Shown here piece after piece: positions 1-64,000 of a DNA stretch of 64,000 bases. A model generated the notes under the pieces. That model ran no database searches and was not told the DNA's origin. It worked only from the letters and a program-made list of their open reading frames with translations. Source of the DNA: Terriglobia bacterium. GTDB lineage: Bacteria; Acidobacteriota; Terriglobia; JAIQFV01. The position numbers were made by a program, and so were the translations under genes. Positions within the stretch are counted from its first letter, which is position 1. Every line of letters starts with the position of its first letter. Location of the stretch: contig JAQUPQ010000012.1 in the NCBI GenBank assembly GCA_028716525.1, forward strand, positions 29,307 to 93,306, written 5' to 3'.

Positions 1-121
1 GGGACATCTCAAGCGCCTGTCGCGACACCCCGCACTTTCCGGCGAGTTGCGCGAACGTCATGCCGTGCGTTGCGGCCCGGATTTTCACGCGGGCGTACTC
101 GGGCGTATAGTAGCGAGGCAT
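1..121 (-). CDS. Partial helix-turn-helix protein (runs off left edge)
   Basis: Minus-strand translation MPRYYTPEYARVKIRAATHGMTFAQLAGKCGVSRQALEMS...; 'MTFAQLAGKCGVSRQAL' has HTH character; ATG directly abuts the stop of the 122..445 gene; absent from ORF track because it is truncated. Confidence 0.55.
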   Translation of the reverse strand, partial: MPRYYTPEYARVKIRAATHGMTFAQLAGKCGVSRQALEMS

Positions 122-445
122 CTACTTCACCGCCTTGAATTCTGTTGTCTTGTACAGTTCGGAGTACACCTCGGTCAGCCTGGGTAGAAAAGATTCTCTG
201 AATCCACAGAGCAACGTCATATAAAGAGGACACTGGTTTTTCGATTCGCCGCACATCCCGCCATATGGAAGATTTACGATTCCGTCACACAGCAACGAAC
301 TCGGCGGTTGTCCCCACCTTGGGTTGCTACCTGCCAGGCGCAGAGCAACCAGACCAATCCACCCGTAGGTATCGTAGAACTTCTGCGCCTTCTTCGGCGT
401 CTTGAGCAGCCCGGCAATCTCTTTCCACGTCCAAGCCTTCATCAT
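122..445 (-). CDS. Hypothetical protein (107 aa)
   Basis: Intact ORF in the minus-strand gene series; GAGAGGAGAGA upstream of ATG resembles an RBS. Confidence 0.55.
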   Translation of the reverse strand: MMKAWTWKEIAGLLKTPKKAQKFYDTYGWIGLVALRLAGSNPRWGQPPSSLLCDGIVNLPYGGMCGESKNQCPLYMTLLCGFRESFLPRLTEVYSELYKTTEFKAVK

Positions 446-533
446 TCTCTCCTCTCACTCGCAACCGTGGCGAGCTTTCGCGACCGTCTGAAAATCGTTC
501 TGTGCTTCTCGCCCACCGTCCACCTCAGGAAAC

Positions 534-562
534 AGCTTGCGCCTTGCCGTTGCGAATGTCAA
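534..562 (-). promoter_or_regulatory. Candidate sigma70-like promoter TTGACA-N17-CAAGCT
   Basis: Perfect -35 at 557..562 (minus), 17-nt spacer, weak -10; upstream of 122..445; same CGCTTGACA context as other candidates in the window. Confidence 0.4.
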
Positions 563-592
563 GCGAGTTGTGCGGAAATCGACGCGGGGCTT

Positions 593-1189
593 TTAGTTCG
601 CGGGTCCGGATGGCTTCTCGGGTTCGGCGTCGCTCGGGTCGTACAGCACGCCGATAGAGAACAGAAACTTGATGTCCGCAGGGGAGACGAGGCCGCCACG
701 GTCCTCATACGGCGTCTCGGGAGCGTCGTTCCAACCGGGTAGGTCCGTGACGAGAATCCGGTACAGCTTGAGCGGGGACACACCGTCATCAGCCAGCACC
801 TCAGACGCCATGAGTTCAGCGTGCCTGCGGTTCAACTCTGCTACAAGCGCGTCGGCGTCGTGCTCTGCCCGTAGAGCAGCCGAGCGCTTTCCCAACTCCT
901 CGGGCTCTAGCTTCTCTGCGACAAGCGCTTGATGTGCCTTCTGGTACGCCTCCAGTTTCTCACTCTTCATCGCCTTGTTCGCGGACTCTACCACCCTATC
1001 GACGATGGTCTGGTTTCGCGCGATGCCCGTGGCGTAGCGTGTGTACCGCCGCACGCGGTCAACGGTATCAACCGCCGCTTTCTGGTTCTCTGCCTGCTCC
1101 GCCGGGTCCGGAGACGTGAGGTACGCCCCGGACTGGACACTGAGGAAGTTCTGAAACATCTGTGCCTGCTGATAGGTGAACATCGACAA
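593..1189 (-). CDS. Hypothetical protein (198 aa), helical, downstream of tail fibre genes
   Basis: Intact ORF with charged helical content; AAGGGGA upstream of start. Confidence 0.65.
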   Translation of the reverse strand: MSMFTYQQAQMFQNFLSVQSGAYLTSPDPAEQAENQKAAVDTVDRVRRYTRYATGIARNQTIVDRVVESANKAMKSEKLEAYQKAHQALVAEKLEPEELGKRSAALRAEHDADALVAELNRRHAELMASEVLADDGVSPLKLYRILVTDLPGWNDAPETPYEDRGGLVSPADIKFLFSIGVLYDPSDAEPEKPSGPAN

Positions 1190-1224
1190 TCCCCTTTCGT
1201 TCGAGTCGAACGCTTGCAGACGTC

Positions 1225-1253
1225 AATCTAGCGCCGACGGTCGGCAGAGTCAA
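1225..1253 (-). promoter_or_regulatory. Candidate promoter TTGACT-N17-TAGATT
   Basis: -35 at 1248..1253, -10 at 1225..1230, 17-nt spacer containing palindrome GCCGACCGTCGGC; precedes 593..1189. Confidence 0.55.
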
Positions 1254-1258
1254 GCGGC

Positions 1259-4200
1259 CTAATCGATTGTTTCGAGGTAGAGTTGCGTGCACGTGATATT
1301 GATGCCAGCCGCCGCCCCTGAAAAATCTTCAGTGAGATTGAAGGTCAAATCATCTCTTGTGTCCACGACAACCGTCGCATCGATGCCCGCCGGGTTGTAG
1401 CATTCCCACGTCTCGTGCGTCACGGTGTCGGTATTCCAGACGATTACCTCACCGAAGCATGTCAGCGTCCCGGCACCGCCCGCCGTATTGCATACCAAGT
1501 CGGCATGAAGTGACCATTCCTGCTTGGTTTGCGAAGCGAGGAGCGCCATGTCTCCCGTTGCGCACATCGTGTAGACCGTGCCGCCCTTGTTCAATTTAAT
1601 CCGCAGGTTCAGCGTCGTCGCGTTGTCAGTATTGTAGTACCCGCGCGCATTCACGCGTAGTGTCTTTCCAGCCGTGAAGAACTCATCCGGGAGGATGGGC
1701 AACTGGCGCGCCCCCGTCGTATCGACTAGCGTTGTCTCCGACGCCGTGTTGGAAACGGTCTTCCACGTTACCTGCGAGTACAGCGTGCCGTCGAAACTCT
1801 GCCGAGCCTTGTCCCCAGCGTCGGTACCAAGGCCGCCCCAGAACGTATTTGCCGACTTCTCAACCGCTCCCGTCTCAACTGCGGTGAGTAAGGAGGCACA
1901 GGTAGAGATTTTGAAAGACGCCGTGCCCGCTGTCGCCGTACCGCCCTTGACGTGCAGATAAGCCGACGCTGCCGTGGTCGTGGGGCCAATATAGAAGCCC
2001 GTGCTCGACACCCGGAACCAATCAACGGCGGTATTGTCGGTCGTGGCTGCGGCGATGCCAGGGTAGATGTACCCTATGATCTTCGAGGTACCGGCGCCCG
2101 TGCTGACTCCTGAGTACAGCAGCAGATCGCCGCCGTTCTTATTTGTTGCTCCTATCGTTGCTCCGCCGCAAACTAGCGACAATGTGTTTCCGTCAGTGTC
2201 GGCGGTGGAACGCCGCGTCATGAAAATCTGACGCGCGGCTGCGTTCCCTTCCAACGTGAGTAATTGGGTAACGGATGCTGTTGCAACCGCACCTATCCCC
2301 CAGAAGCCTGACGACTGCGTGATTTGCCCATATGTAGCTGTATTTGCGTTGTTGCGGAACAACGTACCGGTGGAACCACAGCAAATAGTGCCGCACCCAC
2401 TGAGGGTGCTCGTTGATGTTCCGCCGAGCACGTAGTTTCCATCTCCGTCAACATTGAACACCCTAGTTGTGCCAGCATACAGATACCCAGATGTGCGGTT
2501 TTGCGACGGTCCCGGAGTCGCCAGCGCCGCATCCGCGACGTTGATCGTGCAGGTCGTGGTGGTGTTGTCCGGGAGGAGCCCGGCGACCAGATACCATATC
2601 GCCCCCGGTCCAAACTTCGTAATGTAGACGTTTCGCGACGTCACGGTCGGGTCCGGCGACACTGGAATGTTTGAGGCGACCCACGCCTCGCCTGCACCCG
2701 TAACGGTGTAGTTTGGAGATACCGTCCCGAGTTCCGTCTCACCGAACGCATTGACCGCCGTCACTTTCATGGTATGGTCGCCGGGCGTATTGACCCCCGC
2801 ACCGCCCGCCGCCCACGTCACACCCGCGCAAGAGATTGTTGGGACGTAGTCGAACCGGATCGCGCCGGACTGAATGTTCAAGCGCTGCGCTGGAGTTGCC
2901 GTTCCAATTCCAACGAACCCAGTTGGCTGGTCAACGTACAACTGGTTCGTGTTGACCGCGAAGTCGCCGCTGCCCGTATTGACCGCAACCGCCGTCGCTC
3001 CGGTCGTGTTGCCAATCGTAACGACGCGCGCCGCCGCGCCAGTACCGATGTTGATTGCAAAGGCAGCGGCGTCGTTTCCTATTCCTATCGCGCCACCGGA
3101 AGAGTTGAGTTGCAGCGCTCCCGCACAGTCCAAATCCATGTACGACCCGGCTGTCGCGCTCAGATATGTCTTTGCATCGATGCGAATGTATGTGCCGTCT
3201 GAACCTGGCACGTTCGTGTATATCTCAACCGGTGCGCCGTTCGTCGCTCGGACGTATGCTCCTCCACCCGCCCCGTCTCCGTATAAGTGGGCAATATCGC
3301 CCAGCAGGTCGAGCACGCCGAGCCCGGCCCCGGCATTGCTCACCTGTACCGTCAAGGTCTGATTTCCAACGGAATTTCCTGTAACGGTAAAATTCGAAGA
3401 CAGAATTCCGTCGAGCGAAATACCATCCGCAGAGGAATCGATTGTCACCGCGCCTGTGGCGTTCAGATCGAACGTCGTCGCCGTCCCGATAACAGCCGAC
3501 CCGAGTTCAGTCGACAGGTTCATCAGGTTAGCGCGCGTGTGCGTCAGGCGCCAGTAGTCCGTCCCATCCTCGATGAAGAATCCATCCGCGACCCCGGTGC
3601 AGCCCGCCAGATTGAATACATGGGAATACGCACCTGTGGTCGTCCACGTCACGTCGTAGGCATCTACGGCGATTGATGCGACGCCCGCGTTGTAGGCTTC
3701 ATCCAGCGTTACCACGGCAAGAGCAGCACACTGGTTGATCGCGTTGAGCAGCGACACCTCGCCGAAGTTGGTTTCGAATAGCGACCACTCCGCATCCAAA
3801 GCCGACAGCACGAGGTCTGACGCGAATGTGCTGCCCGCCTTATACCCGTCGCTGAAAGCAAGAAACGCCGCTCCTCCACCAACGTTCGTCGCTGAAATTG
3901 TCAGCGTCTTATCGCCACCGGAGTTCGCCGCCATCGAGAGCGTCGTCGTGTCCGACCCCTGCGCCGACCACGCACCCGCCGAGTTGAGAAACAGCGTCCC
4001 GCTCGTGATCGTGCTGATAGTCAGGTTGCCCGACGTCGCGCTGACGTTGCTCGCCCCAGTTCCGTCGATGGAGAACGTCGTGCCCGCCAGTATGTCGATA
4101 GTGCTCTTCGCGTCGATGTCGATGTGCGCTGCCCCAGCCCCGGCGTTCGCGGCGGAGATGGTGAGAGTTCGCGCGAACGCGTCATTGGCATTGACTTGGA

Positions 4201-4978
4201 GCATCGTCTGCAACGAAACCAGTTGCAACGAAGTCGCCGCAGTGTGACCAACACTGATAGTGCGCGCGCCAGCCGTACCAATATTTAGAGCGTTCGGCAG
4301 GTTCACCGCGCAAATATTTACCGATCCGCCACCGGCCGTCGCCTCGATTTCAACGCCGATGCCTGCGGAACTATACCCGTTTAGTGTCAGTCGCCCAGCC
4401 GTGGATACAATATCGATGTCGTTGTCCGCACCGATGCCGATGGCCGCCGTTCCTGCGCCGGTGTTCGTCGCCGAAAGATGAAGCACGTAGGCGTTCGCGT
4501 CGTTCGCCACAAGCGCGAAGGTCGCGTCGTCAGAATCGGTTTCGATGAACCGCCGCGTCCCGGTCAACGCGATGCTCGCACCACTCGCCCCAAGGTTCTC
4601 GATCGTGAAGACGTCGGCAGTAGCCGCTGGGTTGAGTTGATGAATGGCGAGCGCCGTGCCGTTGACCGCGAGCGGCACGGAGATATCAACCGCACCGCTG
4701 TCCGCTGTGATAGAGCGGCCCAGCCCGGCCCCTCCCGCGTCGTATGCGAAGTCGAGAGTACAGACACCTGGGGTCACGAAGTCGGTCCACGCGCCGCCCT
4801 GGTAGCCTCTGTACGTGTGCGTTCCAGTAGCGTAGTAGGTCATACCGTTGCGCGGGTTGCCGAGCCCGTCTGCCGTGCTATCCCACTTACGCGCCCGAAG
4901 CTCTATCAAAGCCGCCGCGTCGTTTGCCCACTCTCCTAGGTAGTTTGCGTATCCGTAGGGTGTGCTGTAACCGGCCAT
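1259..4978 (-). CDS. Very large repeat-rich virion/tail fibre protein (1239 aa)
   Basis: Repeated beta-rich motifs such as 'LTISAANAGAGAAHIDIDAKSTIDI', 'LTISATNVGGGAAFL', 'LTVQVSNAGAGLGVLDL'; located after baseplate genes. Confidence 0.7.
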   Translation of the reverse strand: MAGYSTPYGYANYLGEWANDAAALIELRARKWDSTADGLGNPRNGMTYYATGTHTYRGYQGGAWTDFVTPGVCTLDFAYDAGGAGLGRSITADSGAVDISVPLAVNGTALAIHQLNPAATADVFTIENLGASGASIALTGTRRFIETDSDDATFALVANDANAYVLHLSATNTGAGTAAIGIGADNDIDIVSTAGRLTLNGYSSAGIGVEIEATAGGGSVNICAVNLPNALNIGTAGARTISVGHTAATSLQLVSLQTMLQVNANDAFARTLTISAANAGAGAAHIDIDAKSTIDILAGTTFSIDGTGASNVSATSGNLTISTITSGTLFLNSAGAWSAQGSDTTTLSMAANSGGDKTLTISATNVGGGAAFLAFSDGYKAGSTFASDLVLSALDAEWSLFETNFGEVSLLNAINQCAALAVVTLDEAYNAGVASIAVDAYDVTWTTTGAYSHVFNLAGCTGVADGFFIEDGTDYWRLTHTRANLMNLSTELGSAVIGTATTFDLNATGAVTIDSSADGISLDGILSSNFTVTGNSVGNQTLTVQVSNAGAGLGVLDLLGDIAHLYGDGAGGGAYVRATNGAPVEIYTNVPGSDGTYIRIDAKTYLSATAGSYMDLDCAGALQLNSSGGAIGIGNDAAAFAINIGTGAAARVVTIGNTTGATAVAVNTGSGDFAVNTNQLYVDQPTGFVGIGTATPAQRLNIQSGAIRFDYVPTISCAGVTWAAGGAGVNTPGDHTMKVTAVNAFGETELGTVSPNYTVTGAGEAWVASNIPVSPDPTVTSRNVYITKFGPGAIWYLVAGLLPDNTTTTCTINVADAALATPGPSQNRTSGYLYAGTTRVFNVDGDGNYVLGGTSTSTLSGCGTICCGSTGTLFRNNANTATYGQITQSSGFWGIGAVATASVTQLLTLEGNAAARQIFMTRRSTADTDGNTLSLVCGGATIGATNKNGGDLLLYSGVSTGAGTSKIIGYIYPGIAAATTDNTAVDWFRVSSTGFYIGPTTTAASAYLHVKGGTATAGTASFKISTCASLLTAVETGAVEKSANTFWGGLGTDAGDKARQSFDGTLYSQVTWKTVSNTASETTLVDTTGARQLPILPDEFFTAGKTLRVNARGYYNTDNATTLNLRIKLNKGGTVYTMCATGDMALLASQTKQEWSLHADLVCNTAGGAGTLTCFGEVIVWNTDTVTHETWECYNPAGIDATVVVDTRDDLTFNLTEDFSGAAAGINITCTQLYLETID

Positions 4979-5091
4979 CCGGGCCTCCTAATCGACGCGC
5001 CAGTACGACGCGAACGGTTCTTCGTCCATCCGCCCGACCGGCGGCTCGGGACCGCTACGCTAACAGGGAAACCCCCGCCGGGGCCGAGAGA

Positions 5092-6537
5092 CTACAGGAC
5101 GGTGCCGAGAACCCAACCGGTCAGGATGTTGCCCGCTGCCCAGTCGGTTCCGCCGCTGTTGTCGATGGTCAGTCTACCGGCAGTCAAATCGACTGCGCCA
5201 GCCCACGCGATGCGCGTGTAGTTGGTCGCCGCAGTCAGGATGTCGAGCCCGTAGGCAACGATGGCTGAACAACCAAACGAGAACCGAATCTCGCCAGCGA
5301 GCACGTCCTGCGCCGTGACAGCGTACCTGAACGGGAATAACTGGCGCTTGGACGCCGCAACCGCAGTCGCACGAGCCTGGTAGACACCGGGCTGTCCGCC
5401 CGCAAGAACGCACGTGAGGGCCGAAGCCGCCGTGATGTCCGCCTGGAGGATTGTGCGGCACTCCACGTACCATCGCCCGTCATTAGCGCCGCCGTAGACG
5501 TCCGCGTGAATCCGCAGGCCGATGACCGTATGCGCGTTGATGCACGCCGCGAATGCCGCTGCCATGAGGATGGTGTCGTCCTCCTCGACGCCAGCACTCG
5601 ACCGCAGGAAATCATCCTGGTCGACAACGACGTCCCGAGCTTCCAGCGTGGCGAGCGCAACGCCACCAATGCTGAACGTGTACGAAGCCCCGTCCGCTGG
5701 ACGCTGGGCCGCGCCCGCCGCGTTGTCGAAAGCAATGACGCACGAACTCGGCACGCCCTTGTCGACAACGATGCCAGCTACCGCACCCGCGAGTCCGTTG
5801 GCCGCGTCGATGACACCGTCCGCTACGGTCGGGTTCGGGTAGGCGCCAGCCAACTCGCCACCAGCCGCAACGACATTCATAGTCAGACGCCACACGGCCG
5901 CGCCGGTAGCGTTATGCGTGCACGTGTAAGCCAGGTCTGTAGCTGTGTCGACCCAAAGTGATCCGATGTCGTATCCGAGCGTATCGTCGTCGCCGACAGC
6001 CGGGGGAACGACGGCGAGGAAGTTGTTCAGCGGGTTGATGCGCCGCCACACAGCCGCCCCGGCCGCCGGGTTGGTGCACTCGTACACGCGCGGCGGGACC
6101 GCCGTGGTATTGACCCACAGCGAACCGACAGCGTAACCGTCTGCCGTGTCGTCACCAACCGCTGGGTCAGCGGCGGAACCGAGGTTGTGCCGCACCTCGG
6201 GAATCCAGATGGCCGCACCGACGGCCGCGCTCTGGCACCTGTACCAAATCGCCGTGACTGTGTCGAACCACTTGGAGCCGACCGCGTATCCCGCAGCGCT
6301 ATCCGACGCGACGGTCGGAGGAACCACGGCAACGAGGTTGTCCTGAATCACGGCGTAGGCACCGGCACCAGTCCTCATCATGTGCCCGGCCGTAGTGCCC
6401 GCCATATCCGAGTCCATTACAGCGCCAGCCGCCGCAACGTTCGTCGCATCGGTGACGTCTGCAAGCGCCTCGATGCCGTCGAGTTTCGTCGTGTCGAGCG
6501 CTGTGATAACCCTTGTCGCACTTACCCTGATTGCCAT
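5092..6537 (-). CDS. Virion structural / fibre protein (481 aa)
   Basis: Three repeats of 'AVVPPxVxxDxAxGYxxGSxWxDTxTxxxYxCxxxAxGAAxW', common in phage fibre proteins; position in tail module. Confidence 0.65.
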   Translation of the reverse strand: MAIRVSATRVITALDTTKLDGIEALADVTDATNVAAAGAVMDSDMAGTTAGHMMRTGAGAYAVIQDNLVAVVPPTVASDSAAGYAVGSKWFDTVTAIWYRCQSAAVGAAIWIPEVRHNLGSAADPAVGDDTADGYAVGSLWVNTTAVPPRVYECTNPAAGAAVWRRINPLNNFLAVVPPAVGDDDTLGYDIGSLWVDTATDLAYTCTHNATGAAVWRLTMNVVAAGGELAGAYPNPTVADGVIDAANGLAGAVAGIVVDKGVPSSCVIAFDNAAGAAQRPADGASYTFSIGGVALATLEARDVVVDQDDFLRSSAGVEEDDTILMAAAFAACINAHTVIGLRIHADVYGGANDGRWYVECRTILQADITAASALTCVLAGGQPGVYQARATAVAASKRQLFPFRYAVTAQDVLAGEIRFSFGCSAIVAYGLDILTAATNYTRIAWAGAVDLTAGRLTIDNSGGTDWAAGNILTGWVLGTVL

Positions 6538-6591
6538 CTCTTCCTCCGTCGGCGATTACCCGCCGCGATTTGTTACATCACAACTCGACTA

Positions 6592-7098
6592 TCAGACCTC
6601 ACGCCCATAGATGCGAGCCGTTGCCGTCAATGTCGAACCGCCGCCCGTGTCCGCCGTGGTGCACTTCACGTACAGCGTCCCCGTGCCCGCGATGCTCGGC
6701 AGAATGCCGGTAATCTGAATCGGGAACGTCTCACCAACGGCGTTCAGTCCTGTCAACGAAGTCGCCGGGAGAATTTGCGTTCCACCAGCCGTGGTTCCGA
6801 CTGTCACGATAGCGTCGCCATTCGGAGCGCCAGTGATTGCGGTGACGACGAAATCGATTCCCTCGGGGATAAACTTCTTGGTCGCCGTCCCGTTGAGCGC
6901 CGCCGATACTTCGTTGTTCAGCGTGCGAAGAGCCAGCCCAGCGTGTGTGCTTTCGACGGTCGCGTTTCCAATCGTGTTGACGGCCGTCTGAATGTCGTAA
7001 ATCAGCTCGCCAAGTTCCTTGCCGCTGTCCGGGTCGGGAGCAATGTCAGCGCCGCCGCGAAACTTCTTGTCGGGATCAATTACGGTCAGGGTCGTCAT
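6592..7098 (-). CDS. Hypothetical virion-associated protein (168 aa)
   Basis: Intact ORF between fibre genes. Confidence 0.55.
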   Translation of the reverse strand: MTTLTVIDPDKKFRGGADIAPDPDSGKELGELIYDIQTAVNTIGNATVESTHAGLALRTLNNEVSAALNGTATKKFIPEGIDFVVTAITGAPNGDAIVTVGTTAGGTQILPATSLTGLNAVGETFPIQITGILPSIAGTGTLYVKCTTADTGGGSTLTATARIYGREV

Positions 7099-7663
7099 AG
7101 CTGCCTCCTGTAGCGGCCGTCGCGGCCTGCGGGCTATCGCCCGTTTCGTTTTCTATCGTAGCATGTGAGCCCACCTGTTCGGCAAGCCCGCGCACAGTCT
7201 TCGAAGCCTTGTCCGAGTCGCCCGTCGACATGAAAACGCCGACGAAAATGCCGACCAGAACTATCGCTAGAACAACTCCGATGCCGAGCCCGATAGCCCA
7301 TTTCGGAGCGCTGAAAATCTTGGAAGGGCCGATCGAATTTCTGCGTGATTGGTATGGCGCGATTGGTTCATCAGACCGATGCCGTTTCGAACTCTTGATG
7401 CCGACTTCGGTGACGTCGTTGATGGGACATCCGCGCACGTGGTTATGAATGGCCTTCTCGATTTTTATCGGGATGTCACCAACCTGGCGCTCAAGTTCGT
7501 TGATTCGGTGCCAAGCGCCTTTGAGCGACGAATTCGTTTCCGCCTGTTCAACGCGCATGTCCTCGATTTTCTGCCCGATGCGCTCGAATCCGTTGCGGAC
7601 GTCACTTGCCAGGGAGTCTATCTTGCTTTCAAGATACCGATGCCCGGCACACGTGCCCGGCAT
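7076..7663 (-). CDS. Coiled-coil single-TM protein (XhlA/holin-like topology)
   Basis: N-terminal heptad-like region 'IGQKIEDMRVEQAETNSSLKGAWHRINELERQV' and one TM segment 'WAIGLGIGVVLAIVLVGIFVGVFM'; start moved to ATG at 7663 with GGAAGAG upstream. Confidence 0.6.
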   Translation of the reverse strand: MPGTCAGHRYLESKIDSLASDVRNGFERIGQKIEDMRVEQAETNSSLKGAWHRINELERQVGDIPIKIEKAIHNHVRGCPINDVTEVGIKSSKRHRSDEPIAPYQSRRNSIGPSKIFSAPKWAIGLGIGVVLAIVLVGIFVGVFMSTGDSDKASKTVRGLAEQVGSHATIENETGDSPQAATAATGGSYDDPDRN

Positions 7664-7709
7664 TCTCTCTTCCTGTCCCACTACAGCCTCCGACTCCCGC
7701 CCCATCTCG

Positions 7710-10160
7710 CTACCTCAAACCGGCACGCGGAACGCGACGGACGTACCCGCCGAATGTCCCGCCTCCTATGAATCTGTTATCCAATATGCACCACACATCG
7801 GAACCGTCGTACAGAAGACGACCGGCATTCTCGGACGTTGGGGTTCTCGCGGCGGCCTCCGCATTGGTGGCCAGATTACAAGTCAACTGCGACAACTCCT
7901 CTCCAGTGTAGGCGCTGTCGTGGTTTCGGAGCGAGACGCACGGTATTTTTATCAATTGCAAAGCCGGAACAGTACCACCCGTGCTATCAACGTCTCGCAA
8001 CGTTTGCAGCCAGATATTGAGTCCGTCAAACGTCATGTGTATTGGCGTACCGAAGTCGATTGGATGATGAAACAGACTTTCTTCGTCAAGATTGTAAACA
8101 TGAAGAATAGTGCTGGCGTCTGTATCGCTTATCCACAGACACGTACCATCGTTCACTATATCCCTGCAATATCCTCCGCCTGCGCTTGTCGCTATTGGAA
8201 AACTCGTAAGAGCAGGGTCGACCGTGGCGTTTATGATGTTGCAGTGCGAGACGTATACCGGCGTTGCCCCGGTAGAATCAACGCTCGACCAAAACACATG
8301 GACACCATCCGACGCCAATCCGCCGCAGGGGTATCGCGTCGCGAGTTCAGGCTGGTCTCCGCATCCGGCGGAGTTTGCAAACGTAGAGCCGTCCGCAAGG
8401 TTGAGCATCTGTATGCAAGGAGATGCACCTAGTCCGCCGACTATCGATGGAACCCAAGAACAGGCAACGGCCAACTTCGACGACGCATGCCCAAGGCCTG
8501 TCAACGAGACTGTTTTGATGCGGTCGCACTGTGCATAGGACGCGGCAGCTCCGCCACCGATGTACCCAGTCCCAACCAGCGCAGTCCCGGTACCGGCTCC
8601 AAATGCCAGCCACCCGGCCTTGACGGTGCCGTCTATGTTGTACGCCTGAACGTGATGCGTCGTGAGAATGCCGTTGTCGTCGTGGAATAGAACGTAGATG
8701 GACGTCCCGTCTGAGCAGCAAGCGTCTGGAACCCAAGTTCCTGCGGGCAACTTGGCCCCGTCGAGAGCAACCGTCGTCGATGTGTCATTGATGTTTTCTG
8801 CCCTGCAAACACGTATCGAGCACGTATCCGTCAAAAGCAGAACTATCTTGCGCTCGCCGGTCGCAGCGTCCCAAACGACGCACATGTCGGCGACCTGATT
8901 GGGACGTATGTGGTTGAACGGAGAGAACGCATGCCCCCACGTATCTGCCTCTGTGTACAAGCCAGAGCACACCGAAGTCATATCGAGTTTGGGAGGGATG
9001 GAGCCGCCCGTAAATGTCTTCGCCCAAGGCGCATCGCGAAGAATCAAGTTCTCTTCGGCGCGAACCCTGGCACTTCCAGAGAGCCCGTTCGAAAACAGCC
9101 ATGCTCCGCTTACGTCTTCATCGCTGGCGCGTTCCGTTCTCGCGTTCAGATGACCGAATACGTTCGCTAGGACTGTCTGTACGTCGGATATTCCAGGCTC
9201 AGATTCCGGGGCACCTGGAATTGCCGCCGTCGTAATAGCCGTCGCCGGATGGAAAGGAGCGCCGCCGCTGATATGACCATCCACGTTGTCTGCGATGGTG
9301 TTGAGGTTCGTTTGGAGCGCCGCGTTCGCGAGGTTGCAGAATCCACCGGCCGTGACGTGCGCTGCGGAGCCCGTGCGGGCCGCGCCTGCGTTCGCCTTGA
9401 GGTCCGTCATCACCTCGTTGATGGCTGCGTTGACGTTCGCGGACGCGATGGTCGAACCGTCCAACCACGTCTGCGTGGATGTAAACGGAACGCCTGTCGC
9501 CGCCGAGAGCGTATCGACGTAGCCGAACAGCGTCGCAACGGCATCAACCAGTGTGCCCTCGTAGAACGTCGCGATGTTCGTGCCGGTTTCGTGTATGAGG
9601 TCTTGCCGACGATTCGCGATACCAGCCGGGTCGATGTCCACCGCGAGAATCTGAACGGTACCGAAAACGAGTCGGATGTCCGCGAGCAACACGCCGTCTG
9701 ACGGGAGCGCCGGTTTGACGTTTGCTCCGAACGCCTGCTCTGCCGCCATCGTCACGTAGATATTGAACGAATCGTAGACGCGAGTGTAGACCGTGACGCC
9801 GTTCCCGTCTGTGACGGGGAGCGCCAAGGTCTGGTCGTATTCGGCGATGACAGAAAGCCATCGCTCGTTACCGGGAGCAACAACCGTTGTCGATGCACCC
9901 AGGTGGTCTTGCGAGCAATCCACCGTCTGCGCTGTCGCCCAATACAGGCGCTCTCCGTCCGGGTCTGTACCGAGTGCCGGGCCACTCACGAGCACGTTCA
10001 AATCTGCTGGCGCGTTCTGCGTCACAACGCCGCCGTCGTGCATCCCGAGTATGCCGAGGTCTTGCCGCGCTTTCTTGAGCGCCGTTGCCGTGTTCGTCTC
10101 TACAAGGTCAAGCTCGGATTCGAGCACCCGCTGAAGATAGTAGAAATTGAGTGAGTCCAT
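7710..10160 (-). CDS. Tail/baseplate-associated virion protein (816 aa)
   Basis: Long ORF following the gpI-like gene; beta-propeller-like C-terminal composition (repeated 'DGTxxWxxD'). Confidence 0.6.
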   Translation of the reverse strand: MDSLNFYYLQRVLESELDLVETNTATALKKARQDLGILGMHDGGVVTQNAPADLNVLVSGPALGTDPDGERLYWATAQTVDCSQDHLGASTTVVAPGNERWLSVIAEYDQTLALPVTDGNGVTVYTRVYDSFNIYVTMAAEQAFGANVKPALPSDGVLLADIRLVFGTVQILAVDIDPAGIANRRQDLIHETGTNIATFYEGTLVDAVATLFGYVDTLSAATGVPFTSTQTWLDGSTIASANVNAAINEVMTDLKANAGAARTGSAAHVTAGGFCNLANAALQTNLNTIADNVDGHISGGAPFHPATAITTAAIPGAPESEPGISDVQTVLANVFGHLNARTERASDEDVSGAWLFSNGLSGSARVRAEENLILRDAPWAKTFTGGSIPPKLDMTSVCSGLYTEADTWGHAFSPFNHIRPNQVADMCVVWDAATGERKIVLLLTDTCSIRVCRAENINDTSTTVALDGAKLPAGTWVPDACCSDGTSIYVLFHDDNGILTTHHVQAYNIDGTVKAGWLAFGAGTGTALVGTGYIGGGAAASYAQCDRIKTVSLTGLGHASSKLAVACSWVPSIVGGLGASPCIQMLNLADGSTFANSAGCGDQPELATRYPCGGLASDGVHVFWSSVDSTGATPVYVSHCNIINATVDPALTSFPIATSAGGGYCRDIVNDGTCLWISDTDASTILHVYNLDEESLFHHPIDFGTPIHMTFDGLNIWLQTLRDVDSTGGTVPALQLIKIPCVSLRNHDSAYTGEELSQLTCNLATNAEAAARTPTSENAGRLLYDGSDVWCILDNRFIGGGTFGGYVRRVPRAGLR

Positions 10161-10172
10161 GCGCTTTGTCCC

Positions 10173-12515
10173 CTAGCCCAGCACGGTATCCGCGCCGAGT
10201 CGACTGCGGCCGAGCCGCCAGATGCCATCGTCCTCGACCACATACTCGTTCCGTATGCGACCGAGGTGTGTGTTTACCGGCTTGGCCCAGTTGGCGATGC
10301 GACGCATCAAGACCTCCTCCTGTGCCGATGGTAGCGTGCCGGTCACCACAAGGTCAAAGGTGTGCCGTTCGCGTGCCGTGCCGGGGCCGAGCACGCAACC
10401 GCCCGTTGCCGAATGAATCGCGACGTCGAATGCGAGCGCAGCGTTCGCCGTTCCGCCTACGACTTGAATCGAACCGGCCGGATTCATCGAAGCAATCGCC
10501 ACGGTGTTTCCGCCGCCTGGGTTCAGACCAATCGCCGCGCCGCCGTAGATGTCCGCCGCGATGGCGTCAACGACTTCGTCCGCCGTGGCAAGCGCGGGGT
10601 TGAGGAAGTCGGCCGCCGTAAACTGCATGGTCTGGATTGCTGTTCCGTCCGCGACCGCGCTCGGTATTGCTTCGACAACCGTGACGACGGTATCGTCTCC
10701 GGATTCGACTGACGACACGACCGTGTACATCCCGTCGTTTCCAGCCGACCCGTAGATACGGAACTGGTATGTCGCCACGTACTGCGCCGCATTGCGTCCA
10801 GCGAGCGTGAATGTATGCCCTGCCGTGCTCACCGCGTTGACCGCGTGCCCAGCGTCAACTATCACCCATAGGTCTACCGAGCCGCCGCCAAAGTTGTACG
10901 TCTCCGGGTTTACGGCAACGACCTGGGCCGGGTAGTAGTCGCCAAGCAACGATACGCCAAGCGTCCACACGTCCAACATGGCCGATGCAACGTGGCACTC
11001 GATTCCAAGCAGAGTCAGAATCGCCGCTTCGATGCCGGGGTCCGTGCCTCGGTAGTTGTATAGGTCGGGTAACACGCGCAGAAGTTTCTTGCGCTCCGCC
11101 AGCGTGAGATCCAACTCCGCCCACGTGAACGGATTGCCCTGGTCTTTCAGGTGCAAGTCGAGTCGCGTCTCGTCAACGACGTCCGGGTCCCACACGTCCG
11201 ACAGGTTGTCGATGTCTGTAAGTTGCAGGTTCCAAACCTCTTCTAGAGCGTTGATGAACGCCCGCAATTCCTGCGTGTCGTCTACGTCATAAGCCGCCTG
11301 CGGAATCGGGAACTTCGTCACGCGCCCGGCCGGGATAGGAGGTTGGAACCCAAGGAACGCCGCCGTGTCAGCCGTAGCGTCGATGGCATTTCCCGCGTGG
11401 TCCGTGACGTCCGCCGCAACCGCTATCTCGTAAGGCGCTTGCGGTGTCATCGGCCACTGAACCGCGAGGTCGAATGTCGTGAGCGCAGCGTCTACCGCTT
11501 CCACGGACTGCGGAGTCAAGTGCACGGCGACGGCCGGATACACGTTGTTCCGCGCTATGGTGTAGTTGCTCGCGGACAGCGCCGACGAATCATTCCCAGT
11601 GACCAACATGGTCGGGAATTGAAGCACGGCGTTCATGGTGCCGCCTGTGACTTGCAACGTCGCCGCGTCGCCGACCGTCACGCTGTAGAGCGATACCGTG
11701 CCATCGTCGTTCGCGTGCGCCGTGGTCCCATCTATCAGACTCGGTAGCAGGTTCGCGATGTCCACAGCCGTGACGGGGTAGACCAGAGACAGCATCGTCG
11801 CGTCAACCGTGTAGGTCGTAGCAGCTCCGCCGTCCACCGAGACGATGATAGTTCCAGGCACCGGCAACGCGCCCCACGCGGTTTCGTCCGTGGCCGTCGT
11901 GACGACCGCTCTGCCGTCCGGAGTCGACACCCGCATGGTGTCGTCGAACACGAGGCGCACGGTATCGTTGACGGTCGCCACGGCGCTCAGAAGTTTTGGT
12001 GCTTCCTCATCTGCCGTGCCGAACGTGTAGGTCACAATCATCGAGGTGGACGTACCTGTGACGTGCCCCCATGGCATGTGTCCCCACGGGAAGTGACCCC
12101 ATCCGATAATCGGACTCGTGACCGTGACGCGGAACGACACCGTTGAATCGTGCGGCATGACGCCGCCCGCGTATTCGAAGGTCACCTCGGTGAACACGTA
12201 TGGCGACGTCACCGCGTGGTACGACACCGCGCTCGCCGCACCGTTCCACGGAGCGAAGAATCCGCCCGCCGTCGTGTAGGCATTCACCCAACCCGTGCCG
12301 CCGACATTCGCCTCGATTTGCACGGTGAAATACGGGGCCGGTGCGACGGTCGGGTCAGCCCAGATGTGCGCGATTCGCAGCATCGGGTGTGTAGACGTCG
12401 CAACGTCAACCGCGTCCTCACCTGGGTTTGCCACTACGAGGACAAGCGGGAACGTCACGTCCTCGCTCGTCACGCTTTCTAGCAGCGCGGCCGGGATGTG
12501 CGCGTGAACTGTCAT
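10173..12515 (-). CDS. Tail protein I-like (P2 gpI family) baseplate protein with extra beta modules
   Basis: 'ALEEVWNLQLTDIDNLSDVWDPDVVDETRLDLHLKDQGNPF...LRVLPDLYNYRGTDPGIEAAILTLLGIE' is typical of phage tail protein I; follows gpJ gene. Confidence 0.75.
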   Translation of the reverse strand: MTVHAHIPAALLESVTSEDVTFPLVLVVANPGEDAVDVATSTHPMLRIAHIWADPTVAPAPYFTVQIEANVGGTGWVNAYTTAGGFFAPWNGAASAVSYHAVTSPYVFTEVTFEYAGGVMPHDSTVSFRVTVTSPIIGWGHFPWGHMPWGHVTGTSTSMIVTYTFGTADEEAPKLLSAVATVNDTVRLVFDDTMRVSTPDGRAVVTTATDETAWGALPVPGTIIVSVDGGAATTYTVDATMLSLVYPVTAVDIANLLPSLIDGTTAHANDDGTVSLYSVTVGDAATLQVTGGTMNAVLQFPTMLVTGNDSSALSASNYTIARNNVYPAVAVHLTPQSVEAVDAALTTFDLAVQWPMTPQAPYEIAVAADVTDHAGNAIDATADTAAFLGFQPPIPAGRVTKFPIPQAAYDVDDTQELRAFINALEEVWNLQLTDIDNLSDVWDPDVVDETRLDLHLKDQGNPFTWAELDLTLAERKKLLRVLPDLYNYRGTDPGIEAAILTLLGIECHVASAMLDVWTLGVSLLGDYYPAQVVAVNPETYNFGGGSVDLWVIVDAGHAVNAVSTAGHTFTLAGRNAAQYVATYQFRIYGSAGNDGMYTVVSSVESGDDTVVTVVEAIPSAVADGTAIQTMQFTAADFLNPALATADEVVDAIAADIYGGAAIGLNPGGGNTVAIASMNPAGSIQVVGGTANAALAFDVAIHSATGGCVLGPGTARERHTFDLVVTGTLPSAQEEVLMRRIANWAKPVNTHLGRIRNEYVVEDDGIWRLGRSRLGADTVLG

Positions 12516-13666
12516 GCTCCCAACCCCAACTCAAGACGCGCTGAAATCGTATGGACGCCGGGGAGATGGAACGACGGGGCTTGCATGTACGCCGGGCGTC
12601 CGCTTGCATCCGCCGTGATTTTACAACTTGCGTAGTGCTCGCCATCTACGTTGATGTGCAACCACCAACTCACCGAGTAGACGGAAGGCGAGTTCAGTCG
12701 CGTCGCATATGCCGCCTGGTGCGCCGCGAGGTCATGGTTCGTGTTCGACAGCCGCAAGTCATCGATGGTTCCGTAGTACAGCGGGTCGCCGATTTGAATT
12801 CGCGCACCCGGAATCGGCTGGCCGGGTATCACGGCGAACGCTCCAGTTGCCGCGATGAAAACGCCGTTGATGTAGACACGCGCCGCCATCGTCGTATCGT
12901 CGAACGCCACCGAGAAAAACTCATCTCCTTGATTGTTCACACGAGCTGTCGCAACAAAGCTCTGCGCGAAGTAGACAGATGCATTCCAGTGTTCTATCTG
13001 TAGTCGCCAGAGGTGCGCCCCGCCGCCTCCGTTCCCAAGCCATCGAATGCGCAGGCCGCCCGCCGTTACCGAACGCAACTGGAAAACTACGGGGCTCACT
13101 CCGTTGCTCGTCGAGATAGAGTCGACGTCGAAGTTCTGCCACCAATCGACGGTGTACGACGGGAGACCGGCGGCCGGAATGACGTCCGGCGTTGACGCCC
13201 CAACCATGTCTCCCGCCCCCGCGCCCCATGTGCGCGCGAGCCCGTAACCGAGATTGTAGGTCGGCACGGACGGAGACACGATACCGTCCGCCATGCGAAG
13301 GTCGTGTTTCCAATCGACTTCATCTCGCGCCCCGCCACTCACTTCGTCCATGCGGTAGTGCAACAGCGAGTCCGTGCCGGTCGTGTACCCCGGCATCTCG
13401 ATGCCCGTCGGCACAACGATCCCCGTCATCTCCGCCGCCATCACAACGAGGTCTTGTCCGGTAAGGTCCACAACCTGCGTGTTCTCGATGTAGTCACCGG
13501 GGTACAGCGTCGGGCGGTCAACGCTTGACGACAATCCGAGAACGTACCCCGCCGACGAGATACGCCCACACAGCGTGCCGACGCCCGCGTCGAACCACGT
13601 CCCGTCCTCTCGGACAAGCGACGTGGCCGCCGGAGCCGGACCCGGAAGTGTCGGCGCGCTCGACAT
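12512..13666 (-). CDS. LamG/concanavalin A-like domain protein (384 aa)
   Basis: 'LLHYRMDEVSGGARDEVDWKHDLRMADGIVS...VDWWQNFDVDS...VAFDDTTMAARVYINGVFIAATGAFAVI...GARIQIGDPLYYGTIDDLRLSN' matches the LamG pattern. Confidence 0.7.
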   Translation of the reverse strand: MSSAPTLPGPAPAATSLVREDGTWFDAGVGTLCGRISSAGYVLGLSSSVDRPTLYPGDYIENTQVVDLTGQDLVVMAAEMTGIVVPTGIEMPGYTTGTDSLLHYRMDEVSGGARDEVDWKHDLRMADGIVSPSVPTYNLGYGLARTWGAGAGDMVGASTPDVIPAAGLPSYTVDWWQNFDVDSISTSNGVSPVVFQLRSVTAGGLRIRWLGNGGGGAHLWRLQIEHWNASVYFAQSFVATARVNNQGDEFFSVAFDDTTMAARVYINGVFIAATGAFAVIPGQPIPGARIQIGDPLYYGTIDDLRLSNTNHDLAAHQAAYATRLNSPSVYSVSWWLHINVDGEHYASCKITADASGRPAYMQAPSFHLPGVHTISARLELGLGA

Positions 13667-13669
13667 CGA

Positions 13670-14374
13670 TCAGACCTGTCGCCGAATCTGTATGTGGTCG
13701 AACGCCGCTCGCGTGCCGATCGCCTCGGCAACCGCCATCGCATATCCGCAGTACCCACCGCCGCTCAAGGGTAACGTGCCCGAGTTGATGCCCACCGCGT
13801 CATCGATGAACTGCGTCATGCCGGGGATTGCCACCCACGCCGGCGCTGCCACCGAATGCGTTGAGAGGTCAGACTCCCAACAGTTCAGGTAGATTTCTCC
13901 GTTCGGTTGCTCAACCGCTTCAACCGCGATGTGGTGCCAGAGGTCGTCAGAAATCTGGTACTGAGACGAGGACCGCCGCAGGTATTCCCCGTCGGCAGCC
14001 ACGGGAATCCCGCCGATGATAGTGCCCTTGCGGAGCACAATCCGGTACGGGTCCGCATCTTCCAACCCGAGAAGATAGGCGTTGTCGTTGACGTCATGCC
14101 CTGTCGCCGCGATGTACAGAAGCGGAGAGAACCCCGTGTTCTGCGCGCTCGACAGCCGCTTGACCGCCCCTGCAATCCACGCGCCGCTCACTGTCGGCGA
14201 GTAGTTGCCGATGAGGCAGTATTTCCCGGCCGCCCCAGTAACCGTACCGTCGAGGCAGTTGAAGGCGTAGACCATCGTTCCGCCGCTCGGAGGGGTTACT
14301 CCAGCCGTCGTATCCTGCGCGACGTCCGCGAACCCGAGTTGATTATCCAGTGCGGCCCAATCTGCATCAGCCAT
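13670..14374 (-). CDS. Possible second LamG-like virion protein (234 aa)
   Basis: 'YQISDDLWHHIAVEAVEQPNGEIYLNCWESDL...AFDHIQIRRQV' resembles LamG-type phage proteins. Confidence 0.55.
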   Translation of the reverse strand: MADADWAALDNQLGFADVAQDTTAGVTPPSGGTMVYAFNCLDGTVTGAAGKYCLIGNYSPTVSGAWIAGAVKRLSSAQNTGFSPLLYIAATGHDVNDNAYLLGLEDADPYRIVLRKGTIIGGIPVAADGEYLRRSSSQYQISDDLWHHIAVEAVEQPNGEIYLNCWESDLSTHSVAAPAWVAIPGMTQFIDDAVGINSGTLPLSGGGYCGYAMAVAEAIGTRAAFDHIQIRRQV

Positions 14375-14377
14375 GAA

Positions 14378-17128
14378 TCACCATCCGTGTGCAAAGTCCT
14401 CGAAAGGCTCGGGGACGAGTGCTGAATCGAACATTGCAGGTGCCCAACCAGACCCCGCCCCCGGTGTAACGTAGGCCCCATACCATGTCGGGAATTTGAA
14501 CTGTTCCGCGTAGGAATGCGTGTACGCCGTAGTAGTGTTGAACTCGGCCGCGAGGTCCCCGTTTATCTGCGGCTGCCACGTCGCCAAGTCCGGGTCTTGC
14601 ACCGTGTCGAACACCAAACGAGAGAATGGGTCCACCCCGTACTGATTATTGGCGTCCCACGTGCCAACCGGGTCGCCATCGTAGAACCCACCGGGAACGG
14701 CCACGGACGCCGCTCCAGTGTCCGAGGCGAGCGGCCATAGCCCCAATGTGCCCCGCGCGTCCGCGCCCGCAGAAAGGCCAATCCCGCTCGCCAGGTGCAA
14801 GGCGCCGTCCGCGTTCGCAGTGCCGTCCCATCCGAGAGTCAAGGCGTTCCCGTCGTTACCGAAAATCACATCGTCGGTGATGCCCGTGATGGCAAGCCTC
14901 GTATTGAGATGCGAAACCAGAGCCGCAACGGTAGTGTATATCCCACCCGTCAACGTCACGGTGTACCACACCCCATCAGTCTCGCTGCGGATGGTCAGTT
15001 TGTTCGCGTTGCTCCGAATGGTCAGCGGGAACGTCAACTCGCGCCCGACAATTTGCGCCGACGGTGCCATGCCCGGCGGCTTCCACGCGCCAGCAACAGG
15101 CGTGAATGGGTTGTAGGTCGCGAGCCATTCGTTGTCCCATGCCTGGTCAAAGGAATCCGCGAGCACCGTCCAAGCGCCGTCAATTCGGTAGTGCGTCGTT
15201 GCGTCCGCAGTAAATCCTGGCGCGACGTACACAAGCGTGTTGACCGTGTTCGATACAATCGTTACCGCGCCGAACGTAGACCCCGTGCCGGATACGACTT
15301 TGAAGGTCAACCCCGCGAATTCATCAACGGCCCAATTCCTCCTCGTATCGATTAGACTTGTCGGGCTTCCACCCGTCGCCGTGCCGACTTCGTAGAAACT
15401 CGCAAACGGCGCATAGTAGTTCGTCACCGCGTCCATCGTCTCGTAAATCTCGGACCACGCGAACGTGTCCGCGTTCAGCGCAACCGGAGAGTCAGCCGCG
15501 AATAGAGCGTACAGACTCGTCACATCACTGAAGTCCGAGAACCAACCGACGTCATCGACACCCACCGCATACGAGCCAGCAAACCCAATGACTCGCGCGG
15601 CCGTACCGCCTCCGTAGGTCGTGAACGTCGTCGGAAATCCGATGTCCGCGTTTGCCGTTCCACCCGTACAAACCAACGAAACGCGACTGTCGACGTAGAC
15701 ACGGTCCGCGCTATATGTAGAAGTGGCATCGACTCCATACGCAATGAACGTCGCGAGTATTTTTCCAGAAACCAACTCCGGCGTTCTGTCTCCCAATAAT
15801 CCAGGTGCAAGTATTACCGAGACAGGAACCCCATTTACCTCGAAAAGCAATTCGTCATCAATCGTTGCAACCCTTGGGTCAATCGGCCAACCTAACGGTG
15901 CGGCGTCATGAAATCCGCCCAACGCATCATCGATGAACAGCGTAGCCGTCGCGCCATTGCGCTCCGTCTCGACGTGCACCGCGTCACCGGCCGCGCCACC
16001 TGGGTACGTGGCTCTCACATGGTGCCAGTGCTCGCCGAGAACATCCGCGATTTCGGCCGTCGTAGCGTCCGCCGCATTTGTGAAGTAGAGCGGCCACATC
16101 TGCGCCCATTGCCCGTAGCCGCGAAACTCGTGAAGGTCGAACGTGAGCCCTGCCGTGATGGGTTCGACCTGGACGAACGACGTCGGTCCGCGAGAATCTG
16201 AGTAGACCTCAACCTGCCCGCCAGTAACACGAGCGCCGCCGCCGACCAGAAGCTCGTCGATGACTTCCGCGACATTCTGCGCCGTCGTCTCACCGCCGAT
16301 GAACGCTATCGTCTGCGCGTTGCCACGGTCTATCCGTACTTCGATTGTCTGCCCTGCTACGATTGGCGCGATGGGATACGCCGTCGTATCCGCGACGCTC
16401 GCCTGCCAAGCGTGCTCGTGTGCGGTACACGTGAGTATTGGCGAGAATGCTGACCTAGCCCCAGGTGCCATCGCTAGAACGTCCTCGGAAACGTAGATGA
16501 CAGAATCGGAGCCGACAAGGTCAACGCGCACTACAGTCCAGTATCCGTCAAGCTGTGTATCCGGCGGACCTCCGGTGATTTTGAAGCTCGAACCTGGCAG
16601 AACAGCGCCTCTCAGGTCTACGCCGTTGAACTGGATTGCGTTGATTGGACTGACCATGACGGCAGAGACAATGAACGACCACTGCGGAGCCGTCGGGAAA
16701 ACGAACGGCTTGTCCATGACGTAGCGCGAGGTCGTATCAGGCGTAAACGGTTGAAGTGCGTAGGTCAGCGTGGTGGCGTCGTTCGTCGCGACCGTGACGT
16801 CGGCGTACCCGAATCCCGTGCCGGACACGATGCGGAACGTGTGGCCAGACCACTCGTTGATTTCCCAATGCTTCGTTGAATCCGTAAGAGTTGTCGTTGA
16901 CCCGACAGCCGTCGCGCGTCCGTACTCGAACGGTTCCGTACCTACTACCCGAGCCGGTGCGTCCTCGAACTGAAATCGCTCCGAGGTCGCGTAGAACGAA
17001 TGCGGCTGTCGGAAGCTCGCGAAGCCCGGATAGTGTTGATGCGATACGCGCGCCCAGTGCTGCGCCTCGCCGGGTTCCCCAAGTGGGTCGGCTGTCGCGA
17101 AGGTCGGATTGAGAACGACGTTCGCCAT
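14378..17128 (-). CDS. Large virion protein with internal repeats (916 aa)
   Basis: Repeated 'TLTDSTKHWEINEWSGHTFRIVSGTGFGYADVTVATNDATTLTYAL' / 'SLIDTRRNWAVDEFAGLTFKVVSGTGSTFGAVTIVSNTVNTLVYVA'; 'CTGGTANADIGFPTTF' module. Confidence 0.65.
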   Translation of the reverse strand: MANVVLNPTFATADPLGEPGEAQHWARVSHQHYPGFASFRQPHSFYATSERFQFEDAPARVVGTEPFEYGRATAVGSTTTLTDSTKHWEINEWSGHTFRIVSGTGFGYADVTVATNDATTLTYALQPFTPDTTSRYVMDKPFVFPTAPQWSFIVSAVMVSPINAIQFNGVDLRGAVLPGSSFKITGGPPDTQLDGYWTVVRVDLVGSDSVIYVSEDVLAMAPGARSAFSPILTCTAHEHAWQASVADTTAYPIAPIVAGQTIEVRIDRGNAQTIAFIGGETTAQNVAEVIDELLVGGGARVTGGQVEVYSDSRGPTSFVQVEPITAGLTFDLHEFRGYGQWAQMWPLYFTNAADATTAEIADVLGEHWHHVRATYPGGAAGDAVHVETERNGATATLFIDDALGGFHDAAPLGWPIDPRVATIDDELLFEVNGVPVSVILAPGLLGDRTPELVSGKILATFIAYGVDATSTYSADRVYVDSRVSLVCTGGTANADIGFPTTFTTYGGGTAARVIGFAGSYAVGVDDVGWFSDFSDVTSLYALFAADSPVALNADTFAWSEIYETMDAVTNYYAPFASFYEVGTATGGSPTSLIDTRRNWAVDEFAGLTFKVVSGTGSTFGAVTIVSNTVNTLVYVAPGFTADATTHYRIDGAWTVLADSFDQAWDNEWLATYNPFTPVAGAWKPPGMAPSAQIVGRELTFPLTIRSNANKLTIRSETDGVWYTVTLTGGIYTTVAALVSHLNTRLAITGITDDVIFGNDGNALTLGWDGTANADGALHLASGIGLSAGADARGTLGLWPLASDTGAASVAVPGGFYDGDPVGTWDANNQYGVDPFSRLVFDTVQDPDLATWQPQINGDLAAEFNTTTAYTHSYAEQFKFPTWYGAYVTPGAGSGWAPAMFDSALVPEPFEDFAHGW

Positions 17129-17129
17129 G

Positions 17130-18638
17130 CTAAATCACGTTTCCAGTCGCGCCGTTGACGAGCACGACAGAGCCCAACGCGGGAAACTGCCAGTTCGAAA
17201 TCGGCGGGTCCGAGTGCGCGCCGTTCAGCGTGAAGTCGTCCAGCCCTGTTCCGATTTTCCTGACGCCAGGAATATCGCGGACAAGATTGAAGATGTCCGA
17301 GAGCGCAATCTCGCCGCACGGTAGGTCGTTGGCGTCGCGGTAGTTGTAGCCGAAATCAATGAGCGTGTTCGCGCTACCGTCTGACGACAGCGGGTTGAAA
17401 TAGGCCGCGAGTGCCGCGAGGATGGCCGTCTTCACCGACGTCGCCGAGTAGTTTGCCGCAATCCAGATGACCGCGCGCACGTCTACCGTTAGGTAGTTCG
17501 CTGTCGAGATGAGCACGCTGTAGTTTGTGAGCATCGGGTAGGTGACCGTGACCATCGTCTCGACCGCGTCAAGGAGCGCCTGGCTCGCCGTGCCGCCACC
17601 GGCCGGAACGACGTATAACCGCCCTTCCTCTTCCGGGATGGTGAGGTCTTCGTCACTCGACAGCATGAGAGCGCGAGCAACGGACGGCACTTCCAGCGCG
17701 TGCACCTCGAAATCGGACCTCGTGACGGTCGTTCTCGGTGCCGTGTTTGACAGCGGGATTTGCTGGCGAGCTGCGTTGACCGTCTCGCGCGCAAGGCCGC
17801 CAGATGCCGCCGCCGCGTTCGTCACCGAGAGAATGGCCTGAGTTCCAAACGAATCAGTGTAGGTCTTCCCGAATTTCTTGATGGTGTTCACGGCGACGTT
17901 CCCGGCCACGCCACCGCCGATCTTGTACGAAATAACGAATGTGCCAGTCGGCACCGCGCCGTTGACGCCGTCGCCGAATCGCACTGTCGCGCGGTCGTTC
18001 TGGTCTACGAGCACTTCGAAGTGGCGGTCTGTCGGTCCCGACAGCGCGAGAGAATCGACTTCCGTCCACGCGCCAAGGCCGGTCGAGAATGACACGGAGT
18101 CTTCGAGGTAGGGACCGTCCGACAGAAACACTTCCTGGTCGGCGTTGATGGTCGCCGTGTACGTCTGCGTTTTCGACTGACAGTGCCGCCACGAAAGCGT
18201 TGCCGTAGTCGCTCCAGCCGCCATGACGACCGTTGCTTGCACTTCGCCTATGACGGGATTGACGACGTCCTCGGTTTGCGCCTTGTCTCCGATGGCGAAT
18301 GTCACGTCGCCAGCGAGCGGGCCGTTGAGCAAGGTCACCGTCAAGTCACACGTTGCGGCCTGCGCTCCATACATCTCGTAGCTCTGGCGCTTCCCGAGCG
18401 CTATCATATCCCGGCGCTCCGTGGCCGTCGGGACGTAGGCACCGCGCGCCTTGCGCGTCATGTAGTAGTCGTTGACGGAGCTTGTCCAAGCCGACCCGCT
18501 ACGAATGACGTTCGCCATGTTGCGAGTCGTCGTATCCGTCCACGTGGGGAACACGGATTGAAACAGGCTTATCAGCCGAGCGTCAAGCGCCGGCTGGTCG
18601 CGTCCCGTGTAGTCGTAGGTTTCGGCCTCGAATGTCAC
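17130..18638 (-). CDS. Baseplate J-like protein
   Basis: N-term 'LDARLISLFQSVFPTWTDTTTRNMANVI', 'FEVLVDQNDRATVRFGDGVNGAVPTGTFVISYKIGGGVAGNVAVNTIKKF' and downstream region match baseplate_J proteins. Confidence 0.85.
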   Translation of the reverse strand: MTFEAETYDYTGRDQPALDARLISLFQSVFPTWTDTTTRNMANVIRSGSAWTSSVNDYYMTRKARGAYVPTATERRDMIALGKRQSYEMYGAQAATCDLTVTLLNGPLAGDVTFAIGDKAQTEDVVNPVIGEVQATVVMAAGATTATLSWRHCQSKTQTYTATINADQEVFLSDGPYLEDSVSFSTGLGAWTEVDSLALSGPTDRHFEVLVDQNDRATVRFGDGVNGAVPTGTFVISYKIGGGVAGNVAVNTIKKFGKTYTDSFGTQAILSVTNAAAASGGLARETVNAARQQIPLSNTAPRTTVTRSDFEVHALEVPSVARALMLSSDEDLTIPEEEGRLYVVPAGGGTASQALLDAVETMVTVTYPMLTNYSVLISTANYLTVDVRAVIWIAANYSATSVKTAILAALAAYFNPLSSDGSANTLIDFGYNYRDANDLPCGEIALSDIFNLVRDIPGVRKIGTGLDDFTLNGAHSDPPISNWQFPALGSVVLVNGATGNVI

Positions 18639-19033
18639 GCGGGCACCTCGTAGTCTATCCTGCCTTCGCCGCCGCTCCCATTGTACCGACGTTCGGAGTA
18701 GGCCGTCGATACCTGCAACTCACCACCCGTTCCAGTAGCCTCCGTTGTCCCAACTCGTATCCGATTGTCGAACGCAAGCGCCTCTTGCATGAGGTGTCCG
18801 GCCAATGCGGAGCGCGCCGTTTTCCCCACCTTCGTGTGCTTGAGCAGATGCAAGCGAGAGCCACGGTGCATGTCCCATGGGAGTTCCCCGCGTTTCGTTC
18901 CAACTTCCAACGTGAGGTCCATTTCGAGCAACCGAGTCCCTGTAGCCTGCTTCAAGTCGGTTGATGCGAAGCCAAACGGCATCGCCAATCCAACACCAAA
19001 CCGTCCTTCATCGTCGCCGGAAGTGGTTCTCAT
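18635..19033 (-). CDS. GPW/gp25-like baseplate wedge protein
   Basis: 132 aa, 'GLAMPFGFAS...TRLLEMDLTLEVGTKRGELPWDMHRGSRL', immediately before gpJ as in other myophages. Confidence 0.75.
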   Translation of the reverse strand: MRTTSGDDEGRFGVGLAMPFGFASTDLKQATGTRLLEMDLTLEVGTKRGELPWDMHRGSRLHLLKHTKVGKTARSALAGHLMQEALAFDNRIRVGTTEATGTGGELQVSTAYSERRYNGSGGEGRIDYEVPA

Positions 19034-20208
19034 TCTGACGAGACCTCCGCGCCTTCGACTCTCGCGTCTCCAGTCGCCGACCTGCGCCCCAGGTCGTAGA
19101 TGTTGCGCGCAGCATTCTCATCCCGGTCCATGACCAAGCCACATGCCGCGCAGTAGTGCGTTCGGTCGCGCAATGTCTTTCTCACCACGCTTCCACATCC
19201 CGAACATCTCTGGCTGGTACCCCTCGGGTTCACGCGCACGAACGGCAGCCCAGCTTCTTCCGCTTTGGCCGCGAGGTGCGTCCCGAACATCGTCCAGCCC
19301 GAATCCATGATGCCGCGCCGCAGACCACGCGCACCTTTCTTTGTCATTTCATCCGGCTCGTGCTCCGTACTCGACATCTCCTGAACGTTCAACTTCTCAA
19401 CCGCAAAACCGTCGTATCGTTTCACTAGAGTTGCCACCGTCTGATGAATGAAGTTGCGACGGCGGTTTGCGATTTTCTCGTGCGCGCGAGCGAGAACCAG
19501 TTTTGCCTTCCCTCGGTTCCGCGAACCCTTCCGCTTGTGACTCACTGATTGGCCAGACTCGCGTAGCTTATCGATACTCTTCCGCAAAAAACGCGGATGC
19601 TCAATCTGCGTGCCGTCTGACATCGTCGCAAATGTCCGCAGTCCAACGTCGATACCGACGCCGGTACTCGACTTCTTCAACGTCGGCGCGGGACCGATGT
19701 CCACCAGAAAATGCGCCCACCATCGAGTTGCGCCCCTCACAATCCGCAGTCCCTTGATCTCACCTTCACGGTAGATAGTGTTCCGCATCTGGAAAACAAT
19801 TGGGTCCTTCCTAACATTCAAAACGAGTTTCTTCCCGTCGATATGCCAATCCTGCGTTGTGAATGTCAGAGTGTCGAAACGCTCCCAACTTCGGAATCGT
19901 GGGAATCCAGGTTTCTCCCCGCGCTTGACGCGTCGAAAAAATCCATGAAATGCCTTATCTAGACGGTGCAGGACTGTCACCCGCGTCATCTGCGCAGGCA
20001 GATTTCTGTAGTCATCGTCGTCGGACCGCAACTGCGTCAGTTCTTTACATTGTTCATAGAACGAAAGTGAAACACGCTGTCGCTGCCACGCTTCCCGTCT
20101 CTGCTGGAGGGCCGCGTTGTACAACGCGCAGCATAGTCCGAGCACCCTCCGCAACTTTGCTTCCTGCTTTGGAGCCCGGCCCAACTTCACTTTGCACGCT
20201 CGAATCAT
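19030..20208 (-). mobile_element. tnpB: TnpB (IS200/IS605-type RNA-guided nuclease ORF), no tnpA, intact catalytic motifs
   Basis: 392 aa; RuvC-I 'GIDVGLRTFA', RuvC-II 'GFAVEKLNV', zinc finger 'CSGCGS...HYCAACG', RuvC-III 'MDRDENAARNI'; stop overlaps gp25 ATG (ATGA). Confidence 0.95.
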
Positions 20209-20247
20209 AGTTCTGACATTATCCTTGTTTCATAAAAATTAGAACTA
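20208..20247 (-). repeat. 7-bp inverted repeat TAGTTCT...AGAACTA bounding the tnpB start
   Basis: TAGTTCT at 20208..20214 and AGAACTA at 20241..20247, AT-rich loop of 26 nt; possible left-end hairpin or operator. Confidence 0.45.
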
Positions 20248-20263
20248 CTCCCTTGTATCGACC

Positions 20264-30425: not shown

Positions 30426-31394
30426 TTACAGTCCATCCACGGCGACAGTCGGCCCGTCTGGGTCGAATGCCGTCCATCCAGTCTCCGTGACCGGCAAATC
30501 CTGCGCTCCCATGTCGACGCCGCGCACTTCGAATTCAGCGCGGAAGTGCCGTAACCCGTCGCCTTGCGGTGCAACGTCAAAAGCTGGCGGAGCCGTCATC
30601 TCCATCTCGTGCTTCCACTGCGTACCAGTCGGCGCAGCCGGGTCCGCTGGGATTTGTACCCACTTGATGATAGTGAAGAAATCCGACACGGCGTTCGCCA
30701 GGTTGATAGCTTCGTTGTCGCTGCGGTCGCTCGTGTATCCGTCCAGTTGCCAAACAAGGTGAACCGTCTTCTGGCGCTGATGTCGATGCCACGCGGTTGT
30801 CGAGCCCGTGTTCAACTCTTCCGTAGGCGTAACGTTGCCCCAATCCTTTGCATCCGCGAGCGTCGGACCGACCAACTGAATCATGGGCAGCGTTGCACGT
30901 TGCGTTGAATCTAAGTGGTCAGACGTCGATTCGTCATAGTCACGAGACTTTATCCATGACGTGTTCGGTAGAACGTGACGCCTGAATAGCGCAATCGTCT
31001 CTTCCATGACACGCTGTAACGGAGTCACGGCGACCATCGAAGGACGTCCGTATGCGTACCCGTTGGTCAGAGTTACAGTCTCTCCGGTAATGACAACACC
31101 GAGGTCGCTCAGATTCGCAATCGTGACGTCAACGGCGCACGGCGTCAGCGTGCTGTACAACCCGCGCCACTCCGGCACTTCGGCAACTGCCGTCGTTGTG
31201 CTCGAAGCGAACGCCTCAGAGCACCGAACACCGTTTACCCACACCGCCACGGTCTGTTGCTCGTCATCACTCGTGTAGCCGACTGGAGGTGGCACAGGGG
31301 CAACGCGGAAGTTCGTTCCCGTCAACGCAATCTGATTGCGTCCCATCGTTGGGCCGGAAGACGGCGTGACAGTGGTGAGTGTGGGGACGGCCAT
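30426..31394 (-). CDS. IPT/TIG-domain protein in neck/tail-completion position
   Basis: N-terminal 'PTLTTVTPSSGPTMGRNQIALTGTNF...VWVNGVRCSEAFASSTTTAVAEVPEW' IPT/TIG pattern; located just upstream of sheath. Confidence 0.65.
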   Translation of the reverse strand: MAVPTLTTVTPSSGPTMGRNQIALTGTNFRVAPVPPPVGYTSDDEQQTVAVWVNGVRCSEAFASSTTTAVAEVPEWRGLYSTLTPCAVDVTIANLSDLGVVITGETVTLTNGYAYGRPSMVAVTPLQRVMEETIALFRRHVLPNTSWIKSRDYDESTSDHLDSTQRATLPMIQLVGPTLADAKDWGNVTPTEELNTGSTTAWHRHQRQKTVHLVWQLDGYTSDRSDNEAINLANAVSDFFTIIKWVQIPADPAAPTGTQWKHEMEMTAPPAFDVAPQGDGLRHFRAEFEVRGVDMGAQDLPVTETGWTAFDPDGPTVAVDGL

Positions 31395-32041
31395 TATGAC
31401 GCCTTCAATCCGAGAATTCCGTTTTCAATCCGTTTCGAAAATCTACTCTCCGCCTCTTGCCCCCATTCGACGTATGTTGGTTCAAGAAACGGACGCGCCG
31501 GAATCTTGCACCGCAACGTTTTTCCAACCGGCCACGGAGCCTTCAAAACCCCTTGCATCATGAGGAAAATTGAGAATCGGTGCATCTTCGGAGTGACCGT
31601 TATCACATAGGCGCGCGTGCCTTTTTCCTGGATTATCGCGATGTCCGCTAGACTCTTCCCGTCCTTGCTGCGCTCCTCGCGGTGTACGCCCACCGTCCAC
31701 CAGACCGGTTGCTGCTTTTTCGCGTTGACACCGCCAATCAAATCCCCGTTGTAGATGAGCGCCTTCGTGCTCCCGCGACGTCCTCGTTTCGCGCCCTTGC
31801 GCGGCAGCTTCCGCATGGCGATTGTCATCGGTGACAAGGGAAGTATTCTATCACCGCCTGGGGCCTGGTCGCGAAGCCCTTTCACTATCATCTTCCGCAG
31901 AAGCTGCGCCTCTTCCGCAACGGACCTGATTACCGTACTGTTCATGCGCTTCGCCGCTCCGGCTATGGAGCGTTCCGCCTCACTCAGCCCGGTCACCTTG
32001 AGTTCGAAATACGTCACGACGCCACCCGGTCCCGCGCGCAA
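31394..32041 (-). CDS. HK97 gp10 / gpS-like virion morphogenesis (neck) protein
   Basis: 'GLRDQAPGGDRILPLSPMTIAMRK...IQEKGT...PARPFLEPTYVE' typical of tail-completion proteins. Confidence 0.65.
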   Translation of the reverse strand: MRAGPGGVVTYFELKVTGLSEAERSIAGAAKRMNSTVIRSVAEEAQLLRKMIVKGLRDQAPGGDRILPLSPMTIAMRKLPRKGAKRGRRGSTKALIYNGDLIGGVNAKKQQPVWWTVGVHREERSKDGKSLADIAIIQEKGTRAYVITVTPKMHRFSIFLMMQGVLKAPWPVGKTLRCKIPARPFLEPTYVEWGQEAESRFSKRIENGILGLKAS

Positions 32042-32814
32042 TGCAAGTACACGAGGTTCGGCTTCGGGTTCGTCAACGACAGCCCGTGCCCGGCGCGTTC
32101 GACCTTCTCGACTCGCACGCCTTGCGGGTCGGGGAACGCCTCAACGGATACGTTGCGAATCGTGCGGATGCGTTCCAGGCGGTCGCCTCTGTTGAACCGA
32201 GGTGCGCCGTCCGCCCGAGTGAGGCCGCGTCGTTCGAGTTCTCGCATGTCCAGGGTCAGCACGATTTCGGCGACTTCGTTGACGCCGCCCGCCGACATGT
32301 CTTGCTCACCCCACCGGGAGCGGTCTACCTGGCATCGGACGGTAACCACCGCGTGCTCGCGCCGACCCTGAATACCCGTTTGTGTAGAATCAGCCACCGC
32401 TCGGACGCCGCCTAGAAGGTCGTTGTAGCCCGCTTGGGTTTCCAGGGACGTTGGGAAGGCCAGGATGGCATTCGCCGTCCCACCGGTCACCTGGACGCTG
32501 GAAGATGTTGTAGCCGGGTCCGCCTCGATTGCCACCGCGCCAGACGTCAAGGCGTATGACCCGCCTCCCGATAGGCCAGCATCGATTTGTGCCGCGACCT
32601 CGGCAGCCGTCGCCGCAGTCGGCACAGCGAATCCGCTTCGCAGAATCGTGACTGTCTGAATCGGTGCGCCGTTGACCGCGATGGTTAGTGTCGTGGACAC
32701 CGCCGCTGAGAAATCCCACGTCTCAACCGTGGTGCTCGCCACGCTCGCCGCTGCCATCGCGCCCGTCCACACGCGCCGGATGTCAGCCAGAAATGGGATT
32801 ATCAGGTTTCCCAC
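32014..32814 (-). CDS. Connector-region protein containing a VTGGTAN module
   Basis: 'TAAEVAAQIDAGLSGGGSYALTSGAVAIEADPATTSSSVQVTGGTANAILAFPTSLE'. Confidence 0.6.
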   Translation of the reverse strand: MGNLIIPFLADIRRVWTGAMAAASVASTTVETWDFSAAVSTTLTIAVNGAPIQTVTILRSGFAVPTAATAAEVAAQIDAGLSGGGSYALTSGAVAIEADPATTSSSVQVTGGTANAILAFPTSLETQAGYNDLLGGVRAVADSTQTGIQGRREHAVVTVRCQVDRSRWGEQDMSAGGVNEVAEIVLTLDMRELERRGLTRADGAPRFNRGDRLERIRTIRNVSVEAFPDPQGVRVEKVERAGHGLSLTNPKPNLVYLHCARDRVAS

Positions 32815-32823
32815 GTTGCATTC

Positions 32824-33270
32824 TCACATCGTTTTGTCGTCTAGTCCGGCGCTCGCCATCGCGGCTTTCCCGACGGCCGTGTCTTCTACATTCTCCAAAC
32901 TCTCCGGCAACCGCAAGGGGCTCGGTGCCGAAATGACTTCGGGAAGGCTTCGTGGTGTTCCGCCTACCACCGGACGCTGTAGCAGCATGGAGTTGACGAC
33001 GGCGCGGAGGTCGTTCATCTCGGCTCGATAGTCTACAAGTTGCTTCGTCTGAGCTTCCGACTGCGCCTTCAAAAGCTGGTACGCAACTTCCGCTTTGACC
33101 TTGGCCTCTTCGTCTGTAGGGTCGAAATATTCCCAAAAGCCAGGGAACCCCATCGCCGCAATGAGAACGACGGCCGCCGTCGGTAGCCCAGCCTTTTTCA
33201 GTTTCGACGCCTTGTTGAGTAGGTTGTCCACACTCGTCTCAACGACTTCCGGCTCTTTCGCTTCGGGCAT
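32824..33270 (-). CDS. Hypothetical protein (148 aa)
   Basis: Intact ORF, one hydrophobic segment 'AAVVLIAAMGFPGFWEYF' followed by coiled coil. Confidence 0.6.
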   Translation of the reverse strand: MPEAKEPEVVETSVDNLLNKASKLKKAGLPTAAVVLIAAMGFPGFWEYFDPTDEEAKVKAEVAYQLLKAQSEAQTKQLVDYRAEMNDLRAVVNSMLLQRPVVGGTPRSLPEVISAPSPLRLPESLENVEDTAVGKAAMASAGLDDKTM

Positions 33271-33279
33271 GTGGACCTC

Positions 33280-34287
33280 CTATGGACTGCCGAATGCTAT
33301 GTGTTTCCCGTACCCGGAGAGCACTTCAAAAACCGCATCGCTACCAGCCCATCCGGAACTCGCCGCCGCTGCCGTATCTGAGTAGGTGACCGACTGGTCG
33401 CGCGTGCGTAAGGACGTGATTTGGTTGGCTCGCGCCGACAAGTCGTCTGCCGTATACATTGGGAAGAGGTGCTGTAGCACCAAGGCTCGGCACGCCCAAT
33501 TGATGAGCGGAGGCACCACGCCGTAATCTAGCGGCACCTGGCTCCCGTCGCTCGTCTCGCCGCCGATGGCACCGCGCGACGGTTCGGTGTAGCCCCACAC
33601 GCCGTAGATGGTCGCGGCCTGAGAACCCTTTTCGAAAGTGCACGTCCCGTACCACAAGCGGTAGAACACGTCCGAATCAAGGTCGTCTGAAATCTTGAGT
33701 TGCGGCGCGGACAGGTCGCACATCTCGCCGCCTCGGAGATGCCGGTTGTAGACCTCCAACGTCGTGAGGTCCACTTCGGAGCCGCCCGCCTCCATGTATA
33801 GCAAGGCAATCAAGGGCTCGGGAAGCAACAACGTGTCCGATGTCAGAGGCACGTCGAACCGCTGGATGGCGAACCGAGGACCGAACGCCCGCTTTGTCGC
33901 GCGTTCTATGTATCGCGCGGCCCAATCAAGCGCCACCTGGACGCGAGCGTCCGAGGCGTCCGCCACGGTCACGCCTTCGGCGCGAATCTCGGCAATCGTG
34001 GCGTAGCCGTCCAGTTGGATGTCCGTGATGGACAGCGGCACAGGGTTGTCGGCGAGCGTCGTCGGATTGTAGTAGACCGCCCGGTACAGGTACGTCGTCG
34101 CGCCGTTCGCATCGCTGTAGTGGTAACGCTCTACGACGTCACGCAACGGGATGCGCGTGGTTGACCGCGAGACCTCGACCCAAGTCACACCGGCATCGAC
34201 GCTACGCTGAACCTTGATGCGGGTCCACCCGGTCGCGTAGAGCACGTCCGGACTCGGTACGTCGAACGTAAGGCGGACGGCGGCCAT
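33280..34287 (-). CDS. Head-tail connector (gp6/gp15-like)
   Basis: 'TIAEIRAEGVTVADASDARVQVALDWAARYIERATKRAFGPRF' typical of connector adaptor proteins. Confidence 0.65.
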   Translation of the reverse strand: MAAVRLTFDVPSPDVLYATGWTRIKVQRSVDAGVTWVEVSRSTTRIPLRDVVERYHYSDANGATTYLYRAVYYNPTTLADNPVPLSITDIQLDGYATIAEIRAEGVTVADASDARVQVALDWAARYIERATKRAFGPRFAIQRFDVPLTSDTLLLPEPLIALLYMEAGGSEVDLTTLEVYNRHLRGGEMCDLSAPQLKISDDLDSDVFYRLWYGTCTFEKGSQAATIYGVWGYTEPSRGAIGGETSDGSQVPLDYGVVPPLINWACRALVLQHLFPMYTADDLSARANQITSLRTRDQSVTYSDTAAAASSGWAGSDAVFEVLSGYGKHIAFGSP

Positions 34288-34290
34288 GAC

Positions 34291-35133
34291 CTAGGCCGAA
34301 CGGTACTGGATGTTCCAGTCGCCGTCGTTCGCGCCACCCGTGTTTGCCACAACTCTGACCCGAATGTACCTCGCCACGGCAAGCAGATTCGCGTTGAAGT
34401 AGGTCCCGCCCGGCGCGGCCACCGGAGTCGCGCCCGTAATTGCCACGGTGACATCCTGGTAGACGCATCCGGCCGGAGCCGTACCGTCGTCCTGCATAGT
34501 CGCCGCGATGGTTGCCGTCACGTTGCCGGAGCCGTTTGCGAGAACGAACTGGAATCCCGTCGAGAGGTCACCCACCTTGCGCGAGACGTAGTAGTCGTAG
34601 GTGTTGTCGATTCCGTTGGTGACCGCTGCGACCTGGACGAAATCAGGCGTCTTGCCCTGCTCCATCGCCGCCGCGACTTCCGCCGCGAGCCCGTGTATCT
34701 TGACCGGCTGAATCTCAACACGGTATAGGCCCGCGAAAAGCTCCGCGTTGCCCGAGACGAGCGCCGCGTTCGTTGCCGTCATCTGCAAGTAGATGCGGTC
34801 TCCCGCTTCACAGTTGACTTCGAACACCTGTCCGAGCGGTCCGCCGACGAGACAATCGACCAGAATCGGAGGGAGCGACGTCCACCCGAGCGCGGCCACG
34901 GCCCCTACGCCGGTCCTCGTCTGCCCCCACAGCCATGGAATGACCTCAACCCGGCAGTTGAGCGCGGACGCCTGGGAGGCTGTGAATCGCACTAGAACGG
35001 ATGCAAGGTGCCGACAGTCCGTGCCTTGCGTGACGAGCGTAGGAGCGGCTACGGGCACCGCGCCGGTCACCGTCTGAACGAAATCAAGCGCGCGGTCGGC
35101 GATGGTCACATGGTCGTTGTAGTGCTTGGTCAT
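34291..35133 (-). CDS. Virion structural protein (280 aa)
   Basis: Beta-rich, in head-connector region. Confidence 0.55.
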   Translation of the reverse strand: MTKHYNDHVTIADRALDFVQTVTGAVPVAAPTLVTQGTDCRHLASVLVRFTASQASALNCRVEVIPWLWGQTRTGVGAVAALGWTSLPPILVDCLVGGPLGQVFEVNCEAGDRIYLQMTATNAALVSGNAELFAGLYRVEIQPVKIHGLAAEVAAAMEQGKTPDFVQVAAVTNGIDNTYDYYVSRKVGDLSTGFQFVLANGSGNVTATIAATMQDDGTAPAGCVYQDVTVAITGATPVAAPGGTYFNANLLAVARYIRVRVVANTGGANDGDWNIQYRSA

Positions 35134-35166
35134 TTGCTATCGCCTCGCTGCGCTCTATCGCGCGGT

Positions 35167-35889
35167 TCACTCGGTCTTTGTCGGTGCGGCCCTCGAATCC
35201 ATCTCGCGCCGCGCCCAATCGCGCAACTTCGCCGCGCCGTTCTCGTGAATGAACGTCAAGTCGTCTGCGGAAAGAGAAGCCTTGATAGTCTCCAGTTCCA
35301 CGACGCCCATGCGGCTCGGCATCGAACGGTCGTTGACGGCCGCGACGATTGAGCGGAAGTCAGCGGGAGGAGGAGCATCGGCGGGCTTCTCTTCGTGCTG
35401 TTCATCGCCCGTGACGTTGCGTCCCTCTTCCAGGATTTGCTCAACCGTCTTGACCTGCGGTTCTTTCGCGCGCTCCGTCGCGCCACGCACGCCAACGATT
35501 GGCGCGGGAACTCCGGAATGTCCGACCTGCGCTCGCGCCTGTGCCTGCTTGTCTACCGCCGCCTTGAGTTCGTCGATTCCGTCCGCAACCATCTTGCGGA
35601 ACACCGGCAGGTTGGGCTTCCCCGGCTGGCTCAGATAGTACGTGTCGGGCTGCTCCGGGTCTTTCCCGGTAAGCAACTCGAACAACGGAACCATCTTCTC
35701 GCCAACCTTGATGAGCTTGGTTGGGTCCTTGATAGGTACGATCGGAGACGGGACAAACGTCGTGCCCTTCACAGCGTTCCCCGCCTTGAACGACATGACG
35801 CCAGATACGGTGAACGTCTTGCGAGCGTTCCCCGCCTGCGGGTTGTACTCGACCATCTGAACAGCGTAGACCTTGGTTTTCTCGGACAT
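35167..35889 (-). CDS. Head/connector-region protein (240 aa)
   Basis: Start chosen at MSEKTKVYAVQMV (GGAGAG upstream). Confidence 0.55.
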   Translation of the reverse strand: MSEKTKVYAVQMVEYNPQAGNARKTFTVSGVMSFKAGNAVKGTTFVPSPIVPIKDPTKLIKVGEKMVPLFELLTGKDPEQPDTYYLSQPGKPNLPVFRKMVADGIDELKAAVDKQAQARAQVGHSGVPAPIVGVRGATERAKEPQVKTVEQILEEGRNVTGDEQHEEKPADAPPPADFRSIVAAVNDRSMPSRMGVVELETIKASLSADDLTFIHENGAAKLRDWARREMDSRAAPTKTE

Positions 35890-35997
35890 TTCTTTACTCT
35901 CCATTCCCTTGCGATCCCCTGAGCAAAGGGGCAAACGGCCGCACGTTACCGAGGGGATCGGACAGTCCGTGCGGTCGTTGCCCAGGTCCCACCGCGA

Positions 35998-36621
35998 TTA
36001 CTCGCAGAGGAACGTCGCGTTGAACTCCGTCGCGGACAGGTCGGTGGACACGACGTTTGCGCCAGCGTCCACGTTCGCCTCTGTCATCACCTTCACGAGC
36101 TTGTCCGCCGTGCCGGTGACTGCCGTGGTGCTGAACAGGTAGACCGCGTTCGCCGTGCCACCCGTCACCTGGAACGAAGCGCCGGTTCCGGTGCGGTCCG
36201 TCTTCACCGTGACCTGCGTGCCATCGTCGTAGGCGTGGATGCCAGCCTCGGCGTTGAGGCTCGTAGCGAGGTGCGCGGCCGTGGTGTGCGCTCCGGCGAG
36301 CGTCACGGTAACCGCAGCACCGCCGTTGAGCTTGTAAATGACGGTGTTGCCGTTCTGGTCGGCAACCGGCCACGCGGCAACTCCCGTGCGAAGCACAGCC
36401 GGAGTCTCGGTGACGATAGGACGATATATGCCGCAGTCGCCGGGGACACACGCCACGGGAACTACGCCACCGTCCTCGCAGGTCGTGCGAAGAATGGTCG
36501 TGATAGCAGACCCGGCGTCCGGGTATGCCGCATCGCCGGTCCAGCGGACCGTGCGCGCCTTGAGGTTGACTTCCGAGCCGTCACCGGCAGCGTTGATCTG
36601 AGACATCGTGACAATCGCCAT
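35998..36621 (-). CDS. Small virion protein built around a VTGGTAN module (possible decoration protein)
   Basis: 'AWPVADQNGNTVIYKLNGGAAVTVTLAGAHTTAAHLATSLNAEAGIHAYDDGTQVTVKTDRTGTGASFQVTGGTANAVYLFS'; start at MAIVTM with GGAGGA RBS; just downstream of MCP. Confidence 0.6.
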   Translation of the reverse strand: MAIVTMSQINAAGDGSEVNLKARTVRWTGDAAYPDAGSAITTILRTTCEDGGVVPVACVPGDCGIYRPIVTETPAVLRTGVAAWPVADQNGNTVIYKLNGGAAVTVTLAGAHTTAAHLATSLNAEAGIHAYDDGTQVTVKTDRTGTGASFQVTGGTANAVYLFSTTAVTGTADKLVKVMTEANVDAGANVVSTDLSATEFNATFLCE

Positions 36622-36664
36622 TTGATCCTCCATCGGCGGTCACGCCGCCGTGATTCACTTCACC

Positions 36665-36712
36665 TTCGAACGCGGGCGGCACCTACGGCGGGCCGCCCAT
36701 CCGCCACTCGAA
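36665..36712 (-). terminator. Stem-loop directly after MCP stop codon
   Basis: Minus: GGGCGGC-(11 nt)-GCCGCCC inside TTCGA...TCGAA; no strong U-tract. Confidence 0.4.
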
Positions 36713-37657
36713 CTAAGCGACGAGCACGTTCTGAATCTTGACCGCCGCCTCTTCCTCTTCCATCGCGCAACCGACGCGATACGACCAGATGAAGTGGACG
36801 CGGCGAGCCCGCTTGTCCTGTTCCATCTCCATCATGACCTTGCGCCAGTAGGAGATGATGATGTTCTCCGGGTCGGTGAGAACGATGTCTGTCAGGTTGG
36901 CACCGACGCCAAGGTTGGTCGGCCAACCGCTGAGAGGAAGCAGGTCGACGTCGAGTTGCGACATGCCGCCACCGAGCTTCGTGAGCATCGCATCGCCGAG
37001 CGCGCCGATACGCGCGGACAGCGCCTTGCGATACTTCCGCTGCTCCTTGTGACTCATCATGAAGCGCAGCTTGTTCATCTGCCCCAGGAACTCCTCTGGC
37101 AGGTCGGACAGCGCCTCCTCGAACTTGTCGATGTCGATGGCCGCCGACAGCGCGTCAACGGTGTTGGTCGTGACGAGCGCACGAAGCCCGTTGAACGGCG
37201 TGAGGTCGAACGTCGCCGACGTGGTGTCGCCGTTCAGCACGTTGTCCTGCGTGTCCTTCCCGATGAGCTTCCCCATGTACTCGATGAGGTGGGCTTCGAG
37301 GTTGTTCCGCATGACGTTGTCTTCGAGCTGCGAATAGGTCAGCGAGCACTCCGCCACGAACTCGTGAGTCTCCAGCTTGACCTCGGACAGCACCGGAGCG
37401 CTCCGCTGCGCCAGCGACAGCGCGTTGCCAGCGACGGGCTGGTAGTGAGCGACACGACCGACGAACTTCATCTTCGGGATGTATTCCTGCGTGCTGCCCT
37501 GCGTGATGGTCCGCGCGAGCGGAAGCAACTCGGTCGCCGCGACGGCGCGGTCAACGAACGTGTTGAACTTCGTCGGGGCCAACTCGCCGCCATCGGTCCG
37601 CAGCGCATCATGCGCCAGATCGGCCTTCTGGATGAGTTCCGCGTTTGAAAGTGCCAT
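36713..37657 (-). CDS. Major capsid protein (HK97-fold type)
   Basis: Start moved to MALSNAELIQ (upstream part of the 359-aa ORF overlaps 37680..38606); 'FDLTPFNGLRALVTTNTVDALSAAIDIDKFEEALSDLPEEF...KLRFMMSHKEQRKYRKAL' MCP pattern. Confidence 0.8.
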   Translation of the reverse strand: MALSNAELIQKADLAHDALRTDGGELAPTKFNTFVDRAVAATELLPLARTITQGSTQEYIPKMKFVGRVAHYQPVAGNALSLAQRSAPVLSEVKLETHEFVAECSLTYSQLEDNVMRNNLEAHLIEYMGKLIGKDTQDNVLNGDTTSATFDLTPFNGLRALVTTNTVDALSAAIDIDKFEEALSDLPEEFLGQMNKLRFMMSHKEQRKYRKALSARIGALGDAMLTKLGGGMSQLDVDLLPLSGWPTNLGVGANLTDIVLTDPENIIISYWRKVMMEMEQDKRARRVHFIWSYRVGCAMEEEEAAVKIQNVLVA

Positions 37658-37679
37658 GGGCTTGCTCCTCCGTGCGGCG

Positions 37680-38606
37680 TTATGGCCGCCCTGTGTAACG
37701 GGACTTGTACGCCGTCCCGGCGGTTCCCTTGTCGACGACGGCTTCTCCATTCGGGTGCATGCCAGCAAGTGTCGTCGCCGGACGTTGCACACGAGATGCT
37801 TTCGCGAGGGCCGTTTTCAACTTCGTCTCCAAACTTTTCACTGTCTCAACGAGCGCCACGTTCTCTTTCTTGAGAGTTGCAACGCTATCGTTCGCTGATT
37901 TGACGGTAGCATGTAGGCGCGCTATTTCGTCAAGACTCGCGTCGGGTTTCGGCGTTGGAACGGGCTCGGATTTCTCTACGAGTTTCGTTGCCAGCGTGGC
38001 GATTTCGGCGCGCATCGCAAGGAACGCCAGATGATTCTTCGCGGCTTCCTCTTTCGGCTTCTGCAACTCCGCCTTTAGGTCAGCCGGGAGCAGCGAATCA
38101 ACGGGGTCGTTTTCGTCGTAGGAGACTTCTACGCCGTTGTCGAGCGCGGCGCGCACGATGCGAGCGTACACGCGAGCGCGAGAAGAGTCTTTCTTGTACT
38201 CCTCGTATGCCTGCTTGAACCGGGCAAGCGCGTTGCGAATGCGACCGACGTCTACGGTGTTGGATGCGTCTCCAGTGGGATACTTGAGATTCACGGGGTC
38301 GCCGTACATCGCCTCGGTTGTCGGCGAGTCCGCCGGATATGATAGCGCGGCGTCCTCTCTCGCTTCGATTCCGTAGGACGTCGCGCGCTCCGCCAACGCC
38401 TTCTGCTTGTCTTCGTTCTCCGCATCCGCGTCCGGCACGCGCTTCGCGATTGCGCCCGTGCTCTTGAGCGCGAAGTGATGGTCGCGCCCGCCGTGGTTTG
38501 CACCGTAGTCCACCAATGAGATGTAGAACGGACGCACGTTCGTCAATCTCGTGACGTCGTCGTCTTTCTCTTCTGGCTTCTTCGGCTTGCATCCCATCGT
38601 CGTCAC
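37680..38606 (-). CDS. Scaffold-like protein with 'SLVDYGAN' N-terminal motif
   Basis: 'FYISLVDYGANHGGRDHHFALKS' (seen at N-termini of XkdF-type proteins), central 'RIRNALARFKQAYEEYKKDSSRARVYARIVRAA', C-terminal coiled coil; directly upstream of MCP. Confidence 0.6.
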   Translation of the reverse strand: MTTMGCKPKKPEEKDDDVTRLTNVRPFYISLVDYGANHGGRDHHFALKSTGAIAKRVPDADAENEDKQKALAERATSYGIEAREDAALSYPADSPTTEAMYGDPVNLKYPTGDASNTVDVGRIRNALARFKQAYEEYKKDSSRARVYARIVRAALDNGVEVSYDENDPVDSLLPADLKAELQKPKEEAAKNHLAFLAMRAEIATLATKLVEKSEPVPTPKPDASLDEIARLHATVKSANDSVATLKKENVALVETVKSLETKLKTALAKASRVQRPATTLAGMHPNGEAVVDKGTAGTAYKSRYTGRP

Positions 38607-39181
38607 CCTATCTGCCAGTGCGAGTTATCCGCAGCGTAGGCCACGTAGGTCAGACTGTTCACCGTATCGACGCACTGGTCGCCGACCTTGGACGCCGTGA
38701 TAACAAGGTTCGGATTTCCCGGACACGTGTAGATGTTCGGGACATGCGTCGCGACCAAGTTCCGCAGCATCGCCACGGCACCTTGCCGGATGCCCACGAC
38801 GACTTCGTTTATCGCAAGCGCCGTCTTCGTAGACGCCGCCGACATTGCCAACACGACCGGAGCCGCGAGAGGACGAGCCGCAAGCGTCACGTACAGCAAC
38901 CCAGGTGTTGGGCAAACGATGGAGCCCGCGTTGATGGTGATAGTCCCGCCGTTTGTCCCGGAGCGAAGAACGATGTTGCTTCCCCACGCGACCGTGCTCG
39001 TGCCGACGTCCACCGTCCACGGTGCGCCGTCCTCGGTGATTCGAATGTCTGCATCCTCGCGTAACGCCTGGACCCACGCATCGATGGTTTCGAAGTATCC
39101 ACCCGCATTGTTCATCGTCGCGAAGAACGGGTCTTCGAATTCGTCCGGGGTCGGCGTCAACATGAGGGTGGTGAAGCCCAT
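38603..39181 (-). CDS. Hypothetical head-region protein (192 aa)
   Basis: Intact ORF, ATGA overlap with 37680..38606. Confidence 0.6.
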   Translation of the reverse strand: MGFTTLMLTPTPDEFEDPFFATMNNAGGYFETIDAWVQALREDADIRITEDGAPWTVDVGTSTVAWGSNIVLRSGTNGGTITINAGSIVCPTPGLLYVTLAARPLAAPVVLAMSAASTKTALAINEVVVGIRQGAVAMLRNLVATHVPNIYTCPGNPNLVITASKVGDQCVDTVNSLTYVAYAADNSHWQIG

Positions 39182-39183
39182 GC

Positions 39184-39876
39184 CTACTCCGCCTCACCGT
39201 CTACGGGGACCGTCTGCCCAAGGCCACCGATGGAATAGGCGTTGAACGTGCCGTCCTTGATGGCCGCCCAATACTTTCCGGTCGTCTGCCACTTCGTTGT
39301 TGAAAGCCAGGTGCCGACCTTGACCTTGTAGTCGCCAAGCATGAACTCAGCGCGGCAAATCCAGTTCTCAACGACGTCCACCCGTTCGTCCATGATGGCT
39401 TCGAACGAGTGCATGAGGTCTACCGAGCCACCGTTGCAGGCCCAGTAAATCATGGCCTTTTCGATGTCCTCGGCAGTCGTCTTCTGCTTTTGCGTGTCGA
39501 CGGTTTCAGGCTCCATGACGATGCCCGTCGCCAGCCCCATCTCCGTCTCTTCGGCCTTGACGATGAGACGGCTACAGAGCACACCGAGCATGGCCGCGTT
39601 CATCTGGACAACGCGCTTCTCGACCGGCTTGAACTCCGTCTTCGGCGGTGCCTGCGGCGACATAAATACGACGTCCTCGGACGCGACGCGCTTGACGCTC
39701 GGCACAAGCTCGATTTCCGCGACCTTCGTGAGCACGCACCCGTCACGAGGCGCACCGAGCGGCGAGCCTGTGTAGTCTGCCGCCGCCTTGGAGATAGCAT
39801 CGGTCAGCGGGTCGCCGGACAGCACGGTGACATCCGCGCCGTCCTTGTCCAGACCATTGTAGATGGAGAGCGGCAT
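39184..39876 (-). CDS. XkdF-like putative prohead serine protease
   Basis: 'VENWICRAEFMLGDYKVKVGTWLSTTKWQTTGKYWAAIKDGTFNAYSIGGLGQ' resembles the XkdF (PF14550) core 'kGtWvvg...W..ik.G...gfSigG'. Confidence 0.65.
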   Translation of the reverse strand: MPLSIYNGLDKDGADVTVLSGDPLTDAISKAAADYTGSPLGAPRDGCVLTKVAEIELVPSVKRVASEDVVFMSPQAPPKTEFKPVEKRVVQMNAAMLGVLCSRLIVKAEETEMGLATGIVMEPETVDTQKQKTTAEDIEKAMIYWACNGGSVDLMHSFEAIMDERVDVVENWICRAEFMLGDYKVKVGTWLSTTKWQTTGKYWAAIKDGTFNAYSIGGLGQTVPVDGEAE

Positions 39877-39879
39877 GGA

Positions 39880-40611
39880 CTACTTGTCCGCCTTGCCGGT
39901 GTAGCGGTCCTTGTAGGTGCCCACCGCCGTCGAACGCTTCGCGGCTTTCTTGTCCACGGGAGTGCCCTTCTTCCAACCGCACTCGGGGCAAACATCCTCG
40001 CCACCCATCGCCGCGCCGCACTGCTCGCACGTGTCGGCCTTCTTCGCGTCTTCCTCTTCCTTGGCCTTCTTTGCCGCTTCCTCTTCGGCCGCCTTCTTCG
40101 CGGCTTCGTCGGCGGACTTCGCGGCCTCTGCCTTCACGGCATACGCCGACTTCATGGCTTCTCCGACCTCCGAAACTATCGCGGCGTCGGGCGGAGTCTC
40201 GGACTTGCCGAGCGCATCGCAAGCGGCAACCACGGCCGCGCCGATGTCGTACTCGCCTTCGGCTGACTTTGCCGAAAGCAACTCGACAGCCAGCGAAACC
40301 GCGATGCCCTGCTTCGCAACGACAGCATCGAACGCCGCCTTGGCGGTGACACCCGAGGCGAACGCCGCAACCGCCGCGTCGATTTTATCGAGCTTCGCGT
40401 TGATGGCCGTGAGGTCCACCGGAACCGGCTCCTCGGCGAGCACTTCGATTTCGAACTCCGCGTCCGCCTTCTCGACCTTGGACGCCTTCTCGAAATTCGC
40501 CTTGAGCACCGTGGCGCGGTCGGCGTTCGGCTTCGCAAGAAGCGCGTCCGTCTCGGACTTCGCGAACTCCGTGAACTGCGCCATCGTCATCATCTTTTTC
40601 TCGGTCTTCAT
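39880..40611 (-). CDS. Scaffold-like protein with zinc-ribbon and basic tail
   Basis: Ala/Lys/Glu-rich helical body, 'CEQCGAAMGGEDVCPECGWKKG', C-term 'YKDRYTGKADK'. Confidence 0.55.
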   Translation of the reverse strand: MKTEKKMMTMAQFTEFAKSETDALLAKPNADRATVLKANFEKASKVEKADAEFEIEVLAEEPVPVDLTAINAKLDKIDAAVAAFASGVTAKAAFDAVVAKQGIAVSLAVELLSAKSAEGEYDIGAAVVAACDALGKSETPPDAAIVSEVGEAMKSAYAVKAEAAKSADEAAKKAAEEEAAKKAKEEEDAKKADTCEQCGAAMGGEDVCPECGWKKGTPVDKKAAKRSTAVGTYKDRYTGKADK

Positions 40612-40940
40612 CGGCTTGTCCTCCGTGGTTCCGGTACTTTGAAAACGTCTCCGGTCGGGACCGGAAATTCGAGGCCCGCCAGTTCAACCGGCAAGGCCGT
40701 TGGCAGAAACGTCAAGGCGCGAGTCACACTCATTCCGCCGTCTCCAACGCATCGCAGGATGAAGCGGACTGCCATCTCGACCCGCTTCTCGGCTTCACTT
40801 TTCGACATCGATTCAGCATCGCCGAATGACTCCTTGACGGCTTTCACCACACCCAAGGTAACACGCTGTAGCGCCTTGGGGTCAAGACTGAGGTCGGCAA
40901 GCGAGTTGAGACCGATAGGCTTCTTGATGATTACTTCCAA
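40608..40940 (-). CDS. Hypothetical head-region protein (110 aa)
   Basis: Intact ORF overlapping 39880..40611 by ATGA. Confidence 0.6.
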   Translation of the reverse strand: MEVIIKKPIGLNSLADLSLDPKALQRVTLGVVKAVKESFGDAESMSKSEAEKRVEMAVRFILRCVGDGGMSVTRALTFLPTALPVELAGLEFPVPTGDVFKVPEPRRTSR

Positions 40941-40952
40941 TGCAAACTCCTT

Positions 40953-42308
40953 TCAGATTACCGGGATTGTGGTGCATCGGCATCTCATGTGAAACGGCGG
41001 CCAGGCAACTCCCGCCTCAGTTGCAAGCGCGTCACCTGAAATCAGAGGCTCATGACGTCCCGCATCGTTGAAGCGCGCGATGTCGACGCCCTTGTCTGTG
41101 CGAAGAACCTTGCGTCCCGTCTCCGCGTCTAGCTTTACGCCGACAAACGGATTCGCGTTTCGCAGTTCAGCGATGTTCTTCGCTTCCGCAACTTCCTCTT
41201 GTATCTTGCTCGCGTTCGACACTGTAATAATTTGCCCATCAAGATAGCCACAGACGTCGCACATCCTCTCGTCTTCCATGGCGACGACTTCAAACCGACT
41301 AACCTCGGCATCTCGATATGATGCCGATTGCGAGATTGACCGTGACCGTTCGATTGCGTTTGCCGCCACAGTCTCAGAGTATCCTGTCCCGTATTTCTTC
41401 CACAGTTCTGGAATCTCAGCCCGCAAGTCTGCCGCGATGGTCTCGCGCCCGAGCCCGTCACGCAATCCGCGCGCGACAATTTCCTTCCCCCGCGCCGTCA
41501 ATGCCTCGGACTCAATCCCGAGTTGGTCCCGCACGAACAACCCGGCCTGGTCTCCAACAGCATTGACCGCGTCCATGTCCGCCTGCGAAAGCGTGGCCGA
41601 GATGCGCGGTAGCATGGATTCTTTCAAGCGCTCGCGGGTAAGTTCAGCGAATGGAACGGCGTGCGCCGATGTCGTCTTTCTCCATTCAGAGATGAGGCTT
41701 CGCACGTCCGCCTGCTTGAACGCCGCAATTGCCGCCGCCCACACGCCTTCGCGCTGTGTCTCCGTCATTGCCGCCCAATCGGCTGTCTTGAGGCGGTCCG
41801 TGAATCGATGGAACTCTTCCTCGGACCACTCTTCGCGCACCTTGGCGAGTGCCGATGCGAGTTCAGCAACGGCTACGGATTGCGCGTCGACTGCCGCCGC
41901 CTCTTTGCGTACGCCGTTCGTGTCGACGTACCAATCGTTCCGGTCCGGCCGAGTCACCTCGTCTATCGTCTCGACACGTTGCCACAGAATTTGGCCGGAA
42001 TCTCCGATGGTCAAAGCGCGATACAGGTCAACCGTATCACTCGGTGCCGCCATGGACTTAGAGCAACACGAGCACGACTTCGCAGGAAGGGCCAGCATAG
42101 CGTGACGCCTTGCGGATTCGATGTTGGCCGCGTTCAGGCGTTGCGGGTTCTGCCTACCGTCCGCACTGCGCACGACCATCGCGAACCCGTATGCCGCGCG
42201 CCACGTGTCCGACCTGACCTTGACGGCGGCACATGCCGCTATCCTATGCTCGTAGTAGCGCAACGGCCACAGGGTGGCGTATCCGTCGTTTGGACGTGTG
42301 CGTATCAC
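40953..42308 (-). CDS. Mu gpF / SPP1 gp7-like head morphogenesis protein
   Basis: 'AANAIERSRSISQSASYRDAEVSRFEVVAMEDERMCDVCGYLDGQI...AWPPFHMRCRCTTIPVI' typical Phage_Mu_F C-terminus; GTG start overlapping upstream TGA. Confidence 0.8.
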   Translation of the reverse strand: MIRTRPNDGYATLWPLRYYEHRIAACAAVKVRSDTWRAAYGFAMVVRSADGRQNPQRLNAANIESARRHAMLALPAKSCSCCSKSMAAPSDTVDLYRALTIGDSGQILWQRVETIDEVTRPDRNDWYVDTNGVRKEAAAVDAQSVAVAELASALAKVREEWSEEEFHRFTDRLKTADWAAMTETQREGVWAAAIAAFKQADVRSLISEWRKTTSAHAVPFAELTRERLKESMLPRISATLSQADMDAVNAVGDQAGLFVRDQLGIESEALTARGKEIVARGLRDGLGRETIAADLRAEIPELWKKYGTGYSETVAANAIERSRSISQSASYRDAEVSRFEVVAMEDERMCDVCGYLDGQIITVSNASKIQEEVAEAKNIAELRNANPFVGVKLDAETGRKVLRTDKGVDIARFNDAGRHEPLISGDALATEAGVAWPPFHMRCRCTTIPVI

Positions 42309-42469
42309 TGACCAGCCTTCGGCCAGATGTCGGCGAACGTGCCGAGCTTCACACGTTTCTTCGGCTTCTCGATGAACTCTGGTTCTTCGTCGTCCTTGTC
42401 ACGTACCACGGACAGGTTCGGACGGTCCTCGTCTTGCTCATCACGGTTTCGTTGCTTCGACTGTGCCAC
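42305..42469 (-). CDS. Small acidic/basic protein (54 aa), GTG start
   Basis: MAQSKQRNRDEQDEDRPNLSVVRDKDDEEPEFIEKPKKRVKLGTFADIWPKAGQ; fills the gap between zinc protein and MuF gene; GTGA overlap; not in ORF track. Confidence 0.5.
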   Translation of the reverse strand: MAQSKQRNRDEQDEDRPNLSVVRDKDDEEPEFIEKPKKRVKLGTFADIWPKAGQ

Positions 42470-42833
42470 TATTCAGTCCCCTCGGTTTTCCTTGCACGCC
42501 AGGTATCGCCATGGCGCGCTCCATGATGTCTCCGCCGATCTTCGCAGGTGGTGCGCTCGTCACGGCTCGCCCCGCGTTGATGTAGAACCACTCGCCGCAC
42601 CTCGCCGTGCACCCGCATCGCATCGGCTGGTCGAACGTCGGCGCGGCCGGATCGCCAATCTGCGCTGCGTACACGTGAACCCGCTTTCCGCAGAATGGAC
42701 AACACAAGCGCCAGTTGTTCGTAGGATGACCGTGCGGGTCTATGTGCCGGATGATTTCACCCGGCCCCGGTCGTGCGTATCCCGCGCGCTCGGGAGTTGG
42801 GAGAACGTGGTAGGTGCCTTCGTACATGGTCAT
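42441..42833 (-). CDS. Cys-rich zinc-ribbon-like protein (130 aa)
   Basis: 'RLCCPFCGKRVHVYAA...RCGCTARCGEWFYINAG'. Confidence 0.65.
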   Translation of the reverse strand: MTMYEGTYHVLPTPERAGYARPGPGEIIRHIDPHGHPTNNWRLCCPFCGKRVHVYAAQIGDPAAPTFDQPMRCGCTARCGEWFYINAGRAVTSAPPAKIGGDIMERAMAIPGVQGKPRGLNSGTVEATKP

Positions 42834-43015
42834 CGACAGAAGTTGGAGACGACAGCAATCACGACAAATGCAAGTATCGCAGTGTATCCCACGATGCCTA
42901 CAATCGTGCTCCGTCTACTCGCTTCAATGTCCTCCATGACGTCATCTTCCTTGCACGTGCACGGAGGAAGCCCAAACGGAACTTCTGAGAATGCGCCGCA
43001 CTTCTCGCACCACAT
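42830..43015 (-). CDS. Small zinc-ribbon + C-terminal TM protein (61 aa)
   Basis: 'MWCEKCGAFSEVPFGLPPCTCKEDD...TIVGIVGYTAILAFVVIAVVSNFCR'. Confidence 0.6.
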   Translation of the reverse strand: MWCEKCGAFSEVPFGLPPCTCKEDDVMEDIEASRRSTIVGIVGYTAILAFVVIAVVSNFCR

Positions 43016-43018
43016 TTT

Positions 43019-44842
43019 CTACTCCCCATCAAGCGGTCGAACGGCCGCCAACTCGTAGCCGAACCGCGCGAAGTAGTCTTTCAAGATGCCTTGCGCCAGT
43101 TCCCGCTTCTCGGGTGTGCCATCCGGCCCAAACGCCCCAAGCAGTTCCGCTCCAACGCGGTCCGCCGGGACGCCGAATTGTTCCGCAGCCAAGCCCGCCA
43201 GCGTCAACGCTAACGGCTGAGACATCCACGGCGCGTCTATGGGGTCCAGTTCCACGTTGAGGCCCTTGGCAGCCAAGGTGCGCACGTCTGCCGGGGTGAG
43301 CCCGCCTCGGTTCGCGAAGATGTCCGTTGCCCGTGCAAGCTGTTCCGGGTCCGTCGTGTCCGGTCCGTTGCTCACGAACTTCCACAGGTAGACGCCCAAG
43401 GCTGGCATAAGCCGCGTATTCATCGTCCAGTCAAACCCGGCACGCGGCGTTGCGAATACGTGCGTGTTCGCGAACTCAATCGAGGCGTAGGCGTTCGCCC
43501 TCGCCAACGCGTCTTGCACGTCACCGGTCAGGATGCGAGGCAGGCGAAACGCGCTCCGCACGTTGTCGCGCTCCGCAGCGCAGTAGAGCAGATGGGTGGC
43601 GTCCTCTTTCATGTCGCCACGGAATGACATCCATGTGACGGACGGCTGTTCCACCTTCTCACCACGCGCTCCCGGAGGTGCCACAAGCTCAATGATGAGC
43701 GGAGTATGGAAGTTGGAACGCCCCTTGATTTTCGTGCGGATGTGGTTCTCCAATTCCTTCCGCACGTCCTGACTCAAGATGCCACCGATGATAATCCACG
43801 CGCCCGGCGGGATGCACTTGTCATCGAAGTAGGTGAAGTTGACCTCTTCCGCCGCGCGGATGCCGAGCACGTTCGGGACCTGCCCCATCCACAGTGGCTC
43901 GCCCGACACGGATAGCGGCGAGTGAAGCGGGAAGTACAGCACCTCGGTTGCCGGGATGGGCTTCGTTGCCGTCTTGCTGCCCTTCGTCGTCTCGGCACGC
44001 ACCATCGCGGATTCGCTGTCGTACCACTTCCCCGTAGCTTGCGAGATGCAACGCGGGTCGCCGAACTCCTTGAAGTATTTTCGCACCGCGCCGACTTGCT
44101 GAACGTAGATACTGAACTGAACTTCGCGCGTCACTTCGCGATTCGAAATCGGAGAGATTGGGATGTTGACTTCCACTTCGACCGGCGGCGGTTGCTTCGC
44201 CATCGGCAGGATGGTATGCGCCGCGATGTAGCCGACTTGTGTCGGGTCGCCCGTCGCGTCTCGCGCGAACTCGAACACCCCATGCCCTACCCCATGCTGG
44301 TCTTTGCGCATCCGCTGGCGAAGCTCGATGAACGGCGCCCCCGTCGGCGCGGACTCGAACCATGCTTCCGCGCGGAACTTCTGAATGGGCAACTGGCGCG
44401 ACAGGATTTCAAGGCGCTCCACAACCTCTTCGTCCGGCACGTCGTAGTCCGCTTCCCACTCTTCGTCTCCGCTTTCCTGTGCCGCCTCTCGCGCGTCCGC
44501 CTCGCGCTCTAACACGATGGCCGCGCGCACCTGGTCCTCAACATCCTTGTCGTTCAAATCGATGCACGGCTTGAAGCGATGCCCCCACCCGTCGATTCCC
44601 GTCGCCATCGCGTCAAGACATTGAGGCAGGATAGACGACTTCTCGACGATGGACAGCAACGACCCCGGCGGGTATCGAGGCGTCAACGCGCCCGAGTTGG
44701 TCCACGCCTCCGTCTGGTCAACCATCGCCTGCAACGCTTGCTTGGCGACTTCCTCGTCACCGCCGGAACTCGCGCGGGCTATCAGTTGCAGCGAGGCTTC
44801 GCTATCTGTATTCTTCGTCGCCGTCTTCGGTTTCTTCGTCAC
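43019..44842 (-). CDS. Portal protein
   Basis: 607 aa downstream of terminase; 'ALDAMATGIDGWGHRFKP' and 'EVLYFPLHSPLSVSGEPLWMGQV' typical of portal proteins. Confidence 0.85.
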   Translation of the reverse strand: MTKKPKTATKNTDSEASLQLIARASSGGDEEVAKQALQAMVDQTEAWTNSGALTPRYPPGSLLSIVEKSSILPQCLDAMATGIDGWGHRFKPCIDLNDKDVEDQVRAAIVLEREADAREAAQESGDEEWEADYDVPDEEVVERLEILSRQLPIQKFRAEAWFESAPTGAPFIELRQRMRKDQHGVGHGVFEFARDATGDPTQVGYIAAHTILPMAKQPPPVEVEVNIPISPISNREVTREVQFSIYVQQVGAVRKYFKEFGDPRCISQATGKWYDSESAMVRAETTKGSKTATKPIPATEVLYFPLHSPLSVSGEPLWMGQVPNVLGIRAAEEVNFTYFDDKCIPPGAWIIIGGILSQDVRKELENHIRTKIKGRSNFHTPLIIELVAPPGARGEKVEQPSVTWMSFRGDMKEDATHLLYCAAERDNVRSAFRLPRILTGDVQDALARANAYASIEFANTHVFATPRAGFDWTMNTRLMPALGVYLWKFVSNGPDTTDPEQLARATDIFANRGGLTPADVRTLAAKGLNVELDPIDAPWMSQPLALTLAGLAAEQFGVPADRVGAELLGAFGPDGTPEKRELAQGILKDYFARFGYELAAVRPLDGE

Positions 44843-46400
44843 GTGAATCCTCCGGCCGACTAGAGGTGTCGCCGCTTCCCGCTCTCCCGACTAAGGTAGC
44901 ACCTCGCGCCGCCCAACGGTCAAGCGCGTAGTATCGCGCTGCGTCAATCGCCATCGTCCATGCGTCACAAAGATCGTCGTGAGCCGCGATGCCGAAGTCC
45001 AACAACTCTTCCACTAAGTTTCCGCGCTCCGGTTTGAACTTCGGACTGTCCGGGTCCAGGTGGTCGAGAAACACGACGTTGCCGCGTTCGAGGAACGGTG
45101 TTACGGCCGTCAACCGCTGCAACTTACTTCCTTTCGTTGCGAGGTTCTTCACCCGTTCGACGATGCCGACAAGGTGCGGCGCGTCGTTCAACACCCACGC
45201 GGCTAGGTCGTTGCCGATGGACTCGATGATAATCCGTTTCGGCCGCCACGTGCGATACGACCGCTGGACCCAATCGGACTGCTTCGACCTCGTGATTTTC
45301 CGCTTCTCCGCGTCAACGACGAACACGGTCTCAGACGCTTGGTGAATCGCAATGACAACCTCGGCCGTGAAATCGTTGTGCTCTGCCGTCTCGGTCGCCA
45401 CGTCGTAGCTCGTGTAGATTTCCAACTCTGCCAAGTCGGGCATCGCCTCGGGTCGCACGTACTCAATCGAACTCGGCTGGACCGGAGACTCGGATTCATC
45501 CTGCGGCTTGTTCGCGAACCCTCGGGCGTATTCGGTTGCGCCGATGATTGCGCGCTTTTCGCGAAGCCACGAGGAAGAACGTCTTGCGGGCCAGATGGAA
45601 GCGTACCCTGAAATTGCGTAGAAACACACCTTCCACTCTGCATTCTCCATTATTTCGTGTGTGATGTCACTTCGATGCCATAGTGTTCCTATCATCCACA
45701 CCCGAGACTCGGGACCTCCAAGGTTCATCCAATCTGAGTACCACGCTTGTTTCACGGACTCGCGCAACGCTGGCGTCGTGAGCGCGTTTCTACGCCCAAC
45801 GATGTCGTCACCGATGAGAATGTCAAGGCGTCCTCCTGTCGCTCCGCCTAGCACGCCCTGCGCCTCAACAGATGGCTCCTTGTCAATGAGTTTTCGAACG
45901 ACAGTCATCGAAGTTTTCGACCAGTTGTCATCCGATGGTCTGAGGTCTGGAAATACCTCTTTGACCTTCGGATTCTTCTCGATGTGCCGCTTGATTTCTC
46001 CGAGACGCTTTACGGCCGCGGGTTGGTCCTCACACGCTATCTTGATTCGCAGGTTCGGGTTGCGCCCGAGTTCCCACACGACGCGAGCAATTACGATTGT
46101 GCTTTTCGCGTGCGCCCTCGGGGCTATGATGAGCACGCGCGGGTTGCTTTCGAGAGCCGCAATCCACTCATCGTGAAACCACTGCATTGTGACCGGACCA
46201 CCGATTTCGCTGTCATCGATGCAGTATTCCATGAACGCCGCGAAGTTCTCGCGCGCCTCTTTGATGCGAGCCCATCGTATCGACTCCATGCGGTTGTCTT
46301 GCTCGGCTGGCGTCGCGGGCTCGATGGACGGTCCCGGCTGAAACAGGTGCCCGACGGGCGGACGGTATCGCGGGTCAATCGTGAGGTCGGGAGAGTTCAC
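44802..46400 (-). CDS. terL: Terminase large subunit
   Basis: Walker A-like 'LIIAPRAHAKSTIVIARVVWELGRNPNLRIKIAC', nuclease-domain 'YTSYDVATETAEHNDFTAEVVIAIH' and 'KRIIIESIGNDLAAW'. Confidence 0.9.
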   Translation of the reverse strand: MNSPDLTIDPRYRPPVGHLFQPGPSIEPATPAEQDNRMESIRWARIKEARENFAAFMEYCIDDSEIGGPVTMQWFHDEWIAALESNPRVLIIAPRAHAKSTIVIARVVWELGRNPNLRIKIACEDQPAAVKRLGEIKRHIEKNPKVKEVFPDLRPSDDNWSKTSMTVVRKLIDKEPSVEAQGVLGGATGGRLDILIGDDIVGRRNALTTPALRESVKQAWYSDWMNLGGPESRVWMIGTLWHRSDITHEIMENAEWKVCFYAISGYASIWPARRSSSWLREKRAIIGATEYARGFANKPQDESESPVQPSSIEYVRPEAMPDLAELEIYTSYDVATETAEHNDFTAEVVIAIHQASETVFVVDAEKRKITRSKQSDWVQRSYRTWRPKRIIIESIGNDLAAWVLNDAPHLVGIVERVKNLATKGSKLQRLTAVTPFLERGNVVFLDHLDPDSPKFKPERGNLVEELLDFGIAAHDDLCDAWTMAIDAARYYALDRWAARGATLVGRAGSGDTSSRPEDSRDEETEDGDEEYR

Positions 46401-46651
46401 GGGACGGCTGGAGTCTGCGTTACGGCCACTTCACCGCCCGGCATCTCAACCGTTTCGACGCGGACGGGCTTGCAACACGAGCACCGCGCCGGGCCTTGGC
46501 GCTGCCACTCCTTGCCGGTTGGAGTGACTACGAGCTTCGTGTGATAGCCGTTGATGCCGCGACCGCCGCACTTCTTGCACGAGTGCTTCGGCCGATACTC
46601 TGTAACGACCTTGGCGGCCGGAGCGGGCTTCGTCTCGGATTCGGGAGTCAT
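46397..46651 (-). CDS. Cys-rich DnaJ-like zinc protein (84 aa)
   Basis: 'HSCKKCGGRGINGYHTK...GPARCSCCKPV'; start at MTPESETKP giving ATGA overlap with 46648..46983. Confidence 0.6.
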   Translation of the reverse strand: MTPESETKPAPAAKVVTEYRPKHSCKKCGGRGINGYHTKLVVTPTGKEWQRQGPARCSCCKPVRVETVEMPGGEVAVTQTPAVP

Positions 46652-46983
46652 CCAACGTCCTCGCTGTCGGCTGCGGACAGGAAGGCTTCTGCCATTTGCT
46701 CGGCAGCCTGTTGACTGATTCCTTCTTTCTGGAATTTCAGCCACACCTCGGAGCCCGCGAAAAACTTCTTGATGCTTTCAACGCACCGCTCCATTCTGAG
46801 AACTCCATTCATTACGATTTCCGGAGTCAGCGAACGAATCGTGAGCACGCCACCGTCCGACCGATTTACGATTTCGAATTTCTCTCCCAACGGGAATGTC
46901 TTGAGACCACGAAATACATACCCGCTGTACTTAATTCCTTCGATGGACAGCATGTCAGTCTCACTGTCGTACTCAATTTTCAC
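46648..46983 (-). CDS. Hypothetical protein (111 aa)
   Basis: Intact ORF; ATGA overlaps at both ends. Confidence 0.6.
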   Translation of the reverse strand: MKIEYDSETDMLSIEGIKYSGYVFRGLKTFPLGEKFEIVNRSDGGVLTIRSLTPEIVMNGVLRMERCVESIKKFFAGSEVWLKFQKEGISQQAAEQMAEAFLSAADSEDVG

Positions 46984-47285
46984 TTCGCAAACTCCTTCTC
47001 CGCCACGCGCCCCTTGGCCGTGATGGCGTAGGTGTATCGCACCCTCCCGAGGTCCGTCGTCTCCATCTTGCGCTCCATGCAGCCCATCTCGACAAGGCGG
47101 AGGAGCGCGCAGTTGGTCGTGGATACCAGGCCGTAGGGGTTGCGCCCACCGTATGTGGACTTCGTGTCAGCGCACAGCGCCTCGGTCAACGCCATCGCCG
47201 ACCAGCGGCCGGGAAGGCGGGACGTCAACCGCAGTATCGCGGATTGCATCCGGCGGTGGTTTCGTGTCGTCTTGATTCGTGCCAT
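46980..47285 (-). CDS. Winged-helix-like DNA-binding protein (101 aa)
   Basis: 'TSRLPGRWSAMALTEAL...ALLRLVEMGCMERKMETTDLGRVRYTYAITAKGRVAEKEF' wHTH-like pattern; start at MARIKTTRNH. Confidence 0.55.
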   Translation of the reverse strand: MARIKTTRNHRRMQSAILRLTSRLPGRWSAMALTEALCADTKSTYGGRNPYGLVSTTNCALLRLVEMGCMERKMETTDLGRVRYTYAITAKGRVAEKEFAK

Positions 47286-47291
47286 GCGCCC

Positions 47292-47320
47292 AATGTACGG
47301 CGCGCGGTTGAGAAAGTCAA
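47292..47320 (-). promoter_or_regulatory. Candidate promoter TTGACT-N17-TACATT
   Basis: -35 47315..47320, -10 47292..47297; very close upstream of the 46980..47285 start codon. Confidence 0.45.
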
Positions 47321-47326
47321 ACGGTA

Positions 47327-47554
47327 CTAAATGTTCTGCTTTTCGGAGAACGATTTCCACCCACGCACAATGCCGGAATTCGCCCATCGAAGAACGGCAT
47401 TCGGTCTGCCGTATTTCACAATCTGCCTAATTTCTCCGAACCTTCTATTAAGCAATGCATAGCTAACCCCACTACCCGGGACCATGTCTATGATACGTTC
47501 TCCCATCTCGTGTCTGAGAAACAGGTCAAGCAATTCGCTGCGTTCCAGTTTCAT
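47327..47554 (-). CDS. Hypothetical DNA-binding-like protein (75 aa)
   Basis: MKLERSELLDLFLRHEMGERIIDMVPGSGVSYALLNRRFGEIRQIVKYGRPNAVLRWANS... Confidence 0.5.
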   Translation of the reverse strand: MKLERSELLDLFLRHEMGERIIDMVPGSGVSYALLNRRFGEIRQIVKYGRPNAVLRWANSGIVRGWKSFSEKQNI

Positions 47555-47558
47555 CGTC

Positions 47559-47747
47559 TCACCTATTCTCGTTTGAATTCGCGGCGTCGCGCTCAACTTC
47601 GGCACGCATCAACGCATCAATCCGAGCGCGGTTTGAACAGGCAAGCGCAATCGCCTCGGCACGGGTCACGGGCACGCCGTCAATGTCGTCGCACTCGACA
47701 GGCGTGTCGGCGTAAACGTCGCGGTCGGTGGGCACCTGGAAGTTCAT
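47559..47747 (-). CDS. Hypothetical protein (62 aa)
   Basis: Start at [15 protein letters not shown] overlap with the lipoprotein stop. Confidence 0.5.
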
Positions 47748-48634
47748 CCTCGCACGCAACGGGTGAATGTTCCAGTTGGGCTGCTCAAAGCCTGTGAATA
47801 TCGACACGGGTATCCCATAACGTCTGCCCCATCAATGTATGAGCAGTTGTACAGAAACCTATCTGCTGTAAATAACGGGTTGTACCCCAACTCCGCGTAC
47901 CCATAATCCGACCATAGGCGGTGCCCACAATCCGTACCGGCCCATTCGGGCCAGTCGCATTCAAACGGGAACTCGGGCAGGATGATGGGGTCGTCGATAC
48001 GCCACAACGCGGCCATCTCATCCTCGGTCGGCATCCGCCAATCGTCGAACCCTCCGAGCGTGAGCGGTTCGCAATAGTACCAGAAGCCCCACGCCCAATT
48101 GCCCTCGCTTGCAGGGCTCACGGTGGCCTCCCACATCTGTCCCGTGTCGGGGTCGCACACCGTACCGGCGGGCATATCGACGAACCCACAGGCGTTGAGG
48201 AGAGGCCCTGTGTCGGTGTCCTCGGTCTCCGTCCCGGTGTCCGTGTCTGAATCGCTATCGCTGTCGGCGTCGGAGTCGGTATCGGAATCTGACCCCGTGT
48301 CCGTCTCAGTGTCTACCGTGTCTGTTTCCGTGTCGGCCGTATCCGTTTCCGTGTCCTCGGTTCCGGTATCCGAGTCCGAATCGGAATCCGCGTCGGTATC
48401 GGCGTCAGAGTCGGCGTCTGAATCCGAGTCAGCATCCGAATCGGAGTCGGTATCCGCGTCTGAATCGGAGTCGCTGTCACTGTCGGTGTCTGAGTCTGTC
48501 CCGGAATCCTCGCCAGCGTCGCTACCGCCGTCCGTGTCGCCCGCGTCGGGGATGTCCGGTGCGTCGTACCATCCCTGCGGAGAAGACGAGCAACCGACCA
48601 CCAGGAGCGCCAAAACTATCATTGTGTTTTTCAT
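47744..48634 (-). CDS. SD-repeat lipoprotein with C-terminal DUF1566-like domain
   Basis: Lipobox '[14 protein letters not shown]', (D/S/T/E/A)n linker, then '[15 protein letters not shown]...[15 protein letters not shown]'; start corrected to MKNTMIV. Confidence 0.85.
48225..48540 (-). repeat. Low-complexity SD/TD/AD dipeptide-encoding repeat tract
   Basis: Tandem degenerate GAxTCx units (gaatccgagtcggcgtcagag...) encoding [11 protein letters not shown].... Confidence 0.85.
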
Positions 48635-48652
48635 GTCCTCACCTCTATATAT

Positions 48653-48681
48653 AGCATAGCGCCACAGGTTGCGCTTGTCAA
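48653..48681 (-). promoter_or_regulatory. Near-consensus promoter TTGACA-N17-TATGCT upstream of lipoprotein
   Basis: Minus: TTGACAAGCGCAACCTGTGGCGCTATGCTATATATAGAGGTGAGGACATG. Confidence 0.7.
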
Positions 48682-48684
48682 GTA

Positions 48685-48921
48685 TCATTTTTCTTCGTAT
48701 TTCGTTATTTTGTGACGGCACGTAGTGACGGCCTTGCCGCAGTATCCTTCCTCGTTGCGGAATGAGCACGGAGAGTCGGCGGGCTTGGCGCAACGATATC
48801 GCGAGACGAGGAGCACTGGCCTAGTCGGTTCGTCATCTCGCGCCGGGCACTCTATCTCAACGGTGGGCTCGCATGATGGTGGCAGGGAAATCGGCCTCGT
48901 GATTTCGTCGTCGCGTTCCAC
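48685..48921 (-). CDS. Hypothetical Cys-containing protein (78 aa)
   Basis: Intact ORF with '[27 protein letters not shown]'. Confidence 0.5.
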
Positions 48922-48957
48922 ACCTGGATAGTAGCACGCGGGAGAGCGCGCGGAGAA

Positions 48958-49440
48958 CTACTCGGCACCTGCGTCCTGGTACTCCACCCACTCCACCGGC
49001 ATCGCGGCAAGCGGCGACGGCTCGACCACGACGGCTTCGACGTCCACCGCGTCGCTCGGTTCCACGGGTTCGGTCTGGCAGTACTCCTCGAACTCGCGGC
49101 GCTTGACCTCGCCCATCCAGAGTGCGGCGAGCCCGGCGGCCGAGGTAACTCCGGCGGTGATACCCAGTCCCCACTCGACGCGGCGTTGTTCCTTCTCGTC
49201 ATCTGAGATCGCGCCTCCAACGGGAGCGGCGATTGCCGAGGTACCACCAGCGCCGACCAAGAGTTTCGCAGTAAACGTCCAGTTGTCGGCCGTCTGCAAC
49301 AGCTCGTAGCACCGCGCGTCGTTCCATACGATGCCCCGCGCGTCCGTGACGTTCGGCCTCACGTGCGCGGCACGGGTGGCGGAGCAGCCGGAGAGCAGCA
49401 GCACGACGAGGATGATTCCGATTTTGTCAGCGCGGATCAT
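48958..49440 (-). CDS. Small lipoprotein with central hydrophobic segments (160 aa)
   Basis: Signal + lipobox 'IGIILVVLLLSGCSA', later 'LGITAGVTSAAGLAALWMG'. Confidence 0.6.
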   Translation of the reverse strand: MIRADKIGIILVVLLLSGCSATRAAHVRPNVTDARGIVWNDARCYELLQTADNWTFTAKLLVGAGGTSAIAAPVGGAISDDEKEQRRVEWGLGITAGVTSAAGLAALWMGEVKRREFEEYCQTEPVEPSDAVDVEAVVVEPSPLAAMPVEWVEYQDAGAE

Positions 49441-49801
49441 GGGGTGCCTCGTTTCTTGTCGTGGCCTCTCCGCCTTCGCCCTCCCGGACAGTGACGGAGA
49501 GCACGGGGATACTCCCCGTCAACCGTCCAAGAATGTACCGGGACAGCACTTCGGCCGTGGGCACGTCGAGAGCCTTGTTATTATTGAGCGTCGTGTGGTC
49601 GAGTTTTCCGATCACTTCTCCTACAATGCCGTCGAGTATTCCAAACTCGATGCACATGCCGGAGTCCTCATTGTACCCACCTACCTCTACTGTGACTCGA
49701 AACGTGTGTCCGTGCATGTTCCGGCACTTGTGTCCGTCGGGCACGGCAGGAACCCAGTGCGCCGCGCTGAACGTGTACGACTTTCGGCATGTCGTTTTCA
49801 T
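49427..49801 (-). CDS. queD: 6-carboxy-tetrahydropterin / 6-pyruvoyl-tetrahydropterin synthase family (QueD-like)
   Basis: 'SAAHWVPAVPDGHKCRNMHGHTFRVTVEVGG...GMCIEFGILDGIVGEVIGKLDHTTLN...PTAEVLSRYI' contains the C..HGH zinc/catalytic motif and LDH motif. Confidence 0.85.
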   Translation of the reverse strand: MKTTCRKSYTFSAAHWVPAVPDGHKCRNMHGHTFRVTVEVGGYNEDSGMCIEFGILDGIVGEVIGKLDHTTLNNNKALDVPTAEVLSRYILGRLTGSIPVLSVTVREGEGGEATTRNEAPHDPR

Positions 49802-50532
49802 AATCCCAATCCTATCTGCTCCACCTGTGGGAATCCCCACACGGCAGGAGCGTTGCAAGATTCGATCCTCTGGCGCATGAGAAGCGCCCGTGCTTCCTTG
49901 GTCGGCGGCGAGTAGTAGCCGCCCCACTTCGCATCGATTCCGACGTTGCGTCCGATATTCGTAGAGTCGGCAGACGAAAACGGAAACCGCGTAAACACAG
50001 CTGTGTCCAGCATCCGCAGACCGTGAATCTTACATCGGGGCCGTCCCACATCATCGCAGAGAATGCCCATCGCCTCCGACATCCGCGTCCACCATCTCAC
50101 CGTGCCGATCGTCGCGTATTCTCCAGAACTGCCGACGCAGACACGCGGCCAATCGCTGGCGAGGCGGTCGAGTCTTTCGAGCGATTCGTGCAAGTGCCAC
50201 ACGGGAGAACCGAACGTGCCAAGCGGCCATTTTTCGAGTTCTCGGTCGTTCTGTTCTTCGTCGCCGTCTATCACATCAGGAATCACGGCGAAGTCGCACG
50301 ACGGAATCCGGTTGCAGTCCTCGCACCACCTGTAGTAAGGTGACCAATCTTCAACAGGCTTACTTGCGCGCCACGCCGAAAACGCTCCGTTGTCCAGTGC
50401 GAACGATGCGCACGCCTCAACAGCGATCCCGAGTTGCCCAAAATGCGCGAACGACACGAACGCATGACCGCCACGTATCGCCATGAGCGCCGCTGTTTCC
50501 GGAGTGATAGGCAATCCGTGGTAGTGGATCAT
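49798..50532 (-). CDS. DpdA-like / TGT-like 7-deazaguanine transglycosylase family protein
   Basis: 'FALDNGAFSAWR', 'FAVIPDVIDGDEEQNDRELEKWP', 'VWHLHESLERLDRL', 'VCVGSSGEYA', 'KIHGLRML...FPFSSADSTNIGRN' fit phage TGT-like DpdA proteins; ATGA overlap with queD. Confidence 0.65.
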   Translation of the reverse strand: MIHYHGLPITPETAALMAIRGGHAFVSFAHFGQLGIAVEACASFALDNGAFSAWRASKPVEDWSPYYRWCEDCNRIPSCDFAVIPDVIDGDEEQNDRELEKWPLGTFGSPVWHLHESLERLDRLASDWPRVCVGSSGEYATIGTVRWWTRMSEAMGILCDDVGRPRCKIHGLRMLDTAVFTRFPFSSADSTNIGRNVGIDAKWGGYYSPPTKEARALLMRQRIESCNAPAVWGFPQVEQIGLGL

Positions 50533-50705
50533 ATTAAAACCCACGTCAAAGTGCAGGTAACCGTCATTCCCGCCACAACCATTCCGAAAGCAATCCAACC
50601 GCCCCACGTGTCCAAGAATGTCGGCGGGTATCTATGCCAGTTTCCCCATCTGTCTCGGAAAACAGGACGGCCGAGGATGTCGGACGTCTCGGTAAGGTTT
50701 TTCAT
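50529..50705 (-). CDS. Small membrane protein (58 aa)
   Basis: MKNLTETSDILGRPVFRDRWGNWHRYPPTFLDTWGGWIAFGMVVAGMTVTCTLTWVLI; ATGA overlaps on both sides; not in ORF track. Confidence 0.55.
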   Translation of the reverse strand: MKNLTETSDILGRPVFRDRWGNWHRYPPTFLDTWGGWIAFGMVVAGMTVTCTLTWVLI

Positions 50706-50806
50706 CCAGCACCTCCCAGCAGCACAGCGAGCACCACGACGATCACGACGATCGCCGCGAGGCCGTAGGCGACGGCGGGAAGTTCATCACGGGTGAGCGG
50801 TTTCAT
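50702..50806 (-). CDS. Tiny single-TM protein (34 aa)
   Basis: MKPLTRDELPAVAYGLAAIVVIVVVVLAVLLGGAG-like translation; ATGA overlaps with RNA ligase and 50529..50705. Confidence 0.5.
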   Translation of the reverse strand: MKPLTRDELPAVAYGLAAIVVIVVVLAVLLGGAG

Positions 50807-51783
50807 TTTGTTTTCCTCCCGAGGTAGTCAACACTCACGAGCTTGAGAATCACGCGGCCAAGATGTTCATCCCATCGCGGCATTGTCGGCTTGACCACGC
50901 ACCCCTCTCGCACATGGTCAGCGCCCGCTATTGTCGTCCTCCCGTCCGCATGCTTGTAGCAGTCGGCAGACCACGGACCACGGTAGAGAATCGGCACGTA
51001 GTCTAACCCGCAGACGTTGCAAATTTTGTGGACCGCATCAACATCGAGCCACTTGCCATCCTTCATCACGTCGAACACGGCAAGCCGCACCTCGTTTGGG
51101 GACGTGCCGTATTTGAGGTCTTGCACCTGGCCGTAGACCTCGCCGTACACAACGTGGTCGGGGTAGTCTGCGAGCACCTTGGCGAGATGATAGGCGTTCG
51201 CCGCGCGCCACCATAGGTTCGTCTCGCTCTCTTTCTTCCACCGCGTGTGACTCCCGACGTTGAGCACCCCATCGTGAAAGACGAAACGCGAATTCGCGCC
51301 GTGAATCTTCTCCGTGATTTCTACTTCCTCGCCTTCTGCCAGCATTCGCGAATGCTTTCGCAGCGATTCGATGTCGTACTTGACGTGATACACCGCCGGG
51401 CCGCTCGCGTCCTCTCCGCCCATATTCGCGCCGTGTATCGGCGGGTCGTAGTGCTCTAATCCGAGTTCGTACCACACGTTTTGCCCGTCGAACCATCCCG
51501 GCCGCGCGTGGATTAGCAGGCCGAACGACGGCACCCCGCGCAAACGCTTCGCCTTGATGCGTACCTGGCCGTTCTTCGCATCGGCCGCGAGAAATGAGAA
51601 CTCGGGTTGCTCAACTCGGACAACCGTGTCCGGCTCGATGAACACAGCGAGATCGCCAACCTTGAAATCACCGATGCGAACGCAGCACGTCCACCCGCCA
51701 ACCTGTGCGACCTCCAACGAGTCCGCGTTGCCGTGCGGATGAATGTCCGTCAAACGTTCAACCAGCGCTTCGTGCTCGCTCAT
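50803..51783 (-). CDS. RNA ligase, Rnl5/DraRnl (DRB0094)-like
   Basis: Nucleotidyltransferase motif 'EITEKIHGANSRF', 'VVYGEVYG', 'EGCVVKP'; N-terminal OB-like 'GWTCCVRIGDFKVGDLAVFIEPDTVV'; start at MSEHEALVERL. Confidence 0.85.
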   Translation of the reverse strand: MSEHEALVERLTDIHPHGNADSLEVAQVGGWTCCVRIGDFKVGDLAVFIEPDTVVRVEQPEFSFLAADAKNGQVRIKAKRLRGVPSFGLLIHARPGWFDGQNVWYELGLEHYDPPIHGANMGGEDASGPAVYHVKYDIESLRKHSRMLAEGEEVEITEKIHGANSRFVFHDGVLNVGSHTRWKKESETNLWWRAANAYHLAKVLADYPDHVVYGEVYGQVQDLKYGTSPNEVRLAVFDVMKDGKWLDVDAVHKICNVCGLDYVPILYRGPWSADCYKHADGRTTIAGADHVREGCVVKPTMPRWDEHLGRVILKLVSVDYLGRKTK

Positions 51784-51875
51784 GGAATCCTCCTCTCCGC
51801 TATCTCGTAGCTGTAGACCCACACCCATCGATCGCGGTCGCGCTCCCAGGCGGAGTGGCCGTAGAGGTTCATCAT
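51780..51875 (-). CDS. Tiny ORF (31 aa) coupled to RNA ligase
   Basis: MMNLYGHSAWERDRDRWVWVYSYEIAERRIP; stop overlaps ligase ATG. Confidence 0.35.
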   Translation of the reverse strand: MMNLYGHSAWERDRDRWVWVYSYEIAERRIP

Positions 51876-51914
51876 ATCATCCGATAACGAGAGCATTTTC
51901 ACTCTGAGTGGCGG

Positions 51915-52283
51915 TCATTCCGGTTTCTCCTTGTACAGGTAGTCCCAGCCGCGCCGGGCGGCAATCACTTCTCTAGCGACTGCCAATGGATACGCTAACT
52001 CAAAGCACAGTTCCCGCCGCGCGGCATCCCGCTCATCACATACCAGGCAATAGGCCCGATGTTCTGCGTCCCGCTCTACCTTCATCTCGTCCCGCTGGCG
52101 ACGCAGGGCTGGGACGCTTGTCCCTCCGGGCATAGTTTCCACAGACAATATGTCACCAGGAATGGCTCCATACCGGCACTCCCAAACGTCGGGGCCGTCC
52201 ATCACTTGCTCGCACATGGCGCATTTCTCCGAGCATTCCGGCTCACCGTCCATAATGCGCGGATTGATTTTCATTTCACTCAT
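51915..52283 (-). CDS. Cys-rich hypothetical protein (122 aa)
   Basis: 'ECSEKCAMCEQVMDGPDVWECRYG'. Confidence 0.55.
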   Translation of the reverse strand: MSEMKINPRIMDGEPECSEKCAMCEQVMDGPDVWECRYGAIPGDILSVETMPGGTSVPALRRQRDEMKVERDAEHRAYCLVCDERDAARRELCFELAYPLAVAREVIAARRGWDYLYKEKPE

Positions 52284-52977
52284 GAGGCTGCCCCGTTTTA
52301 TGCGGCACACCGCTCAGGATTGCAATCAAGTCGCCGCGCCTCCAATTGGGTTCCGGACTCGTTCTCTCCCACTCTTCCAGATATTCGAGGGCCTTTGTGC
52401 ACCGTGCCGTCCGTTCGTCCGGGACCGGAGCGGCGTCGGCAGTGGCGAGAACAGCGCGAGCCACGCGAAACGAATCAGGACCGCTCATGATTGGCTGCGT
52501 GCACAACTCCCGGATGCGCTCGGCGGCCCGCTCCACCCGTGCGTCGTCAACTACTAGCGAGCTACTAGACGGGGCAGAATTAGTAGTTGTGGCTGCGGCA
52601 GCGGCGAGGACAGCGCGGGACAGCCGTCCAGCATCGTCGGCCCGACCACTCCATTCGTTCGCGATCACACGTGCGTCGTCTATCGGTTCAGCAGCGCACG
52701 GATGCGTCTCCGGTTGGAAATACCACGGCCCGTTGTACCCATAGAGAACGCACGGGGCCACCCTCCATACATCTGAACTAACGAGACGCTTCAATCCCTC
52801 CCGCAGCCTCTCATTCTCCGCCCGCAGTTCCGCAATCGTCGCCTCGTGCACCCCGATCACCGCGTCCCGCTCCGAGAGGGAGGATTCGAGCTGCTCCACG
52901 TCCTCGTACCGGACCCATTCGCCGTCGGCGGTCTCCACCTCTGCGTTGTAGTCCCACAATTCGTAACGCTTCACCAT
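52276..52977 (-). CDS. Coiled-coil hypothetical protein (233 aa)
   Basis: 'VEQLESSLSERDAVIGVHEATIAELRAENERLREGLKRL' typical of phage Ead/Ea22-like accessory proteins; start at MVKRYELWD. Confidence 0.6.
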   Translation of the reverse strand: MVKRYELWDYNAEVETADGEWVRYEDVEQLESSLSERDAVIGVHEATIAELRAENERLREGLKRLVSSDVWRVAPCVLYGYNGPWYFQPETHPCAAEPIDDARVIANEWSGRADDAGRLSRAVLAAAAATTTNSAPSSSSLVVDDARVERAAERIRELCTQPIMSGPDSFRVARAVLATADAAPVPDERTARCTKALEYLEEWERTSPEPNWRRGDLIAILSGVPHKTGQPHE

Positions 52978-52988
52978 CTCGCCCTCCC

Positions 52989-53219
52989 CTATCCGTTTCC
53001 GTTTGAATCGATTTGCGGGAGTACAGGTGTTCCGCAAATGCATCCGTGCAAATCCACCTCTGGCCCTTTTAGTGTTCGCAAATCTTCCGTCTCGTGCTCT
53101 TCCTTTTTCGTGACTACTATCAACTGCTGAATCAGGTCATTGTAAATGACAACGAATCCTGCCTTCCTGGCATCACCAATAACCTTGTTGAGCCTTTGCG
53201 CTATCAACTTGGCGTCCAT
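52989..53219 (-). CDS. Hypothetical protein (76 aa)
   Basis: Intact ORF with similar leader to 52276..52977. Confidence 0.5.
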   Translation of the reverse strand: MDAKLIAQRLNKVIGDARKAGFVVIYNDLIQQLIVVTKKEEHETEDLRTLKGPEVDLHGCICGTPVLPQIDSNGNG

Positions 53220-53246
53220 CTCGCCCTCCCCTAAAACGCCGCCCGG

Positions 53247-53609
53247 TTATGCGGACGTCACGGTTAGTTGTGCCAGCGTCTCGCTCACCTTCGACAACGT
53301 CTCACGCGCCTTTACCTGCTGTTCCACCGTGACCTCTCCGCTTGCCATGTGCTGTGCGATTTCGACCAGGCCGAGGGCCGCCACGGTCGCAGCGTTGGCC
53401 TTCACGCGGTACGCAATGAGGTCGAGCCGGAGTTGAGCTTCGATGCCGGGCGTCTGGATGAGCGCGGCCTCAATGTCGCGCACAGCACTCATCTTCGCCA
53501 GAGCCGCGTCCTTGTCGGCGAATAGGTCATGGTCACCGCCACAGGCGGCAACGTAGTTGTGCACGGCCTTCCAGAACGCGGAGCGCCAGGTCTGTGATTC
53601 GTCGGTCAT
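53247..53609 (-). CDS. Hypothetical helical protein (120 aa)
   Basis: Start at MTDESQTW with ATGA overlap. Confidence 0.55.
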   Translation of the reverse strand: MTDESQTWRSAFWKAVHNYVAACGGDHDLFADKDAALAKMSAVRDIEAALIQTPGIEAQLRLDLIAYRVKANAATVAALGLVEIAQHMASGEVTVEQQVKARETLSKVSETLAQLTVTSA

Positions 53610-53821
53610 CGCGGTCCTCCTTGCACGTCGAACTCTTTGACATCTCCGCACTGGCACTTCACGTAGTGCGTCCCGCTGCCCAGTGGACGGCCTGTCCGCA
53701 CGGCCTGCGTAGGGTCAAGCAGACCGCCGCAGAAGAAGCACCCGGTCTTGCACGCCTTGTCTACGGACTCGTAGATGGGGTATCGCTTGCCGTCTACCGG
53801 GGCGTTTCGTTTCTTAGGCAT
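53606..53821 (-). CDS. Zinc-ribbon-like protein (71 aa)
   Basis: 'CFFCGGLLDPTQAV...HYVKCQCGD'. Confidence 0.55.
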   Translation of the reverse strand: MPKKRNAPVDGKRYPIYESVDKACKTGCFFCGGLLDPTQAVRTGRPLGSGTHYVKCQCGDVKEFDVQGGPR

Positions 53822-53838
53822 CCGTCCACCTCTCCTAC

Positions 53839-53867
53839 ATCTTGCGCTCTTCTCTTGCGGTTGTCAA
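53839..53867 (-). promoter_or_regulatory. Candidate promoter TTGACA-N17-CAAGAT with conserved leader
   Basis: Minus CCGCTTGACAACCGCAAGAGAAGAGCGCAAGATGTAGGAGAGGTGGACGGATG. Confidence 0.5.
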
Positions 53868-54094
53868 GCGGTTCTTTGCTGTAAATCGCGCAAGTCCTCT
53901 ATCAAAATTTCCGCCGTCCCGACAACGCGCCCGCATCCGTCGCACACACGGTCACGAACAGTGTACACCGACTCGACAAGGTCCAGGCGTGCTAGTTCGT
54001 CTTCTACCTCGCGCCCCGACTTTCCAGACAGGCACGTGTGCGGCTCGCGCGTCTGGCGCACCCTGAGACGACCGCCGCAACGTTCACAGAGCAT
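53864..54094 (-). CDS. NrdR-like zinc-ribbon small protein (76 aa)
   Basis: 'MLCERCGGRLRVRQTRE...VYTVRDRVCDGCGRVVGTAE'. Confidence 0.5.
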   Translation of the reverse strand: MLCERCGGRLRVRQTREPHTCLSGKSGREVEDELARLDLVESVYTVRDRVCDGCGRVVGTAEILIEDLRDLQQRTA

Positions 54095-54635
54095 CGGTAG
54101 GACCAGAGGCCATCGTCGTGGCAACCACTGCCGCTTCCACGGTCTTTGCTACGGCGGTCCTCAGCGTCTCGACCTCCGTCAACGCCGCGTCCGCCGTCTC
54201 TTCCGCCGCGATGCGTTCTTTGACCGCAACGTCTCGCGTCTCTCGCGCGGATACAAGTGACGCCCACAGTTCGGCACCCTTCGCGCGGAGTTGGTCAACC
54301 TCGCGGGACAGCGCTGCGTTGGCCTCTTCCATCGTCGCGATCTTCCGCTTGTACCCGAGTTCCGCCGACTTCGCCTTACACGCCTCGGTGACGGCGAGTT
54401 GTCGCGTTGCCTCGTGCTCAAGGAGCTTGTTCGCCATGTCAGTCAGACCCTTCTCGCGGTCGTTGCGGATGGACTTCTCGGCGGCGAGGTCGGATTCTAA
54501 CCGCGTGACGCGCTTGAGCGCCGCGTCGCGCTCGGCTTCCACGGCCAGCGTCGCGGCCTGCGCGTCCTTCACCGCCTGGTCGGATACGAGGCCCAGGGAT
54601 TCGCCCAGTGTCGTTGTCGGTTTTTGGTCAGTCAT
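54084..54635 (-). CDS. Coiled-coil protein (183 aa)
   Basis: Heptad-rich sequence throughout. Confidence 0.6.
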   Translation of the reverse strand: MTDQKPTTTLGESLGLVSDQAVKDAQAATLAVEAERDAALKRVTRLESDLAAEKSIRNDREKGLTDMANKLLEHEATRQLAVTEACKAKSAELGYKRKIATMEEANAALSREVDQLRAKGAELWASLVSARETRDVAVKERIAAEETADAALTEVETLRTAVAKTVEAAVVATTMASGPTDAL

Positions 54636-54657
54636 TTGCCTTGCTCCTATCCATTGT

Positions 54658-54921
54658 TTACCGTCTCGTGTGCACGGAGTTGCGCATGGCCTGTTCCAGA
54701 TGTTCCTCCAGCGAAGGTTCGCCGATTATCCTTGCATCCACCGGTTCGAAAAGGATCGACGTCTCGCCAACGTAAGCGACCTTGAATGTGTAGTCCTTGA
54801 TGACTACGTTCTCGCCGACCGTGAACTGAGTCCAGTGCTTCGGCACTGGCTCGCCGTTTGGTCTAACAAGTTGATCGGCGAACGGTGTCAATGTTTCAAA
54901 ACGGTTTGTTTCAGGGTTCAT
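54658..54921 (-). CDS. Hypothetical protein (87 aa)
   Basis: 'GEPVPKHWTQFTVGENVVIKDYTFKVAYVGETSILFEPV' compact beta-like domain. Confidence 0.6.
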   Translation of the reverse strand: MNPETNRFETLTPFADQLVRPNGEPVPKHWTQFTVGENVVIKDYTFKVAYVGETSILFEPVDARIIGEPSLEEHLEQAMRNSVHTRR

Positions 54922-54942
54922 CGTCGGTCGTCCTTTCGTTGG

Positions 54943-56409
54943 TCAGTCGCCGTAGTCGGAATCATCGGCCTCTTCTAGTCTTCGCGCTCTATCCTTCTCT
55001 TCCTCGTGAAACGTAGGCCAGGGCAATACCTTGGCTGCACTGTCCCATACCCTACATGTTCTTTTCCGTTGTCCCGAGTTCGGTACGTATTCGAACACAC
55101 CGTCAAACCTCTCGCGCAGGGAATCGAACCAACACGTCCACTCCGCTGTCAGTTTGCATTCAGCCGCGTAGTTCGTTCGCGCTTGGTCCAATAGTTCCGG
55201 AGTGGTCAGCGCGTGCAAATGTTCCATGAACGATTCGGTAGAGAAAAACGCGTTTAGTTCTTCTGCGGTTGGGTGATTTTCATTCTTGAACAACAGCGGA
55301 TTGAAGAAAACATTGACCGGCTGTCCGTCGATTATGAACGTACCTGTGCTGTTGACAATCTTGCTTTCTTCGAAAGAATGTTCACCGTTGTCGTCGCGAA
55401 TTTTGATGTAGCGCGGCGTGGGTTCCTTCGACGTATCCCAATAGACATCGCCGTCCGGTGCCACCTGCAACGGGACTTCTGAGGATGGCTTATCGACGGG
55501 TTGCTCCTTGTCGGGTTCGGGTGCGTTGTATTCGGTGGGCCAGACGTGCCCTCTTCTCTCGTAATCGTCCAGGTCGGCGCGACCATCTACCCCAAGGTCT
55601 TCGACGAGACCCGCAAGCCACGCCTCGCGCCGTTCGTTCAGGTCGATTTGCTCGTCACTCAGACGGTCAAGGAATTCGATTCGCTCAACCAACTCCTCTC
55701 GCGACTTGCCATCGGGTGACCACGGGACGATTTCGACGTGCGAGGTGCCGAAGGAGTTGCCAGCAAACCCAATGGACGCGAGTCCACTTTCGTCAACGTG
55801 AACACTGTAGTGACCATCCCGTTGCGTCGTGTTCAGCGCCTCTGCGATTTGCTCGGCAGTCGCCGCCGCCGGGTCCGCTCCGATGCTTTCAAGGGCAGAG
55901 CACAGGTCGTTGTTCGCTCCGGTTGCGGAGTATGTCGGTTCATCCGCTTCCTTGGGCACGCAGATCTCACGCCAAACTGCCCGACCTTCTGTGGCGTCCT
56001 CATTGATGTACTGCCTTAGACCTTTGCGCCAAACAGAACCGACTGTGAATCCCATCGTGACGTCATCGTTCTTCGTCGGGATTTCTCCGCTACGTTCCGC
56101 GTCTCGCGCCTTCTCCCACCGTTCGACCTCGCGGATGTCGAGAGTTTCGTCGGGCGGAGCGCAGTCGGAGCACGCAAAAACGGACTCCGTTGCAGGGTCT
56201 TCCATCCTGCCGAACACGGCCGCAGAAAATGACTCCCCGATGCTCCGCGCGACGTCTGCTAGAGAATCGAGTTTGATGGAAACCGGGTGCTCCCACATGA
56301 TCCCGAATTCCCATCGGAACTGGCATCCGCAGACCTCGCAAGTCTTCCAGGTCCACGGCCACACGCGGCGCACGCGGTAGGGGTTCGACGGCTTGGGGGT
56401 ACGCTTCAT
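54943..56409 (-). CDS. Hypothetical protein with N-terminal Cys pairs (488 aa)
   Basis: Start corrected to MKRTPKPSNPYRVRRV (ATGA overlap); 'CEVCGCQFRWE...FACSDCAPP'. Confidence 0.6.
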   Translation of the reverse strand: MKRTPKPSNPYRVRRVWPWTWKTCEVCGCQFRWEFGIMWEHPVSIKLDSLADVARSIGESFSAAVFGRMEDPATESVFACSDCAPPDETLDIREVERWEKARDAERSGEIPTKNDDVTMGFTVGSVWRKGLRQYINEDATEGRAVWREICVPKEADEPTYSATGANNDLCSALESIGADPAAATAEQIAEALNTTQRDGHYSVHVDESGLASIGFAGNSFGTSHVEIVPWSPDGKSREELVERIEFLDRLSDEQIDLNERREAWLAGLVEDLGVDGRADLDDYERRGHVWPTEYNAPEPDKEQPVDKPSSEVPLQVAPDGDVYWDTSKEPTPRYIKIRDDNGEHSFEESKIVNSTGTFIIDGQPVNVFFNPLLFKNENHPTAEELNAFFSTESFMEHLHALTTPELLDQARTNYAAECKLTAEWTCWFDSLRERFDGVFEYVPNSGQRKRTCRVWDSAAKVLPWPTFHEEEKDRARRLEEADDSDYGD

Positions 56410-56804
56410 GGGGTTTCCTTTTTCACGACGATTAGACGTCCGCAGTCGGGGCAGTACGGCCCGTGCATCTCCGCATATACCATCCGACAGGTTTTGTAGT
56501 TGGGCACACCGAGTTGCGCTTCGTGCGTGTAGGTCCACTCGCACGTCCCTGCCTTCACGGGATCGCGTTTCGCCGGGTCGGGGTAGCCAACCATCTCGCG
56601 GAGCATCTGGATCGATTCGTCCGTCGCCAAAGTGGGGTCATTGGTATCGCCGATGTCTACGGCGCGCAACCGGCGCACCGCCGCGCAAGCCTGAGAAACC
56701 TTGTACCCGTCAAGCATTCCGCCGTCCAAACTGATTCGCCTTGCCGTCTCCTCGGCTCGCACGAACGCAGCCGCCCACACCAGCCGCTCGCCTTCGGTCA
56801 TCAT
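56406..56804 (-). CDS. Hypothetical protein (132 aa)
   Basis: Start at MMTEGERLVWAAAFV; C-terminal 'CPDCGRLIVV'. Confidence 0.55.
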   Translation of the reverse strand: MMTEGERLVWAAAFVRAEETARRISLDGGMLDGYKVSQACAAVRRLRAVDIGDTNDPTLATDESIQMLREMVGYPDPAKRDPVKAGTCEWTYTHEAQLGVPNYKTCRMVYAEMHGPYCPDCGRLIVVKKETP

Positions 56805-56808
56805 GGGG

Positions 56809-57060
56809 TTACTCTTTCTTTCCGCAGTTCGCCGATACGATTGCAACCATGCCCGCGCACTGCATCTCGACCTCGCTGGCAACCTTGGCCGCCGCAAGAA
56901 ATCCGTTCAGGTGCCTTTCCGAAATGACACCCATGACGGCCCCGTACTCTGGAAACGTCTTGCACATCGGAAGAATTGTTCGCAAGTCCGCGTCCGATTT
57001 CTCAACGATGGCCATGGCTTCGTCGAACACCGCCTGCGCAACCGTGCTCTTGTATTTCAT
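56809..57060 (-). CDS. Hypothetical protein (83 aa)
   Basis: Start at MKYKSTVAQAVFDEAMAIV after GGAGAGGTGGACGG leader. Confidence 0.5.
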   Translation of the reverse strand: MKYKSTVAQAVFDEAMAIVEKSDADLRTILPMCKTFPEYGAVMGVISERHLNGFLAAAKVASEVEMQCAGMVAIVSANCGKKE

Positions 57061-57077
57061 CCGTCCACCTCTCCCCT

Positions 57078-57106
57078 CTTCTACCTCCGGCACTTGCCGT
57101 TGTCAA
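57078..57106 (-). promoter_or_regulatory. Candidate promoter TTGACA-N17-TAGAAG with conserved leader
   Basis: Minus CCGCTTGACAACGGCAAGTGCCGGAGGTAGAAGAGGGGAGAGGTGGACGGATG. Confidence 0.5.
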
Positions 57107-57495
57107 GCGGATTCGAGCCACGTCACAAGGTCGCGCACGTGCAAGAACACCGGTATGTCCAGCCGTTCCGCTTCCGCCTTCTCCGCGACTGCGCCTACCG
57201 ATTGCGCCCACCCTGGCACCATGACCACGGCGTCGCACGTCATCATCTCCGCCATCGTCGCTTCGTACCAGAATTGAGGCGTCTGGATTCCGAGGAAGTA
57301 ATGCCGCGTGTTGGCGTGCGGGATGACCGGATAGCAACCGGCCAGGGCGACGCGGTAGCCGACCGCTTCGGCGTTTCGAACGTTCTGTTCTTCCTGCCAA
57401 CGGGTATCGGCGGTGAAGGCACCGGCCACGTAGCAGCGCTTGATTCGGCGAGCATCCAAGGACGCGCGGAACTTGTCGACGTGCTCTTGGCTCAT
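57103..57495 (-). CDS. DUF4406-like (nucleoside deoxyribosyltransferase-like fold) protein
   Basis: 'CYVAGAFTADTRWQEEQNVRNAEAVGYRVALAGCYPVIPHANTRHYF...WYEATMAEMMTCDAVVMVPGWAQSVGAVAEKAEA'. Confidence 0.75.
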   Translation of the reverse strand: MSQEHVDKFRASLDARRIKRCYVAGAFTADTRWQEEQNVRNAEAVGYRVALAGCYPVIPHANTRHYFLGIQTPQFWYEATMAEMMTCDAVVMVPGWAQSVGAVAEKAEAERLDIPVFLHVRDLVTWLESA

Positions 57496-58079
57496 CGCAT
57501 GGTCTCCAGAGATCCGCGCAACGCTTTGAGGTACGCCGTCGCCTTGATGCACCGCCCTACTTCCTTGCGGTATTCGGCCTCGTGATAGGTCAGGTCTTTC
57601 GCGACGTGCTTCGTCTCGTTGGTCAACCACTGTTCTCCAGTGAGAAGAACCGGGGCCGGGTAGTCATAGTCCAGCGGCTTCCCGGTTTCGATTTGCGAAA
57701 GCATGAACGTCTTGAGGTCTTCATGCTCCGGCGTCGGAGGGTTCCATGCTTGTACCTGTTCTCGCATTGAGTCGTAGGCGAATTTGACCTTCGCGTGTTC
57801 GTCGCGGTATTCCTGCATGCACTTGACGGACTTGTTGAACTCTCTCCGCGCTTCGCCTACCGCATCCTGCGTTGACGTCTCCAACAACTCCGTGAGTCGC
57901 GTCCGGCACTTCTCAGCTTCGTTCTTGTGATACTCTTCCGGTTTGAATTCTTCCGGGATTTTGGCGTCCATCGAATCATCGTGCATCCGGAAGAGATACT
58001 CGATGCCGCGAGCACACCGCATGACGTAGTCCTTGAACGTTCCGCCTTCGTCGATTATCGAAGTATATTCTGTCGGCAT
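57492..58079 (-). CDS. Hypothetical helical protein (195 aa)
   Basis: Intact ORF, ATGA overlap. Confidence 0.6.
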   Translation of the reverse strand: MPTEYTSIIDEGGTFKDYVMRCARGIEYLFRMHDDSMDAKIPEEFKPEEYHKNEAEKCRTRLTELLETSTQDAVGEARREFNKSVKCMQEYRDEHAKVKFAYDSMREQVQAWNPPTPEHEDLKTFMLSQIETGKPLDYDYPAPVLLTGEQWLTNETKHVAKDLTYHEAEYRKEVGRCIKATAYLKALRGSLETMR

Positions 58080-58080
58080 G

Positions 58081-64000: not shown

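What the first reader, a model, noticed from the sequence alone, without database searches (positions are those of the whole stretch)
18950..19200. Possible omegaRNA whose scaffold lies in the tnpB 3' end and whose guide would be the gp25 5' coding sequence (homing hypothesis)
In IS200/IS605 systems the omegaRNA overlaps the tnpB 3' end and the guide is the flank just past the right end. Given the ATGA junction, that flank would be gp25 (ATGAGAACCACTTCCGG...). Such a guide would match the empty-site allele of co-infecting relatives, making TnpB an RNA-guided homing nuclease acting on a baseplate gene. The AT-rich leader holds possible TAM-like sequence (e.g. TTTTTATG).
Basis: inference. Interest (0 to 1): 0.75.

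Follow-up and report, generated by a model that had tools for sequence, protein, structure and literature searches.

The report
Phage TnpB element rewrites baseplate-gene start
A small mobile element carrying an RNA-guided DNA-cutting enzyme (TnpB) has inserted between two tail genes of a bacterial virus, and its conserved right end, which also looks like the end of the enzyme's guide RNA, now supplies the start codon of the next tail gene; whether it cuts and converts virus copies that lack it is plausible but not shown.

Summary
In detail: tnpB (19030-20208, minus) overlaps the stop/start of a baseplate gp25-like gene by ATGA. Two related phage contigs (82-85% nt identity) and one distant relative lack tnpB at this site, so it is an insertion of about 1.23 kb. 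Two other phage contigs carry 64% and 70% identical TnpBs. Comparing the three shows (i) a guide-RNA-like scaffold in the tnpB 3' end: a 7-bp hairpin that covaries (three compensatory changes) and unusually conserved synonymous sites; (ii) a conserved right-end motif, GTCAGAATGAGAACCA, identical in the window and L127. This motif contains gp25's start codon, so gp25 codons 1-4 are element sequence. The guide would therefore start near 19022 (TTCCGGCGACGATG...), not at ATGAGAACC. The proposed TAM TTTTTATG lies inside the element. Against the two known empty sites the first 12 guide bases match only 6-7/12 at the conservation-defined boundary (10-11/12 only if the scaffold runs 5 nt further), so homing into these relatives is not predicted, nor excluded. 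The canonical right end of related TnpBs (hairpin + GTCAC) is absent; instead weak terminal inverted repeats and a ribosome-site-plus-ATG are present. Verdict: real, a divergent phage TnpB subfamily; homing unproven.

The parts
19030..20208 (-). tnpB, 392 aa RNA-guided nuclease homologue; RuvC D187, E271, D363 and CxxC...CxxC intact
   Evidence: Pfam; PDB match to ISDra2 TnpB 8BF8/8H1J, E 1.7e-39; motif check and dN 0.22 vs dS 2.2 against L231
19023..20249 (-). inserted TnpB element (core extent; each end uncertain by about 3-6 nt; homology to empty relatives ends at 20258 and resumes at 19017)
   Evidence: empty sites in L028 and L029; conserved ends with L127 and L231
20232..20252 (-). left end GGGAGTAGTTCTAATTTTTAT, imperfect inverted copy of the right end (GGAAGTGGTTCTCATTCTGAC)
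   Evidence: 15/21 matches, 0 of 500 shuffles reach it; same register in L127 (13/17, p 0.018) and L231 (12/17, p 0.04)
19024..19039 (-). right-end motif GTCAGAATGAGAACCA, containing the tnpB stop and the gp25 start codon
   Evidence: identical 16-mer 12 nt after the tnpB stop of L127; diverged form GTGAAATGGGAACTAT in L231
19023..19101 (-). presumed omegaRNA scaffold (tnpB 3' codons plus right end)
   Evidence: 13 of 15 identical-residue codons unchanged vs 45% upstream, P 0.001, WIN vs L231; best local CM hit 19040-19101, 6.2 bits
19078..19096 (-). hairpin P1: CGACCTG-GGGCG-CAGGTCG
   Evidence: 7/7 pairs in three sequences, three compensatory changes; same position as P1 of the wider TnpB clade; 7/7 in about 2% of synonymous recodings
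19044..19048 (-). GGAGG, Shine-Dalgarno-like, 10 nt before the right-end ATG; conserved in L127 and L231
   Evidence: sequence
19003..19022 (-). presumed guide TTCCGGCGACGATGAAGGAC (start uncertain, 19022 to 19017)
   Evidence: conservation between the three right ends drops after GAACYAY; match to empty alleles scored
18635..19033 (-). gp25-like baseplate gene whose start codon and codons 2-4 are element-derived (MRTTSGDDEGRFGV vs MSDEEGRFGV in relatives)
20264..21052 (-). upstream phage gene (262 aa, 96-98% identical in the empty relatives), intact

Best explanation
This is a phage-borne, tnpA-less TnpB element inserted at the start codon of a gp25-like baseplate gene. Its mRNA 3' end probably doubles as a guide RNA: hairpin P1 and the following tnpB 3' codons form the scaffold, the scaffold ends at the right-end motif GTCAGAATGAGAACCAC, and gp25 sequence from about 19022 onward is the guide. 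The right end also carries GGAGG and an in-frame ATG, so gp25 is translated from the element, coupled to the tnpB stop. Shown by comparison: the insertion, the element-derived gp25 start, the conserved scaffold and end. Inferred: that the RNA exists and is bound, that TnpB cuts, and that it keeps or spreads the element at this site (homing-like retention, as reported for IS200/IS605 TnpBs).
For: Empty sites in two 82-85% relatives and in a distant one. Identical right-end 16-mer in an unrelated phage context, L127, diverged copy in L231. P1 covariation. Synonymous conservation at the tnpB 3' end. P1 at the position of the wider clade's omegaRNA hairpin, itself strongly covarying. Intact catalytic residues and purifying selection. 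Right-end ATG in frame with the downstream gene in both the window and L231. Literature: TnpB makes its guide RNA from its own mRNA and Dra2TnpB uses about 12 nt of guide (PMC10278001); TnpB acts as a gene drive against IS-free plasmids (PMC11870625).
Against: Only three family members. The wider-clade covariance model gives the window 6.2 bits (E 0.51), while it finds most held-out relatives. Folding energy is near shuffles. No transposase in the element. At the conservation-defined boundary the guide matches known empty alleles 6-7/12. Left-end similarity between window and L127 alone is not significant. No RNA or activity data.
Confidence: 0.6

Rival explanations
1. The insertion lies just upstream of ATGAG: the scaffold ends at ..TCGTCAG (a changed GTCAC end), gp25's ATG is its own, and a separate 12-nt in-frame insertion changed its first codons. 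The guide would then be AATGAGAACC....
For: GTCAC ends the scaffold of most relatives, and the window has TCGTCAG at about the right distance; relatives' gp25 also begins ATGAG.
Against: ATGAGAACCA follows GTCAGA identically in L127, in a non-coding context in another phage, and in diverged form in L231; the left end carries its inverted copy.
Confidence: 0.1
2. A degenerate or domesticated TnpB: the protein is kept, but the guide RNA is lost or no longer reprogrammed by the flank, and the gene serves another phage role.
For: No canonical P3 hairpin or GTCAC; weak covariance score shared with tree neighbours L033, L047 and L102; solo gene with no tnpA beside it.
Against: P1 covaries and synonymous sites at the 3' end are conserved between phages with unrelated flanks; the nuclease site is intact.
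Confidence: 0.2
3. Passive cargo: a TnpB element insertion tolerated because its right end happens to restore a start codon, with no homing or other role in the phage. (It shares the anatomy of the best explanation and differs only in the inferred function.)
For: Absent from both close relatives; the guide does not clearly match their alleles.
Against: The right-end ATG is in frame with the downstream gene in a second phage as well, and the family is under purifying selection; both are also compatible with selfish spread.
Confidence: 0.3

Closest known systems
IS200/IS605 family, IS1341-type (solo tnpB) elements and their omegaRNA
   Same: TnpB with RuvC triad and zinc ribbon; scaffold overlapping the tnpB 3' end; hairpin P1 at the same place; guide taken from the right flank
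   Different: canonical terminal hairpin and GTCAC right end not found; no left-end hairpin above shuffles; weak terminal inverted repeats; the right end contains a ribosome-site and start codon used by the next gene
ISDra2 TnpB (8BF8, 8H1J)
   Same: best natural PDB match over residues 12-371, RuvC and zinc-ribbon regions aligned
   Different: distant relative (phmmer E 1.7e-39); a longer loop before the last RuvC part in the window; different end sequences
Fanzor1/2 in transposons with terminal inverted repeats
   Same: inverted repeats that form part of the guide-RNA scaffold, as reported in PMC10711439
   Different: eukaryotic proteins; here prokaryotic TnpB, with weak repeats and no target duplication seen
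TldR, phage-encoded TnpB-derived RNA-guided repressors (PMC13418256)
   Same: phage-borne TnpB relative
   Different: catalytic triad intact here; TldRs are nuclease-dead (own knowledge)
TnpB gene drive in plasmids (PMC11870625)
   Same: the retention and spread logic proposed here
   Different: shown for IS200/IS605 in plasmids, not tested in phages

Membership tests
TnpB RNA-guided nuclease | OrfB_IS605 and TNB domains, RuvC D/E/D, zinc ribbon | tested here: met
TnpB RNA-guided nuclease | structured RNA overlapping the tnpB 3' end | tested here: inconclusive
   P1 covariation and synonymous conservation positive; folding energy and Rfam negative
TnpB RNA-guided nuclease | guide-dependent DNA cleavage | not testable with these tools
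   needs biochemistry
IS200/IS605 (IS1341-type) element | right end with terminal hairpin and GTCAC as in related elements | tested here: not met
   R1 finds it in most held-out relatives; window 6.2 bits, and not among the hits of the whole-window search
IS200/IS605 (IS1341-type) element | subterminal left-end hairpin | tested here: not met
   DNA fold z 0.23
IS200/IS605 (IS1341-type) element | no terminal inverted repeats | tested here: inconclusive
   inverted similarity of ends in three elements: 0 of 500 shuffles, p 0.018, p 0.04
IS200/IS605 (IS1341-type) element | clean insertion 3' of a fixed TAM, without duplication or deletion | tested here: inconclusive
   flanks differ from both empty alleles by a few bases
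IS200/IS605 (IS1341-type) element | Y1 transposase TnpA in the element (optional for the solo type) | tested here: not met
   none beside tnpB; 10 Y1_Tnp hits elsewhere in the assembly
Homing endonuclease-like element | interrupts the sequence that its own nuclease recognises | tested here: inconclusive
   6-11 of 12 guide-core matches to empties, depending on a boundary shift of up to 5 nt
TldR | loss of RuvC catalytic residues | tested here: not met

The most novel reading that the evidence does not exclude
A subfamily of phage TnpB elements whose right end is a three-way overlap: end of the transposon, end of the guide-RNA scaffold, and a portable translation start (GGAGG plus an in-frame ATG) that re-starts the invaded phage gene, letting the element sit at start codons of structural genes without killing the phage and spread there by RNA-guided conversion of empty copies.
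Probability: 0.25. Interest if true: 0.72.

Novelty: new variant of a known kind. Interest (0 to 1): 0.5.

Why it matters
TnpB retention and drive have been studied in chromosomes and plasmids. A TnpB element fixed inside a phage tail operon, with naturally empty relatives and a defined guide, would let RNA-guided homing between phages be tested directly. The overlap of transposon end, guide-RNA end and start codon would explain how such an element tolerates landing in an essential gene.

Tried and rejected
Rfam scan: no family. Folding energy as evidence: near shuffles. Covariance model of the wider clade: good on most held-out relatives, weak in the window, so not used as proof. Guide at AATGAGAACC (insertion upstream of ATGAG): rejected after L127. 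GTCAGAATGAGAACCA alone in IMG/VR: 14 loci, only L127 next to a tnpB, the others taken as chance. Right-end 17-mer elsewhere in the assembly: nothing better than 3 mismatches. gp25 in INPHARED: no match. Host-phylum genomes: no close relative of the phage. Natural start of the L231 downstream gene: no homologue found. TTTTTATG as TAM: it lies inside the insertion.

Full report
WHERE IT IS. The window is part of contig C12 of a 4.2-Mb, 104-contig assembly. Its minus strand reads as a contractile-tail phage gene cluster: a late-control-D-like protein, a 262-aa protein, tnpB, a gp25-like protein, baseplate J and others. Two IMG/VR contigs of 93.5 and 86.3 kb carry the same cluster at 82-85% nucleotide identity. 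The assembly holds a single TnpB.

THE OBSERVATION. tnpB ends with TGA overlapping the ATG of gp25 (ATGA, 19033-19030). The protein matches OrfB_IS605, the Cas12f1-like TNB domain and the OrfB HTH, and ISDra2 TnpB by sequence. D187, E271, D363 and both CxxC pairs are intact.

THE INSERTION. In both close relatives the 262-aa gene and gp25 are adjacent. Homology stops at window 20258 and resumes at 19017. A distant relative (L030, J protein 52% identical) has the same tnpB-free order. So tnpB is a lineage-specific insertion of about 1.23 kb. The proposed TAM TTTTTATG is inside it.

THE WIDER CLADE. TnpBs at 35-44% identity share a scaffold end: hairpin P1, a short P2, GAGAAG, hairpin P3, then GTCAC. 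Its pairs covary strongly (80% of cells paired against 62% shuffled; slid versions 34-55%). A covariance model of it finds most held-out relatives. In the window it gives 6.2 bits, E 0.51 over 1.7 kb, at the expected place with P1 and P2 but without P3, and this hit does not appear in the whole-window list. The model was built from loci chosen for having that end, so it says only that the window differs. A tree puts the window with L102, L033 and L047 (96/92 support, long branches); all three are also negative with the model.

THE CLOSE FAMILY. A scan with that sub-clade found L127 (64% identical TnpB, phage contig with a terminase-like gene downstream), and a second scan found L231 (70%, a 212-kb phage contig). 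Three comparisons follow. First, GTCAGAATGAGAACCA (window 19039-19024) is identical in L127, where it lies 12 nt after the tnpB stop in other surroundings; L231 has GTGAAATGGGAACTAT. Conservation drops after GAACYAY, and that drop is the published criterion for the scaffold-guide boundary (PMC10278001). So the right end is near 19023, inside the gp25 reading frame, and gp25 codons 1-4 are element sequence. Second, P1 pairs 7/7 in all three, with three compensatory changes in L127 (17 of 500 shuffles reach it, so with three sequences this is moderate). Synonymous sites are conserved at the tnpB 3' end between the window and L231 (13/15 unchanged against 45% upstream, P 0.001); the same test is not significant against L127. 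About 2% of synonymous recodings would also form P1. Third, left and right ends are imperfect inverted copies in one register in all three elements (15/21, 13/17, 12/17). Left ends compared directly between window and L127 are not significant (same call), so the inverted repeats are suggestive only.

THE START CODON. The right end carries GGAGG (19048-19044) 10 nt before the ATG. GGAGG is conserved in all three. In the window and in L231 the right-end ATG is in frame with the downstream phage gene; in L127 it is not used that way. The gp25 of relatives begins MSDEEGRFGV; here it begins MRTTSGDDEGRFGV. The ancestral start codon at the site is gone, so the element's ATG is the likely start.

THE GUIDE AND HOMING. 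With the boundary at 19023 the guide is TTCCGGCGACGATGAAGGAC. Its first 12 nt match L029 at 7 and L028 at 6 positions. If the scaffold ran five bases further the figures are 11 and 10. Dra2TnpB reads about 12 nt of guide (PMC10278001). Homing into these two relatives is therefore not predicted at the best boundary, but is not excluded. Retention at the element's own excision junction, or conversion of closer relatives, is compatible. TnpB gene drive is demonstrated for plasmids (PMC11870625). Nothing here measures RNA, cutting or spread.

FAMILY. It is a TnpB by every sequence test. It fails tested features of the IS200/IS605 elements around it (terminal hairpin with GTCAC, left-end hairpin), so it is not filed as a standard IS200/IS605 element, though it probably descends from one and may work like one. 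It is not a TldR, since the triad is intact.

VERDICT. A real, divergent phage TnpB subfamily (new variant of a known kind). The finding's guide and TAM need correction; its homing claim is open.

Noticed in passing
L033:1532-3304 (-): A 590-aa ORF beside the nearest GTDB TnpB begins like a Cas9/IscB-type protein (GVDFGEGAGGIAVV..., Arg-rich bridge-like stretch), in an Acidobacteria MAG; frame may be broken near its 3' part.
   Followed up: no
window 63154-63951 (-): ORF made of near-identical repeats of GGGLNCSGADTKASFPKLTTV, at the end of the window.
   Followed up: no
own assembly, 10 places (e.g. C83:7580-7936): Ten Y1_Tnp (PF01797) hits in open frames of 138-249 aa, none near tnpB; sizes suggest REP-associated transposases, possibly a trans source of TnpA.
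   Followed up: no
IMGVR_UViG_3300031952_000001 (L231, L193): One 212-kb phage contig carries two different TnpBs, 70% and 38% identical to the window's.
   Followed up: no
L127:287-321: Left end holds two tandem copies of a GTGGTTYTCAA-type repeat.
   Followed up: no
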